Positions 1 through 64,000 of a stretch of DNA of 64,000 nucleotides are shown in pieces. Source of the DNA: Salinilacihabitans rarus (GTDB taxonomy: Archaea > Halobacteriota > Halobacteria > Halobacteriales > Natrialbaceae); assembly GCF_024296665.1 (NCBI RefSeq), contig NZ_CP100762.1, positions 2,914,001-2,978,000 of the forward strand, given 5' to 3'. The number at the start of each line of letters is the position of its first letter. Position 1 is the first letter of the stretch. The notes beneath the pieces are model-generated. The model searched no databases, was not told the DNA's origin, and saw only the letters and a list, made by a program, of their open reading frames with translations. A program made the position numbers and the translations under genes.

Positions 1-163
1 GTTCCTGCTCGACGAGCGCGTCGAGGTTCGGGTAGAGCCGGCCGTGGGTCACCGGCTGGTCGATGTACTCGTTGATCCTGTCGAGAATCTCCTGACCGGA
101 CGGACGGTCCATCCCCGCGATGACGTACAGCAGGTCGCGTTGGAAGCCTGTGAGCTGATCCAT
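1..163 (-). CDS. PadR-family transcriptional regulator (N-terminal part, cut by window edge)
   Basis: The first 54 codons are visible, read leftward from an ATG at 163; the rest lies outside the window. The residues form the winged-helix start of a PadR repressor: LTGFQRDLLYVIAG for helix 1, then GQEILDRINEY, then the recognition-helix signature VTHGRLYPNLDALVEQ. PadR proteins bind operator DNA as dimers through this domain and usually sense ligands through a C-terminal part not seen here. It diverges from the Nudix gene to its right. Family is confident from the HGRLYPNLD motif; target genes are unknown. Confidence 0.85.
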   Translation of the reverse strand, partial: MDQLTGFQRDLLYVIAGMDRPSGQEILDRINEYIDQPVTHGRLYPNLDALVEQE

Positions 164-347
164 GGATCACCCTCTGAGTGGCGACCTTCACCGATTTGTG
201 GCTTTGTTATAGGGCTGGTACGTGCCGTCGGGCGATCGGAACGGCCGACGTATGGTCGGTAAGCATCGACGTTCCGACCGATCGGTCGCGCCGGCCCCTC
301 GCGGGCGCGTCGCGGCGCTTTTGAACGCACCGGTCGTAGCAGCGGCC

Positions 348-902
348 ATGTCGAGCGATCCGCTCGCCTGGGAGACCCTCGACCGGCGAGTAGCGTACAC
401 CTGTCCGGGTTTCGACGTGGTTAACGAACGCGTTCGACTCCCCGACGGGAGCGAAACCGACTTCGATTACCTCTCCGAGCCACCGAGCGTCTGCATCCTC
501 CCGTTGACGCCCGACGGCGACGTCGTCTGCATCGAGGAGTGGCGCCAGGCCGTCGACCGCGTCAGCTACGGGCTCCCCGCCGGCGGCGTCGAACCCGACG
601 ACGGCGACCTGACGGCGGCCGCCCGCCGGGAACTCGCCGAGGAGACGGGCTACGAGGCCGGGTCGCTCGACTCGCTGGTGACCGTCGAACCGGCCAACGG
701 CATCGCCGACGCGCTCTTGCACGTCTTCGTCGCCGCCGACTGTCGGCCGACCGCGGAGCAACGGCTCGACTTCAACGAGAGCATCCGCGTCCGGCCGACG
801 CCGTTCGAGGACCTCCTCGCGGCGGTCCGCGACGGCGCGGTCCGGGACGGCCGGACCGTGCTCGCGGTCTCGTACTACCGGCTGTTCGACGACGGCGCCT
901 AA
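348..902 (+). CDS. Nudix hydrolase, ADP-ribose pyrophosphatase type
   Basis: 184 aa. It hydrolyses nucleoside diphosphates linked to another moiety, most likely ADP-ribose or a related nucleotide sugar. The Nudix box is clear (LPAGGVEP, then RRELAEETGYEAG), with the REL-x-EE-x-G metal-binding core at about residues 92-99. The segment before REL is one residue longer than in typical ADP-ribose pyrophosphatases, so the usual acidic residue there is shifted. I chose the ATG at 348 because the reading frame upstream is Arg-rich and lacks protein character. The gene ends convergently 51 nt before the sequon-repeat gene. Confidence 0.85.
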   Translation: MSSDPLAWETLDRRVAYTCPGFDVVNERVRLPDGSETDFDYLSEPPSVCILPLTPDGDVVCIEEWRQAVDRVSYGLPAGGVEPDDGDLTAAARRELAEETGYEAGSLDSLVTVEPANGIADALLHVFVAADCRPTAEQRLDFNESIRVRPTPFEDLLAAVRDGAVRDGRTVLAVSYYRLFDDGA

Positions 903-953
903 AACGGGAGTCGGGCGAAAGCGATCCGCAACGTCTCGCCCGCGTCGCGTCGG

Positions 954-2327
954 TTACGCGCTCTCGTTGTCGGCTGCCTCGTCGGTTTCGTTGTCTGCGG
1001 TCTCGTTCTCGGCTGTCTCGTTCTCGGCGGTTTCGTTCTCGGCGGTTTCGTTCTCGGCAGTCTCGTTGCCGCCGTCCTGGAGTTGCTCCTGGAGCCCCTC
1101 GGCGTCGCCGACGGTGATCGTCTGCGCCGTGGAGTCCTCGACCGTCATCTGGCTGGCGGCCGCGGACGTGACGGTCTCGGTGGTGCCGGTCTCGTCGTCC
1201 ATCGTCTCGTTGTCCATCGTCTCGTTGTCCTCGCCGTCCATCGTCTCGTTGTCCTCGCCGTCCATCGTCTCGTTGTCCTCGCCGTCCATCGTCTCGTTGT
1301 CCTCGCCGTCCATCGTCTCGTTGTCGGCGGTCTCGTTGCCCGCGTCGTCCGCCTCCTCGGCGCTCTGGAGCGACTCGATCGTCATCGACTCGAACGTGAC
1401 CTCCTGGACGCCGAACTGCTCGACGGTGAGTTCGTCGATCTCCTGCGTCGTCATCTCGCCGTCCTGCGCGGTCTCGTTGTCGGCAGTTTCGTTGTCGGCG
1501 GTCTCGTTGTCGGCAGTTTCGTTGTCGGCAGTTTCGTTGTCGGCAGTCTCGTTGCCGTCCTCCTCTTCCTCGTCGTCACCGCCGAGCAGTCCCTCGAAGA
1601 AGTCGCCGATCCCCGAGAGGATGCCGTCGTCGCTCTCCTCGACGGTCAACTGCTCGATGGTCATCTGCTGGACGTCCATCCGCTCGATGGTCATCTGCTG
1701 GACGGTGAGCTGGTCGGCGTCCTCGTCGATCAGGTCCTGCGTGCCGGCCGTCTCGTTGTCCTCGGTTTCGTTGTCCTCCTGGACGGAGATGGCGGCCGCC
1801 TCGTCGGTCTCGTTGTCCTCGCCGTCCATCGCCTCGTCGGTTTCGTTGTCCTCGGTTTCGTTGTCGGCGGTTTCGTTGTCCTCGTCGTCCATCGCCGCGT
1901 CGTCCATCGCCTCGTCGTCGACTTCGCCTTCCTCGATCCGGAGGTCCTCGATCGAGACGTTCTCGAGTTCGAGTCGCTCTATCTCGATGTCGGAGATGGT
2001 CACCGCCTGGGTGGCGTTGTCCTCCTGGGTGGCGTTGTCCTCGCCCTCGTCTTCGGTCTCGTTGAGTTGCCCCTCGAGTTCCTCGCCGTTTTGCACGTCG
2101 AGCTGTTCGACGTTTAGCTCCTCGATGGTGGCGTTCTCGACCGTGATGTTCTCGAGTTCGAGTGTCTCCACCTGGAGGTTCTCGATCGTTGCGCTCACGT
2201 CTCCAGCGTCGCCCTCGTCGGTCGCCGTCGTCCCTGCGCCCGCGGCTCCCGCGAGAGCGGGCCCGCCCGAGAGGGCGACCAGCAGGGCGACGAGTGTGAC
2301 GCCGATTGCCTGCGTTCGTGATGCCAT
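954..2327 (-). CDS. secreted, extremely acidic N-glycosylation-sequon repeat protein with pentad (beta-helix-like) blocks
   Basis: 457 aa. An N-terminal Sec-type signal (TQAIGVTLVALLVALSGGPALAGAA) indicates export. The mature protein alternates two repeat types. Type 1 is a five-residue period, [VIL]-[EQ]-x-[LMIV]-[TDE], for example VETLE/LENIT/VENAT/IEELN/VEQLD and VQQMT/IERMD/VQQMT/IEQLT; it recurs in five blocks and resembles a beta-helix coil pattern. Type 2 is low-complexity Asn-Glu-Thr sequence (NETAD, NETAE, NETMDGED) carrying about 32 N-x-S/T sequons. No C-terminal membrane helix or PGF anchor is visible, so it may be released or non-covalently attached. I do not recognise a named family. 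An extracellular, heavily N-glycosylated stalk or coat protein is an inference. Confidence 0.8.
   Translation of the reverse strand: MASRTQAIGVTLVALLVALSGGPALAGAAGAGTTATDEGDAGDVSATIENLQVETLELENITVENATIEELNVEQLDVQNGEELEGQLNETEDEGEDNATQEDNATQAVTISDIEIERLELENVSIEDLRIEEGEVDDEAMDDAAMDDEDNETADNETEDNETDEAMDGEDNETDEAAAISVQEDNETEDNETAGTQDLIDEDADQLTVQQMTIERMDVQQMTIEQLTVEESDDGILSGIGDFFEGLLGGDDEEEEDGNETADNETADNETADNETADNETADNETAQDGEMTTQEIDELTVEQFGVQEVTFESMTIESLQSAEEADDAGNETADNETMDGEDNETMDGEDNETMDGEDNETMDGEDNETMDNETMDDETGTTETVTSAAASQMTVEDSTAQTITVGDAEGLQEQLQDGGNETAENETAENETAENETAENETADNETDEAADNESA
999..1070 (-). repeat. 15-bp tandem repeat encoding NETAE units
   Basis: About five near-perfect 15-bp units (plus-strand core tcgttctcggcggtt) encode consecutive Asn-Glu-Thr-Ala-Glu at the C-terminal end of the sequon-repeat protein. 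Third-base differences between units show some age. Length is a multiple of three, so copy-number change keeps the frame. Confidence 0.85.
1198..1334 (-). repeat. 24-bp tandem repeat encoding NETMDGED units
   Basis: Five almost identical copies of a 24-bp unit (plus-strand core gtctcgttgtcctcgccgtc) encode Asn-Glu-Thr-Met-Asp-Gly-Glu-Asp. Near identity at the DNA level points to recent expansion by slippage or unequal recombination. Confidence 0.85.
1467..1553 (-). repeat. 15-bp tandem repeat encoding NETAD units
   Basis: Six 15-bp units (plus-strand core cggtctcgttgtcgg or cagtttcgttgtcgg) encode NETAD. The two synonymous forms alternate, which suggests duplication of a 30-bp pair. Confidence 0.85.
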
Positions 2328-2540
2328 ACGAACGAGCCTAACGCGTAAGCGCGGGCTAAAACGAGGCGACTGTTACGTCGTTGTCTCGGTCCAAAGGACT
2401 GTTAGGTCCACGTAACGGTCGCTAATCGTCGCTTCACATGTCCGACCCGGAGACCGTCGTCCGCCACCCGACGCCACACCCCGCGGGGGCTCGACCCCGG
2501 GAACGGAACGTTTACCGGCACGCTCGCGAACAGTCGCTCG

Positions 2541-4022
2541 ATGCGCGAGCACTTCGAACTCCGGGAGACCGACGCCGGCGGGCGGATCGGCGAGCTGTAC
2601 GTGCCGCGCGCGGACGTCACCGTCGAGACGCCCGCGCTCCTGCCCGTGATTAACCCGAATTTGCGGACGATCCCGCCACGTCGGCTCGCCGACGAGTTCG
2701 GCGCCGAGATTCTCATCACCAACTCCTACATCGTCCACGGCACCGACGACCTCCGGGAGCGGGCCCGCGAGGATGGCCTCCACGAGGTGCTCGACTTCCC
2801 CGGCGCGATCATGACCGACTCCGGCTCGTTCCAGCTCGCCGAGTACGGCGAGATCGACGTCACCACCGAGGAGATCCTCGCCTTCCAGCGCGAGATCGGC
2901 TCGGACATCGGCACGCCCGTCGACATCCCGACGCCGCCGGACGTCCCCCGCGAGCGCGCCGAAGCCGAACTCGAGACCACCAACGAGCGCCTCGAAGTCG
3001 CCGACGCGGTCGAGACGGGCGACATGCTCGTCAGCGCGCCCGTCCAGGGCTCGACCTACCCCGACCTGCGCGAGGCGGCGGCCCGTCACGCCGACGCGAC
3101 CGACCTCGACGTCTTCCCGATCGGTGCGGTCGTCCCGCTGATGAACGACTACCGCTACGACGACGTGGTCGACGTCGTCGCCGCCGCCAAGCGCGGCCTC
3201 GGCGCCGACGCGCCCGTCCACCTCTTCGGCGCCGGCCACCCCATGATGTTCGCGCTCGCGGTCGCCGCGGGCTGTGACCTCTTCGACTCGGCGGCCTACG
3301 CGCTGTACGCCCGCGACGACCGGTACCTCACCGTCCGCGGCACCCGCCACCTCGACGACCTCGAGTACCTCCCCTGCTCGTGTCCCGTCTGCACCGAGTA
3401 CGCCCCGGACGACCTCCGCGCCCTCCCGGACGAGCCGCGAGAGGCGGAACTCGCCGCGCACAACCTCCACGTCACCTTCGCCGAGATCCGCCGGATCAAG
3501 CAGGCGATCCGCGCCGGCAACCTGCTGGAACTCGTCGAGGCCCGCGCCCGCGCCCACCCGACGATGCTCGACGGCTACCGCGCGCTGCTCGATCACGCCG
3601 CCCAACTCGAACGCACCGACCCCGTCTCGAAGGGCGCGTTCTTCTACGTCTCCCACGAGAGCGCCCGCCGGCCCGAGGTGCTGCGCCACCGCGAGCGCAT
3701 AGAGCGCCTTTCGGTCCCCGACTCGGTTTTTCTCACCGAGGGCGAGCCGTCGAGCGGCGACGAGTACGACGCGTCGTGGCGGGTCGTCCCGCCGTTTGGC
3801 CCCTTCCCGCGGGCGCTCTCGAAGACCTACCCGCTGACGGCGGAGGTGCCCGACCGGACCGACCGCGCGGCGGTCGAAGCCGCCGCGGAGGGGGTCGCCC
3901 GCCTCGTCGAGGCGAACCCCGGGAGCGAGTTCGCACTCGGCCACCGCGGCTGGCACGAGGCCGCGCTCGCGCTCGTCCCCGACTCGGTCGCCCTGATCGA
4001 CCTCACCGTCGACCGCGTGTAG
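2541..4022 (+). CDS. tgtA: tRNA-guanine(15) transglycosylase
   Basis: 493 aa. It exchanges guanine-15 in the D-loop of archaeal tRNAs for preQ0, the first tRNA-level step to archaeosine. Visible hallmarks: [14 protein letters not shown] near residue 90 (general acid/base Asp and substrate loop), [19 protein letters not shown], and the zinc site CSCPVC near residue 278 with a later His (AAHNLH). A TATA-like gtttac lies about 30 nt upstream, so the leader is short. It heads a same-strand group with the TRAM protein and arcS, matching their shared role in tRNA modification. Confidence 0.95.
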
Positions 4023-4068
4023 CCGCCGTACCGGAAGGGCGAAGTTCCGCCGGCGGCGTCGGTACCGT

Positions 4069-4428
4069 ATGATCGGAACGGGATCGCTCGCGATCGGCCT
4101 CGTCGTCGGCGTCGTCGCGGTCGCGTGGGCGCTCCGGCGGCTCCGCGGCCGGCCGTCGGCCGACGAGCGCGCGTCCGCGCGCCGCCACCGCGAGGCGCAG
4201 GCGCGTGACCCGCCGGTCGAGATCGGCGACGAGTTCGAGGCGGGGGTCGTCGACTTCTCCCGGCACCACTCCGGCGAGCGCCACGCCGTCTGCAAGGTCG
4301 AGGGGTTCGTCGTCTTCGTCGAGGACGTTCCCGACGACCTCGAACGGGCGGACGCGATCCGCGCGAAGGTCCTCTCGTTCAACCGCGGGCACACCTCGGC
4401 GACGGCGACGTTCCTCGGACGGGCGTGA
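4069..4428 (+). CDS. TRAM-domain protein with N-terminal membrane helix
   Basis: 119 aa. Residues 5-24 (GSLAIGLVVGVVAVAWALRR) form one membrane helix followed by positive residues, so the rest should face the cytoplasm. Residues about 48-118 look like a TRAM/OB-type RNA-binding fold: EIGDEFEAGVVDFSRHHSGERHAVCKVEGFVVFVEDVP, then KVLSFNRGHTSATATFLGRA. TRAM domains bind tRNA and also occur in small archaeal RNA chaperones. Its place between tgtA (46 nt gap) and arcS (49 nt gap) suggests a link to tRNA handling; that function is inferred from position only. Confidence 0.75.
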   Translation: MIGTGSLAIGLVVGVVAVAWALRRLRGRPSADERASARRHREAQARDPPVEIGDEFEAGVVDFSRHHSGERHAVCKVEGFVVFVEDVPDDLERADAIRAKVLSFNRGHTSATATFLGRA

Positions 4429-4477
4429 CTCGCCGGCTATCGATAGCCTCTTTCACGCTCCGCCACCCAGTTCGGGT

Positions 4478-6235
4478 ATGACCGACTACTTCGAGATCCA
4501 CGAGCGCGACGGGGCCGCGCGACTGGGCGAACTCCGCCTCGAGTCGCCGCTCTCGACCCCGGCGCTCGTCGACGACGTCCTCGTCGACGCCGGCAGCCTC
4601 TGGTCGGCCGACCGCGAGGTACCCGACGGCGACGAGTCGCGGCTCACGGTCCTCCCCCACCGCGGGTTCCCCGGCGGCACCGCCGCCGAGGTCCGCGAGT
4701 CGTTCGCCGTCGACCACCCCGACGTCGACTACCCGAGCGCGGCCGTGATTTCCAGCGAGTCGCCCGCGGATCACGGAACGGACGCCTACGTCGTCTCCGA
4801 CGTCCAGTCGATCGTCGGCCACGGCGAGGCGCTCGTCGAGGCCGTCGTCCGGGTCCGCGAGGCGATTCCCGCCGACACCGCGCTCGTCTGCTCGGGCGTC
4901 GCGACCCCGCGGAACGTCGCCGTCCTCGCGTACGCCGGCGTCGACGCCGTCGACGCGACGCGGGCGGTCGTCAAAGGGACGCAGGGCAAGTACCTCACGA
5001 CCGAGGGCGAGTACTTCCTCGAGGACCTCGACGAACTCCCCTGCTCGTGTCCGGCCTGCCGGGGTCCGCGCGAGGACTTCTCCCGCGAGGACTGCGTCGA
5101 ACACAACCGCAACGCGCTCGCGGCCGAACTCGCGGTCGTCCGCCGCCGGATCCGCGACGGCCGCCTGCGCGACTACGTCGAGGGGCAGGCCCGCCACGAG
5201 CAGTGGCTCACGGCCGCGATGCGCGAACTCGACTCGCAGTGGTCCTACCTCGAAGAGCGCACGCCGATCCTCCGCGACGCCGCCCTCGACGCCGCCACCG
5301 AGGACGCCCTCCGGCGGGTGGAGATCCAGCGCTTTGCCGACCGGGTGACGACGCGCTACCGCAACCGCTTTGCGAACCCGCTCGTGCTCGTCCCGTGCTC
5401 GGCGCGGAAACCCTACAGCGAGTCCCAGAGCCACGAGCAGTTCCACCGCGCGATCCAGTGGCGCGCCCACCTCGTCTCGATCACGAGTCCCATCGGCGTC
5501 GTCCCGCAGGAACTCGAGACGACCTACCCCGCCCAGCACTACGACACCGTCGTCACGGGTCGGTGGTCGGAAGACGAGAAGCGGTTCGTAAGCGAGGCCC
5601 TCCGGCGCTACCTCGAACGCAACGAGTACCCGCGGATCGTCGCGCACGTCCCCGACGAGGGCTACCGCGACGTCGTCGAACGGGTCGAGGCGGAACTCGA
5701 CCTCGACGTCGAGTACACCGTCCCCGAGGGCGGCCACCCCACGGACGACGACTCGCTATCGAACCTCTCGGCGGCGCTGTCGGGCGAACTCAAGTACTCG
5801 AAGCGCGAGCGCGAGCACAACACCGTCCGCGCGATCGCGGACTACCTGCTCGGCGACGGCGCGGGCGACGCCCTCTTCGACGACGTCCGGACGACGAGTC
5901 GCTATCCCCGCCTGCAGGTCCGCGACGCCGACGAGACCCAGCTCGCGACGATGGTCCCGCAGTACGGCACCCTCTCGTTCACGCTGGAGGGGGCCGAGCG
6001 CTGGGTCGAGAGCGACGCCCCGGTCAAGCGCGTCGAGATCGACGGCTTCGTCCCGCACGGCAGCGTCCTCGCGCCGGGGGTCGTCGACGCCGACGAGGAG
6101 ATCCGGGTCGGCGACGAGGTGGTCGTCGAGGGGCCGAAGGCGTTCGGCGTCGGCCGCGCCGAGATGTTCGGCCGCGAGATGGTCGAGAGCACCCGCGGCG
6201 TCGCCTGCGAGATCCGCCACGTCGAGGAGACGTAA
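4478..6235 (+). CDS. arcS: archaeosine synthase subunit alpha ArcS
   Basis: 585 aa. ArcS adds an amino acid (lysine, in the described pathway) to preQ0-15 in tRNA; the radical SAM partner RaSEA then completes the formamidine of archaeosine. Domains: a TGT-like N-terminal barrel that lacks the DSGSFQ active-site motif, a zinc site CSCPAC near residue 189, a linker domain with the ArcS signature PCSARKPYSESQSH near residue 306, and a C-terminal PUA RNA-binding domain (about residues 505-580). The ATG at 4478 gives the family-typical start MTDYFEIHERDG. The partner RaSEA gene is at 34544-35620. Confidence 0.95.
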   Translation: MTDYFEIHERDGAARLGELRLESPLSTPALVDDVLVDAGSLWSADREVPDGDESRLTVLPHRGFPGGTAAEVRESFAVDHPDVDYPSAAVISSESPADHGTDAYVVSDVQSIVGHGEALVEAVVRVREAIPADTALVCSGVATPRNVAVLAYAGVDAVDATRAVVKGTQGKYLTTEGEYFLEDLDELPCSCPACRGPREDFSREDCVEHNRNALAAELAVVRRRIRDGRLRDYVEGQARHEQWLTAAMRELDSQWSYLEERTPILRDAALDAATEDALRRVEIQRFADRVTTRYRNRFANPLVLVPCSARKPYSESQSHEQFHRAIQWRAHLVSITSPIGVVPQELETTYPAQHYDTVVTGRWSEDEKRFVSEALRRYLERNEYPRIVAHVPDEGYRDVVERVEAELDLDVEYTVPEGGHPTDDDSLSNLSAALSGELKYSKREREHNTVRAIADYLLGDGAGDALFDDVRTTSRYPRLQVRDADETQLATMVPQYGTLSFTLEGAERWVESDAPVKRVEIDGFVPHGSVLAPGVVDADEEIRVGDEVVVEGPKAFGVGRAEMFGREMVESTRGVACEIRHVEET

Positions 6236-6358
6236 CTACTCCCGCTCGCCCGGACACGCCTTCAGCAGGTGCTCGCGGTAGACGGGCGCGGGGACGGATG
6301 CGCCACAGGCCTCGCACTCGATCCGTCGTCCCTCGTGGTCGCGGCGCTCGTCGCTCAC
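6236..6358 (-). CDS. micro zinc-finger protein, 40 aa
   Basis: GTG start at 6358, giving VSDERRDHEGRR, then CEACGASVPAPVYREHLLKACPG. Ligands are spaced C-x2-C-x11-H-x4-C, a single C2HC zinc knuckle. Upstream in-frame sequence is Arg-rich and non-protein-like, so the short form is preferred. It lies convergent to arcS with the two stop codons adjacent. Haloarchaea encode many such one-domain zinc-finger microproteins, some affecting stress responses or biofilms; the role here is unknown. Confidence 0.65.
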   Translation of the reverse strand: MSDERRDHEGRRIECEACGASVPAPVYREHLLKACPGERE

Positions 6359-6504
6359 GTCCACGCCGTCTCCGCCGCGACGGGTAACGGTTTCCCCGCC
6401 TCGCCGCCGTCGGGTCCCGTCTCCCCTCGTCGACCGCCCTCGCCCCCGTTCGTCCCGGTTTCGGACTGGTCCGTTTGCCCGACTTACTGTCAACCGAGCT
6501 ATCT

Positions 6505-6511
6505 GTTTTAT
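6505..6511 (+). promoter_or_regulatory. TATA-like box of the DUF308 gene
   Basis: The sequence gttttat sits 34-40 nt before the ATG at 6545, so transcription would start roughly 10 nt upstream of the start codon. The surrounding AT-rich stretch contrasts with flanking GC-rich DNA. Confidence 0.5.
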
Positions 6512-6544
6512 CATCTCACACGTCGTACGACTAGTGTGGTTACA

Positions 6545-7141
6545 ATGAGCACAGTTACTCCCGACGCCGACTCCCCCGGCTACTCACTCCGGACCGGCTG
6601 GCGCACCCTCGCGCTCGCCGGCGGTATCGTCGCCCTCCTCGGCATCGCCGCGATGGCGTTCCCGTTCGTCTCGAGCATCTCGGTCGCGATCGGACTCGCC
6701 GCGGTATTTCTCGTCTCGGCGGTCGTCCACGCGGCCCACGCGTTCACCGCCCGCGGCTGGCGCGGCAGGCTGTGGCAACTCGCGCTCGCGGCGATCACCG
6801 CCATTGCCGCCGTCGTCTTGCTCGCGAACCCGATCCTCGGCCTCGCGAGCCTGACGCTCCTGCTCGTCGCCTACCTGATCGTCGACGGCGCGGCGGAACT
6901 CTGGATGTCGGCCCGGATGGCCGGCGAGTCCGGCCGCGTCGGCATCGCCGCCAGCGGCGCGATCTCGCTCGTCCTGGCGGCGATGCTCTGGATCGGCTTC
7001 CCCGCCGACGCCGTGTGGGCGATCGGCCTGCTCGTCGGCGTGAGCCTGTTCGTGACCGGCCTCTCGATGGCGTTCGTCGCCTACGCGGGCCGCGCGGTCG
7101 ACGACACCGCCCGGGCGCCGGCCCAGCCCCGCGGCGCCTGA
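6545..7141 (+). CDS. DUF308 (HdeD-like) integral membrane protein
   Basis: 198 aa with six predicted membrane helices arranged as three related hairpins (LALAGGIVALLGIAAMAF, VAIGLAAVFLVSAVVHAAHAF, WQLALAAITAIAAVVLLANP, and so on). The Asn-Pro after a helix (LLANPILGLASLTLLL) and the LIVDGAAELW segment are typical of DUF308/HdeD proteins. The bacterial HdeD member is linked to acid resistance; no function is established for haloarchaeal members. It has its own TATA box and ends convergently with the receiver-GAF-HTH regulator. Confidence 0.8.
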   Translation: MSTVTPDADSPGYSLRTGWRTLALAGGIVALLGIAAMAFPFVSSISVAIGLAAVFLVSAVVHAAHAFTARGWRGRLWQLALAAITAIAAVVLLANPILGLASLTLLLVAYLIVDGAAELWMSARMAGESGRVGIAASGAISLVLAAMLWIGFPADAVWAIGLLVGVSLFVTGLSMAFVAYAGRAVDDTARAPAQPRGA

Positions 7142-7166
7142 GCATCCGGGCCTCCCTCTTTTCCCC

Positions 7167-8846
7167 TTACTCCGAGCGTTCGCTCTCCTCGGCCTCGCCG
7201 AAGACCTCCTCGAAGAACTTCCGCTCGGCCGCCCGGAGGTGCTGGGTGAACGTCGCCGGCGAGATGTCCAGTCGCTCGGCGACCTCCTTGCCGCTCGTCG
7301 TCCGCGGCCACTCGAAGTACCCCGCCGCGACGGCCGTCTCGAGGGCGGCGTGTTGTTTCTCCGTGAGCTTCCGTTCGAGGGTCGCGTACTCCGGGAGCCG
7401 GTTCTCGTCGCGCTGGATCGTCCGCTGGGCGACGTACTCGACGCCCGCGAACGCGCTCTCGACCGTCTCGATGAACTGGCCCGTGTCGCTGCGCTGGGGG
7501 AGTTCGACCACGACCCGGAACTCGCCGTCGTCGACGGTCGCCGACTGCACCCGGCCGCCGTGGGTCGCGACCGTCTCGAACAGCGGCACCTCCCGCGAGG
7601 CGATCAGTTCGAACTCGTAGTCGGTCCGCCCCTGCGTGAGCGCGCGCATCTCCTCGAGGAAGTCGGTTCGCTCGACGGCCTCCGCGAACGGCTCCCGCGG
7701 GACGTCCGTCGCCGAGCCGTAGATCAGCGTGTCCTCGCCGCTGCGGATCAGCCGCTCGAACCGCAGGCACCCCTCCTCGGCCGCCGAGAGGTCGACGAGC
7801 GGCTCCGCGACGCCCCCGACCCGGAACTCGAGTTCGAGCGCCGCGTCCGTCAGCAGCGCGTCCTTGCGTTCGAGCGCGGTGATCGCGTGGCCGACGATCT
7901 CCCCCAGTCGGGCGAGGACCTCGACTTCGGTCTCGGAGAACGCGTCGGGCGTGCCCGCGTAGACGTTGAGCACGCCGTGGAGCAACTCCCCGTAGACGAT
8001 CGGGATCGCCGCCGACGACCGGTAGCCCCGCTCTCGGGCGTCCTCGCGCCACGGTTCGAACGACGGGTCCGTCTCGATGTCGCGGACGACCTGCAGTTCC
8101 TTCGTGCGGACCGCCTCCCCGGCGGGGCCGCGTGCGGTCGGGCTATTGTCGACCGTGACCGTGATCTCGTCGAGGTACCCCTCCTCGACGCCGGCCGAGA
8201 CCGTCGGCGTCACCTGCTGTCGGCCGGGCGCCACCTCGCCGATCCAGGCGAACCGGTAGGCGTCCGACTCCGCGAGGCGGTCACAGACCACCTGTTCGAG
8301 CTCCTCCCGCGTCGACATCCGGATGACGGCGTGGGTGACGTCCTGTCCGATCCGGTTGAGCCGGTTGAGCGCCTCTAGCTGGCGGCGCCTGCGGGCGCGC
8401 TCGAGTTCCTGTTGCTTGCGCTCGATCGCGTGCTGGATCGAGCGCACGAGCAGCGCGCTCGTCACCTCGTCTTTGACGAGGTAGTCCTCGGCGCCCCGTC
8501 CGATCGCCTCGATCCCGGTCCGCTGGTCGCGCAGGCCCGTGAGGACGACGATCGGCGCCTCCTCGTCCGCGCTCTCGACGGCCTCCAGCGTCTCGAGGCC
8601 GTCGCTGTCGGGCAGGTTCAGGTCGAGCAGGACGACGTCCGGGTCGTGCTCCTCGAGGTACTCGAGGCCGTCGGCCAGACGGTTCTCGCGGTGGATTCGG
8701 GGACGACCCGCCGTCGACCGCTCCGGATCGATCCGCCGGGGGAGTTCGCGGACGTCGCTCAGCATCTCCTCGATGAGGCGGGCGTCGCCGGGGTTGTCCT
8801 CGACGAGGAGGACGTCGAGTTCGTCGTCGTCGTTCGCGTCGGTCAT
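7167..8846 (-). CDS. response regulator - GAF - bacterio-opsin-activator HTH_10 protein
   Basis: 559 aa. Order: receiver domain (acidic pair in [12 protein letters not shown], phospho-acceptor Asp about residue 75 in [13 protein letters not shown], Lys in YLVKDEV), short coiled segment (about 140-175), GAF domain (about 185-350, [10 protein letters not shown] ... [30 protein letters not shown]), a BAT-associated module, and C-terminal HTH_10 ([22 protein letters not shown], then [27 protein letters not shown]). Such proteins join a phosphorelay input directly to DNA binding. It is the last gene of a three-gene set, overlapping the preceding receiver gene by 4 nt (ATGA), which implies coupled translation. 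Confidence 0.9.
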
Positions 8847-9322
8847 TGCGGATCCCCGTTCGGCGGGAGGCGCACGACGCTGAACCAGAAGGTCTCGAAA
8901 GACCGGATCGTGTCGATGAACGCCTCCGGGTCGATCGGCTTCGTGAGGTAGGCGTTGGCGTGGTGTTCGTACGACTTCACGATGTCCTCCTCCGCTTTGG
9001 AACTGGTCAGGACGACGACCGGGATGCACTTGAGGTCGTCGTCGCTTTTGAGTTCCGCGAGCACCTCGTCCCCGTTCTTGCGCGGCAGGTTCAGGTCGAG
9101 GAGGACGAGGTCCGGCCGGGGGGCGTCCGCGTACTCGCCCTCCTGCCGGACGAACGAGAGCGCCTCGACCCCGTCGGTCGCGACGTGGAGGTTGTTCTCG
9201 ATCCGCCCCTCCTTGAACGCCTCCCGCGTGAGTCGAACGTCGCCGGGGTTGTCCTCGACGAGGAGGATATCGATCGGCTCGCCGTCATCGCCCGCGTCGG
9301 GCGCGTCGTTCTCGTCGGTCAT
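8843..9322 (-). CDS. single-domain response regulator (Rcp1-like)
   Basis: 159 aa, a lone receiver domain. Acidic pocket [13 protein letters not shown], phospho-acceptor Asp about residue 76 ([17 protein letters not shown]), Thr/Ser in [13 protein letters not shown], Lys in YLTKPID; the tail [15 protein letters not shown] matches Rcp1/CheY-like phytochrome-type regulators. It has no output domain, so it should act by protein contacts. It is coupled on both sides by 4-nt ATGA overlaps: upstream to the kinase remnant and downstream to the HTH_10 regulator. Confidence 0.92.
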
Positions 9323-9654
9323 CGGCGCACCTCCGCCGCCGCCGGGAGCGCGACCGGGAACGTCGACCCCTCGCCGGGGTCGGACGCTACGCGAATCTCG
9401 CCGCCGTGGCGCTCGACGATTCGCCGACAGAGCGCCAGCCCGATCCCCGTCCGCAACACCAGCGTCTCGCCGTCCGGTCGGAGTTCGAGCGCCTTCGCGT
9501 ACTCGCAGTCGAGCGTCTCCGCGACGGCGGTCGCCTCCGCCAGCAGTCGGTCGAGGGACCCGGCTTCGAGCGCCCGCTGGCCGAGGTCGGCCACGACCTC
9601 CTGCTGGCGAATCCGGGTGCGTAGCTCGGCTTCCCGCGGCGGCCTGGCGGTCAT
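9319..9654 (-). pseudogene. histidine kinase remnant with a large in-frame internal deletion
   Basis: 111 aa. Residues about 1-65 are the start of a GAF-type sensor ([18 protein letters not shown], then [31 protein letters not shown]). The text then passes straight into the end of a HATPase_c domain: the G2 box and tail [37 protein letters not shown]. The rest of GAF, the phospho-accepting His domain and the N and G1 boxes are absent, so it cannot work as a kinase. The junction falls at a TGIG-coding stretch common to both parents, consistent with deletion at microhomology. The frame and the ATGA overlap with the next gene are intact. It may survive for coupling, or as a small protein. Confidence 0.7.
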
Positions 9655-9764
9655 CGTGGAACTGTCGTCACAAGAGGCCGCGAGTACGTGTAAATGTAGT
9701 GCTCACCGTGGGGGCGTCTCACTCGTTTCCGGCGCCGTGGCCGCCGCGGACCGGCGGTCTCCGG

Positions 9765-11369
9765 TCACCGGTCGTCGGTCACCTTCCCGTCTCGGCGGTC
9801 GCGCTCGCGCAGGTCGGGGTCGCGCGCGTCCGGGTCGCCGTGGCCGCCGCCGCCGGGCGTGCGGACCGCGACCACGGTGCCGGGGGCGACGTCGACGGTC
9901 GTCTTCGGCGCCACGACCTCGCCGTCGATCAGGTTCTCGCCGCGGGCGCCCGGTTCGCCGCCGTCGACGCCCCGCGGCGGGTGCCGGCGGCGTTCGGTGA
10001 GCAGCGAGACCGTCGCCTCGGCCTCGACCCGGACGCGCCGTTCGAGGCCGAGGCCGCCGCGGTGGGCGCCGGCCCCGCCGCTGTCCGGGCGCAGGGCGTA
10101 GCGCTCGACGCACAGCGGGTACGCGGATTCGAGCGCCTCGACCGGCGTGTTGAGCGTGTTGGTCATCCCGACCTGTACGCCGTCGGCTCCGTCGCCGCCG
10201 GCGCGGCCGCCGGCGCCGCCGCCGACGGTCTCGTAGTAGGTGAACGAGCCGTCGCGGGCGCCGATCGTGAGGTTGTTCATCGTCCCCTGACCCTGCGCCG
10301 GGACCCGTTCGGGGGCGGCCCCCGCCAGCGCGAGGAAGACGACGTCGGTCACCCGCTGGCTGGTCTCGACGTTGCCGCCGACGACCGCCGCGGGCGGCCG
10401 CGGGTTCAGCAGGCACCCCTCCGGCGCCGAGACCGTCACCGGCTCGTAACAGCCCGCGTTCGGCGGGATCTCGGGGTCGGTCAGACAGCGGACGACGAAG
10501 TAGACCGCGCTCCGCGCGACCGACGGCGGCGCGTTGAGGTTCCCGTCGACCTGCGCGGCGGTGCCCGCGAAGTCGACCTCGATTTCGCTCCCGTCGACCG
10601 TCGCGGTCGCGTGCACCTCGACGTCCTCGTCGGTGACCCCGTCGCCTTCGAGGACGTCAGTCGCCTCGTAGACGCCGTCCGGGAGGGCGTCGATCTCCCC
10701 CTCGATCCGCTCGCGGGAGTAGTCGATCACGGCGTCGAACCCCTCGCGCACCCGGGACGCGCCGTGTTCGTCGAGCAGTTCGTCGAGGCGGCGCTCGGCG
10801 CGCTCGTTGGCCGCCAGTTGCGCCCGGAGGTCCGCGCGCCGCTCCTCGGGGCCGCGCACGTTCGCCAGCAGCAGCGAGAACAGGTCCTCGTCGCGCTCGC
10901 CCTCGCGGACGAGCCTGATCGGCGGGATCCGCAGCCCCTCCTGGTGGATCTCACGGGCGCCGGCCGGCATGCTCCCGGGGGTCGACCCGCCGACGTCGGC
11001 GTGGTGGGCCCGCGAGACCGCGTAGCCGAGGATCTCGCCCCGGGGGGCCAGCGGCGAGACGATCGTCACGTCCGGGAGGTGCGTCCCGCCGGCGAACGGG
11101 TCGTTGAGCGCGAACGCGTCGCCGGGGCGGGGGTCGCGCTCGACGACGGCGTCGACGGCCTCCGGCATCGCCCCGAGGTGGACCGGGATGTGCTCGGCCT
11201 GGGCGACCATCCGGCCCTCGCGGCCGAACAGCGCCGTCGAGCAGTCCCGCCGCTCCTTGACGTTCGGGGAGTAGGCCCCGCGGATCAGCACCTGCCCCAT
11301 CTCCTCGGCCGCGCTCTCCAGTTGGTTGCGGAAGACTTCCAGCGTGACCGGGTCGAGCGCGTCGCTCAC
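9765..11369 (-). CDS. hyuB: hydantoinase B / oxoprolinase family protein
   Basis: 534 aa, starting at a GTG whose last three bases overlap the hyuA stop (GTGA). Family signatures are clear: [20 protein letters not shown] near the N-terminus, then [24 protein letters not shown] and a late [13 protein letters not shown] block. HyuB is the second subunit of ATP-dependent N-methylhydantoinase, 5-oxoprolinase or acetone/acetophenone carboxylase type enzymes. The exact substrate cannot be told from sequence. It forms an operon with hyuA. Confidence 0.9.
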
Positions 11370-13414
11370 CGCGGCCCACCTCCGTCGGCCGCGTCCGTCC
11401 CGTCCCGCTCGCGGTCGAGCACGAGCGCGCCGTCCCGTCGCACGCTCGCCCCCCAGTCGGGCGGGACGACGGTGGTGCTCTCGGCTCGCTCGACGACCGC
11501 CGGGCCCGCCACCGACGTCCCGGGCGCGAGCGCGGCACCGTCGTACATCGCGGTCTCGACGGCCCCCGCGCCGGGGAACCGCGCCTCGCGCTCGCCGCGG
11601 CGGGCGTCGCCCGCGCCCTCGCGGCGGATCTCGGGCGCGGCGCGGTCGATCGTCGCGGTCGCGCGCAGGGTGACGACCTCGACCGGCGCGTCGAGCGCGT
11701 AGCCGTAGGCCCGCTCGTGGCGCGCGCGGAACCGGCGTGCGACCGCCTCGGGGTCGAAGCCGTCGACGGGCACGGTCAACTCGAAGCTCTGGCCCTCGTA
11801 CCGGCAGTCGGCCGCCAGTTCGACGCGCGCGGCGTCGGGCTCCGTGGCGTCGGCCAGCGCCGTCTCCGCGAGGTCGTCGTAGACCGACTCGACGGCCTCC
11901 GGGTCGGCCTCGGCGAGCGTCGTCCCGACCGTCCGGAGGGCGTCGTGGGTCTCGTCGGCCGCCAGCAGCCCGTACGCCGAGAGGACGCCAGCCGGCGCGG
12001 GGACGATCACCCGCTCGATATCGAGGCGGGCGGCGAGCGCGGCGGCGTGCATCGGGCCGGCGCCGCCGAACGCGACGAGGTCGAACTCCCGGGGGTCGCG
12101 GCCGCGCTCGACCGTCACCGACCGGATCGCCCGGGTCATCGTCGCGTTCGCGACGCGGAACGCGCCGCGGGCGGCCTCGGCGGCGCCGTCGAGGCCGGCT
12201 TCCTCGGCCAGCCGTTCCAGCGCGGCCCGCGCGGCCGCCGGGTCGATCCTCAACTCGCCGCCGAGGGCGGTCTCCGGCCCGACGTACCCGAGGACGACGT
12301 CCGCGTCGGTGACCGTCGGCCGCTCGCCGCCGCGGCCGTAGCAGGCCGGGCCGGGGTCGGCGCCGGCGGACTCGGGGCCGACGCGCAGCGCCCCGCCGGC
12401 GTCGGTCCAGGCGATCGAACCGCCGCCGGCGCCGACGGTGGCGACGTCGACCGTCGGCGTCCGGATCGGGACGGCGCCGATTTCGACGTCGGTCGTCCGC
12501 TCGGCCGCGCCGTCGCGGACGAGGCTCACGTCGGTCGAGGTGCCACCCATGTCGAAGCTGACGGCGTCGGCGGCCGCCTCGCCCTCGCCCTCGCCCTCGC
12601 CGGCGGTCGCCGCGGCGCCGACGACGCCCGCGGCGGGGCCGGACAGCGCCGTCGCCACGGCGCGCTCGCGGACGGCGTCGGCGGTCGCGACGCCGCCGTT
12701 GGCCTGCATCACCAGCGGCTCCGGGACGTCCACCTCCCGGGCGCGCTCGGTCAGTCGGCCGAGGTAGCCCTCGACAGCGGGCGCGAGGTAGGCGTCGGCG
12801 GCCGTCGTCGCCGTCCGCTCGTACTCGCGAAACTCCGGCAACACCTCGTGGGAGGCCGACACCGGCACGTCCAGTTCCTCGCGGAGGACGCTCGCCGCGC
12901 GGCGCTCGTTCTCGGGGTGGGCGTAGGCGTGTAAGAAGCAGACCGCGACGCTCTCGGCGTCGACGGCCTCGATCTCCGCGGCGATCGCCCGGACCTCCTC
13001 GGGGTCGACCGGCCGCTCGACGCCGTCGACGGTCGCCCGCTCGTCGACCGCGAACCGGCGGCGCCGCGGCACGAGCGGCGCCGGCTTCTCCGCGTCGAGG
13101 TCGTAGAGGGCGGGTCGGTCCTGTCGGGCGATTTCGAGGACGTCCCGGAAGCCGGCGGTCGTGACGAGCGCCGTCCTCGCGCCGGCGCGTTCGAGCAAGG
13201 CGTTGACCGAGACGGTCGTCGCGTGGACGAACGAGTCGATCCCCGCCGGTTCGATCCCGGCGCGGCCGCAGGCCTTCCGGATCCCGTCGAGCACGCCGAC
13301 GCTCTGGTCGGCCTCGGTGGTCGGTACCTTCGCCGTCGTCAGCGAGCCGTCGACGTGCAGGGCCACGTCGGTGAACGTCCCCCCGACGTCGACGCCGATT
13401 CGTACGTCCGTCAT
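11366..13414 (-). CDS. hyuA: hydantoinase A / oxoprolinase family ATPase subunit
   Basis: 682 aa from the ATG at 13414 (MTDVRIGVDVGGTFTDVAL), the standard N-terminal phosphate-binding motif of the family. Further marks: FVHATTVSVNALLERAGARTALVTTAGFRDVLEIARQ (in two parts), the VSFDMGGTSTDVSLV ATP-binding block, and GAGPMHAAALA. It supplies ATP-driven ring opening to its partner HyuB. An in-frame hexanucleotide repeat encoding GEGEGE sits just before the VSFDMGG strand. Substrate (hydantoin, 5-oxoproline or a ketone) is undetermined. Confidence 0.9.
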   Translation of the reverse strand: MTDVRIGVDVGGTFTDVALHVDGSLTTAKVPTTEADQSVGVLDGIRKACGRAGIEPAGIDSFVHATTVSVNALLERAGARTALVTTAGFRDVLEIARQDRPALYDLDAEKPAPLVPRRRRFAVDERATVDGVERPVDPEEVRAIAAEIEAVDAESVAVCFLHAYAHPENERRAASVLREELDVPVSASHEVLPEFREYERTATTAADAYLAPAVEGYLGRLTERAREVDVPEPLVMQANGGVATADAVRERAVATALSGPAAGVVGAAATAGEGEGEGEAAADAVSFDMGGTSTDVSLVRDGAAERTTDVEIGAVPIRTPTVDVATVGAGGGSIAWTDAGGALRVGPESAGADPGPACYGRGGERPTVTDADVVLGYVGPETALGGELRIDPAAARAALERLAEEAGLDGAAEAARGAFRVANATMTRAIRSVTVERGRDPREFDLVAFGGAGPMHAAALAARLDIERVIVPAPAGVLSAYGLLAADETHDALRTVGTTLAEADPEAVESVYDDLAETALADATEPDAARVELAADCRYEGQSFELTVPVDGFDPEAVARRFRARHERAYGYALDAPVEVVTLRATATIDRAAPEIRREGAGDARRGEREARFPGAGAVETAMYDGAALAPGTSVAGPAVVERAESTTVVPPDWGASVRRDGALVLDRERDGTDAADGGGPR
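12577..12603 (-). repeat. hexanucleotide repeat (ccctcg) inside hyuA
   Basis: Several tandem ccctcg units on the plus strand encode Gly-Glu dipeptides on the coding strand. A similar array occurs in the epoxide-hydrolase-like gene near 27318-27338. The unit is a multiple of three, so slippage would add or remove Gly-Glu pairs. Confidence 0.7.
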
Positions 13415-13507
13415 CGCCCGCGCGTTCGGTCGCGGGCCGTCCGGCTGTCGATCACGGTCGCGACGAACGGTTCGCGCGCCCATAGCCGTTCCGCCGTCCG
13501 ACCGGGC

Positions 13508-14521
13508 TCACCGGACGCCCTCGTCGACCAGCCGGTAGGTTCGCCCGCGCTTCTCGCCGACGGCCTCGATCAGGTCGTAGTGGACCATCTTCGTCAGGTA
13601 GTTGCGCAGCGTCCGGCTGGTCTTCGGGTCGTCGACGCGGCGCTCGTACTCGTCGTAGAGGTCGCCGGGGGCGATCTCGCCGGCCTCGGCGATCACGTCG
13701 TAGAGCACCCGCTGGTGTTCGATCAGCCCCTCGACGGTCTTCCGGCGGATCGCGGTTCTGGCGTTCGGCACCGCCTCAGCCAGCACCTCGTCGGTGATGC
13801 GCTCGTCGCTGCGGCGGTCGGCAAGCCGCGCCGCCGACCGGAGGACGCCGATGGCCACCCGGGCGTCGCCGGCCGCCGCGTCCGCGATCGTTCGCAGCTG
13901 GGCCTCGGTCACGACGTCGGGTTCGAGCCCCTCGGTCGCCCGGCGTTCGAGGATGGCCACGAGTTCGTCGGTGCCGTAGCGGTCGAACTGCACCCGCGTC
14001 CCCGCGAGCAGGCGCGAGCGCACCCGGTCGTCGAAGCTCGCGAACAGTTCCTCCTCGCGGTTGGCGATGCAGACGAGCGAGACGTGGCCCAGCCGGTTGA
14101 GGTCGTACAGCGCCTCCGTCTCCTCTAGCTGGTCGACCTCGTCGAGGATCGCCACGATCGGCCCCTCGTCGACCCGCCGGAGTCGCTCGAACAGTTCGTC
14201 CTTCGGCGTCGAGCGGTGGACGTCGAACGACCGGTCGGTCGCCTCGAGCAACCGGTAGAGCACGCGAAACCGGGTGTACTCCTGCCAGCAGTTGACGTAG
14301 GCGACGCGGACCGCCGGCAACTGCTCGCGCAGGCGGCCCACGGTGTAGCGGGCGATGCAGGTCTTGCCGACGCCGGTCGGCCCGAACAGGAACGCCGTCT
14401 CCGGCCGTTCGTCGTACAGCAGCGGCTCTATGGTCTCCGAGAGGTGGCTCACCTCGTCGTGGCGGTGGACCACCTCGCTCGGCACGAAGTCCTCGCGGAG
14501 GACGCGCCCGTCGACGATCAC
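13508..14521 (-). CDS. Orc1/Cdc6-family AAA+ protein (orphan copy)
   Basis: 337 aa from a GTG at 14521 preceded by a GGGAGG stretch. AAA+ features: REDFVPSEVVHRHDEV, Walker A FGPTGVGKT, Walker B VAILDEVDQL, sensor 1 VCIANREE, then a C-terminal winged helix (YDVIAEAGEIAPGDLYDEYERR, TSRTLRNYLTKMV). Family members bind origins and load MCM. Haloarchaea carry several copies and many are not tied to an origin. Only 100 nt separate it from the divergent isomerase gene, and I see no ORB-like repeat cluster, so an active origin here is unlikely. Confidence 0.88.
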   Translation of the reverse strand: MIVDGRVLREDFVPSEVVHRHDEVSHLSETIEPLLYDERPETAFLFGPTGVGKTCIARYTVGRLREQLPAVRVAYVNCWQEYTRFRVLYRLLEATDRSFDVHRSTPKDELFERLRRVDEGPIVAILDEVDQLEETEALYDLNRLGHVSLVCIANREEELFASFDDRVRSRLLAGTRVQFDRYGTDELVAILERRATEGLEPDVVTEAQLRTIADAAAGDARVAIGVLRSAARLADRRSDERITDEVLAEAVPNARTAIRRKTVEGLIEHQRVLYDVIAEAGEIAPGDLYDEYERRVDDPKTSRTLRNYLTKMVHYDLIEAVGEKRGRTYRLVDEGVR

Positions 14522-14621
14522 ACCCTCCCGGTTTTCCCTCCAGCCCCTTAAGCGACCGCGCGCCGTTTCCGAAATTCCGATACCGCCGCAGCTTTTCCCT
14601 GCCGCCGGGCGACGGTCGCGC

Positions 14622-15338
14622 ATGGACGTCGCCGTACAACTCTACTCGCTTCGCGGCCTCGACCGCCCGACCGCCGACCTGCTCGACCTCGTCGCGGACA
14701 CCCCCGCCTCGGGTGTCGAGTTCGCCGGCGTCGACGACCCGGACGCCGTCGCCGACGCGCTCGACCGCACCGGCCTCGCCCCGGTCGCCGCGCACGTCCT
14801 GATCGATGATCCGGAAGCCGACCTCGCGGGCGTCGCCGAAACGTACCGCGCGATCGGCTGCGAGACGGTCGTCGTCCCGTGGCTCGACGCCGAGCACTTC
14901 GCGGAGCCGGCCGCGGTCGACGCGGCCGCCGACCGCCTCTCGCGGCTCGCCGACGAACTCGCCGCCTACGACCTCGACCTCGCCTACCACAACCACGATC
15001 AGGAGTTCACGGCCCTCGCCGACGGGGACGCCTTCGACCGCCTCGCGGCCGGCCTCGACGCGGGCCTCGAACTCGACGTCGGCTGGGCCGTCGCCGCCGG
15101 CCGCGACCCCGTCGCGTTGCTCGACCGCCACGGCGACGCGGTCGACCTCGTCCACCTGAAGGACGTCGACGGCGACCGCCCCTGCGCGCTGGGAACCGGC
15201 GACGTGCCGCTCGACGCCTGCGTCGACGCCGCCCGCGCCGCCGACGTCGAGTGGTCGATCTACGAACACGACGAGCCGGCCGACCCCGAGGCGGCGCTGC
15301 GCCGGGACGTCGACCGGGCGACGGCTCTGCTCGAGTAG
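14622..15338 (+). CDS. sugar phosphate isomerase/epimerase-like TIM-barrel protein
   Basis: 238 aa. The start MDVAVQLYSLRGLDRPTADLLDLVADT, the metal-ligand-type strands GVEFAGVDDP and LDLAYHNHDQEF, then LELDVGWAVAAGRDPVALL and VHLKDVDG define the AP2Ec (xylose isomerase-like) family. Members isomerise or epimerise sugars, or act on myo-inositol, using a divalent metal held by Glu/Asp/His. The substrate is unknown. It diverges from cdc6 and precedes a 1 kb stretch without genes. Confidence 0.85.
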   Translation: MDVAVQLYSLRGLDRPTADLLDLVADTPASGVEFAGVDDPDAVADALDRTGLAPVAAHVLIDDPEADLAGVAETYRAIGCETVVVPWLDAEHFAEPAAVDAAADRLSRLADELAAYDLDLAYHNHDQEFTALADGDAFDRLAAGLDAGLELDVGWAVAAGRDPVALLDRHGDAVDLVHLKDVDGDRPCALGTGDVPLDACVDAARAADVEWSIYEHDEPADPEAALRRDVDRATALLE

Positions 15339-16365
15339 CGCCGCCCGGGCCGACCGTTCGCGCCGTCTCGCCCCGTCGTCGGGCGCGGTTTCGTCGCGTC
15401 GCACCCGGTTTCGTATCGCAACATTCGATTTATCAGGCCCGCCCCGATCGGCCGACGGACCGCCGAGAGGCACTCTCGCGGCCGCGTGGGCCCGGATACC
15501 GGCGACAGGTGCGACGTCGGCGTGGGTCGGGGCGAGGGGACCCGGCGCGCGGATCGACTGCTTTCGAGGCTTCGAATCCGGGGGTGCGGGGCGACGGACC
15601 GGGTTCCACGCGCCGCGACGATACGTCGGGGTAGCTTGCGGCCCGGTTTCGCGGGTTCAGTTCGGTCGGCTGAGAACGCACGCGCGACCGGCCGCTCTCG
15701 GAGTCGCCCGTGTGCGGGGGCCGTACGCTGTCGCCTCCAGTTGGGGTACTGCCGAATCACGGCCGTCGTTCGTACGCCGGGGTCCGACCGTGCCGTCGGC
15801 TCGCGGGAAGAACGCGACCGGACGGGTCGGGCCGTCGAGAGAAGCCCGCGGGAGTTGCGGTAGGTGGTGTGTCAGAATGACGGCTCCCGGGGCGTCCCGA
15901 CGGTGATTTCGTGGTAGTATAAATCCGGGGGTCGATTTATCCCGGTATTATAGTCGTTGAATTTATCACCGGCCGATTTCCGCCGCCCTCGGTTCGGTTC
16001 GCGCGGGTAATCTCTCACTTCCGGACTCGCGTGGCGGCATCTCCGACCTCGGGCGCAGAATCGGCGCGGCGAAACGGTTCGCCGGGCGCTTCTCGGCGGT
16101 CGGTCGTCGCCCGGCGAACAGTCGTCGTCGCGTCGGTTCGCCCGGTGAGAGCCGCGCTCGCCACAGACGGACGAGCGAAGCCGTGACGCCGACGTTTCGG
16201 GACCCGCTCAGTTCGGGCCGGTGTGGAGATAAACGGCATACCGGTATATCGAATCGCGCCGGTGTCGCCGGGCGCGGCGCCTCGAAGCCGGCGGCCCGCC
16301 GGGTTCGACGGCCGTCGCTCCCCGGATCGGGTGGTTTCTTGACCTCGGCGGCGTTACTTCCGGAT
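15339..16365. other. about 1 kb without a supportable gene
   Basis: Open frames here on both strands are Arg-rich and lack haloarchaeal codon bias, so I call no protein. The stretch does hold several AT-rich promoter-like cores: cgatttatca at about 15425, gtataaat at about 15918, cgatttatcc at about 15934, gaatttatca at about 15959 and gagataaac at about 16226. It also holds a perfect 10-bp palindrome ataccggtat at 16238-16247. An untranslated RNA or a decayed gene is possible. I found no tRNA, SRP RNA or RNase P signature. Confidence 0.5.
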
Positions 16366-16752
16366 ATGGACGGAGTGTCACTCGGTGTGCCGGAACCGCT
16401 GCTCGAACGCCTCCCCGAGGACGGCGACGACGCGGCGACGGACATGCAGCAGGCGGTGTCGGGGTGGGAGACGCGGCTCAACCGCGCGATCGAGGAGGCC
16501 GACGACGAGGCCGAGGCCGCGGGGTACGTCCTCGACGCGGTCGAGCGGTTCGAGGACCGTCTCGAGACGTACGACGAACTGGTGCCGGAGTTGCGCGCGT
16601 GGGGGCAGTCGCCGATCTACGCCATCGCCTGGCGGACCCTCTACGCCGACCTGATCGCCCAACTGTACGAACACGAGGACCTCGCGGCCCACCTCGACCG
16701 CGAACGGAACGCGCGGCTGGTCGAGGACGGCATCCGACTGCAGGACCTGTAA
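16366..16752 (+). CDS. conserved-looking haloarchaeal protein of unknown function
   Basis: 128 aa, starting MDGVSLGVPEPLLERLPEDG. It is acidic and almost entirely helical, with heptad-like segments (SGWETRLNRAIEEADDEAEAAGYVLDAVERFEDRL) and a GQSPIYAIAWRTLYADLIAQLYEHEDL stretch. No signal peptide, membrane helix or metal site. Codon use is typical of the window, which argues for a real gene. Function not recognised. Confidence 0.7.
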   Translation: MDGVSLGVPEPLLERLPEDGDDAATDMQQAVSGWETRLNRAIEEADDEAEAAGYVLDAVERFEDRLETYDELVPELRAWGQSPIYAIAWRTLYADLIAQLYEHEDLAAHLDRERNARLVEDGIRLQDL

Positions 16753-16867
16753 CCCCGACGCCAGTTCCGCCGCCGGGATCGACCGCGCCCTCCGGTCGCC
16801 TCGGCCGGCGTTGCACCGATCGAGCGAACCCACAAAGCCTTTGCTCTCGGCATCGCTAGCTATCCTC

Positions 16868-17347
16868 GTGCCGACCAGCGACGAGACCGACACCGCCGGG
16901 GACGACCTCGACCTGACGACGCGGCTCCGCCGACGCGTCCTCCCGACCGTCCACCGGATCAAGGAACCCTTCGGCGGCTTCGCGCAGTGCACCCAGCACC
17001 CCGCCGAGTACGTCGGGACGGTCCACCGCGAACTGCGGGAGTTCCACTCGGAGCTCGAGGCGATGGAGTTCGACCCCGAACCGGTCGCCTCGCTGAAGGT
17101 CCACGAGGACGGCCACTTCTCCGCCGGAAGCTGGGTCAGGCGAAACTCGCCGCTCGCGAAGTGGCAGCTACACGTCACGCTGTTCCGCGAGCAGCGCCAC
17201 GAGATCGAGGTCTTCGCCCACCGCGAGTACTCCTGGTTGCGTCACCCGTACAAACACTACACCGGAGAGGGCTGGGACACGACGGGCGGCGTCGAGCGAA
17301 TGCGGTCGCTGCTGTCCGATCACGGCGTCACGTTCGTCGTCGACTGA
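16868..17347 (+). CDS. haloarchaeal protein of unknown function
   Basis: 159 aa from a GTG at 16868, with a promoter-like AT-rich stretch (cacaaagcctttgct) about 30 nt upstream. It has a folded, aromatic-rich look: FGGFAQCTQHPAEYVGTVHRELREFHSELEAMEFDPEPVASLK, then KWQLHVTLFREQRHEIEVFAHREYSWLRHPYKHY. The alternating His/aromatic beta strands suggest a compact alpha/beta domain. No known family recognised; the neighbouring GT4 gene may be independent. Confidence 0.75.
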   Translation: MPTSDETDTAGDDLDLTTRLRRRVLPTVHRIKEPFGGFAQCTQHPAEYVGTVHRELREFHSELEAMEFDPEPVASLKVHEDGHFSAGSWVRRNSPLAKWQLHVTLFREQRHEIEVFAHREYSWLRHPYKHYTGEGWDTTGGVERMRSLLSDHGVTFVVD

Positions 17348-17408
17348 GCCCGGACCGCTCGTTCACCCTACACAATATATTCGTCCCTCGATACCCAAGC
17401 GGCCGACG

Positions 17409-18518
17409 ATGACGCGAGTCGACACCGTCGCGGCGTTCACCGATCTCTACCTGCCGACGGTCAACGGCGTCACGTACACTGTTCAACTCTGGCGCGAGCG
17501 CTGGCCTCGCTTCCGCGGAGCGATGCCCGTCGTCTACCCCGAGATGGACGGCCACGAGCCCCGGGACGGCGAGTACCCGATCCCGAGCGTGCGCGCGCCG
17601 CTGTACCCCCAGTACCGCCTCGGCCTCCCGACGATCCCCGAGGACATCGGGTCGCCCGACCTGGTTCACGTCCACACGCCTTTCACCATCGGCTTCGCGG
17701 GCATCCGCTTCGCCCGCAAGCACGACCTCCCCGTCGTCGCCTCCTATCACACCCTGCTCGACGACCGCGCCGACCAGCACGTCTCCGGCAACGTCCTCGA
17801 CGGCGTCAAGCGCACCTGCCGGCTGTACGAACGGTCGTTCTTCGAGCGCGTCGATCACGTCACGGCGCCGACGGCGTTCGCGCGCGACCACCTCCTCGAG
17901 GAGGTCGACGCCGACGTCGAGGTGACCGTCGTCTCCAACGGCATCGACACCGACTTCTTCCGGCCGGTCGACCCGACCAGCTTCCGCGAGCGCTACGACC
18001 TCCCCGACGACCGCCCGATACTCGGCTACACCGGCCGCCACGGCGAGGAGAAGAACATCGGCGAGGCCATCGAGGCCGTCGACGGCACCGACCTCGTGCT
18101 CGTCGTCGGCGGCGACGGCCCCGCCCGGGAGGACCTCGAAGCGAAGGCCGCCGAAGCCGACGCCGAGATTCGATTCCTGGGGTTCCTCGACCGCGAGGAA
18201 CTCCCCGCGTTCTACTCCGCGCTCGACGTCTTCGTCTTCCCCAGCCCCGTCGAGACCCAGGGGCTCGTCGCGCTCGAAGCGACCGCCTGTGGCACCCCCG
18301 TCGTCGCCGTCGACGAGGGGGCGCTCACCGACTCGGTGATCCAGGGCGAGACCGGCTACCGCTACCGCCGGGGGAGCATCGGCGACCTCCAGTGGGCCGT
18401 CGCCAGAACTCTCGACGAGCACGACCGCCTCTCGGACCTCTGCCGGCGCCGCCGGGCGATGCTCTCGGTTGAGCACTCGCTCGAACAGCTGTCGCGGATC
18501 TACGACGACCTCGCGTAG
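17409..18518 (+). CDS. GT4-family glycosyltransferase
   Basis: 369 aa, GT-B fold. The N-terminal acceptor domain starts AAFTDLYLPTVNGVTYTVQLWRERWP, with DLVHVHTPFTIGFAG and PVVASYHTLLDDR. The C-terminal nucleotide-sugar domain has VSNGIDTDFFRPVD, LGYTGRHGEEKNI, LVLVVGGDGP and the E-x7-E region FPSPVETQGLVALEATACGTPVVA. Members of this branch resemble diacylglycerol glucosyl- or mannosyl-transferases, so glycolipid synthesis at the membrane is likely, but donor and acceptor are not determined. No membrane helix. Confidence 0.9.
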   Translation: MTRVDTVAAFTDLYLPTVNGVTYTVQLWRERWPRFRGAMPVVYPEMDGHEPRDGEYPIPSVRAPLYPQYRLGLPTIPEDIGSPDLVHVHTPFTIGFAGIRFARKHDLPVVASYHTLLDDRADQHVSGNVLDGVKRTCRLYERSFFERVDHVTAPTAFARDHLLEEVDADVEVTVVSNGIDTDFFRPVDPTSFRERYDLPDDRPILGYTGRHGEEKNIGEAIEAVDGTDLVLVVGGDGPAREDLEAKAAEADAEIRFLGFLDREELPAFYSALDVFVFPSPVETQGLVALEATACGTPVVAVDEGALTDSVIQGETGYRYRRGSIGDLQWAVARTLDEHDRLSDLCRRRRAMLSVEHSLEQLSRIYDDLA

Positions 18519-18583
18519 GACGGTAAAAAGCCCGTACTGGGCGGCCCCAGCGTTCAAATCCTCGCGGCCCCTTACCGGACGGC

Positions 18584-18937
18584 ATGGAGTACGCCGTCTC
18601 CCGCGAGGGAACGACGCTCGTGACCCTCCACGAGGGGACCGACACCACCGCCCGCGCCGCGGCCACCGAGGAGTTCGCGACCCAACTCGAAGCTCTCGCC
18701 GCCGCCGACCGCATCGCGGACTGGGCGGTCGCCGACGCGGACGTCTACGAGCACCCGACCGCCCCGTTCGACCCGTACACGATCACCGTCTCGTTCGCCG
18801 TCACGGTCGCCGTCGAGGCCGAAGACGCCGACGCCGCCGCGGTCGCCGGCGCGACGGCGATCGACGAGGCGCTCGCGGCCGCCGACGCCGACGCGCTCTC
18901 GTACACCTCGGAGGCGACCGCCTCGGCGGCGTCCTGA
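18584..18937 (+). CDS. small acidic haloarchaeal protein of unknown function
   Basis: 117 aa, very Ala/Asp-rich, starting MEYAVSREGTTLVTLHEGTDTT. An alternating pattern (DPYTITVSFAVTVAVEAEDADAAAVAGATAIDEALAAADADALSY, in two strands and a helix) suggests an alpha/beta fold. It is the first gene of a tight same-strand group with SAMP3 and two further small proteins (48, 1 and 5 nt gaps), which hints at co-expression. No family recognised. Confidence 0.7.
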   Translation: MEYAVSREGTTLVTLHEGTDTTARAAATEEFATQLEALAAADRIADWAVADADVYEHPTAPFDPYTITVSFAVTVAVEAEDADAAAVAGATAIDEALAAADADALSYTSEATASAAS

Positions 18938-18985
18938 CGGCGCCGACCGCCCGGACTTATGGTCTCCCGCGCCGACCCTTCGTGC

Positions 18986-19264
18986 ATGGAACTCGACCTG
19001 CGGTTTTTCGCCACCTTCCGCGAGGCCGTCGGCCGGAAGGAACTCTCGCGGGAGTTCGACGACGACGCCTCCGTCGGCGACGTCCTCGCGGCGCTCGAAT
19101 CGGAGTACGGCGGCCTCGACGGGCAGTTGCTCGCCGACGGCGAGATCCGGCCGCAGTTGAGCGTGCTGAAGAACGGCCGCGACGTCGTCCACATGGCCGG
19201 CGTGGAGACGTCGCTCGAAGAAGGCGACCGACTGTCGGTGTTCCCGCCGGTCGCGGGCGGCTGA
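18986..19264 (+). CDS. samp3: small archaeal modifier protein, SAMP3-type (MoaD/ubiquitin-like)
   Basis: 92 aa from the ATG at 18986, matching the length of Haloferax SAMP3. Beta-grasp features: MELDLRFFATFREAVG, SVGDVLAALESEYGGL, LSVLKNGRDVVHM, and the C-terminal FPPVAGG with free Gly-Gly. SAMPs are adenylated by UbaA and joined to protein lysines, or act in sulfur transfer. SAMP3 is known to target MoaE and other proteins. It ends 1 nt before another small gene that also ends in Gly-Gly. Confidence 0.9.
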   Translation: MELDLRFFATFREAVGRKELSREFDDDASVGDVLAALESEYGGLDGQLLADGEIRPQLSVLKNGRDVVHMAGVETSLEEGDRLSVFPPVAGG

Positions 19265-19265
19265 C

Positions 19266-19523
19266 ATGACGCGCATCGAGCGGTCGTTTCGCGGCATCTC
19301 CGAGCGCCTCGCGATCCACTACCTGACGAACCTCGGGGGCGAACGCGTCGACGACGCCACCGTCGAGGGCGACGGCTGGACGGCGACGCTCTCCTCCGAG
19401 CGCGTCGACATCGGCCCGACGCTGTCGCTCACCGAGGTGACCGTCGTCTTCGAGGGCGACGAGGAGACCGTAGAGCCGCTGGTCGAACGATTCGCACAGA
19501 AGGCGATGCGGGCGGGTGGCTGA
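19266..19523 (+). CDS. 85-aa protein of unknown function ending in Gly-Gly, next to SAMP3
   Basis: Begins 1 nt after the SAMP3 stop, so translation is probably coupled. Sequence: MTRIERSFRGISERLAIHYL, LGGERVDDATVEGDGWTATLSSERVDIG, LTEVTVVFEGDEETVEPLVERFAQKAMRAGG. The predicted order is helix, three strands, helix, unlike the beta-grasp of SAMPs, yet it ends in two glycines. Tight linkage suggests a partner of the SAMP3 system; no family is recognised. Confidence 0.75.
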   Translation: MTRIERSFRGISERLAIHYLTNLGGERVDDATVEGDGWTATLSSERVDIGPTLSLTEVTVVFEGDEETVEPLVERFAQKAMRAGG

Positions 19524-19528
19524 CGGCG

Positions 19529-19906
19529 ATGGCGGGCGATCCGATCGAAGGGCAGGTCCTGTTGCTCGCGGCGGCGAAGGCGAGCGTCCCGCCGACGCGG
19601 CTGCCGGAACTGGTCGACCGCGTGCGGGACGAACTCGACCCCGGGGTCGAGCGCTACCGCCGGGAGTACGAGTGCGTCCACGAGGACGACGAGCGCGCGG
19701 CGTTCCTCGTCGAGTGGGGCCACTGGGAGGACGTGGGCGAGCGCCTCGGGTTCTCGCGGCGGGAGGTCGCCGCGGTCCGGCGCGCCCACGAGGAGCAACT
19801 GCTGCGGATCGGCCGCCGGGCGGGCCGCGAGGCGGAGTTCGAGACCGCCCTCGAAATCCGAGAGCCGGTGATCGTGGCGACGGAAGCGGACGCGGAGACC
19901 GAGTGA
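19529..19906 (+). CDS. haloarchaeal protein of unknown function in the SAMP3 cluster
   Basis: 125 aa, starting MAGDPIEGQVLLLAAAKASVPPTRLPELVDRVRDELDPGVERYRREYECVH in helical blocks. The segment LVEWGHWEDVGERLGFSRREVAAVRRAHEEQLLRIGRRAGR looks like a helix-turn-helix followed by a basic helix, so nucleic-acid binding is possible. Last gene of the four-gene cluster, 5 nt after the Gly-Gly protein. Function unknown. Confidence 0.7.
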   Translation: MAGDPIEGQVLLLAAAKASVPPTRLPELVDRVRDELDPGVERYRREYECVHEDDERAAFLVEWGHWEDVGERLGFSRREVAAVRRAHEEQLLRIGRRAGREAEFETALEIREPVIVATEADAETE

Positions 19907-19961
19907 GGCGCGTGCCCCCGCCGAGAAACGTTTTTACTCGCGACCGAGAGAACCCTACGGC

Positions 19962-22100
19962 ATGAGCGACGAGCGCCGGGTGGCCTGCCTGTACCTCGAG
20001 ACGCAGTCACGGGAGCAGCGGGCCGCCGTCGAGTGGGCGAGCGAGGCCGGCGAGGTCGAGGCCGTCCCGATGGCCGCGGTCCGCGACGGACGCGCCGACC
20101 TCGCCGCGTACGACGTCTGCTGGTGGCACCGCGACGCCCCCCTGTCGGTGACCGACCGCGTGGCCGCCTGCCGGCCCGCGATCGAGTCCTATCTGGAGGG
20201 CGGGGGCGGTCTGTTGCTGACGCTGCACGCCCTCTCGGCGGTCGCCGCCTGGGGGATCGACCCCGTCCCGCCGGACGCCGCCGGCCGCGAGGAACTGCCC
20301 GAGCCGACGGGCTACCTCCGGAAGGCCATCTACGCCGACCACCCCGTCTTCGACGGCTTCGAGCGCCTGCGCGTGCCGACGCGCGAGCCGACGCCGTCGA
20401 GCCCGTTCGCCCGCTACGAGCGTCTGCTCCCGGAGCGCGCCGACGTGCTCGGCTGTACGGTCCGCGGCCCCGACGACGTCCCCCACGAGGCGACGCTGTT
20501 CTCCTGGCGGGTCGGCGACGGCGCCGTCCTCGGCGCCGGGACGGCGCTCGCGTTCGCCGGCGACGCCGACCACGCCGGCAACGGCCGGCGGCTGGTCGGG
20601 AACGCCCTCCGGTACCTCGCGGGCGACGCGGACGGCGGGGGCTCGCCCGTCCCCACCGGCCGACCGAAAGCCGCCGCGGGCCTCCGGGCCATGCGCGCGG
20701 CGCTCGCGGACGACCCCCACCGGCCGCGTTACCACCTCGCGCCGCCGGCGAACTGGCTCAACGACCCCAACGGCCTGTTCGAGTGGAACGGCCGCTACCA
20801 CGTCTTCTACCAGTACAACCCCGGCGGGCCGTACCACCACGCGATCCACTGGGGGCACGCCGTCAGCGACGACCTCGTGCGCTGGCGGGACGAACCCGTC
20901 GCGTTGACGCCCTCGCCGAACGGACCCGACCGCGACGGCTGCTGGTCGGGGTGTGCGATCGACGACGACGGCGTCCCCGCCCTGCTCTACACCGGCGGCC
21001 GCGACCGGAAGCAGTTGCCGTGTCTCGCCACCGCGGCCGACGACGACCTGCGGTCGTGGCACAAGCACGACGCCAACCCGATCATCGACGCCGCGCCGGC
21101 CGACCTCGACGTCCTGGAGACCGACCACTGGGCCGCCGAGTTCCGCGACCACTGCGTCTGGCGCGAGGACGGGACGTGGTACCACGTCATCGGCTCCGGC
21201 GTCCGGGACGTCGGCGGCGCGGCCCTGCTCTACCGGGGCGAGGACCTCGAAAGCTGGGCGTACGTCGGCCCGCTGCTCGTCGGCGACTGGGACGGCGCCG
21301 GCGAGGTCTGGGAGTGTCCCGAACTGCTCGACCTCGGCGCGCGCGACCTGCTGCACGTCTCGAACTACGAGGAGGTGCGCTACTTCCTCGGCGAGACCGA
21401 CCTCGGGACGGGCACCTTCGAACCCGAGGAGCGGGGGCTGCTCGACTACGGCGACTACTACGCCCCGCAGTCGATGACTCTCTCGGACGGTCGGACCCTC
21501 ACGTGGGGGTGGCTCCCCGAGGCCCGGTCGGCGGCGGCCCAGTGGGACGCCGGCTGGTCGGGGACGCTCTCGCTGCCCCGGGAACTCTCGCTCGGCGAGG
21601 ACGGGACGCTCCGCCAGCGCCCCGCGGCGGAACTCGAGGCGCTGCGGGGCGACCCGCTCGTCGACGCGACGCTCGCGCCGTCGGCCGGCGAGCCCGTTTC
21701 GGTCGCCGACGGTCGCGCGCTCGAACTCGCGCTCGAAGTCGGCCTCGGAGGGGCCGAGGCGGTCGACCTGCGCCTGTTCGAGACGCCCGACGGCGCCGAG
21801 CGGACGGTCCTGCGGTACGACGGCGAGTCGGTCACGGTCGACCGGCGTCGGTCGAGCCGCGACCCGGAGGCGACCGAGACCGCACAGTCGATGCCGGTCG
21901 ACGCCGACGGCCCGCTCTCGCTGCGGGTCTTCGTCGACGGCTCCGTGATCGAGGCCTTCGCGAACGAGCGCCGCTGTCTCACGAGCCGGGTCTACCCCAC
22001 GCTCGCCGACGCGACCGGCGTCTCGCTGGCGGCCGACGGCGGCGACGCTCGCGTGGCGTGTACGGTCTGGCGGCTCGAGGGCGCGTGGGACCCGGAGTGA
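19962..22100 (+). CDS. GH32 fructan hydrolase with N-terminal ThuA/amidotransferase-like domain
   Basis: 712 aa. Residues 1-225 form a Rossmann-like ThuA/DUF4960-type domain (ACLYLETQSREQ, GGGGLLLTLHALSAV, LGAGTALAFAGDADH). Residues about 245-530 are the five-bladed GH32 propeller: nucleophile motif NWLNDPNGLFEWNG, FRDH (RDP in most relatives) and acid-base motif WECPELLDL. Residues about 540-710 are the GH32 beta-sandwich (LRVFVDGSVIEAFAN). It should release fructose from sucrose, levan or inulin. No signal peptide, so a cytoplasmic enzyme. The GH68 gene lies 1.8 kb downstream, on the other strand. Confidence 0.9.
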   Translation: MSDERRVACLYLETQSREQRAAVEWASEAGEVEAVPMAAVRDGRADLAAYDVCWWHRDAPLSVTDRVAACRPAIESYLEGGGGLLLTLHALSAVAAWGIDPVPPDAAGREELPEPTGYLRKAIYADHPVFDGFERLRVPTREPTPSSPFARYERLLPERADVLGCTVRGPDDVPHEATLFSWRVGDGAVLGAGTALAFAGDADHAGNGRRLVGNALRYLAGDADGGGSPVPTGRPKAAAGLRAMRAALADDPHRPRYHLAPPANWLNDPNGLFEWNGRYHVFYQYNPGGPYHHAIHWGHAVSDDLVRWRDEPVALTPSPNGPDRDGCWSGCAIDDDGVPALLYTGGRDRKQLPCLATAADDDLRSWHKHDANPIIDAAPADLDVLETDHWAAEFRDHCVWREDGTWYHVIGSGVRDVGGAALLYRGEDLESWAYVGPLLVGDWDGAGEVWECPELLDLGARDLLHVSNYEEVRYFLGETDLGTGTFEPEERGLLDYGDYYAPQSMTLSDGRTLTWGWLPEARSAAAQWDAGWSGTLSLPRELSLGEDGTLRQRPAAELEALRGDPLVDATLAPSAGEPVSVADGRALELALEVGLGGAEAVDLRLFETPDGAERTVLRYDGESVTVDRRRSSRDPEATETAQSMPVDADGPLSLRVFVDGSVIEAFANERRCLTSRVYPTLADATGVSLAADGGDARVACTVWRLEGAWDPE

Positions 22101-22116
22101 GCCGACGGCGCCGGCG

Positions 22117-22443
22117 TCAGCCGAACAGGTCGCCGAGCCCCTCCGCCGACACGTCCTCCGCTTCCTCCTCGGGTTCCGCCTCCGCTTCGGGCTCTTCTTC
22201 CTCGGCTTCGGCCTCCTCGGCCTCGGCGTCGGCTTCGGCCGGCTCGGCGGCGCCCGCGGCGGGGACGGCCGTCGCCTCGGCGACCGCTTCGTCGATGTCG
22301 ACGTCCGCCAGCGCGGCGACGAGCGCGCGGACCCGCGAGTCGTCGACGTCGGCGCCGGCCGCCTCCAGGACCGCCGTCACGTTCTCCTCGGTCACCTCCC
22401 GGTCCGCCTCGTGCAGGATCATCGCGGCGTAGACGTACTCCAT
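22117..22443 (-). CDS. rpl12: ribosomal stalk protein P1/L12 (stand-alone copy)
   Basis: 108 aa. N-terminal dimerisation domain [38 protein letters not shown], then an Ala/Glu-rich hinge and the conserved C-terminal tail EGLGDLFG that recruits translational GTPases. Archaeal L12 normally sits in the L1-L10-L12 operon. Here neither neighbour is a ribosomal gene and the upstream gene is on the other strand, so the copy is monocistronic. It may be a relocated sole copy or a divergent paralogue; the hinge uses Glu/Ala rather than the Asp-rich runs of many haloarchaeal L12s. Confidence 0.9.
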
Positions 22444-22487
22444 GGCTCCGCGGGCTCTTCCACCGAGGACCGCCTTAGAGCTTCCAC

Positions 22488-22510
22488 CTTGCGGGTCGCC
22501 CCGCAAAGGA
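22488..22510. promoter_or_regulatory. imperfect inverted repeat between rpl12 and the MTH1187-family gene
   Basis: The stretch ccttgcgggtcgccccgcaaagg can pair as ttgcggg with cccgcaa around a tcgc centre, allowing one bulged base. It lies about 45-65 nt before the rpl12 start on the divergent side. It could be an operator or an RNA hairpin in the rpl12 leader; there is no further support. Confidence 0.3.
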
Positions 22511-22569
22511 ACTTGGCCCCGGTCGTGGTACGTCCGGCGGACGGCCCCGTATCGCCGTTCACTCCACCC

Positions 22570-22866
22570 ATGACAGCCATCGCCAGACTCGAGGTCGTTC
22601 CGATCCGCGAGCAACGCATGTCCGAGGACATCGCCGCGGCGCTCGACGCCGTCGAGGCGTTCGACGTAACGTACGAACTGACGCCGATGGGAACCGTCCT
22701 CGAAGCCGACGACGCCGGCGAGATCTTCGCGGCCGCCCGCGCCGCCCACGACGCGATCGACGAGGATCGCGTGCTCACCTCGCTGGAGATCGACGACCAG
22801 CCCGACCGCGAGCAGGACCTCGGCGACCGGGTCGAGGCCGTCGAGCGCGAGCGCGGGCGCTCCTGA
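22570..22866 (+). CDS. MTH1187/YkoF-family (thiamine-binding type) protein
   Basis: 98 aa. Family features: [62 protein letters not shown] (in segments) and the terminal RV[12 protein letters not shown] region. These proteins form ferredoxin-like tetramers, and YkoF homologues bind thiamine or its hydroxymethylpyrimidine. A storage or carrier role is inferred from the family. It ends 3 nt from the convergent CapA gene. Confidence 0.85.
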
Positions 22867-22869
22867 CGC

Positions 22870-23865
22870 TTACGCCCCGAACGACAGCACGAGTTCCTCG
22901 CCGTCGCGCTCGAACTCGGTCCCGAACGGTTCCGATAGCTCCCGCATCCGCTCGCGGCTCCACCTCGCCGCCTCCGGTCCCGCCCGCTGGACGCGGCAGT
23001 CGTCGATCTCCGTCGGGAGCAGGCGGAGTTCCGTCGGCCGACCCTCGTCGTCCGCCGACAGTTCGAAGAGGAAGCCGCGGTCGTTTCGCAACCCGGGGTC
23101 GACCGCGTAGTCGTCGACGAAGTCGCCGGTGTCGTAACAGATCGGCGTTCCGTCGTACGCCTCGATCCCCTGGAAGACGTGGGCGCTGTGGCCGTGGACG
23201 ACGTCGACGCCCTCGTCGACGAGCCAGCGGGCGAACTCGCGGAACGGCTCGGGCGGGGTCGTCCGCATGTTCGGCCCCCAGTGCAGCGAGGCGACGAGCA
23301 GGTCCGGATCGGCGGCCCGCGCCCGGCCGAGCGCCTCGCGGACGATCCGGCGGCTCCGGTCGTCGCCGGCGTCGATCTCGACCCACGCCGTCCCCGGCGA
23401 GTCCTCGTCGGCGGCGAACTCGGGCGTGTTGTCGGTCAGCGAGACGACCGCGACGTCGAGGTCGCCGGCGTCGAAGGTCGCGGGGTCGAGCGCCTCGTCG
23501 AGCGTCCGCCCGGCGCCCGCGCGGGCGATGCCCGCCCCGTCGAGGTGATCGAGGGTGTCCCGCAGCGCCGGCTCCTCGTAGTCGAGGACGTGGTTGTTCG
23601 CGAGCGCGCAGGCGTCGACGCCCGCGCGGGAGAGCGCCGGGACGGCCCAGTCGGGGTCCGCGCGGAAGTGAAACGGCCGGCGGGTCCGTCGCCACGGCCG
23701 CCCGCGCGTCGAGAGACAGCACTCGAGGTTGATCAGCAGGCCGTCGAGGTCCCGCAACCGGTCGTGGACGTCGCCCCAGACGGCGTCGACCGGCCGGCGT
23801 CGCTGGCGCCGGTCGACGACGCGCCCGAGCATGACGTCGCCGGTGAGTCCGATCCGGGCGACCAT
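22870..23865 (-). CDS. CapA-family metallophosphatase-like protein
   Basis: 331 aa. Opens with MVARIGLTGDVMLGRVVDRRQ; further metal-site motifs LLINLECCLSTRG, CALANNHVLDYEE and LVASLHWGPNMRTTP, followed by HGHSAHVFQGIEAYDGTPICYDTGDFVDDY, are those of the CapA/PgsA fold of calcineurin-like phosphatases. CapA supports poly-gamma-glutamate export in Bacillus; other members are lipoproteins or cytoplasmic enzymes. No signal peptide is visible here. It follows the GH68 gene on the same strand with a 79-nt gap, so both could relate to an extracellular polymer. Confidence 0.85.
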   Translation of the reverse strand: MVARIGLTGDVMLGRVVDRRQRRRPVDAVWGDVHDRLRDLDGLLINLECCLSTRGRPWRRTRRPFHFRADPDWAVPALSRAGVDACALANNHVLDYEEPALRDTLDHLDGAGIARAGAGRTLDEALDPATFDAGDLDVAVVSLTDNTPEFAADEDSPGTAWVEIDAGDDRSRRIVREALGRARAADPDLLVASLHWGPNMRTTPPEPFREFARWLVDEGVDVVHGHSAHVFQGIEAYDGTPICYDTGDFVDDYAVDPGLRNDRGFLFELSADDEGRPTELRLLPTEIDDCRVQRAGPEAARWSRERMRELSEPFGTEFERDGEELVLSFGA

Positions 23866-23944
23866 CGCGGCTCCGTTCGCCGCGAGGGGGGAAAAACCGT
23901 CCCCGTACCAGTCGGGGCGGCGACCGGTTGGGCGTCGCCTTCGG

Positions 23945-25288
23945 CTACGGATACGAGTATTCGTACGTCGCCGTCTCTTCTCCGCCCTCTCCGCCGAGCC
24001 GTCCGTCCGCGACGAGGTCGCCCAGCAGCGGCGGCAGGTCGTCGTCGCCCGCCGGCAGGTGCCAGTGGGCGAGTTTGCCGAGGAGTCGGGTGCGGTCGCC
24101 GTCGAGGCGCAGACGCATCGTCGGCGCCACGGTGCCGCCGAACCGGCGCAGTTGCTCCTCGCCGGGGAGGGTCCCGACGTCGTCGATGCCGAGGCCGCCG
24201 AGGTCGTAGTAGTTGAAGAAACTCGAAACCAGCAGTTCGCCCGCGTGCTCGTAGGCGAGCCACGAGTAGGTCTGGTACGGCGCGTTCGCGGGGTTGGTCA
24301 GCACCAGCCCGGAGCCGTTCAGCGGCCGGTACGGCCCGCGCAGCGAGTCCGCGACGAAGCCGTACAGCGCGTCGTGCCCCTCGAGGTCGGGCGCGAACGT
24401 GTGCAGGTGACTCGAGACGAAGAGGTGGTAGCGGCCGTCTCGCTCGACGACGTGGGGGCGCTCTAGCTCCTGATTGACCCCGACGGCGTCGAGGATCGGC
24501 TCCTCGAAGACCCAGTCGGTCGGGTCGCCGGTCGGCGACGTCGCGAGGCCGACCGAGCCGTTGAACGCCTGTCGTGCGGGGTCGCCGTCGGCGACCGCGG
24601 CACCCTCGGGGACGGGCGTGTTCGCCTCGAACAGGAGGTGGGTCTCGCCCGTCGCGGGGTCCTCGTAGAACCACGGGTCGCGGAAGGTGTAGATCATCCC
24701 GCGCGATTGCGCCTCGGTCTCGTAGCGGTCGCCGTCGGCCGCGAGCAGGATCTCGTGGTCGAACGGGCCGACGAGTTCGAGGCCGTCCCCGTCGGCGTCG
24801 ATCCGGCCGCCGGCGCCGACGGCGATGCGCTGGTGGTAGGTAAGGTCGGCCTCGTCGCGGAAGCCGGCGGCGGTGTAGAAGAGGGACACGGTGCCGTCGT
24901 CGTCGTACAGCGCCGAACCGGCCCACTGCCGGGAGCCCAGGGCGCGTCCCGCCTCGAAGACGGGCCCGCCCGCGTGCCAGCGCTCGCCGTCGCGGGAGTA
25001 GAAGTACCGGATCGTCGCGACGTCGTGGCGTTTGCCCGGCAGGCAGTCCGCGGGGGCGGTCAGCGAGAAGATCACGCGCCAGCCGTCGACCTCGGCGATC
25101 GAACCGTCGCGCTCGCGCAGGAACCACGTGTCCCAGACGTGTACGTCCGGGGCCGGGTCGGCCGCCGGCGGGTAGACCACGGGGGCGGTGTTCGAAGGCG
25201 TCCGTTCGATTCGCTCGGCCTGCTCGCGGCTCCAGCCCGACCGCGCGCCGAACCCCGGCGCCGGGTCCGGGTCGTCGTCGACACTCAT
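23945..25288 (-). CDS. GH68 levansucrase/beta-fructofuranosidase
   Basis: 447 aa. All GH68 landmarks are present: nucleophile motif VHVWDTWFL near residue 50, transition-state stabiliser FRDPWFYED, acid-base motif NQELERPHVV, and the YQTYSWLAY and LGKLAHWHLPAG segments. GH68 enzymes split sucrose and either transfer fructosyl units to build levan or inulin, or hydrolyse. Unlike most bacterial levansucrases, no signal peptide is seen at the N-terminus (MSVDDDPDPAPGFG). Same strand as CapA; the GH32 gene is nearby. Confidence 0.92.
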   Translation of the reverse strand: MSVDDDPDPAPGFGARSGWSREQAERIERTPSNTAPVVYPPAADPAPDVHVWDTWFLRERDGSIAEVDGWRVIFSLTAPADCLPGKRHDVATIRYFYSRDGERWHAGGPVFEAGRALGSRQWAGSALYDDDGTVSLFYTAAGFRDEADLTYHQRIAVGAGGRIDADGDGLELVGPFDHEILLAADGDRYETEAQSRGMIYTFRDPWFYEDPATGETHLLFEANTPVPEGAAVADGDPARQAFNGSVGLATSPTGDPTDWVFEEPILDAVGVNQELERPHVVERDGRYHLFVSSHLHTFAPDLEGHDALYGFVADSLRGPYRPLNGSGLVLTNPANAPYQTYSWLAYEHAGELLVSSFFNYYDLGGLGIDDVGTLPGEEQLRRFGGTVAPTMRLRLDGDRTRLLGKLAHWHLPAGDDDLPPLLGDLVADGRLGGEGGEETATYEYSYP

Positions 25289-25360
25289 AGGCCATCGACC
25301 GCAGCGGGGCGAGTTAAACGTTTACTCGCGTCCGAGTCGCCGTTAAAAGGAGGGTCGCGA

Positions 25361-26521
25361 TCAGTTGCAGTTCGAGCCGAAGTTCTGGGTGGCGTACAGC
25401 CGGCCGTCGTCGGTGACCGCGACGCCGATGCCCTCGGCGTCCCAGCGCGAGTCGAGCAGGTTCTCGCGGTGGCCGGGGCTGTCCATCCACTGCTGGACGC
25501 TCTTCTGGGCGACGGTCTCGGGGTCCTCGCCGGCGTGGTAGTTGTAGAGGGCGTTCTCGCCCCAGGCCTGACAGGTGACGCCGGCGCGGTCGTAGCGGTC
25601 GCCGACGGTCGACCCGTCGGAGCCGGTGTGCGAGAGGAACCGGTTCTCGGCCATGTCCTCGCTGTGCGCGCGGGCGACGGCGGCGAGGTCCTCGTCGTAC
25701 TCGAGCGCACGGAGGCCGCGGTCGGTCCGCACCTCGTTTACCTCCTCGTGGATGGCGCGCTCGACCTGCTCCTCGTAGCTCAGTCCGTCGGCCGCGTCGT
25801 CGGTGTCGTCGGAGTCTTCGGGCTCGTCGGCGTCGGTCCCGTCGGAGTCTTCGAGTTCGTCCGCGTCGTCGGTCCCGTCGGAGTCTTCGAGTTCGTCCGC
25901 GTCGTCGGTCCCGTCGGAGTCTTCGAGTTCGTCCGCGTCGTCGGTCCCGTCGGAGTCTTCGGGTTCCTCGACGTCGGTCGAGTCGTCGGCATCGTCTGCG
26001 TCGTCGTCGACCTCGTCGTCAGCCTCGTCTCCCTCGTCGTCCGTCTCGTCGTCGTCGGACTCTTCGGACTCGTCCGCCCCGTCGTCGTCAGCGCCGTCGT
26101 CGGCAGGTTCGTCGGCGTCGCCGAAGTCGAAGTCGAACTCGAAGTCGTCGAAGGCGTCGAAGCTGTCCGAATCGTCGACGCCGACGGCGTCGTCGTCCCG
26201 ATCCGTCGTGATCCAGTCGACGTCCACGACCGAGTCGCCGGACGCGCCGACGTCGACCTCGACGTCGAGGTCGCCGGTCTCGGTGACCGTCTCGACGGCG
26301 CCGTCCTCGGCGACGCCGTCCAGCAGGCTATCGACCCAGGCGAGGTCGACGTCGATCCGGTCCGCGAGCGCGTCGTTCGTTCCGTCCGTCGCGTCGTCCA
26401 CACTCGCCGTCCCGGCCGCGGCGGCCGTCGGCGCGAGCAGACCCGCGAGGAGCAATCCGATACCCAGCCAGCACAGCGTTCGCGTCGCTGTCCGGCCTCT
26501 GGCGTGCAGTTCGCGTGCCAT
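25361..26521 (-). CDS. secreted CAP/SCP-domain protein with acidic Asp-rich repeat linker
   Basis: 386 aa. The signal peptide (TLCWLGIGLLLAGLLAPTAAAA) is followed by about 75 residues of unknown fold and an Asp/Glu-rich linker (about 105-255) holding 12-residue repeats (EDSDGTDDADEL). The C-terminal CAP domain (about 260-386) has HEEVNEVRTDRGLRALEYDEDLAAVARAHSEDMAENRFLSHTG in segments, CQAWGENALYN, SPGHRENLLD and a final ATQNFGSNC. CAP proteins are extracellular and may bind lipids or act as proteases. The two Cys (QAWGEN and C-terminal) could pair. The linker likely keeps the domain away from the cell surface. Confidence 0.9.
   Translation of the reverse strand: MARELHARGRTATRTLCWLGIGLLLAGLLAPTAAAAGTASVDDATDGTNDALADRIDVDLAWVDSLLDGVAEDGAVETVTETGDLDVEVDVGASGDSVVDVDWITTDRDDDAVGVDDSDSFDAFDDFEFDFDFGDADEPADDGADDDGADESEESDDDETDDEGDEADDEVDDDADDADDSTDVEEPEDSDGTDDADELEDSDGTDDADELEDSDGTDDADELEDSDGTDADEPEDSDDTDDAADGLSYEEQVERAIHEEVNEVRTDRGLRALEYDEDLAAVARAHSEDMAENRFLSHTGSDGSTVGDRYDRAGVTCQAWGENALYNYHAGEDPETVAQKSVQQWMDSPGHRENLLDSRWDAEGIGVAVTDDGRLYATQNFGSNCN
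25808..25965 (-). repeat. 36-bp tandem repeat encoding EDSDGTDDADEL
   Basis: Three essentially identical 36-bp copies (plus-strand core gtcccgtcggagtcttcg) plus degenerate flanking copies lie within the CAP protein linker. Identity between copies shows recent duplication. There are no spacers, so this is not a CRISPR. Confidence 0.9.
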
Positions 26522-26565
26522 ACGACTCCACCATTCGCTTTCGTTACTATGAACGTTTTCGAAGT

Positions 26566-26608
26566 AAAGTTAGATAACTTTCGGCGATACTCACTAAAAT
26601 ATTTATAT
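26566..26608 (-). promoter_or_regulatory. CAP-protein promoter with perfect palindrome at the predicted start site
   Basis: On the minus strand an AT-rich TATA region (plus-strand taaaatatttatat, 26595-26608) stands about 75-85 nt before the CAP start codon. About 25 nt downstream is the perfect inverted repeat aaagtta-ga-taacttt (26566-26581), which would cover the transcription start. That arrangement fits repressor binding. The regulator is unknown. Confidence 0.55.
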
Positions 26609-26689
26609 CGTCGAAGACACGTGTCGCCCCGGCGGACGAACAGTCACCGTTTCATCGGGCGCGGCAGGGTGCCGCTGGAAGACGGTCGT

Positions 26690-27676
26690 TCACTCCGGGA
26701 GGAACTCGACGATGGCGTCGCTCACCCGCGCCGGACGGTCGACGTGGACCCAGTGGCCGGCGTCGGGGAACCGTTCGACGCGGACGTCGGTCGCGTACCG
26801 GTCGAGCCCCCGCGTCCGCTCGACGGCGAGCGCGGCGTCCCGCTCGCCCCACAGCACGAGCGTCGGCGCCGTCACGGGGTCGACCGGGTCGACGAGCCGC
26901 GGGCCGACGAGCGGAATCGCGCCGGGCAGGTGCTCGGGGACGGTCCTCCGGACGAACGCCCGGTAGTAGCCGAGCGCCGAGCGCAGCGCGCCCGGGCGTC
27001 CCATCGCCGCCGCGAACCGGCGCACGTCCTCGTCGGTGAACGCGTCCTCGCGGACCGTCCCCTCGCGGAAGAGGCGTTCGAGCGCGCGGAAGTCCCCCGC
27101 GCGAAGCCCGGCTTCCGGCAGTCGGGGGAGCTGGAAGTACAGCACGTACCACGACCGGGCGAGTTGTTCGAGCGAGAGTTCCCGGACGCCCTCGAACGGA
27201 TGCGGCGCGTTCAGGACGACGAGGCGGTCGACGGCGTCGGGGTGAGCCGCGGCGGTCGCCCACGCGACGGCGCCGCCCCAGTCGTGACCGACGACGTGGG
27301 CGCTAGCGTCCGCACTCTCGCCCTCGCCCTCGCCCTCGCGGGCGACGGCCGCGATCAGGCCCGCGACGTCGCCGGCGAGGCGGTCGAGCCGGTAGGCGTC
27401 GATTCCGTGGGGTTTCTCCGAGCGGTTGTAGCCGCGCATGTCGGGCGCGACGACGCGGAAGCCGGCGTCCGCGAGCGCGGGAAGCTGGCGCCGCCAGGTG
27501 TACCAGCACTCGGGGAAGCCGTGCAGCAGGACCACGAGCGGGCCGTCCTCGGGGCCGGCCTCGACGTAGTGCAGGCGGACGCCGTCGGCGATCACCTCGC
27601 GGTGGGTCACGAGGGCGTCGACGTCGACCGCGGGACGGTCGGCCGTCGCCCGCGCGCTCCGAGTCGGTTCGGGCAT
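26690..27676 (-). CDS. alpha/beta hydrolase, epoxide-hydrolase-like
   Basis: 328 aa. Motifs: oxyanion loop LLHGFPECWYTW, nucleophile Asp in VVGHDWGGAVAW, acid in LWGERDAALAV and His in FPDAGHWVHVDRP; an Asp nucleophile with HGFPE is the epoxide hydrolase/haloalkane dehalogenase pattern, and the lid has a candidate Tyr. It should open epoxides to diols, in the cytoplasm. Just before the nucleophile strand is an extra EGEGEGESADAS stretch encoded by a hexanucleotide repeat. Confidence 0.88.
   Translation of the reverse strand: MPEPTRSARATADRPAVDVDALVTHREVIADGVRLHYVEAGPEDGPLVVLLHGFPECWYTWRRQLPALADAGFRVVAPDMRGYNRSEKPHGIDAYRLDRLAGDVAGLIAAVAREGEGEGESADASAHVVGHDWGGAVAWATAAAHPDAVDRLVVLNAPHPFEGVRELSLEQLARSWYVLYFQLPRLPEAGLRAGDFRALERLFREGTVREDAFTDEDVRRFAAAMGRPGALRSALGYYRAFVRRTVPEHLPGAIPLVGPRLVDPVDPVTAPTLVLWGERDAALAVERTRGLDRYATDVRVERFPDAGHWVHVDRPARVSDAIVEFLPE
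27318..27338 (-). repeat. hexanucleotide repeat (ccctcg) in the epoxide-hydrolase-like gene
   Basis: Three tandem ccctcg units on the plus strand encode Gly-Glu pairs, as in hyuA about 15 kb away. It lies in a loop ahead of the catalytic strand, where length change is tolerable. Confidence 0.7.
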
Positions 27677-27800
27677 ACGCGGAGGGCCACCGGCCGCGGT
27701 GAAACCGTTTGGGTTCGCTCCGTGACGCGGGCGGGGAGAAGGGGGATGTGCAGGCCGCAGGCTTTAGCCGATGCCGGGGGTAGGGCGACGCCCTCCCACG

Positions 27801-29105
27801 ATGATCGACGGAGACGACGAGCCTGCGGCGCGGTCGCCGACCCGGTCGTTCCACGGCGAGCGATCGAACGCCTACCTCTCGTGGGCGGCGGTCGTCGCGG
27901 TCCTGCTGGTCGGCGCGCGCGGCCTCCTCGACGGCGCGGTCCACGACGCCCTCTTCGCCGCGACCGTCGCGGCAGTGGCGCTCGTCCCCGTACTCGCGCT
28001 CGACTCGCGGCGGGCCGCGCTGCCGTGGGAGGTGACCGTCGTCGCGGTGCTCCCGGTCGTCGGCGCCGTCCTCGCGCCGGGCGGGTTCGCCCGACAGCTC
28101 ACCCTCTACGCGGGGGCGGCGGCGCTCGCGCTCGCGCTCACCCTCGAACTGCACGCGCTCACCGAGGTCAGCCTCGAACGGTGGCTCGCGGTCGCGTTCG
28201 TGGCGATGCTGTCGGCCGCGCTCGCGGCCGGCTGGGCGACCGCCACGTGGCTGGGGGACCTCGTCGTCGGCACGGACGGCGTGCCGGGCAACGACCGGCT
28301 GATGTGGCTGCTGTTCGCGGCCACGGGGTCGGGGCTGGTCGCGGGCCTGCTCTTCGACCGCTACTACCGCCGGTTCCCCGGCGAGGAACTCGTCTCCGCG
28401 CCCGTCGACGGGGTCGACGAGGACGTCTTCGCGCGGCGGACGGACGTCGACGACTACCCGACGCTCGAGGACCGCCTCCCGGCGTCCGCGCGCCGCCAGC
28501 GGCTGGCGATCCGGGCGCTGCGTGTCGGCATCGTCGCCGTGCTGGCGTACGGCCTCGTCGCGTTCGAGGTCCGCGCCGCGGCGAACGCGGCCGGAATGCT
28601 CGTCGTCACCTACCTGCCCGCCGCCCTCCGGCGGCGGTACGGCCTCCCGTTCGACTCGGGGCTCGTCCTCTGGATCACGTTCGTGGCGTTCCTCCACGGG
28701 ATCGGGTCGGCGGCGCTGTACGACCTGACATTCTGGTGGCACAACCTCACCCACCCGCTGTCGGCGACGCTCGTCGGCGGCCTCGGCTACGTCGCCCTCA
28801 GGACGCTCGACGCCTGCCGGGACGACGTTCACCTGCCGCCGCCGCTGCTCCCCGGCTTCGTCGTCCTGTTCGTCGTCGCGCTGGGCGTCTACTGGGAGTT
28901 CGGCGAGTTCGGGCTCGACGCCGTCGCCGGCGCGAGCGGTCTGGAGATGCCGCTGTCCCAGCGCGGCCTCCACGACACGATGACCGACCTCGTCTTCGAC
29001 ACGGTCGGCGGCGTCGTCGTGGCGCTGTGGGGCATTCCGTACCTCACCGATCTCACGGACGCCGTGATCGATCGGCTGGAGGACGGGTCGGTTCTCGGGC
29101 GGTGA
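27801..29105 (+). CDS. polytopic membrane protein with DUF2238/YjdF-like C-terminal domain
   Basis: 434 aa from the ATG at 27801, with about 10-12 membrane helices. The N-terminal half carries five or six helices (AYLSWAAVVAVLLVGARGLL, ALFAATVAAVALVPVLALD, TVVAVLPVVGAVLAPGG). A soluble loop follows (about 205-245, EELVSAPVDGVDEDVF). The C-terminal half ends with ALGVYWEFGEFGLDAV and HDTMTDLVFDTVGGVVVALWG, a motif of DUF2238/YjdF-like proteins. The two halves look alike in layout, so a duplication or fusion is plausible. Function unknown. Confidence 0.75.
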   Translation: MIDGDDEPAARSPTRSFHGERSNAYLSWAAVVAVLLVGARGLLDGAVHDALFAATVAAVALVPVLALDSRRAALPWEVTVVAVLPVVGAVLAPGGFARQLTLYAGAAALALALTLELHALTEVSLERWLAVAFVAMLSAALAAGWATATWLGDLVVGTDGVPGNDRLMWLLFAATGSGLVAGLLFDRYYRRFPGEELVSAPVDGVDEDVFARRTDVDDYPTLEDRLPASARRQRLAIRALRVGIVAVLAYGLVAFEVRAAANAAGMLVVTYLPAALRRRYGLPFDSGLVLWITFVAFLHGIGSAALYDLTFWWHNLTHPLSATLVGGLGYVALRTLDACRDDVHLPPPLLPGFVVLFVVALGVYWEFGEFGLDAVAGASGLEMPLSQRGLHDTMTDLVFDTVGGVVVALWGIPYLTDLTDAVIDRLEDGSVLGR

Positions 29106-29123
29106 GCCGCTGCGAGGACGGTC

Positions 29124-29678
29124 TCAGACCGTCGTGCCCATGTCGAGGACGAAAGCGCCGAGGATCGCCGCGAGGACCACGACCGTGGGGAGGTAGAGGA
29201 CGAGGCCGAGTATCGCGGCGACGGCGGCCTTGCCCCCCGACACGTCGTGGAACGCGGAGAGCCCCTTGATCTGGAGGTAGAGGCCGTAGATGCCCAGCGC
29301 AAGGTTGACGATCGGCAGCCACCACAGCCCGAAACGGACGACCAGCGGGAAGGCGTACGCTTCGAGCGTCGTCGCGACCCCGCGTGCGCCGAACAGGTAG
29401 AGGACGCCGTGGGCGACGAGCGCCTCGACGACCGCCTGCACCCACAACAGCAGTCCGAACGCGACGGCGACTCCGGCCCCGAGGAGCGCCTCGCTGGGCG
29501 TCGAGAGGTTGCCGCCGACCCAGAGCAGGCCCAGCGGCACCATCGCCACCGCGCAGGTCAGCAACATGTACGCGAGCGGGTAGCCGACCCCGTGGGATTC
29601 GGCGTAGTTCGAGAAGAACGCGTCCGGATCCTTGATCATGTAGCCGGTGACCCCCCTCCACTGTTTCGTCAACTTCAT
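29124..29678 (-). CDS. YIP1-family membrane protein
   Basis: 184 aa from the ATG at 29678. It begins MKLTKQWRGVTGYMIKDPDAFF, the typical lead-in of archaeal YIP1 proteins, then has five membrane helices (YMLLTCAVAMVPLGLLWVGG, ALLGAGVAVAFGLLLWVQAVVEALV, and so on) and the WLPIVNLALGIYGLYLQIKGLSAFHDVSGGKAAVAAI core. Bacterial and archaeal YIP1 members have no assigned task. It ends convergently with the DUF2238-like gene. Confidence 0.85.
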   Translation of the reverse strand: MKLTKQWRGVTGYMIKDPDAFFSNYAESHGVGYPLAYMLLTCAVAMVPLGLLWVGGNLSTPSEALLGAGVAVAFGLLLWVQAVVEALVAHGVLYLFGARGVATTLEAYAFPLVVRFGLWWLPIVNLALGIYGLYLQIKGLSAFHDVSGGKAAVAAILGLVLYLPTVVVLAAILGAFVLDMGTTV

Positions 29679-29776
29679 GCCGAGAACCGTTCGGCTGATT
29701 TGATAAAAATCTATTGACCTGTTCGGGGGTTGACCCTGCAAATCGCGGCGAGAAGGAAGTCGCGTTATTCGTCAGC

Positions 29777-29873
29777 GACCGCGGGTCGGCGACGAGACGC
29801 CGCCCCGATCAGTCGTCGTCCTGCCCGTCCGAGACTGCGGGTCGGCGACGAGACGCCTCCCCGATCAGTCGTC
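29777..29873. repeat. 41-bp direct repeat (56-bp period) at the 3' end of the AOR gene
   Basis: The sequence from gaccgcgggtcggcgac at 29777-29817 recurs at 29833-29873 with two differences. The second copy contains the stop codon and last codons of the aldehyde oxidoreductase gene; the first lies just beyond it. The intervening 15 bp belong to the duplicated unit. This is a local tandem duplication around the gene terminus. Confidence 0.85.
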
Positions 29874-31790
29874 GGACGGGGCCGCCGCCCCACCGTCGCC
29901 GCTGACGCCGGTGCCGGGGCCGATGTCGATCCCGAGTTCGTCGAGTTTCTCGTCGGGGACGACGCCGTCGACCCAGCCGCGGTGCTCGTAGTACTCTTCT
30001 TTCATCTCCTCGAGTTCGCAGTACTCGCCCTCGCTGGCGCCCTGACCGCGGACGCCGTCTTCGAGGAACCGCTCCGGCAGCGAGTCGTCGTCGCCGTCGA
30101 AGCCGACGAGGTTGTTGTAGTAGCGTTCGAGGTTGTAGATGCGCTTGCCGGCCTCCATCAGTTCGTCCTCGGTGACGTCGCGGCCGGTCATCCCGTTGTA
30201 CTGGAGGACGTACTCCTCGATGCCCTCGGCGAAGGCGTTGAACTTGCAGATGTCGAAGCTGTCGGAGATGGCGTGGAGGTTCTGGAAGGCGGCCGTCAGT
30301 TCGCCCTTGCCCTCCCACTCGTAGGGATCGACCTTCTCGGGGACGCCGAGAATCTCCGCGGCGGGGGTGTACCCGCGCAGGTGGCAGGCCCCGCGGTTGG
30401 AGGTGGCGTAGCCGATGCCCATCCCCTTCATGCAGCGGGGGTCGTAGGCCGGAATCGTCTGGCCCTTGACGGCCAGCGAGTTGTCGTGGGCGTCGCGGGC
30501 CTCGGCGATCCGGCGGGCGCCCTCCGCCAGCAGGTCCGGGAGGCCGTCCTCGCGGTGGGCGATCCGCTCGATCATCTCGATCATGGTCTCGGTGTCGCCC
30601 CACTCCAACCCGCCGACGTCGTCGAGTTTGCCCTCCTCGGACATCTCCATGGCCATCGCCATCATGTTGCCCGTCTCGATGGTGTCGATGCCCATGTCGT
30701 TACAGCGGTCGATCATGAGCGCGACGTCGTCGCGCTCGCTGTGTCCGGAGTTCGGCCCGAGCGCGAACGCCGACTCGTACTCGTAGGACTCCATCCGGAC
30801 GTTCATCTCCTCGCCTTTGTGCATCGCCTGCACTTCGACTTCCTTCTTGCAGGCGACCGGACAGGAGTGACACGTCGGCTCGTCGACGAGGATGTTCTCG
30901 CGGACGTTCTCGCCGGAGACCTCCTCGGCGTCGAGGTCCATCCCGAGTTCCTCGCGGGCGCTCTCGGTCGAGGTGTACCGGCCGTTGCGCGTCGGAAGGC
31001 CGTCCATCTCCTCGGTGATGTTCATCAGGACGTTCGTCCCGTACATCGAGAGCCCGCCCTCGTTGGGCGCGGTGACGTCCGACTCCTGGATGGCCTGCAT
31101 CGCCTGCTGGTGGCCCTCCTTGAACGTCTCCGGGTCGGCGGGCTGGGGCATCCTCGTCGTCGACTTGACGACGATCGCCTTCAGGCCCTTGTTACCCATC
31201 ACGCAGCCGGTGCCGCCGCGGCCCGAGGCGCGGTCGTCCTCGTTGATGATGCAGGCGTAGCGCACCTCGTTTTCCCCGCCGGGCCCGATGGCCATGATCG
31301 AGAGGTTCTTCCCGTAGGTGCCGTCGACCTCCTCTTCGATCGTGTCGCGGGTCTCGTGGACGCCCTTCCCCCAGAGGTGGGAGGCGTCGCGCAGTTCGAC
31401 CTCGCCGTCCTCGACGAAGGCGTACACCGGGTCGTCGGCCTGTCCCTCGAACAGCAGGCCGTCGAAGCCGGACCACTTCAGTCGGGCGCCCGACCAGCCG
31501 CCGTGGTGGCTGTCGGTGACCGTGCCGGTCAGCGGCGACTTCGTCACGACGGCGATCCGGCCGCTCATCGTGGTCTGCGTGCCCGACAGCGGCCCGTTCA
31601 CGAAGGCGAGCAGGTTGTCCGGTCCGAGCGGGTCGACGTCGGGTCCCTGCTCGAAGACGTACTTCACCCCGAGGCCGCGAGCGCCGATGTACTTCTCCGC
31701 GTCCTCGTCGTCGATCGACTCGTAGCCGACCGATCCCTCGCCGAGGTCGACGCGAGCAACCCTGTCTTGAAAACCACCGAGTTCTGTCAT
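29865..31790 (-). CDS. aor: aldehyde ferredoxin oxidoreductase family enzyme (tungstopterin)
   Basis: 641 aa from the ATG at 31790 (MTELGGFQDRVARVDLGEGSVGYE). It oxidises aldehydes to acids with ferredoxin. Family marks: KYIGARGLGVKYVF, NGPLSGTQTTMSGRIAVVTKSPLTGTV (two parts), the DSHHGGWSGARLKWSGFDGL pterin segment, GPGGENEVRYACIINEDDRASGRGGTGCVMGNKGLKAIVV (in parts), and cluster cysteines CHSCPVACKKE plus a later Cys in FDICKFNAF. Two pterins hold tungsten in studied members. The typical length is about 600, so this copy is slightly long, through its acidic C-terminus. Confidence 0.93.
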   Translation of the reverse strand: MTELGGFQDRVARVDLGEGSVGYESIDDEDAEKYIGARGLGVKYVFEQGPDVDPLGPDNLLAFVNGPLSGTQTTMSGRIAVVTKSPLTGTVTDSHHGGWSGARLKWSGFDGLLFEGQADDPVYAFVEDGEVELRDASHLWGKGVHETRDTIEEEVDGTYGKNLSIMAIGPGGENEVRYACIINEDDRASGRGGTGCVMGNKGLKAIVVKSTTRMPQPADPETFKEGHQQAMQAIQESDVTAPNEGGLSMYGTNVLMNITEEMDGLPTRNGRYTSTESAREELGMDLDAEEVSGENVRENILVDEPTCHSCPVACKKEVEVQAMHKGEEMNVRMESYEYESAFALGPNSGHSERDDVALMIDRCNDMGIDTIETGNMMAMAMEMSEEGKLDDVGGLEWGDTETMIEMIERIAHREDGLPDLLAEGARRIAEARDAHDNSLAVKGQTIPAYDPRCMKGMGIGYATSNRGACHLRGYTPAAEILGVPEKVDPYEWEGKGELTAAFQNLHAISDSFDICKFNAFAEGIEEYVLQYNGMTGRDVTEDELMEAGKRIYNLERYYNNLVGFDGDDDSLPERFLEDGVRGQGASEGEYCELEEMKEEYYEHRGWVDGVVPDEKLDELGIDIGPGTGVSGDGGAAAPSDD

Positions 31791-32021
31791 GGTAAACCCC
31801 GTACGTTGTCGTACGATCCGCATCCTGTTAGTCGTTCCCAACGATGTGTAACCAGTTCAGGTTACGCGAGGAGATCCGGCGGGACGCCGCCGCGGGGGCC
31901 GATCGGAACGACGTTGGCCGACCGTCGATCCGGCCCCGGCAGTGGCAAATCCTGTCACTTCGTAACCACAACTACCCACGACCGCCGACGGTCGCAGCGC
32001 TCGCTTGGGACCGTCCGCGAT
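31791..32021. other. intergenic stretch upstream of the AOR gene
   Basis: About 230 nt without a gene. It holds an imperfect inverted repeat gtacgttgtcgtac (31802-31815) just before the AOR start and an AT-rich patch gtaaccacaactac near 31964. The AOR promoter is probably here; I see nothing else. Confidence 0.4.
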
Positions 32022-32210
32022 CTACAACAGCAGCGCGACGATCGCGAGGACGATGAAGATCAGCACGAAGATGCGCGCGATCTCCATCGAGATACCGGCG
32101 ACGCCGCGGGCGCCGACGGCGGCGGCGACGAGCGCGAGGACGAAGAAGACGATCGCCCAGTACAGGAAGCCGCCACCGCCGAACTGAAGCGGGGTCGCGA
32201 GTTCGAGCAT
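32022..32210 (-). CDS. DUF1328-like two-helix small membrane protein
   Basis: 62 aa: [62 protein letters not shown]. Two membrane helices (about 16-34 and 41-61) with the [16 protein letters not shown] turn are the UPF0391/DUF1328 pattern. These small proteins are often stress-induced in bacteria; the role is unknown. The gene stands alone between aor and the LOV regulator. Confidence 0.8.
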
Positions 32211-32315
32211 ACGAACCCCGAGGCCGACCGGTCACATAAACCGGGGTGACCGTCCGGGACCGTTCGAGCGGCTAAGTGGGGCCTACACCCCGGTAAGGGC
32301 ACGTTCAACGGTTCG

Positions 32316-34184
32316 TCAGTCGTCGCCGAAGAACGCCCGGCACAGTTTCGCCTCGGCCGTCCGCAGGTGCTCGTGGAACGTCGGGCGGGCGACGCCCATC
32401 GACTGGGCGAGTTCCTCGCCGGTCGTCGGCCGCGGCCACTCGAAGTACCCCCCGAGGTAGGCCCGCTGTAACGTGGCGAACTGGCGGTCCGTGAGGTCCG
32501 CTTCGAGTCGCGCCGCCAGTTCCCGGCGGGTGTCGCCGTCGCGCTCGCGCCCGCGGAACGAGGTGACGTCCGTCCCTGGGTAGCGTTCCTCGACGGCCTC
32601 GACGACCCCGCGGACGTTCTTCGAGCGGGGGACGTCGAGGGCGACGCTGGCGCTGCCTCCCTCGGCCTCGATGGACCTGACGACGACGCCGCGGTCCGAG
32701 AGCCACGAGACGAGGTCCGGGCCGTCCGTGCTGGCGAGTTCGACCACGCCGCCGTCCTCGCCCTCGACGAGCGTTTCGAGTTCGATCCCGTCGAGGTCGG
32801 CGGCCGCGGCCTCGATATCGGCCGTCGACGCGCCCGCGGCGGTGAACACCGCGGCCGTCGCGTCGGCCTCCTGCACCGATCGGTTGTACTCGAGGCGGCA
32901 GTCGGCGTCCGCCGAGAGGGCCACGGGCGCGAGCGAGCGGTCGACGACCTCGAGTTCGACGGCGACGACGGCGTCGGTCGCGAGCGTTCGGCTGGTCTCG
33001 CGGGCGTTGACGCCGCTTGCGACCGCGCGAGTGAGCGCCGAGAGGATCACCCGCTCGCGTTCCTCGACCGGCCGCTCGTCGGCCGTCCGAACCACGAGGA
33101 CGCCGTACTCGACGTCGTTGTACTGCAGCGGGAACGCGGCCAGGGTCGCCCCGTCGACGCGCTCGACCGCGGCGTCGGCGGTCGCCAGCGTCGCCGCCGC
33201 CGGGTGGTCGCTGCCGGCCGGGACGTCCTCGGGGTCGACCGTGGCGGCCGCGCGGACCTCGACGGTCTCGGTCGCGGGGTTGCGCTCGCCGATCCACGCG
33301 CCCTCGTAGGCTGGTTCCTCCGCGACGCGCTCGCAGACGGCCGCTTCGAGGTCCGACCGCGAGGTCGACCCCGCGACGGCGGCGGTGACGTCCTGGATCA
33401 GCCCCTCGACCCGGTCGAGAATGTACTCGAGTTCCTCCCGGCGGCGTTCGGCTTCGAGTTCGGCCTCCTTGCGGGCGGTGATCTCGTTCTGGAAGCCGAC
33501 GTAGTGGGTCAGGTCCCCGCGGTCGTCCCGCACGGGGGCGATGGTGACCTCGTTCCAGAACGGGGAGCCGTCCTTCCGGTAGTTTCTCACTTCGACGGTC
33601 ACCGGCTCCTCGGCGTCGATCCCGCGGCGCATCTCGGCGACTGCCTTCGGGTCGGTGTCCTCGCCCTGCAGGAACCGGCAGTTCTGTCCGACGACCTCGT
33701 CGGCCGTGTAGCCCGTGATCTCCCGGTAGGCCTCGTTGACGTAGACAAGCGGGTTGTCCTCCCGCGAGGGGTCCGAGATTGTCACGCCGACCGGCGCCTC
33801 GTCGACCGCGCGCGCTTTCACCGCTCGGTCGGTGTCGGTCGGGCGGCCGTCGGCCGTCTCGAACGTGACGGTCGCGCCGTCCGCGCCGCGGTGGACCCGC
33901 GCGTCGTAGCCGTCGTGGTCGAGCGCGACGTGCCTGCTCGTCCCGACGGTCGCCTCCGCTATCTCCTCCTCCAGGGTCTCCCAGACGCCGTTCAGGACGG
34001 TTTCGGCGGGTCGCCCGTCGGCGTCCGGGGGCAGGTCGAACGCGTCGCGGGCGGCCTCGTTCGCGTACGCGACCGTCCCGTCGACGACCGCGACGACGGG
34101 GTCGACGACGTACGCGAGGGCCGCGGCCGCCCCCTCGCCACCTCCGACTGGCCGGGAGTTCCGTTCGGTGTCGACGTCCTCCAT
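32316..34184 (-). CDS. PAS-LOV-GAF-HTH_10 regulator (Bat-like, putative blue-light sensor)
   Basis: 622 aa from the ATG at 34184. Residues about 20-115: degenerate PAS. Residues about 128-238: LOV domain with photoadduct motif GQNCRFLQGEDTDP (Cys169) and flavin contacts NYRKDG (Asn201), FWN (Asn211) and GFQNEI (Gln232). Residues about 265-415: GAF domain. C-terminus: BAT-associated module and HTH_10 (DLTDRQFATLQRAYLGGYFEWPR, EELAQSMGVARPTFHEHLRTAE). Halobacterium Bat has this layout and controls bacterio-opsin; no opsin gene is in this window, so the target here is unknown. The start is marked by a short leader downstream of a palindrome. Confidence 0.9.
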   Translation of the reverse strand: MEDVDTERNSRPVGGGEGAAAALAYVVDPVVAVVDGTVAYANEAARDAFDLPPDADGRPAETVLNGVWETLEEEIAEATVGTSRHVALDHDGYDARVHRGADGATVTFETADGRPTDTDRAVKARAVDEAPVGVTISDPSREDNPLVYVNEAYREITGYTADEVVGQNCRFLQGEDTDPKAVAEMRRGIDAEEPVTVEVRNYRKDGSPFWNEVTIAPVRDDRGDLTHYVGFQNEITARKEAELEAERRREELEYILDRVEGLIQDVTAAVAGSTSRSDLEAAVCERVAEEPAYEGAWIGERNPATETVEVRAAATVDPEDVPAGSDHPAAATLATADAAVERVDGATLAAFPLQYNDVEYGVLVVRTADERPVEERERVILSALTRAVASGVNARETSRTLATDAVVAVELEVVDRSLAPVALSADADCRLEYNRSVQEADATAAVFTAAGASTADIEAAAADLDGIELETLVEGEDGGVVELASTDGPDLVSWLSDRGVVVRSIEAEGGSASVALDVPRSKNVRGVVEAVEERYPGTDVTSFRGRERDGDTRRELAARLEADLTDRQFATLQRAYLGGYFEWPRPTTGEELAQSMGVARPTFHEHLRTAEAKLCRAFFGDD

Positions 34185-34187
34185 AAC

Positions 34188-34231
34188 CCTACTAGCGTAG
34201 GTGGCGCTATTAACTGTGGGGCCAGCAGTTA
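34188..34231. promoter_or_regulatory. palindromes in the divergent promoter of the LOV regulator and zinc-ribbon gene
   Basis: Between the two divergent starts are two inverted repeats: cctac-tagc-gtagg (34188-34201), just upstream of the LOV-gene ATG, and taactg-N9-cagtta (34211-34231). Minus-strand ttaatag (about 34206-34212), a plausible TATA for the LOV gene, touches the second palindrome. Autoregulation by the HTH_10 protein is a reasonable inference. Confidence 0.5.
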
Positions 34232-34257
34232 TGGGGTTCGATGCGGTATGATAAAAC

Positions 34258-34455
34258 ATGGCACTGGAGAAGGGGCGATCGCCGTTCGAACGGCTCCGTC
34301 GGAAGTTCGAGGCGTCGGAGCGGCGCTGTTCGGCGTGCGGGCACGTCGACACCGAGGGGGGCTGGCGGGTGACCGCCTCGGGGAGCCGCGTGCGCTACCA
34401 GTTCGTCTGCCCCGTCTGCGACGCCGTCGAGACGCGGGACCTCCGCCTCGGATGA
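34258..34455 (+). CDS. small zinc-ribbon protein
   Basis: 65 aa: basic N-terminus (LEKGRSPFERLRRKFEASERR), then a zinc ribbon with knuckles CSACGHVDTEGGW and CPVCDAVETRDL, spaced about 28 residues apart. A TATA-like ataaaac directly precedes the ATG. It diverges from the LOV regulator across a palindrome. Such one-domain ribbons are common haloarchaeal microproteins and likely bind nucleic acid or protein. Confidence 0.82.
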   Translation: MALEKGRSPFERLRRKFEASERRCSACGHVDTEGGWRVTASGSRVRYQFVCPVCDAVETRDLRLG

Positions 34456-34543
34456 GCGCCGCTCGCGGGCGGTCGGTGGCCGCCGAGCGCCGCTGCCGGC
34501 GGTAGACGAAGGCGCTTTACGCCCGCGGGCGCTTTTCCCGGTA

Positions 34544-35620
34544 ATGAGTGAACCTACGCCCGAGGTCTACGAACAGGGCAGGGGTATGGACGCCCACAAC
34601 CGGGTGATGCGCGAGATCCGCTCGCGCAAGGAGCGCAGCTACGACCCCCACGAGCCCACCCGCGTCTGGCTGGACGAGGACAACACCCCCGACGGCGTCA
34701 CCGAGAGCCTGACGATCATCCTCAACACCGGCGGCTGCCGGTGGGCCCGCGCCGGCGGCTGTACGATGTGCGGCTACGTCGCCGAGAGCGTCGAGGGCGG
34801 CAGCGTCAGCCACGAGGCGCTGCTGGACCAGATCGACGTCTGTCTCGAACACGAGGCCGAGACTGCGGACGACCCGGCCGACCTGATCAAGATCTACACC
34901 TCCGGCTCCTTCCTCGACGACCGCGAGGTCGGCCCCGAAACCCGCGAGGCCATCGCCGAGACGTTCGCCGACCGCGAGCGGATCGTCCTCGAGTCCCTGC
35001 CCGACTTCGTCGACCGCGAGAAACTCGCCGCGTTCACCGACCGCGGCCTCCAGACCGACGTCGCCATCGGCCTCGAAACCGCCACCGACCGCGTCCGGCG
35101 CGACTGCGTGAACAAGTACTTCGACTTCGCGGACTTCGAGGACGCCTGCGCCGAGGCCGTCGCCGCCGACGCGGGCGTGAAGGCCTACCTCCTGTTGAAA
35201 CCGCCCTTCCTCACCGAGTCCGAGGCGGTCGACGACATGATCTCCTCGATCGAGCGCTGTGCCGAGGTCGACGGCTGTCACACCGTCTCGATGAACCCCT
35301 GTAACGTCCAGCGCTACACCATGGTCGACGAACTCCACTTCCGCGGCGGCTACCGCCCGCCGTGGCTCTGGTCGGTCGCGCACGTCCTCGCGGAGACGGC
35401 CGACGTCGACGCCATCGTCGTCTCCGACCCGGTCGGCCACGGCTCCGATCGCGGCCCGCACAACTGCACGGACTGTGACGACCTCGTCCAGAAGGCGATC
35501 AAGGACTTCGACCTCCGGCAGGACCCCTCGGTCTTCGAGCAGGTCTCCTGTGAGTGCGAGGCGACCTGGGAGGCCGTGATGGACCTCGAACGCGGCTACA
35601 ACGGGCCGCTGACGCGGTAA
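34544..35620 (+). CDS. archaeosine radical SAM subunit RaSEA
   Basis: 358 aa. A radical SAM cluster motif of the unusual form C-x7-C-x2-C (CRWARAGGCTMCGY, Cys 65, 73 and 76) follows LTIILNTGG. Other family marks: DLIKIYTSGSFLDDREV, ESLPDFVDREKL, IGLETATDRVRRDCVNKYF and a Cys-rich C-terminus (NCTDCDDLVQKAIKDFD). RaSEA works with ArcS to convert the lysine-preQ0 adduct at tRNA position 15 to archaeosine. Its partner genes tgtA and arcS lie about 30 kb upstream, so the pathway is split here. Confidence 0.92.
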   Translation: MSEPTPEVYEQGRGMDAHNRVMREIRSRKERSYDPHEPTRVWLDEDNTPDGVTESLTIILNTGGCRWARAGGCTMCGYVAESVEGGSVSHEALLDQIDVCLEHEAETADDPADLIKIYTSGSFLDDREVGPETREAIAETFADRERIVLESLPDFVDREKLAAFTDRGLQTDVAIGLETATDRVRRDCVNKYFDFADFEDACAEAVAADAGVKAYLLLKPPFLTESEAVDDMISSIERCAEVDGCHTVSMNPCNVQRYTMVDELHFRGGYRPPWLWSVAHVLAETADVDAIVVSDPVGHGSDRGPHNCTDCDDLVQKAIKDFDLRQDPSVFEQVSCECEATWEAVMDLERGYNGPLTR

Positions 35621-35622
35621 TT

Positions 35623-36303
35623 TTAGGCCCGCTCGAACCCGCGGAGGACCCCCTGCCCGTCGGTGCCGCCGACGTCGGGCAGCGTCGCCCGCTCGGGGTG
35701 GGGCATCATCACCGCGACGGTGTCGCGCTCGCCGAGGACGCCCGCGACGTCGTGCTTCGAGCCGTTGGGGTTCGCCGCCGGCGTCACCTCGCCGTCGGCG
35801 TCGCAGTACCGGAAGAGCACGCGGTCGTCGGCTTCGAGTTCCGCGAGGCGGTCGTCGGCGACCTCGTAGCGGCCCTCGCCGTGGGCGATGGGAATCTCGA
35901 TCACCTCGCCTTCCTCGTAGGCCGCGGTCCACGGGGTGTCCGCCCGCTCGACGCGCAGGTGGACGTGCTCGCACTGGAAGCGGGCGCTCTCGTTCGTGGT
36001 GAACGCCCCCTCGGTGAGCCCCGACTCGCAGCCGATCTGGGCGCCGTTGCAGACTCCCAGCACGGGGACGCCCTCGCTCGCGGCCTCGCGGACCTCGGCC
36101 ACGACCGGCGAGCGGGCGGCCATCGCGCCGGCGCGCAGGTAGTCGCCGTAGGAGAAGCCGCCGGGGAGGACGATCCCCGTCGCGTCGGCGGGGAGGCCGT
36201 CCTCGTGCCAGACGATCTCGGCGTCGATGCCGAGGTGGGCGAGCGCGCGCTCGGCGTCGCGGTCGCAGTTCGAACCGCCAAAGCGGACGATCGCGACCGT
36301 CAC
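35623..36303 (-). CDS. purQ: phosphoribosylformylglycinamidine synthase subunit PurQ
   Basis: 226 aa. Class I glutamine amidotransferase that feeds ammonia to PurL for formylglycinamidine ribonucleotide synthesis (purine step 4). Motifs: TVAIVRFGGSNCDRDAERAL, LPGGFSYGDYLRAGA, nucleophile Cys in VLGVCNGAQIG, and the His-x-Glu pair in IAHGEGRYE. The GTG at 36303 is preferred over the in-frame GTG at 36312 because a GGAGG Shine-Dalgarno sits 8 nt before it and overlaps the other. Second gene of a purS-purQ operon (47 nt gap). Confidence 0.95.
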   Translation of the reverse strand: MTVAIVRFGGSNCDRDAERALAHLGIDAEIVWHEDGLPADATGIVLPGGFSYGDYLRAGAMAARSPVVAEVREAASEGVPVLGVCNGAQIGCESGLTEGAFTTNESARFQCEHVHLRVERADTPWTAAYEEGEVIEIPIAHGEGRYEVADDRLAELEADDRVLFRYCDADGEVTPAANPNGSKHDVAGVLGERDTVAVMMPHPERATLPDVGGTDGQGVLRGFERA

Positions 36304-36311
36304 GGGCGCCA

Positions 36312-36316
36312 CCTCC
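36312..36316 (-). promoter_or_regulatory. Shine-Dalgarno site setting the purQ start
   Basis: GGAGG on the minus strand lies 8 nt upstream of the GTG at 36303. Clear Shine-Dalgarno sites are scarce in this window and expected mainly at internal operon genes, as here. Confidence 0.6.
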
Positions 36317-36350
36317 CGGCGGTCGCGGTCGGCGTGATCGCGACGGTCAT

Positions 36351-36602
36351 CTACCGCTCCTCGACCTCCACGTCGTAGTCGTGGATGGTCGGGTTCGCGA
36401 GCAGCCGTTCGGCCATCTCGCTCGCGCGCTCGGCGGCCTCCTCGCTCCCCTCGGCGTCGAGGTCGATCTCGAAGCGGTCGGCCGAGCGCAGCGCCTCGAC
36501 CTCGAAGCCGAGGCGTTCGAGGGCACGCCGCGTCGTCTCGGCCTCGGGGTCGAGCACCCCCCGTTTGAGTCGGACGGTCACCGTCGCGGTGTAGGCGGTC
36601 AT
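36351..36602 (-). CDS. purS: phosphoribosylformylglycinamidine synthase subunit PurS
   Basis: 83 aa. PurS is the small structural subunit that bridges PurL and PurQ. The sequence TAYTATVTVRLKRGVLDPEAETTRRALERLGFEVEALRSADRFEIDLDAE (in parts) and the ending CD-type MAERLLANPTIHDYDVEVEE are characteristic. It is the first gene of the purS-purQ operon and diverges from the IMPDH/GMPR gene 141 nt away. purL is not in the window. Confidence 0.95.
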   Translation of the reverse strand: MTAYTATVTVRLKRGVLDPEAETTRRALERLGFEVEALRSADRFEIDLDAEGSEEAAERASEMAERLLANPTIHDYDVEVEER

Positions 36603-36743
36603 CACCCGAAACCCCGCATCCGTGCTCAAAAACGCTTTCGGCTTGCCTCGGTCATGCACGTTCGTGGATATGGGCGCGACGGCGGCGGGCGCGGGCGCCG
36701 ATCCGTGAGGTTTTCGGTCGTCGAGCACCCATTTCGTTCGGTC

Positions 36744-37823
36744 ATGGACTCCATTCGCACGGGCCTGAGTTACGGTGACGTGCTGCTCGTCCCGCAGCGG
36801 TCGCCGGTCGACAGCCGGGGCAACGTCGACCTCTCGACGAAGCTGACGCCGACCGTCGAGCTGGAGACGCCGCTGCTGTCGGCGGCGATGGACACGGTGA
36901 CGGAGGCCGACCTCGCCGTCGCGCTCGGCGAGGCCGGCGGCTTCGGGACGATCCACCGCTTTCTCACCGTCGAAGAACAGCGCGCGGAGGTACGCGAGGC
37001 GGCCGACGCGGGCGTGCCGGTCGGCGCCGCCGTCGGGATCAACGAGGACTACGTCGGCCGGACCGAGGCCGCCCTCGAAGCGGGGGCGACGGCCGTCGTC
37101 GTCGACGTCGCCCACGGCCACCTCGAACGGACGCTCGAAGCCGTCTCGCGGCTCCGCGAGGAGTTCCCCGACGCCGAACTCGTCGCGGGCAACGTCGCCA
37201 CGCCGGAGGGCGTGCGCGACCTCTACGAGGCCGGCGCGGACTGCGTGAAAGTCGGCATCGGCCCGGGATCGCACTGCACGACCCGGAAGGTCGCCGGCGC
37301 GGGCGTCCCCCAGTTGACGGCCGTCGACGACTGCGCCGAGGTGGCCCACGACCTCGGGATCACCGCCATCGCCGACGGCGGCATCCGGACCTCCGGCGAC
37401 GCGGCGAAGGCGCTGATGGCCGGCGCGGACACGGTGATGATGGGCAGCCTCTTCGCGGGGACCGAGGAGGCGCCGAGCGAGGTACTCGAGATCGACGGCA
37501 TCCGCTACAAGCGCTCGCGGGGGATGGCGACGACGGCCGCGGCGGAGGAGCGCCCGGACAAGGAGGAGAACGTCCGCGCCGACGAGGGCGTCGAGGGGTT
37601 GACGCCGTACAAGGGCCCCGTCGCCGACGTCGCCGAGGAGTTCTGTGCCGGCATCGCCTCCGGGCTCTCCTACTGCGGCGGCCACACGATCGAACGCGCC
37701 CGAGAGAACGCCGAGTTCATCCGGGCCGCCCCGAGCGCCAAGGAGCGCGAGGGCGCCCACACCGACCAGGAGTGGGAGACGATCACCGTCGACAGCATCG
37801 AGCGGGCTCGCGTGGACGACTGA
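36744..37823 (+). CDS. IMP dehydrogenase/GMP reductase family enzyme without CBS domains
   Basis: 359 aa TIM barrel. [42 protein letters not shown], catalytic loop [17 protein letters not shown] (Cys about residue 177), [34 protein letters not shown] in parts, and the flap [35 protein letters not shown] in parts. Full IMPDHs are near 490 aa with a CBS pair; this protein lacks it, as GMP reductases do. Reductive conversion of GMP to IMP is therefore likely, though IMPDH activity cannot be excluded. Divergent from purSQ. Confidence 0.88.
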
Positions 37824-37924
37824 CGTCCGCTCGGTCAGGTTTACGCGGAAGGGAGGGCTTTTGACCGTCCGCCGCTTGAGCCCGTACTGATGTCTCGAAC
37901 GCCGCTCGAGCGGAGGTGGAGCCG

Positions 37925-38875
37925 ATGACGACCGATCTGACCGAGATCACGGTCGTCGGAGGAGACGACACCGGGCTCGTCGCCCGGGTGACCACGCTCC
38001 TGTTCGAGCGCGGAATCAACATCGAGGACGTAGATCAGGCGGTCCGCGACGGCGTCTTCCGGATGTACCTCGCCGTCGACACCTCGGAGATGGTCTGTAC
38101 GCGGGAGAAACTCCGCGCGGACCTCCACGACCTCGGGGACGAACTCGGCCTCGACGTACAGGTGCGGTTCCCCGCCGACCGCGAGACCCAGCAGATCGCC
38201 GTCCTCGTCACGAAGGAGAGCCACTGCCTCGAAGCGCTGTTCGAGGCGTGGGCCAACGACGACCTCGGCGCGGACATCGGGGTCGTCATCGGCAACCACG
38301 ACGACCTGCGGCCGCTGGCCGAACACTACGGCGTCCCGTTCCACGACGTCGGCACCGAGAACGGCCGGCAAAACGAGGAGCGACTGCTCGACCTGCTCGC
38401 GGAGTACGACGCCGACCTGATCGTCCTCGCGCGGTACATGCGCATCCTCAGCCCGAACGTCGTGTTCCGCTACGAGGACCGCATCATCAACGTCCACCCC
38501 TCGCTGCTGCCGGCGTTCCCCGGCGCGGAAGCCTACCGGCAGGCCCTCGAAGAGGGGGTACGGGTCGCCGGCGTCACCGCCCACTACGTCACGACGGACC
38601 TCGACCAGGGGCCGATCATCACCCAGCGGGCGTTCGACGTCCCCGACGACGCCGACCTCGCGGAGATGAAAGCCCGCGGCCAGCCCCTGGAGGCCGAGGC
38701 GCTGCTCGAAGCGGTCCGCCTGCACTTAAACGGCGACGTCTCGGTCCACCGCGGCCGGACGACGGTCCGCGAGAACGGCACCGGCTACCAGCTCGGCCTC
38801 CCGGCGGAGGTCGACGCGCTCACGCCGGACCGGCCGGTCGACGGGATCGGGTCGGCGGTCGCCGAGGACGACTAG
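37925..38875 (+). CDS. purU: formyltetrahydrofolate deformylase
   Basis: 316 aa from the ATG at 37925. An N-terminal ACT regulatory domain (about 4-85, EITVVGGDDTGLVARVTTLLFERGINIEDV) is followed by a formyltransferase-fold domain with catalytic Asn-His (GVVIGNHDDL), His (INVHPSLLPAFPGA) and Asp (YVTTDLDQGPIITQ). It releases formate from 10-formyl-THF, which can serve PurT-type purine synthesis. Flanked by purine genes. Its stop codon shares a CTAG palindrome with the stop of the convergent zinc-finger gene. Confidence 0.93.
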   Translation: MTTDLTEITVVGGDDTGLVARVTTLLFERGINIEDVDQAVRDGVFRMYLAVDTSEMVCTREKLRADLHDLGDELGLDVQVRFPADRETQQIAVLVTKESHCLEALFEAWANDDLGADIGVVIGNHDDLRPLAEHYGVPFHDVGTENGRQNEERLLDLLAEYDADLIVLARYMRILSPNVVFRYEDRIINVHPSLLPAFPGAEAYRQALEEGVRVAGVTAHYVTTDLDQGPIITQRAFDVPDDADLAEMKARGQPLEAEALLEAVRLHLNGDVSVHRGRTTVRENGTGYQLGLPAEVDALTPDRPVDGIGSAVAEDD

Positions 38876-39036
38876 ACCCTCTCCCACGCCGCCAGACACG
38901 TCTCGTCGCAGAACTGCCGGTAGACGACCTCGCCATCCTCTACGGTGGTTTCGACCCGTCGGCGCCCGTCGGCCGCGATCCGGTCGCCGCAGGTCGCACA
39001 CCGCGGCGAGGGGTCGTCCGCGTTCGAGTCGACCAT
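38872..39036 (-). CDS. 54-aa zinc-finger microprotein (DUF7576-like)
   Basis: Read leftward from the ATG at 39036: MVDSNADDPSPRCATCGDRI, then ADGRRRVETTVEDGEVVYRQFCDETCLAAWERV in segments. Ligands C-x2-C and C-x3-C, with the FCDETCLAAW ending, match a haloarchaeal treble-clef-like family. Its TAG stop is the complement of purU's: both lie in ctag at 38872-38875. Codon use is normal. Function unknown. Confidence 0.85.
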   Translation of the reverse strand: MVDSNADDPSPRCATCGDRIAADGRRRVETTVEDGEVVYRQFCDETCLAAWERV

Positions 39037-39128
39037 CGGACGGGAGGAGGGCCGAGACGCACTTGAACGAACCTGTTGCGGCGGTATCGGCCGCCCGGGG
39101 GACCGCCGCGGCCGACCGACCTGACGGC

Positions 39129-39536
39129 TCAGTCGCCGTCCCGGCCGACGTCGACGTTCTCGAAGAACGGCCGGACGTCGTCGGTCAGTTGCGCCTTCAG
39201 GTTCCGGAGTTCGCCCTCGGTGAGCGTCGCCGTCAGCGCGTCCGTGACGGCGTCGGCGTACCGCTCGGCGTCGTCCGGTTCGAGGTCCGTCCCGCGGAGG
39301 CGCTCGGCGACGCGGTCGACGAACGCCGCGCGGTCGTAGCCGGCGGCGTCGTGGTCGGCGTGCTCGATGGTGCCCGCGAGGTCGTCGGGGAGCCGGGCGG
39401 CCACGTCCTCGGCCTGCCCGCCGCTGACCGTCTCGCCGAGCGTCCCGAGGACGGCCTCGCTCGCCGCCTGCGCCCGGTCGTCCCCGTCGACGTGGCCGTG
39501 CCGGCGAACGAGCGCGTAGAACTCAGTCTCCTGCAT
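39129..39536 (-). CDS. DUF2267 protein
   Basis: 135 aa, acidic and helical. MQETEFYALVRRHGHVDGDDRAQAASEAVLGTLGETVSGGQAEDVAARLPDDLAGTIEHAD in segments, and YDRAAFVDRVAERL, are typical of DUF2267, a domain of two helical repeats found with stress proteins in bacteria and halophiles. No membrane helix or metal site. Role unknown. Confidence 0.85.
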   Translation of the reverse strand: MQETEFYALVRRHGHVDGDDRAQAASEAVLGTLGETVSGGQAEDVAARLPDDLAGTIEHADHDAAGYDRAAFVDRVAERLRGTDLEPDDAERYADAVTDALTATLTEGELRNLKAQLTDDVRPFFENVDVGRDGD

Positions 39537-39623
39537 GCGCCTCGACCGAGGCCGGTGACGGGAATCGGCGTTGGGCAGTCAGGTGCAAGCCCGTCGGTGC
39601 GGTTCGACGCGCGGACCGACACG

Positions 39624-39630
39624 GTTTATC
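39624..39630 (+). promoter_or_regulatory. TATA-like box of the formamidase gene
   Basis: The core gtttatc lies 28-34 nt before the ATG at 39658, predicting an almost leaderless transcript. An AT-rich tactata follows near 39645. Confidence 0.5.
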
Positions 39631-39657
39631 ATCACGAACGGCGTACTATAGCATGGT

Positions 39658-40965
39658 ATGGCACAACAGGAAGTACAACAGGAGCTGTACGTCGACCGGT
39701 ACACGCTCGGACTCGTCGGGCCGGACCAGGAGTGGGCGGGAACGGTCGCCGACGGCGGGACGATCCGGACGTACACGCCGCCGGGTTGCTGGGGCCCGAT
39801 GATCACGCCCTCGTTTCGCGGCGGCCACGAGGTGACCCGGCCGATCCGCGTCGAGGGGGCCGAGGTCGGCGACGCGGTCGCGCTGACGATCCGCGAGATC
39901 GAGGTGACGAGCATGGCGACGAGCACGGGCTCGATGGCCGAGCGCGAGGACGCCTTCGGCGACGACCCGTTCGTCGACCACCGCTGTCCGGAGTGTGGGA
40001 CCGAGTGGCCCGAGACGGTCGTCGAGGGGACGGGTGAAGACGCGATCCGCTGTGCGGAGTGTGGCGCGAACGCCTCCTCGTTCGGCTTCGAGTACGGCTA
40101 CACCGTCGCGTTCGACGACGACCACGCCGTTGGGATCACCCTCGACGACGCGGCCGCCCACGAACTCGCCGAGGACGCCGAAGACGTGATGGATATTCCC
40201 GAGAACTCCCGCCAGCACCCCATCCTGCTGTACGCACCCTCGGAGATGCCGGGGACGCTCGGACGGCTGCGGCCGTTCATCGGGAACGTCGGGACGACCC
40301 CGTCGGTCACGATGCCCGACTCGCACAACGCGGGCGACTTCGGCCAGTTCCTGATCGGCGCCGACCACGACTACGGCCTCGACGGCGAGGCCGACCTCGA
40401 CGCCCGGACCGACGGCCACATGGACGTCCCCGAGGTCCGGGCGGGCGCGACGCTGATCTGCCCCGTCAAGGTCGACGGCGCCGGCGTCTACGTCGGCGAC
40501 CTCCACGCCAATCAGGGCGACGGCGAACTCTCCTTGCACACGACCGACGTCAGCGGGGCGGTGACGATGGACGTCGAAGTGATAAAGGGCCTCGACGTCG
40601 ACGGCCCGATCCTCCTGCCCAACGAGGAGGACCTGCCGTTTATCAGCCGGCCCTACAGCGACGAGGAGCGCGAGCGGGGCCGCGACCTCGCGGCCGACCA
40701 CGGCGTTGACCTCGAAGAGGGGATGGGCCCGATTCAGGTGATCGGCTCGGGCGCGACGATCAACGACGCGACCCAGAACGCCTTCGACCGCGCGGGCGCC
40801 CTGCTCGACATGACCGAGGGCGAGGTCCGTTCGCGGTGTACGTTCACCGGCGGCGTCCAGATCGGTCGCCTGCCGGGGGTCGTCCAGCTCGACATGCTGG
40901 CCCCGATGGACGTCCTCGAACAGCGGGGGCTCGCCCACCTCGTGCGCGAGCAGTACGGCCTCTAA
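39658..40965 (+). CDS. acetamidase/formamidase family protein with a zinc-ribbon insert
   Basis: 435 aa. Family marks: TYTPPGCWGPMITPSFRGGHEVTRPI, GRLRPFIGNVGTTPS, MPDSHNAGDFG, VDGAGVYVGDLHANQGDGELS and TTDVSGAVTMDVEVIKGL. The enzyme would hydrolyse formamide or short amides to ammonia and an acid, in the cytoplasm. At about residues 108-135 an extra segment holds two CxxC knuckles (CPECGTEW and CAECGANA), a zinc ribbon not typical of characterised members. It ends 4 nt from the convergent MoaD-like gene. Confidence 0.88.
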   Translation: MAQQEVQQELYVDRYTLGLVGPDQEWAGTVADGGTIRTYTPPGCWGPMITPSFRGGHEVTRPIRVEGAEVGDAVALTIREIEVTSMATSTGSMAEREDAFGDDPFVDHRCPECGTEWPETVVEGTGEDAIRCAECGANASSFGFEYGYTVAFDDDHAVGITLDDAAAHELAEDAEDVMDIPENSRQHPILLYAPSEMPGTLGRLRPFIGNVGTTPSVTMPDSHNAGDFGQFLIGADHDYGLDGEADLDARTDGHMDVPEVRAGATLICPVKVDGAGVYVGDLHANQGDGELSLHTTDVSGAVTMDVEVIKGLDVDGPILLPNEEDLPFISRPYSDEERERGRDLAADHGVDLEEGMGPIQVIGSGATINDATQNAFDRAGALLDMTEGEVRSRCTFTGGVQIGRLPGVVQLDMLAPMDVLEQRGLAHLVREQYGL

Positions 40966-40969
40966 CTCC

Positions 40970-41233
40970 TCACCCGCGGCCGCCCTGAACGGCCGGAAAC
41001 AGCGTCAGCTCCGCGTCCGGCGGAACCGGCGTCTCGAGGGCCACGCGCTCGCCCTCGCGGGCGACGCGGACGCTCGGGCGCAGGTCGTCCCCGTCGTAGA
41101 GGTACGGCCGCGCGCGGGGGTAGGCCGCGACGAACGCCGCGACGGCGTCGGCGGCGATCCCGCCGTCGAACGCGACGCGAACGGTCTTCTCGCCGGTGGC
41201 GGCTCGCAGCGGTCCGTAGACGGTCAGTTCCAC
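40970..41233 (-). CDS. MoaD/SAMP-like ubiquitin-fold protein ending GGRG
   Basis: 87 aa from a GTG at 41233: VELTVYGPLRAATGEKTVRVAF, IAADAVAAFVAAYPRARPYLYDGDDLRPSVRVAREGE in segments, then AELTLFPAVQGGRG. The beta-grasp fold and the FPAVQGG ending match SAMP1/MoaD proteins, but two residues (Arg-Gly) follow the diglycine. Adenylation by UbaA needs a free C-terminal Gly-Gly, so trimming, or activation on the last glycine, would be required. It follows purC on the same strand. Confidence 0.82.
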   Translation of the reverse strand: MELTVYGPLRAATGEKTVRVAFDGGIAADAVAAFVAAYPRARPYLYDGDDLRPSVRVAREGERVALETPVPPDAELTLFPAVQGGRG

Positions 41234-41346
41234 GGCGGCGCTTCGCTCGCGACGGAGAAATGACCACCGGTCGACGGGGGTCCGGAAGAAGTAGCGGTCG
41301 GTCGGCGCCGTAACGGTCGGGATTTGCGGGGTTCTCCGTCCGGCCG

Positions 41347-42372
41347 CTACAGCCGCCCCACGGCGCCGACGGCGTTCGACAGCGGCGGCGCGTCGAAGAA
41401 CTCGCGGCCGGTGTAGGCGTTCGTCCCCGCGCAGTACAGCTCCCGGACGGTCTCGATCACGTCGTCGGCCAGCGGTTCCGGGCTCGCGTCGCACAGCGAC
41501 TTCCAGTCGGCGACGTCGCGGCGTTTCGCCTCCGCCTTCGCCGCCTCGACCGCCCGCACCCACTCGGGCTGGGTGCGCTTGTGGTACTGGCGGACGACCT
41601 CCTTCGAGAGCTGGGTCCCCTCGTAGCTGAAGCGGTTCTCGTCGAACGTGCCGACGACGTCCGCCACCCGGATCTCGCCGTCGAAGTAGAGACACTCGAT
41701 CTTGCCGTCCTCGTGGACGAGCCCCGCTGACTCCGCCCGGTCGGTGACGAGTCGGTTGACCTCGCGGGCGACCGCTTCGAGGTCGTCGACCGACGCCGCG
41801 CCGGCGACGTAATCCGCCTCCTCGCGGTCGAGGTAGCGGTCGCCCTCCTCGTACTTCGTCGAGAACTCGACGATCGGCTCGTCGAGGTCGACGGGGTCGT
41901 CGGGCCACTCGTCGAACGCGAGCCCGTGGTCCGCGGGGTCGGTTCGCGTACGCAGGCTCGATCCGACGGGGACGCGGTTGCGGAAGACGATCTCCAGCGG
42001 GATCAGGTAGTTCTCGCCGGCCGCGTCGTGGTAGGCCTCGTAGTCGTAGTCCCGGCCCTCGTGTGGGAGGTCGGGCACCTGCGTCAGGTCGATCGCCATC
42101 TCGCGGGGCGGCGCCGCCGCCTCGGCGAGGGGGGCCGGCTCGTCGGCGCCCGCCGGGAGGACGCCGCGGTAGTGGGTCGGGACGCCGGCCGCCTCGAGCA
42201 GTTCGAAGTTGAACGCCCCCATCGTACAGAGGCTCGCGCCCTTCTCCGGGATCTCGTCGGGCATCTTGCCCCAGTCGAAGACGGAGTAGTCGTCGGTGAA
42301 GACGAACGAGCCGCGTCCGAGGGCCTCGCCCGTGGGCGCGGCGTCGACGCGGAACTCCTTGACGCTGGTCAT
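41347..42372 (-). CDS. purC: phosphoribosylaminoimidazole-succinocarboxamide synthase
   Basis: 341 aa. SAICAR synthetase, joining CAIR and aspartate with ATP in purine synthesis. Motifs: [28 protein letters not shown] (in parts), [45 protein letters not shown] (in parts) and [16 protein letters not shown]. The haloarchaeal form is longer than the about 240-aa bacterial enzyme. Same strand as the MoaD-like gene 113 nt downstream; five kilobases from purSQ. Confidence 0.93.
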
Positions 42373-42420
42373 GGTTCAACTCGCGACAGCCCGGCCTATG
42401 TAGCTGCCGGAAGGCGGTCG

Positions 42421-42897
42421 TCACTCCCGGCTCGCCCGGAGCGCGGTACCGCCGAGCCGAGCGAGGGCGACCTCGACCGCGCGCCAGCCGACGCCGACCA
42501 GTATCACGAGGCCGGCGAGCGCGGTCAGCCCGAGCCACGAGCGGAAGACGACCGCCGCGCTCGCGCCGGCGGCCACCGCCGCCGGCCAGACGACGAGCGG
42601 GGAGAGCAGGCCCGCGAGCGCCGCCAGCGCCGCGAGGACGAACAGCAGGCGCTGGTGGCGGCGGAACCGGACGCCGGACTGGTCGTCGGCCGGGATGGCG
42701 AGCCCGATGGCGGTCACGATCAGGCCGGCGACGACACAGAGGTACAGAAAGAAGGCGACGACCCCATCGACGAAGCCGTTGCTGCCGACGGGCGGTTCGG
42801 GGAGCGTCAGCAGCCGGTAACCCGACGCCGCGACGAGGAGCAGGCCGACGCCCGCGACGGGAAGCTGGAGGGACGTGAGGAGGGCCCTGACTCGCAT
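42421..42897 (-). CDS. four-helix membrane protein of unknown function
   Basis: 158 aa from the ATG at 42897. Four hydrophobic segments: ALLTSLQLPVAGVGLLLVAASGYRLL, GVVAFFLYLCVVAGLIVTAIGLAIP, LLFVLAALAALAGLLSPLVVWPAAV and SWLGLTALAGLVILVGVGWRAVEVAL. No motif recognised. Its 3' end lies 48 nt from the purC start on the same strand. Confidence 0.75.
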   Translation of the reverse strand: MRVRALLTSLQLPVAGVGLLLVAASGYRLLTLPEPPVGSNGFVDGVVAFFLYLCVVAGLIVTAIGLAIPADDQSGVRFRRHQRLLFVLAALAALAGLLSPLVVWPAAVAAGASAAVVFRSWLGLTALAGLVILVGVGWRAVEVALARLGGTALRASRE

Positions 42898-43013
42898 GCG
42901 TGTCACCACCCTCGCGCGACGAATAAGCCTTCTGCTGGCCGACAGGTTCCGATACTAATCAGTTCGGGCCGGCATCCCCACCGTTTTAACGGTGGACGGC
43001 GGTGGTAGGGACG

Positions 43014-44426
43014 ATGCCAGACGGGTTCGAAACCGGGGCCGGTGCGGGGACCGAGACGGCGGTGCCCGGCGACGAGGAGCTATCGTTCGAGCACGTCCCC
43101 GAGACGGACCAGTCGTTCGAGAACGCCATCGCGAAGGCGCGTGACGGCGTTCGGCTGACCGTCGCGGACGCGGTCGAACTCCTGACGACGGGGACCGACG
43201 TGGAGGGGATCGACCCCCGGCGCAAGGAGCGGGTGCTGGAGGCCGCCGACCGCCGCCGGGCCGAGGTCGTCGGCGAGGAGGTGACGTTCGTCGCGAACCT
43301 GAACAACAACGTCACGACCGCCTGCAACGTCGGTTGCCTGTTCTGCAACTTCAAGGACGCCGCCCACACCTTCGAGCGCGGCTACGACGGCGAGACGCAC
43401 GGATTCACGAAGACGCCCGCCGAGTCACGCGAAATCGTCCGCGACGCGGTCGAGCGCGGGATCTACGAGGTCACGTCGGTCTCCGGTCTCCACCCCGCGT
43501 TCGCGCTCGACGAGGACCACCGCGAGGCCCTCGAAGCGCACCCGAACCCGAAGGCGATCAACTACACCTCGCCCGAGGCCTACGAGACGAGCCCCGGCAC
43601 CTACGTCGACCAGATTCGCGCGATGGACGTCGACGGGGTGCACGTCCACTCGATGACCCCCGAGGAGGCCGCCCACGCCCGCCGCGGCACCGACCGGAGC
43701 TACGAGGAGGTCTACCGCCGGCTGAAAGCCGCCGGTCTCGATACGGTCCCCGGGACGGCCGCCGAAATTCTCGTCGACGAGGTCCGGGACGTGATCTGCC
43801 CCGGCAAGATCGACACCGGGGAGTGGCTCGAAGCGATGGAGGCCGCCGCGAACGTCGGTCTCGGCCTCACCGCGACGATCATGTACGGCCACGTCGAGAA
43901 CGAGGCCCACCGCGCGCTCCACCTGAAGCGGGTCCGCGACCTGCAAGAGCGCGTCGACGGCGCGATCACCGAGTTCGTCCCGCTCTCGTTCGTCCACCAG
44001 CGGACGCCGCTGTACGAACACGGCGTCGTCTCCGGCGGCGCCAGCCGCGACGAGGACGAACTGATGATCGCCGTCTCCAGACTGTTCCTCGACAACGTCG
44101 ACCACGTCCAGTCCTCGTGGGTCAAGTACGGCGACGAGGGCGGGCTGAAGATGCTGACCTGCGGCGCCGACGACTTCATGGGCACCATCCTCTCCGAGGA
44201 GATCACCAAACGCGCCGGCGGCGAGTACGGCGAGTTCCGCTCGTTCGCCGACTACGTCGACCTCGTGGCGTCGATCGGCCGGACCCCCGTCGAGCGCTCG
44301 ACGGATTACGAACGGCGCCGCGTCATCGACCCCGACGACCCGCCGTTCGGGCCGCGACTGGGGCCGAAAGCCGACGGGACGCCGCTGGTCGAACCGGAGG
44401 AGCGGCCGACCCCGGCCGACGACTGA
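43014..44426 (+). CDS. cofH: F0 synthase subunit CofH (tyrosine 4-hydroxyphenyl transferase)
   Basis: 470 aa from the ATG at 43014. Radical SAM enzyme coupling tyrosine and 5-amino-6-ribitylamino-uracil toward F0, the F420 chromophore. SAM-cluster motif CNVGCLFCNF (Cys 104, 108 and 111), GFTKTPAESREIV, EVTSVSGLHPAF, VDGVHVHSMTPEEAAHARRG, TATIMYGHVENEAHRALHL (as a run) and SFVHQRTPLYEHG define the family. Its N-terminal 40 residues and acidic C-terminal tail are haloarchaeal extensions. The partner CofG is 3.3 kb downstream. Confidence 0.93.
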   Translation: MPDGFETGAGAGTETAVPGDEELSFEHVPETDQSFENAIAKARDGVRLTVADAVELLTTGTDVEGIDPRRKERVLEAADRRRAEVVGEEVTFVANLNNNVTTACNVGCLFCNFKDAAHTFERGYDGETHGFTKTPAESREIVRDAVERGIYEVTSVSGLHPAFALDEDHREALEAHPNPKAINYTSPEAYETSPGTYVDQIRAMDVDGVHVHSMTPEEAAHARRGTDRSYEEVYRRLKAAGLDTVPGTAAEILVDEVRDVICPGKIDTGEWLEAMEAAANVGLGLTATIMYGHVENEAHRALHLKRVRDLQERVDGAITEFVPLSFVHQRTPLYEHGVVSGGASRDEDELMIAVSRLFLDNVDHVQSSWVKYGDEGGLKMLTCGADDFMGTILSEEITKRAGGEYGEFRSFADYVDLVASIGRTPVERSTDYERRRVIDPDDPPFGPRLGPKADGTPLVEPEERPTPADD

Positions 44427-44644
44427 CCCGGGGCCGAGCGGGGACCCGCGATGGGGTCGACGCCGAACGGGCCGTGACAGGGGTCGGCCCGGCCCGTTCC
44501 GAGGAGGTCGGGTCGACGGACCCACCGGCCCGGCGGTTCCACGTCGCACCGCATATACGTTGGTTGTCATTCTCAGGCGCGGAAGTGCGCGGCGGCGGGC
44601 CGCGGCCGGAAACCGTTAAGGCCGCGGCGTGACACTCCCGACAC

Positions 44645-45934
44645 ATGATCGTATACCACGTCGCCTTCCTGATCCTCTTCGTCGGGACCGCGGCCTTCTT
44701 CACCCTCCTCTCGGCGCTCAACGTCCGCCACGGGCGGCGGGCCCTCGACCGCGAACGCGAGTGGGTCCGCGACCGGTTCGCCCTCGACGACCCCGACCGG
44801 GTCGCCGCCTACCAGCGCGCCCGGGCGCGGCTCTCGGCCGCCGAGACGTGGGCGTTCGTCGCGCTCGTCCTCGCGGTCCTCTACTCGGGCGCGCTCGCGT
44901 CCGTCGTCGACGCGCTCGAATCGCTGGGGTACGGTCCCGTCCTCACGGGGACCCTCTTTTTCGTCGGGGTCGTCGTCGCGCTCCAACTGTTCTCGGCCCC
45001 GTTCGACGCCTACGGCACGTTCGTCGTCGAGGAGCGGTTCGATTTCAACGAGCAGACGCCCGGCCTGTTCGTCAAGGACCTGCTGCTCGGGACGGCCATC
45101 GCCGCGGCGTTCGCGGCGGTCCTCGCCGGCGGCGTCCTCTGGTTCGTCGACGCCGTCCCCACCTACTGGCCGGCGGCGGCGCTCGCGCTGTACGCCGCGT
45201 TCTCGCTTTCGATGCTCGTGATCTACCCGCGGGTGATCGCCCCGCTGTTCAACGACTTCGAACCCGTCGAGGCGGGCGACCTGCGCGAGGCCGTCGAGCG
45301 CGTCTTCGAGCGCGCCGGCTTCTCCTGTGACGGCATCTACGTGATGGACGCCAGCAAGCGCTCCTCGCACTCGAACGCCTACTTCGTCGGCTTCGGCCGG
45401 ACGAAGCGGGTCGTCCTCTTCGACACGCTGGTCGAGCGGATGGACCTCCCGGAGATCGAGGCCGTCCTCGCCCACGAACTCGCCCACTGGAAGAAAGCGC
45501 ACGTCTGGAAGGGCTTTGCCGCCGGCCTCGTCCGCGTCGGCGCCATCCTGCTCGCGCTGTGGCTCCTGATCGAGACGACGTGGCTGTACGCGATGTTCGA
45601 CCTCCCCGGGACGGCCTACGTCGGCCTCGCCGTCGGCGCGCTGTGGCTCCGGCCGCTGGCGCGGCTGACCCGGCCGCTGGAGAACCGGCTCTCGCTGGCC
45701 CACGAGCGCGAGGCCGACGCGTTCGCGACCGACGTGATGGGAAGCGGCGAACCGCTGGTCGAGGCGCTCTGTCGGCTCACCTCCGAGAACCTCTCGAACC
45801 CGTTCCCACACCCCCTGTACGCGACGTTCCACTACACGCACCCGCCGATCCCCGACCGAATCCGGTACATCCGAAGTCTCGACGACGGCGCGACCGAGGA
45901 GGCCCCGTCGGCGGGCGCCAGCGGCGCGGACTGA
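44645..45934 (+). CDS. M48 family metallopeptidase (Ste24/CAAX protease-like)
   Basis: 429 aa membrane protease. N-terminal helix (IVYHVAFLILFVGTAAFFTLLS), two more helices (about 75-125), and a large hydrophobic region before the active site. Zinc motif HELAHWKK (about 277-284) with a downstream Glu in HEREADAFATDVMG, and the CAAX-type YVMDASKRSSHSNAYFVGFG segment. Ste24-like enzymes cleave prenylated or misfolded membrane proteins. Here the substrate is unknown. Confidence 0.9.
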   Translation: MIVYHVAFLILFVGTAAFFTLLSALNVRHGRRALDREREWVRDRFALDDPDRVAAYQRARARLSAAETWAFVALVLAVLYSGALASVVDALESLGYGPVLTGTLFFVGVVVALQLFSAPFDAYGTFVVEERFDFNEQTPGLFVKDLLLGTAIAAAFAAVLAGGVLWFVDAVPTYWPAAALALYAAFSLSMLVIYPRVIAPLFNDFEPVEAGDLREAVERVFERAGFSCDGIYVMDASKRSSHSNAYFVGFGRTKRVVLFDTLVERMDLPEIEAVLAHELAHWKKAHVWKGFAAGLVRVGAILLALWLLIETTWLYAMFDLPGTAYVGLAVGALWLRPLARLTRPLENRLSLAHEREADAFATDVMGSGEPLVEALCRLTSENLSNPFPHPLYATFHYTHPPIPDRIRYIRSLDDGATEEAPSAGASGAD

Positions 45935-46064
45935 TCGCCTCACGCCCGCTCGACGAGGGCGGGACGAACGCTCGGCGCCCGGTTCGTCACGGCGTCGCAG
46001 TGTCCGCGACCGCCGGGCGTCGCAGGCTGGCCGCTTATTCGCGCCGGACGCGGACGGACGCCCG

Positions 46065-46262
46065 ATGAGCGAACTCGGCGACCGAATCCTGCTGTTGATC
46101 GTCGCGGCCACCGGCGTGTCCGTCCTGATCGCCGGCTGGGCGGGCGGACTGGTCGAAGCGGAGGCCGGCGGCTGGACGGAACTCGCGCTGTTCGGCTTCC
46201 TCGGCTTCCTCGTCTTCGTCCTCCTCGTGGGGCTCTGGCGCGGGTTCGGCGAGATCGGCTGA
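46065..46262 (+). CDS. small two-helix membrane protein
   Basis: 65 aa: DRILLLIVAATGVSVLIAGWAGG is the first membrane helix, ELALFGFLGFLVFVLLVGLWRG the second, joined by a short acidic loop. A TATA-like ttattc lies about 30 nt upstream. It ends 4 nt from the convergent cofG stop. No family recognised. Confidence 0.7.
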   Translation: MSELGDRILLLIVAATGVSVLIAGWAGGLVEAEAGGWTELALFGFLGFLVFVLLVGLWRGFGEIG

Positions 46263-46266
46263 CCTC

Positions 46267-47352
46267 CTACGTTCCGAGCACCGCCCGGTACCGCTCGCCG
46301 GCGTCGTCGTCGGCCTCGATGGCCGCCTCGATCCGTGACGGGAGCCAGCCCTCCTCGACGAACCGCTCGTACACCGGCAGCCGTTCGCGCAGCGGCACGT
46401 CCGCGGCCTCGGCGATCGACTCGAGTTCGCGTAGCGCGGGCCACGCGTAGTCGGGGTTGACGTGGTCGTCGGTGACCGGCGAGACGCCGCCGAGGTCGTC
46501 GATGCCGCAGTCGACGAGGTCGTCGGCGGCGACGAGGTTCGGCGGGACCTGGACCGAGATTTCGTCGGGAAGGGCCGCCCGCGCCATCGCCGTCGTCCGC
46601 CGGAGCGTTTCGAGATCGGGCGTCCCCCCGCGCCAGCGCTCGTTCTCCCGGACCGGCTGGACGATCACCTCCTGGACGTGGCCGTGGCGCTCGTGCAGTT
46701 CCCGGATGGCGAGCAGGCTCTCCGCGCGATCCGCCCAGCCCTCGCCGATGCCGACGAGGATGCCCGTCGTGAAGGGGACGCCGAGTTCGCCCGCGGTCTC
46801 GATCGTCCGCAGGCGCTGGCCCGGCACCTTCCGGCGGGGGCCGGCGTGGGCGTCGACGTCCGCGGTCGTCTCGAGCATCACGCCCATGCTGGCGTTGACG
46901 TCCGCGACCGCGGCCATCTGCTCGCGCGTCTGGTCGCCGGGGTTCGAGTGCGGCAACAGCCCCTCCTCTATGGCGACCTCGCAGGCAGCCCGGAGGTACG
47001 TGTGGATCGAGTCGTAGCCCCACTCGTCGAGTCGGTCGTGGATCGCCCCGTAGCGGTCGTCGGGGTCGTCGCCGAACGTGAACAGCGCCTCCGTACAGCC
47101 GGCGTCGGCCCCGCGCCGGCAGATCTCGCGGACCTCCGCGAGCGAGAGCAGCGACGCCTCCCCCGGCGGGTCGAAGTAGGTGCAGTAGGTGCAGGTGTAG
47201 CGACAGGCCGTCGTCAGCGGGACGAAGACGTTCCGGGCGAAGCTGAGTTCCGGCGCGGGCGCGACGTCGTCGGGGCCGACCGCGAGCAGTCGTTCGACGT
47301 CCTCGTCGGCGATCGTCACGTCGACGCCGTAGTCGGCCGCGCCGGGGATCAT
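46267..47352 (-). CDS. cofG: F0 synthase subunit CofG
   Basis: 361 aa from the ATG at 47352. Second radical SAM half of F0 synthase; it closes the deazaflavin ring. Cluster motif CRYTCTYCTY (Cys 50, 54 and 57), then FTFGDDPDDRY, LLPHSNPGDQTREQM, FTTGILVGIGEGWADR, EVIVQPVRENERWRG and DDLGGVSPVTDDHVNPDYAWP are family hallmarks. It follows cofC on the same strand (50 nt gap), forming a cofC-cofG operon; cofH is nearby on the other strand. Confidence 0.94.
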   Translation of the reverse strand: MIPGAADYGVDVTIADEDVERLLAVGPDDVAPAPELSFARNVFVPLTTACRYTCTYCTYFDPPGEASLLSLAEVREICRRGADAGCTEALFTFGDDPDDRYGAIHDRLDEWGYDSIHTYLRAACEVAIEEGLLPHSNPGDQTREQMAAVADVNASMGVMLETTADVDAHAGPRRKVPGQRLRTIETAGELGVPFTTGILVGIGEGWADRAESLLAIRELHERHGHVQEVIVQPVRENERWRGGTPDLETLRRTTAMARAALPDEISVQVPPNLVAADDLVDCGIDDLGGVSPVTDDHVNPDYAWPALRELESIAEAADVPLRERLPVYERFVEEGWLPSRIEAAIEADDDAGERYRAVLGT

Positions 47353-47402
47353 CACGTTGGAGCGTGGCCGCCGGGCTCAATAAGTACTTCACTTCGCGGC
47401 CG

Positions 47403-48053
47403 TCAGCCGGACGCGTCGCCGGGGCGTCGCTCGACCGTCACCCGACCGTCGGTCGTCGCGAGTTCGAAGCCGACGTCTTCGAGGAACGCCCGCGAGCGGC
47501 CGCCGCCGTGGAGCAACACCTCCGCGAGGTCCCCGGGTTCGTCGACGTCGGTCGCCAGCCGAAACGAGTCGACCGTCGTCAGGTCGGCGCCGACCTCGCG
47601 GGCGATCCGGCGGTGGTCGCGACACGACGCGCCGTGGTAGTCGACGCGGAAGTCGGGGTGGCGCGCGACGAGCGCGTTCGTCCCGCCGCCGCGGCCCGGC
47701 GCGAGGACGACGTCGCCGTCGGCCCCGAACAGCCGGTCGAGCGCGGCCGGGGTCGCGAGCGCGAGGTCGGCCATGACGACGGCGACCGCCTCCGGGTCCC
47801 GACGCTCGCCCGCCGCGGACAGGACGGCGTTGACGGCCCGCGAGAGCGGCCGGTCGTCGATCCGGACGTCGGCCCCGACGTCGAGGTCGACCGGCGCGGT
47901 CGCCAGCAGCGTCGGCTCCGCGCCGGCGTCCCGGATCGCCTCGCAGACGTCCGCGAGCATCGCCCGGGCGAACGCTCGCCGCTCGTCGGGCGTCAGCGCC
48001 GGCGAGAGGCGCGTCTTCGGCGAGTCGACCGCGAACGGGACGACGACCTGCAT
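47403..48053 (-). CDS. cofC: 2-phospho-L-lactate guanylyltransferase
   Basis: 216 aa. CofC activates 2-phospholactate with GTP to the dinucleotide precursor that CofD joins to F0 for F420. N-terminal nucleotide loop [36 protein letters not shown], and the [28 protein letters not shown] region are diagnostic. It heads the cofC-cofG operon and lies 115 nt after cetZ1 on the same strand. cofD and cofE are not in the window. Confidence 0.93.
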
Positions 48054-48168
48054 TCGTCGGACGTTCCGCGAGCGCGAGCAAAAACGCGTCGGAGTCGCGA
48101 GCGCCCCGCTGACCGCCGCGGGGACGGCGGCGAGCCGGCGGTCCGGCGTCGAGAAACGGTCGACGGGA

Positions 48169-49350
48169 TCAGAACAGCGGTTCGAGTTCGTCCTCGCCGT
48201 CGTCGACGAGGCTCTCGAGGTTCTCCTCGCTTTGCTGCTGGATGTCCTCGATGTTGTCCTGGGCCTCGATGGCGACCTGCTGGAGCCGCTTGATCCGCGG
48301 GACGTCCGTGACGCCGGCGAGCAGGATCACCGCCGAGACCTCCGGCACGTTCCGCGGGTAGTCGCCGCCGCGGACCTCCATCGAGCCGGTCTCCTCTTCG
48401 AGCCACTTGCGCCCGCGTTCGATCCCTTTGCGGTTGAGGTACTCCGTGGGCCCGGAGAGCACGAGCAGGGCGCGCTCGGTGCCTTCGATCTCGCAGGGAA
48501 GGGTGAGTCGTCCGAGCGCCGCCTTGCGGACGAGGCTCGTGATCCGGTTTGTGGTGTTCGCGGCGTCGAGGCCGTCGTCGGCGCCCCCGTCCTTGTTCGT
48601 AAAGCGCGAGAGGAGCCCGCCGTTCGTGTTGAGTTCGACCTCCTCGCTGGCGAAGCCGACCGTGGAGACGCCGCCGCCGGAGAGCGTGTTGATGATCTCC
48701 GAGGAGTCGACGACGCTCTCCGCGACTTCCTGGCCGCCGCCGACCTCGCCGGCGCCGAAGAGGACGCCGAACCGGCGGACGATCTCCTCGTTGATCTTCT
48801 CGTAACCGCCCTCGACGGACTCGCCGGTCTGTCGCCACGAGTCGTTGTCGAAGACGAGCAGGTTGTCGACCTCGCGGACGAACGTCTGGAACGAGCGGGC
48901 GGCGTTGAGCGTGTAGATGCCACCCTCGTCCGTCCCGGGCAGCACCCCGAGCCCGTAGACGGGGATCGTGTAGATGCGCTTGAGGTGCTTCGCGAGCACG
49001 GGCGCGCCGCCCGAGCCGCTACCGCCGCCCATCCCGGCGACGATCAGGAACGCGTCGACCTCGTGGGTCGGGATCGAGTCGATAGCGTTCTGGACCTCGT
49101 CGATGTCCTCCTCGGCGACTTCCGCGCCGAGTTCGTTGTCCGCACCGACGCCGTGGCCTTTCACCCGGGCCTGGCCGATGAGGACGCGATTCTCCTGAGG
49201 AATGTTCTCCAGGCCCATGAGGTCCGCCTTCGCGGTGTTTACGGCGATCGCCGCGCGGACGATCCCGCTGTTCGTTCGATCGTCGTAATCGAGGAACCGA
49301 TCGACGATTTTCCCACCGGCCTGTCCGAATCCGATCATCGCCAGCTTCAT
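48169..49350 (-). CDS. cetZ1: tubulin-like protein CetZ1
   Basis: 393 aa. [20 protein letters not shown] is the GTP-binding start, and the tubulin signature [10 protein letters not shown] sits at residues 107-116, followed by [24 protein letters not shown]. CetZ proteins polymerise with GTP. CetZ1 of Haloferax is required for rod development and motility. The acidic C-terminal tail ([18 protein letters not shown]) recalls tubulin tails. Placement near cofC and cofG fits the gene order I recall from other haloarchaea. A clear TATA is upstream. Confidence 0.92.
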
Positions 49351-49394
49351 TGTTAGTCAGGGGGCTCCGTTGCATTGACACCAGAGCAATTGAG

Positions 49395-49403
49395 GATATA
49401 AAC
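49395..49403 (-). promoter_or_regulatory. cetZ1 TATA box
   Basis: The plus-strand text atataaacc (minus ggtttatat) lies 45-53 nt before the cetZ1 ATG, predicting a leader of about 20 nt. It is one of the best TATA matches in the window, within an AT-rich stretch. Confidence 0.6.
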
Positions 49404-49538
49404 CTTGTGATGGTCTGACTTTCTCGCGTAATTTTATATTGTGGGAAATCGCCGCCGACACCCCTCGTGCGGCCAAAAATCGGTCCCGAGAAACTATCTT
49501 TAATCGACTAGTGATACGCCAGTGTCATTTGTGTGGCC

Positions 49539-49556
49539 GGGGGGTCTGTGCCCCCC
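49539..49556. terminator. perfect 6-bp GC hairpin after the epimerase gene
   Basis: gggggg-tctgtg-cccccc forms a six-pair stem with a six-base loop, 11 nt beyond the stop of the NAD(P)-binding epimerase. No T-run follows on the minus strand, so it may be an RNA stabiliser or processing signal rather than a terminator. Confidence 0.35.
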
Positions 49557-49566
49557 GAGTCCGGGT

Positions 49567-50484
49567 TCACTCAGCGCCCGTCCGGGCCCGTCCGCGACGC
49601 GGTTCGAGGCCGAGGTACGACCGGAGCGTCCGCAGGTCGTCCTCGGAGCGGCCGAACGCGGTCACGTCGTTGTCGTCGACGGTGTTGTCGACCCCGAGCG
49701 CGCGGGCCTGATCGGGGCCGAACGGGACGAACGGCAACGGGCCCGCGGCGGCGAGGCCGATCCGGGCGAGTCCCATCGGGACCGGGAGGACCGTCACCGA
49801 CTTCCCCTCGGCCTCGTAGGCGAGTCCGGTCACGTCTTCGAGCGTCAGCACCTCCGGGCCGCCGATCTCGTAGGTCTCGCCGGCGTGTGCGTCGTCCTCG
49901 ACGGCGTCGGCCAGCATCGGGACGAGGTCGCCCACCCAGATCGGCTGGAACGGCGTCTTCCCGCCGCCGGGCAGCCCCGTCAGGTACGGCGTCGTCAGTT
50001 TCTTCGTGAACTCGACGAACTCCGCGCCGTCGCCGAAGACCACCGAGGGGCGGAAGATCGTCCACGCGAGGTCCGACGACCGGACGACGCGCTCGGCCTC
50101 GCCTTTCGCCCGGAGGTACTCGGTCGGCCCCCGCGGGTCGGCCCCGAGGGCGCTCATCTGGACGAAGCGGTCGACGCCGCCCTCTGCCGCGGCGGCTACG
50201 AGGTTCTCCGTCCCGCGGAGGTGGACGTCCTCGTGGCTCACCCCGCCCGGCGGTTCGAACAGCGGCGAGAGGGAGACGAGGTTGACGACGACGTCCTGTC
50301 CCTCGATCGCCTCGACGATGGAGTCGTACGCCTGCACGTCGCCCATCGTGACGTCGACGCCCGCCGGGAGGGCCGTCTTGTCGGGGTCACGCGAGAGCGC
50401 CGTCACGTCGTGGCCGCGCTCGTCTAACTCCGTACAGAGGGTCGTGCCGATGAAGCCGGTGCCGCCGGCGACGAGGACTCTCAT
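49567..50484 (-). CDS. NAD(P)-binding atypical short-chain dehydrogenase (NDUFA9/NmrA-like epimerase)
   Basis: 305 aa. Rossmann start MRVLVAGGTGFIGTTLCTELDERGHDVTALSRD with GGTGFIG, then VTMGDVQAYDSI and VDRFVQMSALGADPRGPTEYLRAKGEAE (in parts), in which Tyr-x3-Lys is partly kept as YLRAK. The WTIFRPSVVFGDG and PIWVGDLVPMLADAV regions match complex I NDUFA9-like and NmrA-like proteins. It likely binds NAD(P)H as a sensor or oxidoreductase. Divergent from tmk across 105 nt. Confidence 0.88.
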   Translation of the reverse strand: MRVLVAGGTGFIGTTLCTELDERGHDVTALSRDPDKTALPAGVDVTMGDVQAYDSIVEAIEGQDVVVNLVSLSPLFEPPGGVSHEDVHLRGTENLVAAAAEGGVDRFVQMSALGADPRGPTEYLRAKGEAERVVRSSDLAWTIFRPSVVFGDGAEFVEFTKKLTTPYLTGLPGGGKTPFQPIWVGDLVPMLADAVEDDAHAGETYEIGGPEVLTLEDVTGLAYEAEGKSVTVLPVPMGLARIGLAAAGPLPFVPFGPDQARALGVDNTVDDNDVTAFGRSEDDLRTLRSYLGLEPRRGRARTGAE

Positions 50485-50589
50485 GATCGAGACGTGTATT
50501 TCGAGCGGTAAATAGCTACGCGGCGACGCGGGCGCGCGGGCGAGACGCCCACTCGACAGATTGTAGTACTCGCCGCCGCGAGTCGAGGT

Positions 50590-51183
50590 ATGCTCGTCAC
50601 GCTCGAGGGACTGGACGGCAGCGGCAAGACGACGGTCTGGGAGGCCCTCCACGACGTCTACCCGGACGCGACGTTCACCCGCGAGCCGACGACGTCGTGG
50701 TACGGCGAGGCGGTCTCGCGGTCGATCGCCGACGACGACGCCGACCCGCTGGCGGAACTGTTCCTCTACACCGCCGACCACGCCGACCACCTCTCGCGGG
50801 TGATCGAACCCGCCCTCGAGCGCGGCGACCTCGTGATCTCGGACCGCTACTCGGACTCCCGGTACGCCTACCAGGGCGCGTCCCTCGACGGCGAACTGAC
50901 CCGCCCGATGGAGTACGTGATCGGCGTCCACCGCGCGTTCTCGATCGACCCGGACCTCACGATCTACCTCGACGTCGACCCCGAGACGGCCGCCGCCCGG
51001 GCCGGGGCGACGAACAAGTTCGAGCGCGCCGGCTACCTCGCCCGCGTCCGGGACAACTACGAACGGCTGGTCGAGAACGACCCCGGCCGCTTCGTCCGCG
51101 TCGACGCGACGCTGCCCCCGGAGGACGTCCTCGACCGCGTCGAGGCGGTCCTCGCGGACGCCCTCGACGACCGCGAGGGCTGA
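50590..51183 (+). CDS. tmk: thymidylate kinase
   Basis: 197 aa. dTMP to dTDP with ATP. P-loop GLDGSGKTT (residues 7-15), DR motif [14 protein letters not shown], and the [20 protein letters not shown] strand before the lid are all present. The [12 protein letters not shown] substrate segment is standard. Its promoter region is shared with the divergent epimerase gene; tgtagta near 50562 may serve as TATA. Confidence 0.94.
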
Positions 51184-51203
51184 GTCGCGCCGGAGCGCCT
51201 CCC

Positions 51204-51530
51204 TCACCGCTCGTCGTCCGTCTCCGCGACGTCGACCTCGTCGGGGTGGGGCATCCAGAAGACGTCGACGGTAGCGCCCAGCACGAGCGGCAGGACGATC
51301 GTGACGACGACCGCCAGTTCGGGCGAGCCCAGATCGGGGCCGAGGCGCAGCGGGCCGCTGACCAGCAGCGTCGAGGCCAGCAGGACGACCGGGATCACGA
51401 ACGCGGCGTACAGCGCGGCGCCCCACCGGGTTTCGAGCCTGATCCGGAAGAAACGGGTGGCGACCGCCGCGAACAGCGTGTGCAGGCCCACGACGACCAG
51501 CAGGCCCACCGCGGAGACGAGCGACGCCAT
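51204..51530 (-). CDS. three-helix haloarchaeal membrane protein
   Basis: 108 aa from the ATG at 51530. Helices: ASLVSAVGLLVVVGLHTLFAAVAT, WGAALYAAFVIPVVLLASTLLVSG and LAVVVTIVLPLVLGATVDVFW, followed by an acidic tail (MPHPDEVDVAETDDER). No motif of known function. It ends convergently with tmk. Confidence 0.8.
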   Translation of the reverse strand: MASLVSAVGLLVVVGLHTLFAAVATRFFRIRLETRWGAALYAAFVIPVVLLASTLLVSGPLRLGPDLGSPELAVVVTIVLPLVLGATVDVFWMPHPDEVDVAETDDER

Positions 51531-51600
51531 ACCGTCCGTACCGCCCCGACGCCCTTCTGGGTATCGCAACCGCTTTCACGAGGGCTGATGATTCCCCGCC

Positions 51601-52647
51601 ATGCACCGAGTCATCGGGGAACGCGGTCTCGACGGGTCGCGCTTTTCCGTCGAGGAGGCGCTCGCGCTCTACCGAGACGTGGTCCGGACGCGACGTTTCG
51701 ACGAGCGGGCGCTCGCTTTGCAGCGTCGTGGCTGGATGAGCGGCTACCCGCCGTTCCGCGGCCAGGAGGCCTCCCAGGTCGGGGCGGCCCACGCGCTGGC
51801 CGAGGAGGACTGGTTCGTGCCGACCTACCGCTCGAACGCGATGCAGATCGCCCTCGGGGTGCCGATGAGCGACATTCTCCTGTTCCGGCGGGGGCACCCC
51901 GAGTTCGCCTCCGACCACGACCTGAACGTCCTCCCGCAGGCGGTCCCCATCGCCACCCAGATCCCGCACGCGGCGGGGCTCGGGATGGCCGCCGACTACG
52001 CGGGCGACGACGCCGCGATCTGCTGTTACTTCGGCGACGGCGCCACCTCGGAGGGGGACTTCCACGAGGGGCTGAACTTCGCCGGCGTCTTCGACGCGCC
52101 GGTCGTCTTCTTCTGCGAGAACAACGGCTGGGCCATCTCGCTGCCCCGGGAACGCCAGACCGCCAGCGAGACGATCGCCGGGAAAGCCGAGGCCTACGGC
52201 TTCGAGGGGGTGCGCGTCGACGGCAACGATCCGCTCGCGGTCCGCGAGACCGTCGCCGACGCGCTCGAACGCGCCCGCGAGGGCGACCCCGTGCTCGTCG
52301 AGAGCCTCACCTACCGGCAGGGTGCCCACACGACCAGCGACGACCCCTCCCGGTACCGCGACGACCCCGACGACCTCCCCGCGTGGCGCACTGCCGACCC
52401 GCTCGACCGCTACGAGACGTTCCTCCGCGAGGAGGGCGTCCTCGACGACCAGCTCGCCGACGCGATCCGCGAGGACGCCGACGCGGAACTCGAGAAGGCG
52501 GTCGACGTCGCCGAGGAGGCGCCGCGACCCGACCCCGCGGAGGTGTTCGACCCCGTCTACGCGGAGCCCTCGTCGCGGCTCCGCGAGCAGCGGGCGTGGC
52601 TGGAGTCGTTCGCGCCCGAGCACGACGTCTACGAGCTAGAGCACTGA
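51601..52647 (+). CDS. thiamine-diphosphate dehydrogenase E1 component, alpha subunit (orphan)
   Basis: 348 aa. E1-alpha of 2-oxoacid dehydrogenases (pyruvate, branched-chain or acetoin type). ThDP motif CCYFGDGATSEGDFHEGLNF through FFCENNGWAIS, plus SGYPPFRGQEASQVGAAHAL near residue 40 and the phosphorylation-loop-like TYRQGAHTTSDDPSRYR. Partners E1-beta and E2 usually follow at once; the next genes here are a RAM protein and trkA, so the subunit is alone. The substrate is not determinable. Confidence 0.9.
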   Translation: MHRVIGERGLDGSRFSVEEALALYRDVVRTRRFDERALALQRRGWMSGYPPFRGQEASQVGAAHALAEEDWFVPTYRSNAMQIALGVPMSDILLFRRGHPEFASDHDLNVLPQAVPIATQIPHAAGLGMAADYAGDDAAICCYFGDGATSEGDFHEGLNFAGVFDAPVVFFCENNGWAISLPRERQTASETIAGKAEAYGFEGVRVDGNDPLAVRETVADALERAREGDPVLVESLTYRQGAHTTSDDPSRYRDDPDDLPAWRTADPLDRYETFLREEGVLDDQLADAIREDADAELEKAVDVAEEAPRPDPAEVFDPVYAEPSSRLREQRAWLESFAPEHDVYELEH

Positions 52648-52864
52648 CCCTGCGTTCCTCCGTCGGCGCCGGCCCGCCGCCCCCGTGTTCCCGGCCGTAG
52701 TCGGTCAGCGAATCCCGGCCGGCGCGGCGGGCGACCGTCGCCTCGCCGCCGGCGAGGTCGCCCGCGAGCGAACGGCGAGGCGTGCTTTCGATCGAAATTC
52801 TCTCGGCGAGAGACGTCGTGTGGCGTCGCCGCCGGCGCGACAGACTGCGGCGCAAAACTTCCCG

Positions 52865-53095
52865 TTAGTCCATCGCGATGTACGTCTTCGTGTCGGTCAC
52901 GCCGTCGAGGCTCTGCACGTCGGTGGAAGCGGTGTGGAGCACGTCGTACACCTCGGGGACGTCGGCCTCGGCGATGATGTCGAAGTTCCCGGCGACGATG
53001 TGGGCGTCCGAGACGGCTTCGAGGTTCCGGATGTCAGCGAGCAGTCCCTCCGACTTGCCCGCGGCCGTCTTCACCATGATGAACGCGTGGACCAT
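52865..53095 (-). CDS. stand-alone Lrp/AsnC RAM (ligand-binding) domain protein, copy 1
   Basis: 76 aa: MVHAFIMVKTAAGKSEGLLADIRNLEAVSDAHIVAGNFDIIAEADVPEVYDVL in parts, ending GVTDTKTYIAMD. It is the amino-acid-sensing RAM fold of Lrp regulators with no DNA-binding domain. About 40% identical by eye to the copy downstream of trkA; both end TYIAMD. It is divergent from trkA across 103 nt. Confidence 0.9.
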   Translation of the reverse strand: MVHAFIMVKTAAGKSEGLLADIRNLEAVSDAHIVAGNFDIIAEADVPEVYDVLHTASTDVQSLDGVTDTKTYIAMD

Positions 53096-53163
53096 CTGAC
53101 TCGGGGTGTGGTACTCTGTGACACGACTAAAGCCTTTCCTCGCGGGGGCGCCTCCGCCGGGGC

Positions 53164-53172
53164 AAACTTATT
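53164..53172 (+). promoter_or_regulatory. TATA-like box of trkA
   Basis: aaacttatt at 53164-53172 is 27-35 nt before the trkA ATG at 53199, so the transcript should be nearly leaderless. The divergent RAM gene begins at 53095, and its promoter must lie in the same 103-nt space. Confidence 0.5.
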
Positions 53173-53198
53173 CACGGGTGGCGGCGTACCTCCGGTCC

Positions 53199-53897
53199 AT
53201 GCGGTTTGTCATCATTGGTGCCGGTCGGGTCGGCCTGCGGACCGCGCGCGTGTTGCGCGAGGAGGGCCACGAGGTGACGCTGCTCGAACGCGACGAGGTG
53301 ACGGCGCGGCGGGCCCGCGATCAGGGGTTCGAGGTCGTTCGCGGCGACGGCGCGCGGGAGTCGCTACTGGAGGCGGCGGGGATCGAGGCGGCCGACGCCG
53401 TCGGCGCGCTGACCGGCGACCTGAACGTCAACTTCGCGGCGTGCATGATCGCCAAACACTACGACTGCCGGACGGTCATGCGCATCGACGAGGACTACCG
53501 CGAGGAGATCTACCGCAAGTACGCCGACGAGGTCGACGAGGTGATCTACCCCGAACGGCTGGGCGCGATGGGCGCGAAGAACGCCTTACTCGGGGGCACC
53601 ATCCGTGCCATCGCCGACGTCGCCCCGCACCTCCAGGTGGTCGAGTTGACGATCACCGAGGACGCGCCCGTCCGCGGCTACACGATGGGCGAACTCGAAC
53701 TGCCCGCCGACACGACGATACTCGCGTTCGGCAAGCGCGACGGCGCCCTGCGGATCCCGACCGCCGACGAGTCCCTCGAGGCGGGCGACCGGCTGGTGGT
53801 GCTCGCGGACTTCGCGGTACTGAGCGACGTGCGACAGATTCTGGTCGGCGAGACGGCCGACCTCGCGGCGGCCAACGCGGGTTCCGGAGGTGTCTGA
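53199..53897 (+). CDS. trkA: potassium uptake regulatory protein TrkA
   Basis: 232 aa. Cytosolic RCK protein gating the TrkH channel with NAD(H) or ATP. RCK_N: MRFVIIGAGRVGLRTARVL (GxGxxG), VTLLERDEV, VVRGDGARESLLEAAGIEAADAVGALTGDLNVN in parts. RCK_C (about 140-220): LQVVELTITEDAPVRGYTMGEL, LVVLADFAVLSDV. It is followed after 2 nt by RAM copy 2 and faces RAM copy 1. A TrkH gene is at 61671. Confidence 0.93.
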   Translation: MRFVIIGAGRVGLRTARVLREEGHEVTLLERDEVTARRARDQGFEVVRGDGARESLLEAAGIEAADAVGALTGDLNVNFAACMIAKHYDCRTVMRIDEDYREEIYRKYADEVDEVIYPERLGAMGAKNALLGGTIRAIADVAPHLQVVELTITEDAPVRGYTMGELELPADTTILAFGKRDGALRIPTADESLEAGDRLVVLADFAVLSDVRQILVGETADLAAANAGSGGV

Positions 53898-53899
53898 AC

Positions 53900-54130
53900 G
53901 TGGTCACGGCGTTCGTCATGGTGAAAGCGAACACGGGCGAGGCGGATCGGCTCCGGGAGAGCATCGAGGGGATCGACGGCGTCGAGTCGGTCCACATCGT
54001 CGCGGGCGACGTCGACCTCATCGCGAAGGCGCGCGTCGACGCCCCGGCCGCGGTCAAGGAGATCGCGGCGAACCGGATTCAGGGCATCCGCGGCGTCGAG
54101 GACACGCAGACGTACATCGCGATGGACTGA
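53900..54130 (+). CDS. stand-alone Lrp/AsnC RAM domain protein, copy 2, coupled to trkA
   Basis: 76 aa from a GTG at 53900, two bases after the trkA stop: MVTAFVMVKANTGEADRLRESIEGIDGVESVHIVAGDVDLIAKA in parts, ending GVEDTQTYIAMD. RAM domains form dimers or octamers and bind amino acids. With no HTH it cannot act as a DNA-binding regulator alone. Its tight coupling to trkA suggests a role in potassium transport control; this is inference. Confidence 0.9.
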   Translation: MVTAFVMVKANTGEADRLRESIEGIDGVESVHIVAGDVDLIAKARVDAPAAVKEIAANRIQGIRGVEDTQTYIAMD

Positions 54131-54186
54131 GACCTGCCTTTTACACCGGCGTTCGACCTCGCTCGCGGTCGCGTCTCCTCGAACGC

Positions 54187-54732
54187 TCACATCGGCATGC
54201 CGCCGCTCCCGCCCGGTTCGCCGCTGCGCTCGTCGTCGGCGGCCTGCCGGCCGTGGCGCTGGGCGTTCTCGACCAGCGCCTTCGCCGGGCCGCGGTACTC
54301 GTAGCCGGGGACGATCCCCTGTGCGAAGGTGCCCTCGACGTACTCGATCAGGGTCTTGGCGTCGTCGACGCCCTCGCCGGCGTCCCAGGCGACGTACTCG
54401 AGGATCACCCGGACCTCGTCGTCGTCGCGTTCGAGTCGCGGTTGCTCGTGGGTGCTCGTGTGTGCGACCGAGAAGACGTCGGCGAGGCGGCGTTCGAGGG
54501 TCTCGAACCAGCCGTCCTCGACGACCGGCGCGACGGTCTCGCCGGCGACGGCGGCGTCCAGCGTCGGGACGGCGACGACGACGCGGAACGCGCCGTCGCG
54601 CTCGCCCTCGGCCTCGTCGGCCGTCACGGCGGCGTCGAAGACGGTCGTCTCGAGGTCGTAGCCGTCGTCGGCCGGTTCGAACGCGTCGTGGGACTCGAGT
54701 TCGCGCGCGACGGGGTCGGGCAGGTCGGTCAT
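54187..54732 (-). CDS. haloarchaeal DUF5813-like protein
   Basis: 181 aa from the ATG at 54732. LPDPVARELESHDAFEPADDGYDLETTVFDAAVTA, VVVAVPTLDAAVAGETVAPVVEDGWFETLERRLADVF and VRVILEYVAWDAGEGVDDAKTLIEYVEGTFAQGIVPGYEYRG, each read in parts, match a family restricted to halophiles as far as I recall. Soluble, with a Gly/Met-rich C-terminus (GEPGGSGGMPM). Function unknown. Confidence 0.75.
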   Translation of the reverse strand: MTDLPDPVARELESHDAFEPADDGYDLETTVFDAAVTADEAEGERDGAFRVVVAVPTLDAAVAGETVAPVVEDGWFETLERRLADVFSVAHTSTHEQPRLERDDDEVRVILEYVAWDAGEGVDDAKTLIEYVEGTFAQGIVPGYEYRGPAKALVENAQRHGRQAADDERSGEPGGSGGMPM

Positions 54733-54900
54733 CACGCGTGGGGAGGGGCGGCGAGCCAAAGGGCGTTTCGCGTTTCGGTCGGTGCGGGCCGGCGGACCGG
54801 CCGCGCGGGCGACCGTTTCGGACCGTTTCGGGCGGAAGTCACCCGTTTCCCCCGCGAACGAGCCGCATAACTACGGGGGTGATCGCCGTCTGTCGCCGGC

Positions 54901-55044
54901 ATGGCTATCGACAGACACGTGGCCGAACGCCGGCGATTCGCCCGGCTACTGGGGACCGACGACCGACTCGGCTCCGGCTTACCGATCGGTGGGAACCGCG
55001 AGGAGACTGCAGACGAGGCGACCGACGACCGGGGAGCGGACTGA
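54901..55044 (+). CDS. possible 47-aa protein
   Basis: An ATG at 54901 opens 47 codons (MAIDRHVAERRRFARLLG, then TDDRLGSGLPIGGNREETADEATDDRGAD). A TATA-like cataacta lies about 34 nt upstream. The basic N-terminal helix and acidic tail look protein-like. It ends 4 nt before the convergent 129-aa gene. No homologue recognised; it may be a chance frame. Confidence 0.4.
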   Translation: MAIDRHVAERRRFARLLGTDDRLGSGLPIGGNREETADEATDDRGAD

Positions 55045-55048
55045 CGGG

Positions 55049-55438
55049 TCAGGAGAGCGTTCGTTCTTCGAGCACCGACCGAACCGCGGTGGCGAGTTCC
55101 TCGAAGTCCTTGACTGTCAGCCCGTCGGTCGTGACGAACACGCCCTCGCGGTCGGAGGTGACCCGGATCAGAAAGCCGTTGTCGAAGACGCGGATCGTGT
55201 AGCGGTAGTCGCCGAGTTCGGTCCCCTCGTAGGCCGTCCGGGCGACCGTGAAGCCGCGCCACTCGTGGCCGATGAACGTCGAGAGGTCGGCGTCGCGTGT
55301 CAGGTCCTCGCGGAGGTACAGTTGTTCGAAGTCGTCGCGCGTGAAGTACGTGACCGACCGCAGGCTGTCGCCGACGGCGGTTCTGGCGGTCGTCACGAGT
55401 CGATCCGCGGTGTCCGGTGGGAGCAGCCCCGTGGCCAT
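55049..55438 (-). CDS. haloarchaeal DUF7522-like protein
   Basis: 129 aa. LLPPDTADRLVTTARTAVGDSLRSVTYFTRDDFEQLYLREDL in parts, then GFTVARTAYEGTELGDYRYTIRVFDNGFLIRVTSDREGVFVTTDGLTVKDFEELATAV in parts. It has the look of a single alpha/beta domain with a central beta sheet. No active-site motif. I recall it as a recurring haloarchaeal family; role unknown. Confidence 0.78.
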   Translation of the reverse strand: MATGLLPPDTADRLVTTARTAVGDSLRSVTYFTRDDFEQLYLREDLTRDADLSTFIGHEWRGFTVARTAYEGTELGDYRYTIRVFDNGFLIRVTSDREGVFVTTDGLTVKDFEELATAVRSVLEERTLS

Positions 55439-55462
55439 ATCGACCCCTCGCGCTCGCCCACC

Positions 55463-55588
55463 TTAAGCGTCGGCGCCGCGCTCGGCGACGGGCGCGTACA
55501 GCGCCGCGGCCGAGGCCGCCAGCATCCGGACGACGAAGTACCTGCCCGTGAACCGCCCGATCCGTTCGAGCGCTTCGACGGCGCTCAC
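55463..55588 (-). CDS. possible 41-aa one-helix membrane peptide
   Basis: GTG at 55588: VSAVEALERIGRFTGRYFVVRMLAASAAALYAPVAERGADA. One hydrophobic stretch (YFVVRMLAASAAALYAPV) could span or lie on the membrane, preceded by basic residues. It sits between two genes on the same strand (24 nt before the 129-aa gene). Evidence is reading-frame character only. Confidence 0.4.
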   Translation of the reverse strand: MSAVEALERIGRFTGRYFVVRMLAASAAALYAPVAERGADA

Positions 55589-55671
55589 GGCCGCTCCCCC
55601 GCACTGTCGTGCGAACGCATACCGCGACGCATGTCGGTCGGGCGTACTAAACGGTCCGCTGACGGCGCCGG

Positions 55672-56958
55672 TCAGGCCTGCTCGATCGCCCGGTCGAGGT
55701 CCGCGATCACGTCGTCGACGTCCTCGATGCCGACCGAGAGACGCACGAGGTCGTCGGTGACGCCGCTTGCGAGTTTCTCCTCCTCGGTGAGTTGCTGGTG
55801 GGTCGTGCTCGCGGGGTGGATGATCAGCGTCTTCGCGTCGCCGACGTTCGCCAGCAGGCTCGCGAGGTCGACCTCGTTGCAGACCGTCTCGGCGGCGTCG
55901 TAGCCGCCTTCGAGGCCGAAGGTGATCATCCCGCCGTAGCCGCCGTCGAGGTACTTCGTCGCCTCCTCGTGGGTCTCGTGACTTTCGAGGCCGGGGTAGG
56001 TGACCCACGCGACGTCGGGGTGGTCCTCGAGGAACTCCGCGACCGCCTGGGCGTTCTCGCAGTGTTTCTCCATGCGCACCGGCAGCGATTCGAGTTTCTG
56101 GAGGGTGACCCAGGCGTCGAACGGGGACTGCTGGTTGCCGAGGTCCCGCAGGCCGCGGGTGCGGGCGGCGACGGCGAACGCCTGCTCGCCGAACGTCTCG
56201 TAGAAGTTGACGCCGTGGTACGCCGGGTTCGACTCGGTGAGTTCGGGGTAGTCGCCCTCGTCCCACGGGAACGACCCGCCGTCGACGAGGATGCCGCCGA
56301 CCGTCGAGCCGGCGCCGTGGAGCCACTTCGTCGTCGAGTTCCAGACGAGGTCCGCGCCGTGTTCGAGCGGCCGGCAGAGGTACGGCGTCGCGAAGGTGTT
56401 GTCGACGAACAGCGGGACGTCGTTCTCGTGGGCGATGTCCGCGATCCGTTCGATGTCCGGGGTGACGAGCGCGGGGTTGCCGATCGTCTCGAGGTGAACG
56501 AAGGCAGTATTCTCGTCGATGGCCGCCGCGTACGCGTCGTAGTCGAGCGTGTCGACGAACGTCGTCTCGACGCCCCGCTTGGCGACGGTGTGGGTGAGGT
56601 AGGTGTACGTGCCGCCGTACAGCGACGACGAGGAGACGATGTTGTCGCCCACGTCCGCGAGGATGAACGTCGCGAGGTCGAACGCCGCCATACCGCTCGC
56701 GGTCGCGAGCGCGCCGACGCCGCCTTCGAGGCTCGCGACGCGCTCTTCGAGCGCCGCGTTCGTCGGGTTCATGATCCGCGAGTAGATGTTGCCGAACTCC
56801 TCCAGTCCGAAGAGGGCGGCGGCGTGGTCGGTGTCCTCGAAGACGTAGGAGGTGGTCTGGTGGATCGGCGGCGCCCGGGCGCCGGTGGTCGGGTCGGGTT
56901 CGTGGCCGGCGTGGACGCTACGGGTCGCGAAGCGGTGGGGGTCGGTCTCGTCGCTCAT
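55672..56958 (-). CDS. metY: O-acetylhomoserine sulfhydrylase / aminocarboxypropyltransferase
   Basis: 428 aa from the ATG at 56958. PLP enzyme making homocysteine (or cysteine) from O-acetylhomoserine and sulfide. Motifs: [31 protein letters not shown] in parts, [22 protein letters not shown] in parts, [21 protein letters not shown] and the PLP lysine in [16 protein letters not shown]. The length matches MetY rather than MetB/MetC (about 380). No partner acetyltransferase (metX) lies in the window. Confidence 0.93.
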
Positions 56959-57073
56959 ACGCGCCGATTGGCCGGCGCGTACGTAAAGCTGTGAGTCGCG
57001 GCACCACTGGACGGTGCTCGCGAGAAGTGGCAAGGTTCGTCGCCGGTCGGAGACGTTCGGCCGCCCCGCGCCG

Positions 57074-58081
57074 TCAGGTCGCGACGACCGAGAGCGCGCC
57101 GACGCTCTCGAGGACCAGCCAGACGACAAACCCGCCGTACAGCGCCAGCAGCCCCCACGCCTCGCGCCCGGAGAGCAGCATCTCCGTCCGCGCGACGGCG
57201 AAGAAGGCGGTCGTCGCGAGGACCAGGTAGCCCATCATCGGCACGACGTGCGCGAACGTGACCGTCAGCGACCCCGCGACGAGGACGCCGACGGGGACGG
57301 CCACGAGGAGGTCGAACGTGTTGCTCCCGAGGACGTTCGCCACGGAGACCGTCGGCCGGCCGGCCCGCGCGGCCGCGATGCTGACGAACGCGTCCGGGAG
57401 GCTCGACCCCGCGGCGACGACGGTCATCCCCCAGAGGAACGTCGGGGTGCCGAACGCCTCGCCGAGGCCGATCGCCGCGCGGACGAGCGCCTCGACGCCG
57501 ACGACGATCAGCGCCAGTCCGAGGCCGAACGCGAGCCACGTCCGGACGACGTCGACGTCGTCGCTCGACGCGGGTCCGTGATCCGCGGTGTCGAGGTACT
57601 GGGCGAACAGGTAGATGCCGTACAGCGCGAGCGGGAACAGCGCGAGCGACCGCGTGACGGTCCCCGGGAGCCCGCTCCCGTCGGCCGGGTTGTAGATGAC
57701 CGCCATCGAGAACGTCAACAGCAGCGCCGCGACCGCGAGCATGTAGAACAGCGCCTCCTTGTAGACCAACTCGCGCGTCGTGGGGAGCGCCCCGCCGATC
57801 AGCGCCGCGGCGCTCGGGATCACCAGCAGGTTGAACACCGCCGATCCGACGACCGCGCCCACCCCGAGTTCGAACTCCTGGTGGAGCAGCGTCGCCAGCA
57901 ACACGCTCGAGAGTTCGGGCGCGCTCGACCCCACGGCGGCGACGATCGCCCCCTGGACGACGACCGGCAACCCGTAGGCGGCCGCGAGGTCGTCGGCGGC
58001 CCCTTCCAGCGACTGGCTCCCCGTCCAGACGACGACCGTGCCGACCGCCGCGAGCAACAGCGACGTCGCGACCGCGAACAT
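57074..58081 (-). CDS. CaCA-family sodium/calcium exchanger
   Basis: 335 aa with about ten membrane helices in two inverted halves. Both alpha repeats are present: AIVAAVGSSAPELSSVLLATLL (alpha-1, near residue 45) and MTVVAAGSSLPDAFVSIAAARAG (alpha-2, near residue 225), each with the conserved G-S-S-x-P-[ED] ion site and followed by GSAVFNLLVIP or GSNTFDLLVAVP. It exchanges Ca2+ (or another cation) for Na+ or H+ at the membrane. Confidence 0.92.
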   Translation of the reverse strand: MFAVATSLLLAAVGTVVVWTGSQSLEGAADDLAAAYGLPVVVQGAIVAAVGSSAPELSSVLLATLLHQEFELGVGAVVGSAVFNLLVIPSAAALIGGALPTTRELVYKEALFYMLAVAALLLTFSMAVIYNPADGSGLPGTVTRSLALFPLALYGIYLFAQYLDTADHGPASSDDVDVVRTWLAFGLGLALIVVGVEALVRAAIGLGEAFGTPTFLWGMTVVAAGSSLPDAFVSIAAARAGRPTVSVANVLGSNTFDLLVAVPVGVLVAGSLTVTFAHVVPMMGYLVLATTAFFAVARTEMLLSGREAWGLLALYGGFVVWLVLESVGALSVVAT

Positions 58082-58138
58082 AGCGGGTCGTTCTCAGCGC
58101 GGTCGGATAAAAGAGTCGAGAAGCCGTGCGGGACCTCG

Positions 58139-59764
58139 CTACGCGCCGATCTCCGTGCGCTCGACGACGACGTTACCGGCCCCGTCCGCGACTTCGAGGG
58201 TCACGCGGTACGTATCGCCGGCGCCGTGTTTCACCTCGGTCGCGAACGACCCGCTCGCGGCGTCGCCGGCGACCGACTCCTCGGCGGCGTCGACGACCCG
58301 CCCGTCGCCGTCGCGGATCGTCACCGCGACCGACGAGAGGTCGCCGTCCGCGTCGGCGACGGCCCAGTCGACGGCCAGTTCGGCGTGCGGGTTCGACGAA
58401 CTCTCGTCGACGCCCGCGAGTTCCTCGACGGTCGGGTCGTGCTCGGCGACGTCGGTCGTCAGGGTCGCGGTCGCGCCCGTCTCGACGACGCCGTCGGCGC
58501 GGACGACCGCGCGGTACTCGTACTCGGTCTCGGGTTCGAGACCCGTCAGCGAGGCGTCGAACGCGCCCGGCGCGGTCAGCGTCTCGCCGTCGGTCTCGAC
58601 CCACGCGCTCTCGCCCGCCGCGCGGTACTGGACGGCGACGGTCGCGGCGTCGGCCCCGCCGAGGTCGACGAGGTCGCCGGCGACGGTCGCCGACGCGTCG
58701 TCGACGGCGGTCGCGGCGCCGGTCTCGACCGCGGGGTCGGGGAGCGTCTCGAACGACTCGACCGCGCCGACGTCGGCGTCGCCGTCGGTCGCCTCGGCGA
58801 CGACGCGGAACTCGTAGGTCGTGCCGGGTTCGAGGGCATCGACCGCGGCGCTGACGCCGGCGGCCGAGTCCGGCGCGACCGCCTCCGTCGTGGCCCACTC
58901 GTCGGCCCCGCTCGCGCGGTACTCGAACCACGCGCTCGCGCCGTCGGCGCCGCCGAAGTCGACGACCTCGCCGGTCAGGGTCGCGCCCGTCTTCGAGACG
59001 TCGGTCGCGGGCCCGGTCGCGACGACGAACGGGTCGTCGGTCGTGAACGTCTCGTAGCCGGCCGAGTAACCCGTCTGATCGCCGTCGTCGATGTGGGAGG
59101 TGAACTCGTACTCGGTCCCGGGTTCGAGGCCGTCGACGACCCGGTCAGCGAGGCCGGTCGACGTGACCGTCACCGGGTCGGTCTCCGTCCAGTCGGAGTG
59201 TGGTTCGTCCTCGTCGGTCGGGCTGTAGGAGAACCACACCGTCGCCGAGTCGGCGCCGCCGAGGTCGGTCACGTTCGTGACGAGCACCGCACCGTCCTCG
59301 GTGACGTTCTCCGCGCCGACGGTCGTCGCCGCGGGCCGGTCCGGCAGCGTCTCGATCGTCCGGGTCTCGCCGCGGTCGACGCCGACCGCCGTCTCCGCGA
59401 CGGCGCGGTACTCGTACTCGGTGCCGGGTTCGAGGCCCGTGAGGTCCTCCGTGACAGTCCCCGTCGCGTTCACCCGCTCGCCGTCGGAGACGGCCCACTC
59501 GTCGGTCCCGTTCGCGCGGTACTCGAACCGGACGGTCGCCTCGTCGGCGTCGCCGAGGTCGGTGAGGTTCCCGGCGACGATGAGGGCCTCGTCGCTCAGG
59601 TAGTCGGCCCAGAGGGTGTCGACCGACGGGCCGGCCTCGTCGGTCGCGGTCGTCGTCGCGTCCGTCGACGCCCCCGCGACCGGCGCCGCGAACGCGGCGC
59701 TCAGTGCGAGTACGGCGACGAACACTACAGTACGTGCGTCGGCTGGTTCGCTTCGACGTGTCAT
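58139..59764 (-). CDS. secreted multidomain protein with four FN3-like repeats
   Basis: 541 aa. Signal peptide (TVVFVAVLALSAAFAAPVAGA), then four repeats of about 95 aa, each with V-x-[DG]-LG-x-AD-x-A-x-V-x-[FV]-x-Y and ending TGLEPGTEYEYRAV: a fibronectin-III-like pattern. The final about 90 residues (SSSNPHAELAVDWAVADADGDLSSVAVTI, in parts, to AGNVVVERTEIGA) form a cadherin/PKD-like domain. Several N-x-S/T sequons. No membrane anchor is visible. Likely surface or extracellular; ligand unknown. Confidence 0.85.
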   Translation of the reverse strand: MTRRSEPADARTVVFVAVLALSAAFAAPVAGASTDATTTATDEAGPSVDTLWADYLSDEALIVAGNLTDLGDADEATVRFEYRANGTDEWAVSDGERVNATGTVTEDLTGLEPGTEYEYRAVAETAVGVDRGETRTIETLPDRPAATTVGAENVTEDGAVLVTNVTDLGGADSATVWFSYSPTDEDEPHSDWTETDPVTVTSTGLADRVVDGLEPGTEYEFTSHIDDGDQTGYSAGYETFTTDDPFVVATGPATDVSKTGATLTGEVVDFGGADGASAWFEYRASGADEWATTEAVAPDSAAGVSAAVDALEPGTTYEFRVVAEATDGDADVGAVESFETLPDPAVETGAATAVDDASATVAGDLVDLGGADAATVAVQYRAAGESAWVETDGETLTAPGAFDASLTGLEPETEYEYRAVVRADGVVETGATATLTTDVAEHDPTVEELAGVDESSSNPHAELAVDWAVADADGDLSSVAVTIRDGDGRVVDAAEESVAGDAASGSFATEVKHGAGDTYRVTLEVADGAGNVVVERTEIGA

Positions 59765-59877
59765 CCGACCGTCCGTTAAAATTCACGATACAATAACTTT
59801 TCTACGAAGTATAAGGTACGGCTGGTTGACGATACGGTCGACCGAACCGACCGGTCCAGCGTCCGCGGGGCGCCGCG

Positions 59878-61446
59878 TCACTCCAGCAGCGACTCGCCGG
59901 TCATCTCCGGGGGCTGCTCGACGCCGATCAGTTCGAGCAGCGTCGGCGCGATGTCGGCGAGCGTGCCGCCCTCGCGGACGGTCCGACCGCCGTCGGTGCC
60001 GTCGGGGGCGACGTAGACGAGCGGGACGTCGTTGTACGTGTGGGCGGTGTGGGGGTCGTCCTCGGTACCCATGTCGTCGGCGTTGCCGTGGTCCGCCGTC
60101 ACGAGCACGTGCGAGCCGTTCGCTTCGAGGACGCGGACGAGTCGTCCGAGTTCGGTGTCGACGGCCTCGACGGCCTCGACGGCGGCGCGGTAGTCGCCGG
60201 TGTGGCCGACCATGTCGGGGTTGGCGTAGTTGAGCACGAGCACGTCCGGGTCGTCGGACTCGACGATCGAAATCGCGGCGTCGGTCACCTCGGCCGCGCT
60301 CATCTCCGGCTGGTGGTCGTAGGTCGGCACGTCGGGGCTCTCGACGATCTCGCGGATCTCGCCGTCGAACTCGACCTCGCGGCCGCCGTTTAAGAAGTAG
60401 GTGACGTGGGCGTACTTCTCGGACTCGGCGATCCGAAGCTGGGTCTTGCCGGCGTCGGCGAGTACCTCCCCGAGGACCTGCTCGGGCTGGTTCGGCGGGA
60501 AGGCGACGGGGAGGTCGAACGTCTTGTCGTACTGGGTCATCATCACGACCTCGACGTCCGGCGGGCTGGTTTCGAACTCCCACTCGGGGCGGATGTCCGC
60601 GAGCAGCCGCGTCAACTGGCGCGCGCGGTCCGAGCGGAAGTTGAACCAGACCGCGGCGTCGCCGTCTTCGAGCGCGGGACCGCCCTGCTCACGGCTTCGC
60701 CGTTCGCTTTCCGAGGCGCCGGGCGCCTCGCTTTCCACCAGCGTCGGCTCGACGAACTCGTCGGTCTGGCCGCGCTCGTAGGACTCCCGCACCGCGTCGA
60801 CCGCCGATTCGGCGGTGAACTCGGCCTCCCGGTTCACGATGGCGTCGTACGCGCGCTTCGTCCGCTCCCAGTTCTGGTCGCGGTCCATGGCGTAGTAGCG
60901 CCCTGAGACGGTCGCGACGTCGCCCGTCCCGGCGTCGGCGGCCACTTCTTCGAGTTCCGCGAGGTACTCCTCCCCGCCGTGTGGCGAGGTGTCCCGGCCG
61001 TCGGTGAACGCGTGGGTGACCGCCTCGACGTCGCGGTCGGCGGCCATCCGGATCAGCGCGTGGAGGTGCTCGTGGTCGGAGTGGACCCCGCCGTCGCTGA
61101 CCAGCCCGAGGAAGTGGACGCGGCCGCCGCCCTCGCGGGCGCGGTCGAACGCCGCGTTGATCGCGTCGTTCTCGCGGAAGGAGCCGTCGGCGATGGCGTC
61201 GGAGATCCGGGTGTACTCCTGGTGGACGACCCGGCCGGCGCCGATGTTGAGGTGGCCGACCTCGCTGTTGCCCATCTGCCCGTCGGGGAGGCCGACCCGC
61301 CGGCCTTTCACTTCGAGTCGCCCCCGCGCCCCGTTCGCCGAGAGCCGGTCGAACACCGGCGTGTGGGCGGCCTCGACCGCGTTCCTGCCCTCCGTGTCAT
61401 CCTCACCGAGTCCCCAGCCGTCGAGGACGATCAGTGCCGCCTTCAT
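59878..61446 (-). CDS. gpmI: 2,3-bisphosphoglycerate-independent phosphoglycerate mutase
   Basis: 522 aa. Interconverts 3- and 2-phosphoglycerate with two Mn2+ ions. LIVLDGWGLGED binds metal; catalytic Ser61 is in DGQMGNSEVGHLNIGAGRVV; LGLVSDGGVHSDHEHLHALI, FTDGRDTSP, FNFRSDRARQL, NYANPDMVGHTG and VLVTADHGNADDM complete the set. At residues about 239-254 an extra SEAPGASESERRSREQ breaks an otherwise standard stretch (EPTLVE ... GGPALEDGDA); it is encoded by two palindromes (see the repeat entry). Confidence 0.94.
   Translation of the reverse strand: MKAALIVLDGWGLGEDDTEGRNAVEAAHTPVFDRLSANGARGRLEVKGRRVGLPDGQMGNSEVGHLNIGAGRVVHQEYTRISDAIADGSFRENDAINAAFDRAREGGGRVHFLGLVSDGGVHSDHEHLHALIRMAADRDVEAVTHAFTDGRDTSPHGGEEYLAELEEVAADAGTGDVATVSGRYYAMDRDQNWERTKRAYDAIVNREAEFTAESAVDAVRESYERGQTDEFVEPTLVESEAPGASESERRSREQGGPALEDGDAAVWFNFRSDRARQLTRLLADIRPEWEFETSPPDVEVVMMTQYDKTFDLPVAFPPNQPEQVLGEVLADAGKTQLRIAESEKYAHVTYFLNGGREVEFDGEIREIVESPDVPTYDHQPEMSAAEVTDAAISIVESDDPDVLVLNYANPDMVGHTGDYRAAVEAVEAVDTELGRLVRVLEANGSHVLVTADHGNADDMGTEDDPHTAHTYNDVPLVYVAPDGTDGGRTVREGGTLADIAPTLLELIGVEQPPEMTGESLLE
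60685..60736 (-). repeat. palindromic in-frame insertion inside gpmI
   Basis: Within gpmI are a stem cggc-ttc-gccg (60692-60702) and a perfect 9+1+9 palindrome cgaggcgcc-g-ggcgcctcg (60712-60730). The second is flanked by 9-nt direct repeats tcgctttcc (60704-60712 and 60728-60736). The element adds about 16 Ser/Glu/Arg-rich residues absent from the family consensus as I know it. The frame is kept. Confidence 0.7.
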
Positions 61447-61670
61447 GTGCGGAGAGTGTCGCCGGCGAGGTAACTAGCTGTCGTTCGGCGCCACCGTCGA
61501 CGGCGTCCGGGCCCGGTCGCGCCCGCCCGACGGGGCTCCGGTCGAGATTTGTAGCTAGGTCTTGAAGTGGCGAGTCGACATCGGTCGAAATCCATGAACG
61601 TGCCGTCGCGTTCGCTCCCGACTCGCGAGCGAGTCGACGCCCGCCGGGCGCGCGTGTGGGGTCGATTCCC

Positions 61671-63167
61671 GTGAGGATCCGCGTCGACTGGCGAGTCAGC
61701 TGTAGCCTCGTCGGCACCATCCTGAAGTGGCTGGCGGTGCCGCTGGCGTTCCCGCTTGCGCTCGCCGTCTACGACGGCGTCGACGTGGTCCCGTTCGTCG
61801 CGACGATCCTCGTGACCCTGTCGCTCGGCGCCGGCCTCGAACGCCTCACCGACGACCGCGACCTCGGGGCCCGCGAGGCGTTCCTCATGGTGTCGCTCGC
61901 GTGGTTCTCGATCGCGGCGGTCGGGGCGGTTCCGTTCGTCCTCGCGGGGAACGGGTCGCTCGCGCACCCGCTCGACGCCCTCTTCGAGAGCATGAGCGGG
62001 GTGACGACGACGGGGGCGACGGCGATAACCGACTTCGACGCCCACTCGCGGGCGATCCTGCTGTGGCGACAGCTCATCCAGTGGCTCGGCGGGCTCGGCA
62101 TCCTCGTGCTCGCGACGGCCATCCTCTCGCGGCTCGGCGTCGCCGGCGCGCAACTGATGGAGACGGAGACGCAGACGCGGGACGTGACGAAGCTCACGCC
62201 GCGGATCTCCGAAACCGCGAGGCTCCTCTGGAGCCTCTACATCGGCATCACCGTCGCGCAGATGGGGCTGCTCTACGTGCTTCACCTGCTCGGGCTGGCG
62301 CCGAACATGACGCTCTACGACGCGGTCGCCCACCCGCTGACGACCGTCTCCACGAGCGGCTTCTCCCCGCGACCGGAGAGCCTCGCGGCGTTCTCCCCGG
62401 CGGTCCAGTGGGTCACGACCGCGTTCATGGCGGTCGGGGCGACCAACTTCATCCTCATCTACCTCGTCTTGCAGGGGCGGTTCGAACGGCTCTACCGGAG
62501 CGACGAGTTCCGCTTCTACGTCGGCGTCCTGCTCGGGTTCGGCGCCGCCGTCGCCGCCCTGCTCGCCGTCGAGGGGCCGTCGCTCGGCGGCGTCGAGGCG
62601 ACCGTCCGCCACGCGCTGTTTCAGGTGGTCTCCATCACGACGACGACGGGGTACGCCAGCGTCGACTTCAACGACTGGTCGGCGTCCGCGAAGAACCTGC
62701 TGTTCGTCTGTATGTTCATCGGCGGGATGGCCGGCAGCACGACGTGTTCGATCAAGGCGCTGCGCTGGCTCGTGGTGCTCAAGGCGTTCCGGCGGGACCT
62801 CTTCGTCGCCGGCCACCCGGCCGCCGTCCGCCCGGTTCGGCTGAGCGGCGAGGTCGTCGACGAGGGGACGATCAGGGACATCTACGCGTACACGCTGGTC
62901 AGCCTCGTGTTCTTCATGGCGGGGACGGTGTTCGTCGTCCTCGACACGGCCCGGTACGGCCTGACGATCGGCGAGTTCGACGCGATGAGCGCGGCGGCGG
63001 CGACCTTCTTCAACGTCGGCCCGGGGTTCGGCGTCGTCGGCCCCTTCGAGACCTACGAGGTGTTCCCGCCGGCGACGAAGGTCGCGATGATCCTGCTGAT
63101 GTGGACCGGCCGCATCGAGATCATCCCGGTGCTGGTGTTGCTGACGCCGGCCTACTGGCGCCGGTGA
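61671..63167 (+). CDS. trkH: TrkH-family potassium transporter
   Basis: 498 aa from the GTG at 61671 (VRIRVDWRVSCSLVGTILKWLAVPL); another GTG at 61656 is possible. About ten to twelve membrane helices with four P-loop selectivity segments: SGVTTTGATAI, TTVSTSGFSPRP, SITTTTGYASVDF and FFNVGPGFGVVGP. WLGGLGILVLATAILSRLG is a standard TrkH block. The partner regulator gene trkA is 7.5 kb upstream, not adjacent. The transporter likely imports K+, the main compatible ion in haloarchaea. Confidence 0.94.
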   Translation: MRIRVDWRVSCSLVGTILKWLAVPLAFPLALAVYDGVDVVPFVATILVTLSLGAGLERLTDDRDLGAREAFLMVSLAWFSIAAVGAVPFVLAGNGSLAHPLDALFESMSGVTTTGATAITDFDAHSRAILLWRQLIQWLGGLGILVLATAILSRLGVAGAQLMETETQTRDVTKLTPRISETARLLWSLYIGITVAQMGLLYVLHLLGLAPNMTLYDAVAHPLTTVSTSGFSPRPESLAAFSPAVQWVTTAFMAVGATNFILIYLVLQGRFERLYRSDEFRFYVGVLLGFGAAVAALLAVEGPSLGGVEATVRHALFQVVSITTTTGYASVDFNDWSASAKNLLFVCMFIGGMAGSTTCSIKALRWLVVLKAFRRDLFVAGHPAAVRPVRLSGEVVDEGTIRDIYAYTLVSLVFFMAGTVFVVLDTARYGLTIGEFDAMSAAAATFFNVGPGFGVVGPFETYEVFPPATKVAMILLMWTGRIEIIPVLVLLTPAYWRR

Positions 63168-63234
63168 CCGCCGGCTCCCGGCGTCGAGCGCCCGTACCGC
63201 GGGATTTTTGCGGGTGGCCCCGGTGGGGACGGCC

Positions 63235-64000
63235 ATGACGCTCGATCCGGTTCACTTCGACGGCATCGCGCGGCTCGCGCGACGGATCGACGGCGGCGCC
63301 GACGAGCGCGACCACCGCGAGTTCGCCGAGACCGTCTGGACCGAGTTCCTCGATCCCCTCACCGACGAGCGGGGGCGACTCGTCCTCGAACCCGTCGAGT
63401 CGCTCTCGCGGCACCTCGTCGACCGCGAGGGCGTCGCCCTCCGCGAGCGGCCGTTTCCGACCGAACACGGCCTCGACGCCGGGACGATCAACCCGACGAC
63501 GTTCCGCAACGGGCTGGTCATCGACATCGCGCAGGCGGCGATGAGCGCGACGCCCTCGGACCTCGAACTGCACCGCTCGCGGACGGTCGTCGCGACGGTC
63601 CACTCGAACGACGAGACCGCGACCGTCGACGACCGCTGGGATCGCTTCGACGAGGGGTACAGCCGCTCGCGGGCGGTCAAGGTGCCGCCGCTGCCGCGGT
63701 TCGCCGAGGGGGTCGTCCACGCGCTCGCGCTCTACCTCGCCGAGAGCACCCACGCCCGCGAGCACGCCGGCGACGTGGACGACCTGCTCGTCCTCGACGG
63801 GCCGCTGTACCCCCGCGGGCTGTTGCGCTGGAGCGACCGCCACCCCGACCTCGCGGACTTCCTGCTCGAGGACCCCCGGCCGACGACGGTCCTCGAAAAC
63901 TACGTCCGCCTCGTCGAGGAGTTCGTCGAGCGGGACGTCCCGCTCGTCGCGTTCGTGAAGAACCCGGCGACGCGGGTGCTCACCCGAACCGTCAAGCGGA
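63235..64000 (+). CDS. nurA: NurA-domain nuclease (N-terminal part, cut by window edge)
   Basis: The ATG at 63235 opens a frame still open at the window end (255 codons). TLDPVHFDGIARLARRIDGG, PFPTEHGLDAGTINPTTFRNGLVIDIAQAAMSA in parts, VVATVHSNDE and LLVLDGPLYPRGLL resemble NurA, the 5'-3' nuclease that works with HerA and Mre11-Rad50 in end resection. Catalytic Asp residues (GLDAGT and LVLDGPLYP) are present. The neighbouring herA could lie just outside. Confidence 0.8.
   Translation, partial: MTLDPVHFDGIARLARRIDGGADERDHREFAETVWTEFLDPLTDERGRLVLEPVESLSRHLVDREGVALRERPFPTEHGLDAGTINPTTFRNGLVIDIAQAAMSATPSDLELHRSRTVVATVHSNDETATVDDRWDRFDEGYSRSRAVKVPPLPRFAEGVVHALALYLAESTHAREHAGDVDDLLVLDGPLYPRGLLRWSDRHPDLADFLLEDPRPTTVLENYVRLVEEFVERDVPLVAFVKNPATRVLTRTVKR

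Follow-up and report, generated by a model that had tools for sequence, protein, structure and literature searches.

Two stand-alone RAM proteins flank a TrkA-like RCK protein in a conserved haloarchaeal gene cassette

Among described proteins, DM1 of Pyrococcus horikoshii (2e1a), STS042 (2zbc) and TTHA0845 (2djw) resemble the two small proteins studied here: all are about 75 aa long, consist of a RAM domain only and share the demi-FFRP fold (beta-alpha-beta-beta-alpha-beta), which we assign to our two as well. A 2010 review called the role of stand-alone RAM proteins unclear and described hetero-octamers that DM1-like proteins form in vitro with a full-length relative (PMC2995911). RAM-only Lrp proteins have also been recorded in haloarchaea (PMC8229911, PMC4236453), and Haloferax mediterranei has two of them, WP_004059678.1 and WP_004059676.1, for which the available part of PMC8229911 proposes neither a link to trkA nor a function. 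The same papers describe Trh2-type haloarchaeal Lrp, in which TrkA_C (RCK_C) is fused to an Lrp-family protein (PMC4236453, PMC8229911). Trh2 is one fused DNA-binding protein, whereas the locus described here encodes separate, HTH-less proteins and a full RCK protein. On the transport side, KtrA/KtrC, TM1088B and the TrkA of TrkH-TrkA carry, like the TrkA of our locus, RCK_N and RCK_C with a glycine-rich nucleotide motif; unlike the KtrA/TrkA systems, our trkA has no adjoining ktrB or trkH. Searches of the open-access literature gave no description of a RAM-trkA-RAM cassette; the domains are known and the arrangement is new.

The cassette (Table 1) lies in a 64,000-nucleotide stretch (the window) of the Salinilacihabitans rarus genome, a single contig of 3.62 Mb; the relatives used for comparison are Halobacteria. 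An earlier note on this DNA had given the gene positions, the 76-aa size of both RAM proteins and spacings of 2 nt (trkA to RAM2) and 103 nt (divergent RAM1 and trkA), all of them correctly. A profile search of the genome placed PF01037 at seven sites and TrkA_N at 16, and TrkH in four genes (6 matched stretches).

Table 1. Features of the RAM1-trkA-RAM2 cassette, in window coordinates.
Feature	Position	Strand	Description
RAM1	52865-53095	-	ATG start, 76 aa, stand-alone RAM (Lrp/AsnC ligand-binding), divergent from trkA
Near-palindrome GTGTGGTACTCTGTGACAC	53106-53124		19 bp, lying between RAM1 TATA-like box and RAM1 start; probable operator
RAM1 TATA-like box CTTTAG	53127-53132	-	Position conserved in listed relatives
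trkA TATA-like box CTTATT	53168-53173	+	Predicted; conserved in listed relatives
TrkA	53199-53897	+	232 aa, single-RCK TrkA-like, RCK_N + RCK_C
RAM2	53900-54130	+	GTG start 2 nt past trkA stop, 76 aa, stand-alone RAM

PF01037 was the only family matched by RAM1 (39.3 bits) and by RAM2 (51.7 bits; cut-off 25), and neither protein matched any of the HTH families. This absence is not a start-site error, because in 38/38 relatives RAM2 is 76 aa long and RAM1 has a length of 76-77 aa, which upholds the claim that both lack a DNA-binding domain. With the C-terminal RAM domain of Lrp/AsnC proteins present and the N-terminal HTH domain absent, RAM1 and RAM2 are stand-alone RAM (demi-FFRP) proteins. 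They are 45% identical over 76 aa (E=2e-20), a slightly higher value than the "about 40%" estimated by eye in the earlier note. The TYIAMD end that had been singled out is indeed present in both, but it is family-typical rather than a special signature; E. coli Lrp has TYVVME at that position. Among solved structures, the best sequence matches to both come from stand-alone RAM proteins and from the RAM half of E. coli Lrp. An AlphaFold2 model of RAM1 (pLDDT 96) found its best PDB matches in PHS023, TTHA0845 and DM1 (2cvi, 2djw, 2e1a; TM-score 0.92-0.95), which gives RAM1 a predicted RAM fold of the DM1/TTHA0845 type, and from its sequence RAM2 is assigned the same fold.

The alignments of RAM1 and RAM2 hold candidate ligand residues in common: neither D39 nor T71 varies, and T69 is at least 90% conserved. 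At a numbering shift of 63 these residues appear to match D102, T132 and T134 of Sulfolobus Lrp. D102 of Sa-Lrp is required for the glutamine response (PMC3584215), and T132/T134 of Sulfolobus ST1022 are mutated in PDB entries, going by the entry titles. The counterpart of K126 at the same shift is not conserved in the RAM alignments. Two positions distinguish the paralogs, with V38 invariant in RAM2 and position 38 mostly aromatic in RAM1, and with E43 invariant in RAM1 and mostly K43 in RAM2. In a tree of 44 RAM domains (76 columns), RAM2 formed one clade with a support of 98/100; neither RAM1 nor the origin of the RAM1/RAM2 pair was resolved by that tree.

We then surveyed 116 Halobacteria genomes, each at least 90% complete, of which 91 have trkA, 91 RAM2 and 90 RAM1. 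trkA occurs with at least one RAM gene in 89 genomes (including G034, whose contig ends inside trkA), alone in three, and RAM without trkA in four (one of them weak); 20 have neither. The association is strong (Fisher p = 1e-15, shared ancestry not corrected for). Wherever trkA and RAM2 occur together (88/88 genomes), RAM2 is the next gene downstream. RAM1 is found within 600 nt upstream of trkA in 77/86 genomes (69 divergent, eight co-directional) and elsewhere in the other nine, up to 394 kb away; six genomes keep RAM1 although it lies 61-394 kb from trkA. A scan with TrkA returned 40 loci, and all 38 haloarchaeal ones contained RAM1, trkA and RAM2, with -4 to +5 nt between the trkA stop and the RAM2 start in 38/38; the two bacterial loci had neither RAM. 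The RAM-only pair of Haloferax mediterranei, whose accessions leave one number between them, is presumably the same RAM pair. The linkage that the earlier note had predicted was therefore found very strongly, and the RAM1-trkA-RAM2 trio very probably is one functional haloarchaeal cassette. Its extension to "salt-in archaea" in general was too broad, as the module is absent from the 20 genomes with neither gene. These belong to two families, and one of them comes from a genus in which all six other members sampled carry the module.

Such linkage could in principle be passive, the synteny of a slowly rearranging region with no functional meaning, and the genes around the cassette (tmk, E1-alpha, DUF5813 and others) are indeed fairly conserved. 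Yet all 38 loci retain the trio, whereas its neighbours drop to 32, 28 and 24 (partly owing to short contigs). In four loci (L009, L018, L019 and L021) the trio alone is inverted as a block amid conserved neighbours. In all ten module-less genomes that we examined, the trio alone is missing, cleanly and as a whole block with its flanks intact, and DUF5813 abuts the E1-alpha/51204/tmk genes. Because it is inverted and lost as a block, RAM1-trkA-RAM2 behaves as a unit, and passive synteny is largely refuted and very improbable. Mirror-tree partial correlations (TrkA-RAM1 0.58/0.38, TrkA-RAM2 0.65/0.32) were no higher than that of TrkA with DUF5813 (0.64/0.47), and this test does not separate the RAM partners from the neighbouring control gene.

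The association of RAM with trkA is strong and not obligate, because RAM pairs without trkA and trkA without RAM genes exist. Three genomes (G014, G044 and G073) have kept trkA and lack both RAMs. In G001 and G007 (g14), trkA alone is gone from between the divergent RAM genes, and in G099 an MgtE gene with CBS domains (L089:2461-4324) fills the usual place of trkA between RAM2 and RAM1. These RAM pairs favour a different arrangement, in which RAM1 and RAM2 form a hetero-ring sensor of their own whose output is not TrkA, trkA shares their locus because it responds to the same condition as they do, and other cation genes can take the place of trkA. The retention of RAM1 far from trkA in the six genomes mentioned above fits this arrangement, and the invariant E43 of RAM1 could suit a heterodimer with the mostly K43 of RAM2. 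However, RAM2 never occurs apart from trkA where both exist, the three trkA genomes do without either RAM, and RAM2 diverges once trkA is gone. In G001 and G007, RAM2 scores 77-80 bits vs 118-130 in other f2 genomes, on a long branch (1.13 vs at most 0.37), while the RAM1 score stays in its normal range. That only RAM2 diverges without trkA points to a constraint on RAM2 from TrkA, which would have held RAM2 in shape. On balance we regard an independent RAM1-RAM2 sensor as distinctly unlikely.

A further alternative concerns transcription. The stretch that separates RAM1 from its TATA-like box contains a near-palindrome of the pattern GTGTGRTAC-N7-CAC. Its GTGTGRTAC part, with at most one mismatch, occurs in 29/36 intergenic regions vs a mean of 0.38 in shuffles. 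The element accompanies RAM1 where the gene is unlinked from trkA (L091, L093, L095) and also where RAM1 is on the same strand as trkA (L098, L103). The pattern GTGTGGTAC-N7-CAC is a candidate protein-binding site, and probably the operator of RAM1. Judged by the haloarchaeal consensus, the TATA-like boxes would be promoter elements. trkA-RAM2 has a TATA-like box of its own, and RAM1 thus seems to be controlled separately, with an element dedicated to it. Neither RAM is the obvious binder of the near-palindrome, because both lack an HTH. They could still act in transcription by joining full-length Lrp proteins as hetero-octamers and tuning their DNA binding, with trkA as a co-regulated target or operon mate. 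A precedent exists in the FL11-DM1 hetero-octamer of Pyrococcus, formed in vitro (PMC2995911), and RAM1 and RAM2 resemble DM1 in sequence, RAM1 also in predicted fold. The conserved promoter element and the five further PF01037 loci of the genome are also consistent with such a role. But no regulon is visible, as the full pattern has exactly one match in the 3.62-Mb genome, and a role in transcription leaves unexplained both the position of RAM2 behind trkA in every genome with the two genes and the loss of the trio as a unit. We therefore consider it rather unlikely.

The cassette TrkA itself matches PF02254 (TrkA_N, E=8.8e-27) and PF02080 (TrkA_C, E=1.5e-12), the RCK_N and RCK_C domains of TrkA/KtrA-type gating proteins. 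Its PDB relatives are TrkA (4j9u), TM1088B (3l4b), KtrA/KtrC and MthK, and octameric proteins are among its relatives in the PDB. Linkage to TrkH/KtrB is usual for TrkA/KtrA-type RCK genes and not required. None of the 38 loci has a TrkH gene in the 6 kb on either side of the cassette; several loci are shorter than 6 kb on one side. The window does contain a TrkH gene at 61656-63167 (+), ~7.8 kb from the cassette trkA and with no adjoining trkA. We rejected it as the missing partner, since its relatives elsewhere usually lie far away or on another contig. TrkH also occurs in genomes without the cassette. At 838-840 kb of the same genome, a separate trkA adjoins trkH with no PF01037 place nearby, and the TrkA encoded there is a distant paralog of the cassette TrkA (59 bits vs about 420). 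From the TrkA family, K+ uptake is a plausible output of the cassette; the lack of a linked TrkH, the TrkH genes of cassette-free genomes and this separate, RAM-less trkA-trkH pair speak against a simple K+-uptake reading. The earlier reading, in which the RAM proteins act on TrkA to gate K+ uptake, is supported in part, by the conserved linkage.

At about 1.869 Mb, the same genome encodes a second TrkA that is a close paralog of the cassette TrkA (L101:294-3187). A gene for a sodium/calcium exchanger is situated ~1.3 kb from it, and the window has a further exchanger gene at 57074-58081.

Our best explanation for the whole, to which we give a probability of about 0.45, is that RAM2, perhaps with RAM1, is the ligand-sensing partner of the cassette TrkA. 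RAM2 and a KtrA-like single-RCK TrkA would be co-translated, and a RAM ring or dimer would bind a metabolite, probably an amino acid. The ligand-bound RAM would adjust the RCK ring of TrkA, which would then gate a cation transporter whose gene lies at another locus. RAM1, expressed from a divergent promoter of its own that a dedicated operator controls, would most likely mix with RAM2 as hetero-oligomers and so set the sensitivity. In this scheme we infer the co-translation, the physical contact, the ligand and the transporter, and a RAM-TrkA partnership is plausible. A more specific version, in which RAM1 and RAM2 together build amino-acid-binding rings that dock on octameric TrkA and adjust cation transport to amino-acid status, seems to us unlikely, and the idea that amino acids gate K+ uptake by way of RAM-TrkA rings is speculative.

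Unlike the demi-FFRP genes that we examined outside Halobacteria, the haloarchaeal RAM paralogs flank trkA. In the loci examined from other Halobacteriota, no stand-alone RAM gene had a TrkA gene closer than about 3 kb. At five of these loci (L107, L111, L115, L116 and L117), the RAM gene overlaps or abuts a gene for an ACT + DUF5612 protein, which resembles AF1403 (solved as 1y7p). At three others, a putative topoisomerase VI subunit B gene lies directly downstream of the stand-alone RAM gene (L121:3068-5136, L123:3375-5326, L128:2938-4973), and the RAM protein encoded there is possibly a metabolite sensor tied to the topoisomerase. Genome G021 has a stand-alone RAM gene immediately upstream of a gene for a DHH/DHHA1 phosphoesterase (L090:2932-4300). 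Because of the ACT + DUF5612 and topoisomerase VI subunit B neighbours, it may be a general habit of stand-alone RAM genes to pair with a gene that does not encode a transcription factor, and TrkA would be the haloarchaeal case.

A RAM protein encoded right behind a partner that is not DNA-related, and kept and lost together with it, is a concrete candidate for a non-transcriptional role of the stand-alone RAM domain. Haloarchaea live on molar K+, and the cassette may be what ties their cation balance to metabolite status. Many haloarchaeal "Lrp/AsnC regulators" probably bind no DNA themselves. If it is true that a docked RAM-RCK sensor is at work, a RAM domain of the Lrp type would regulate a transport system directly and not through DNA binding.
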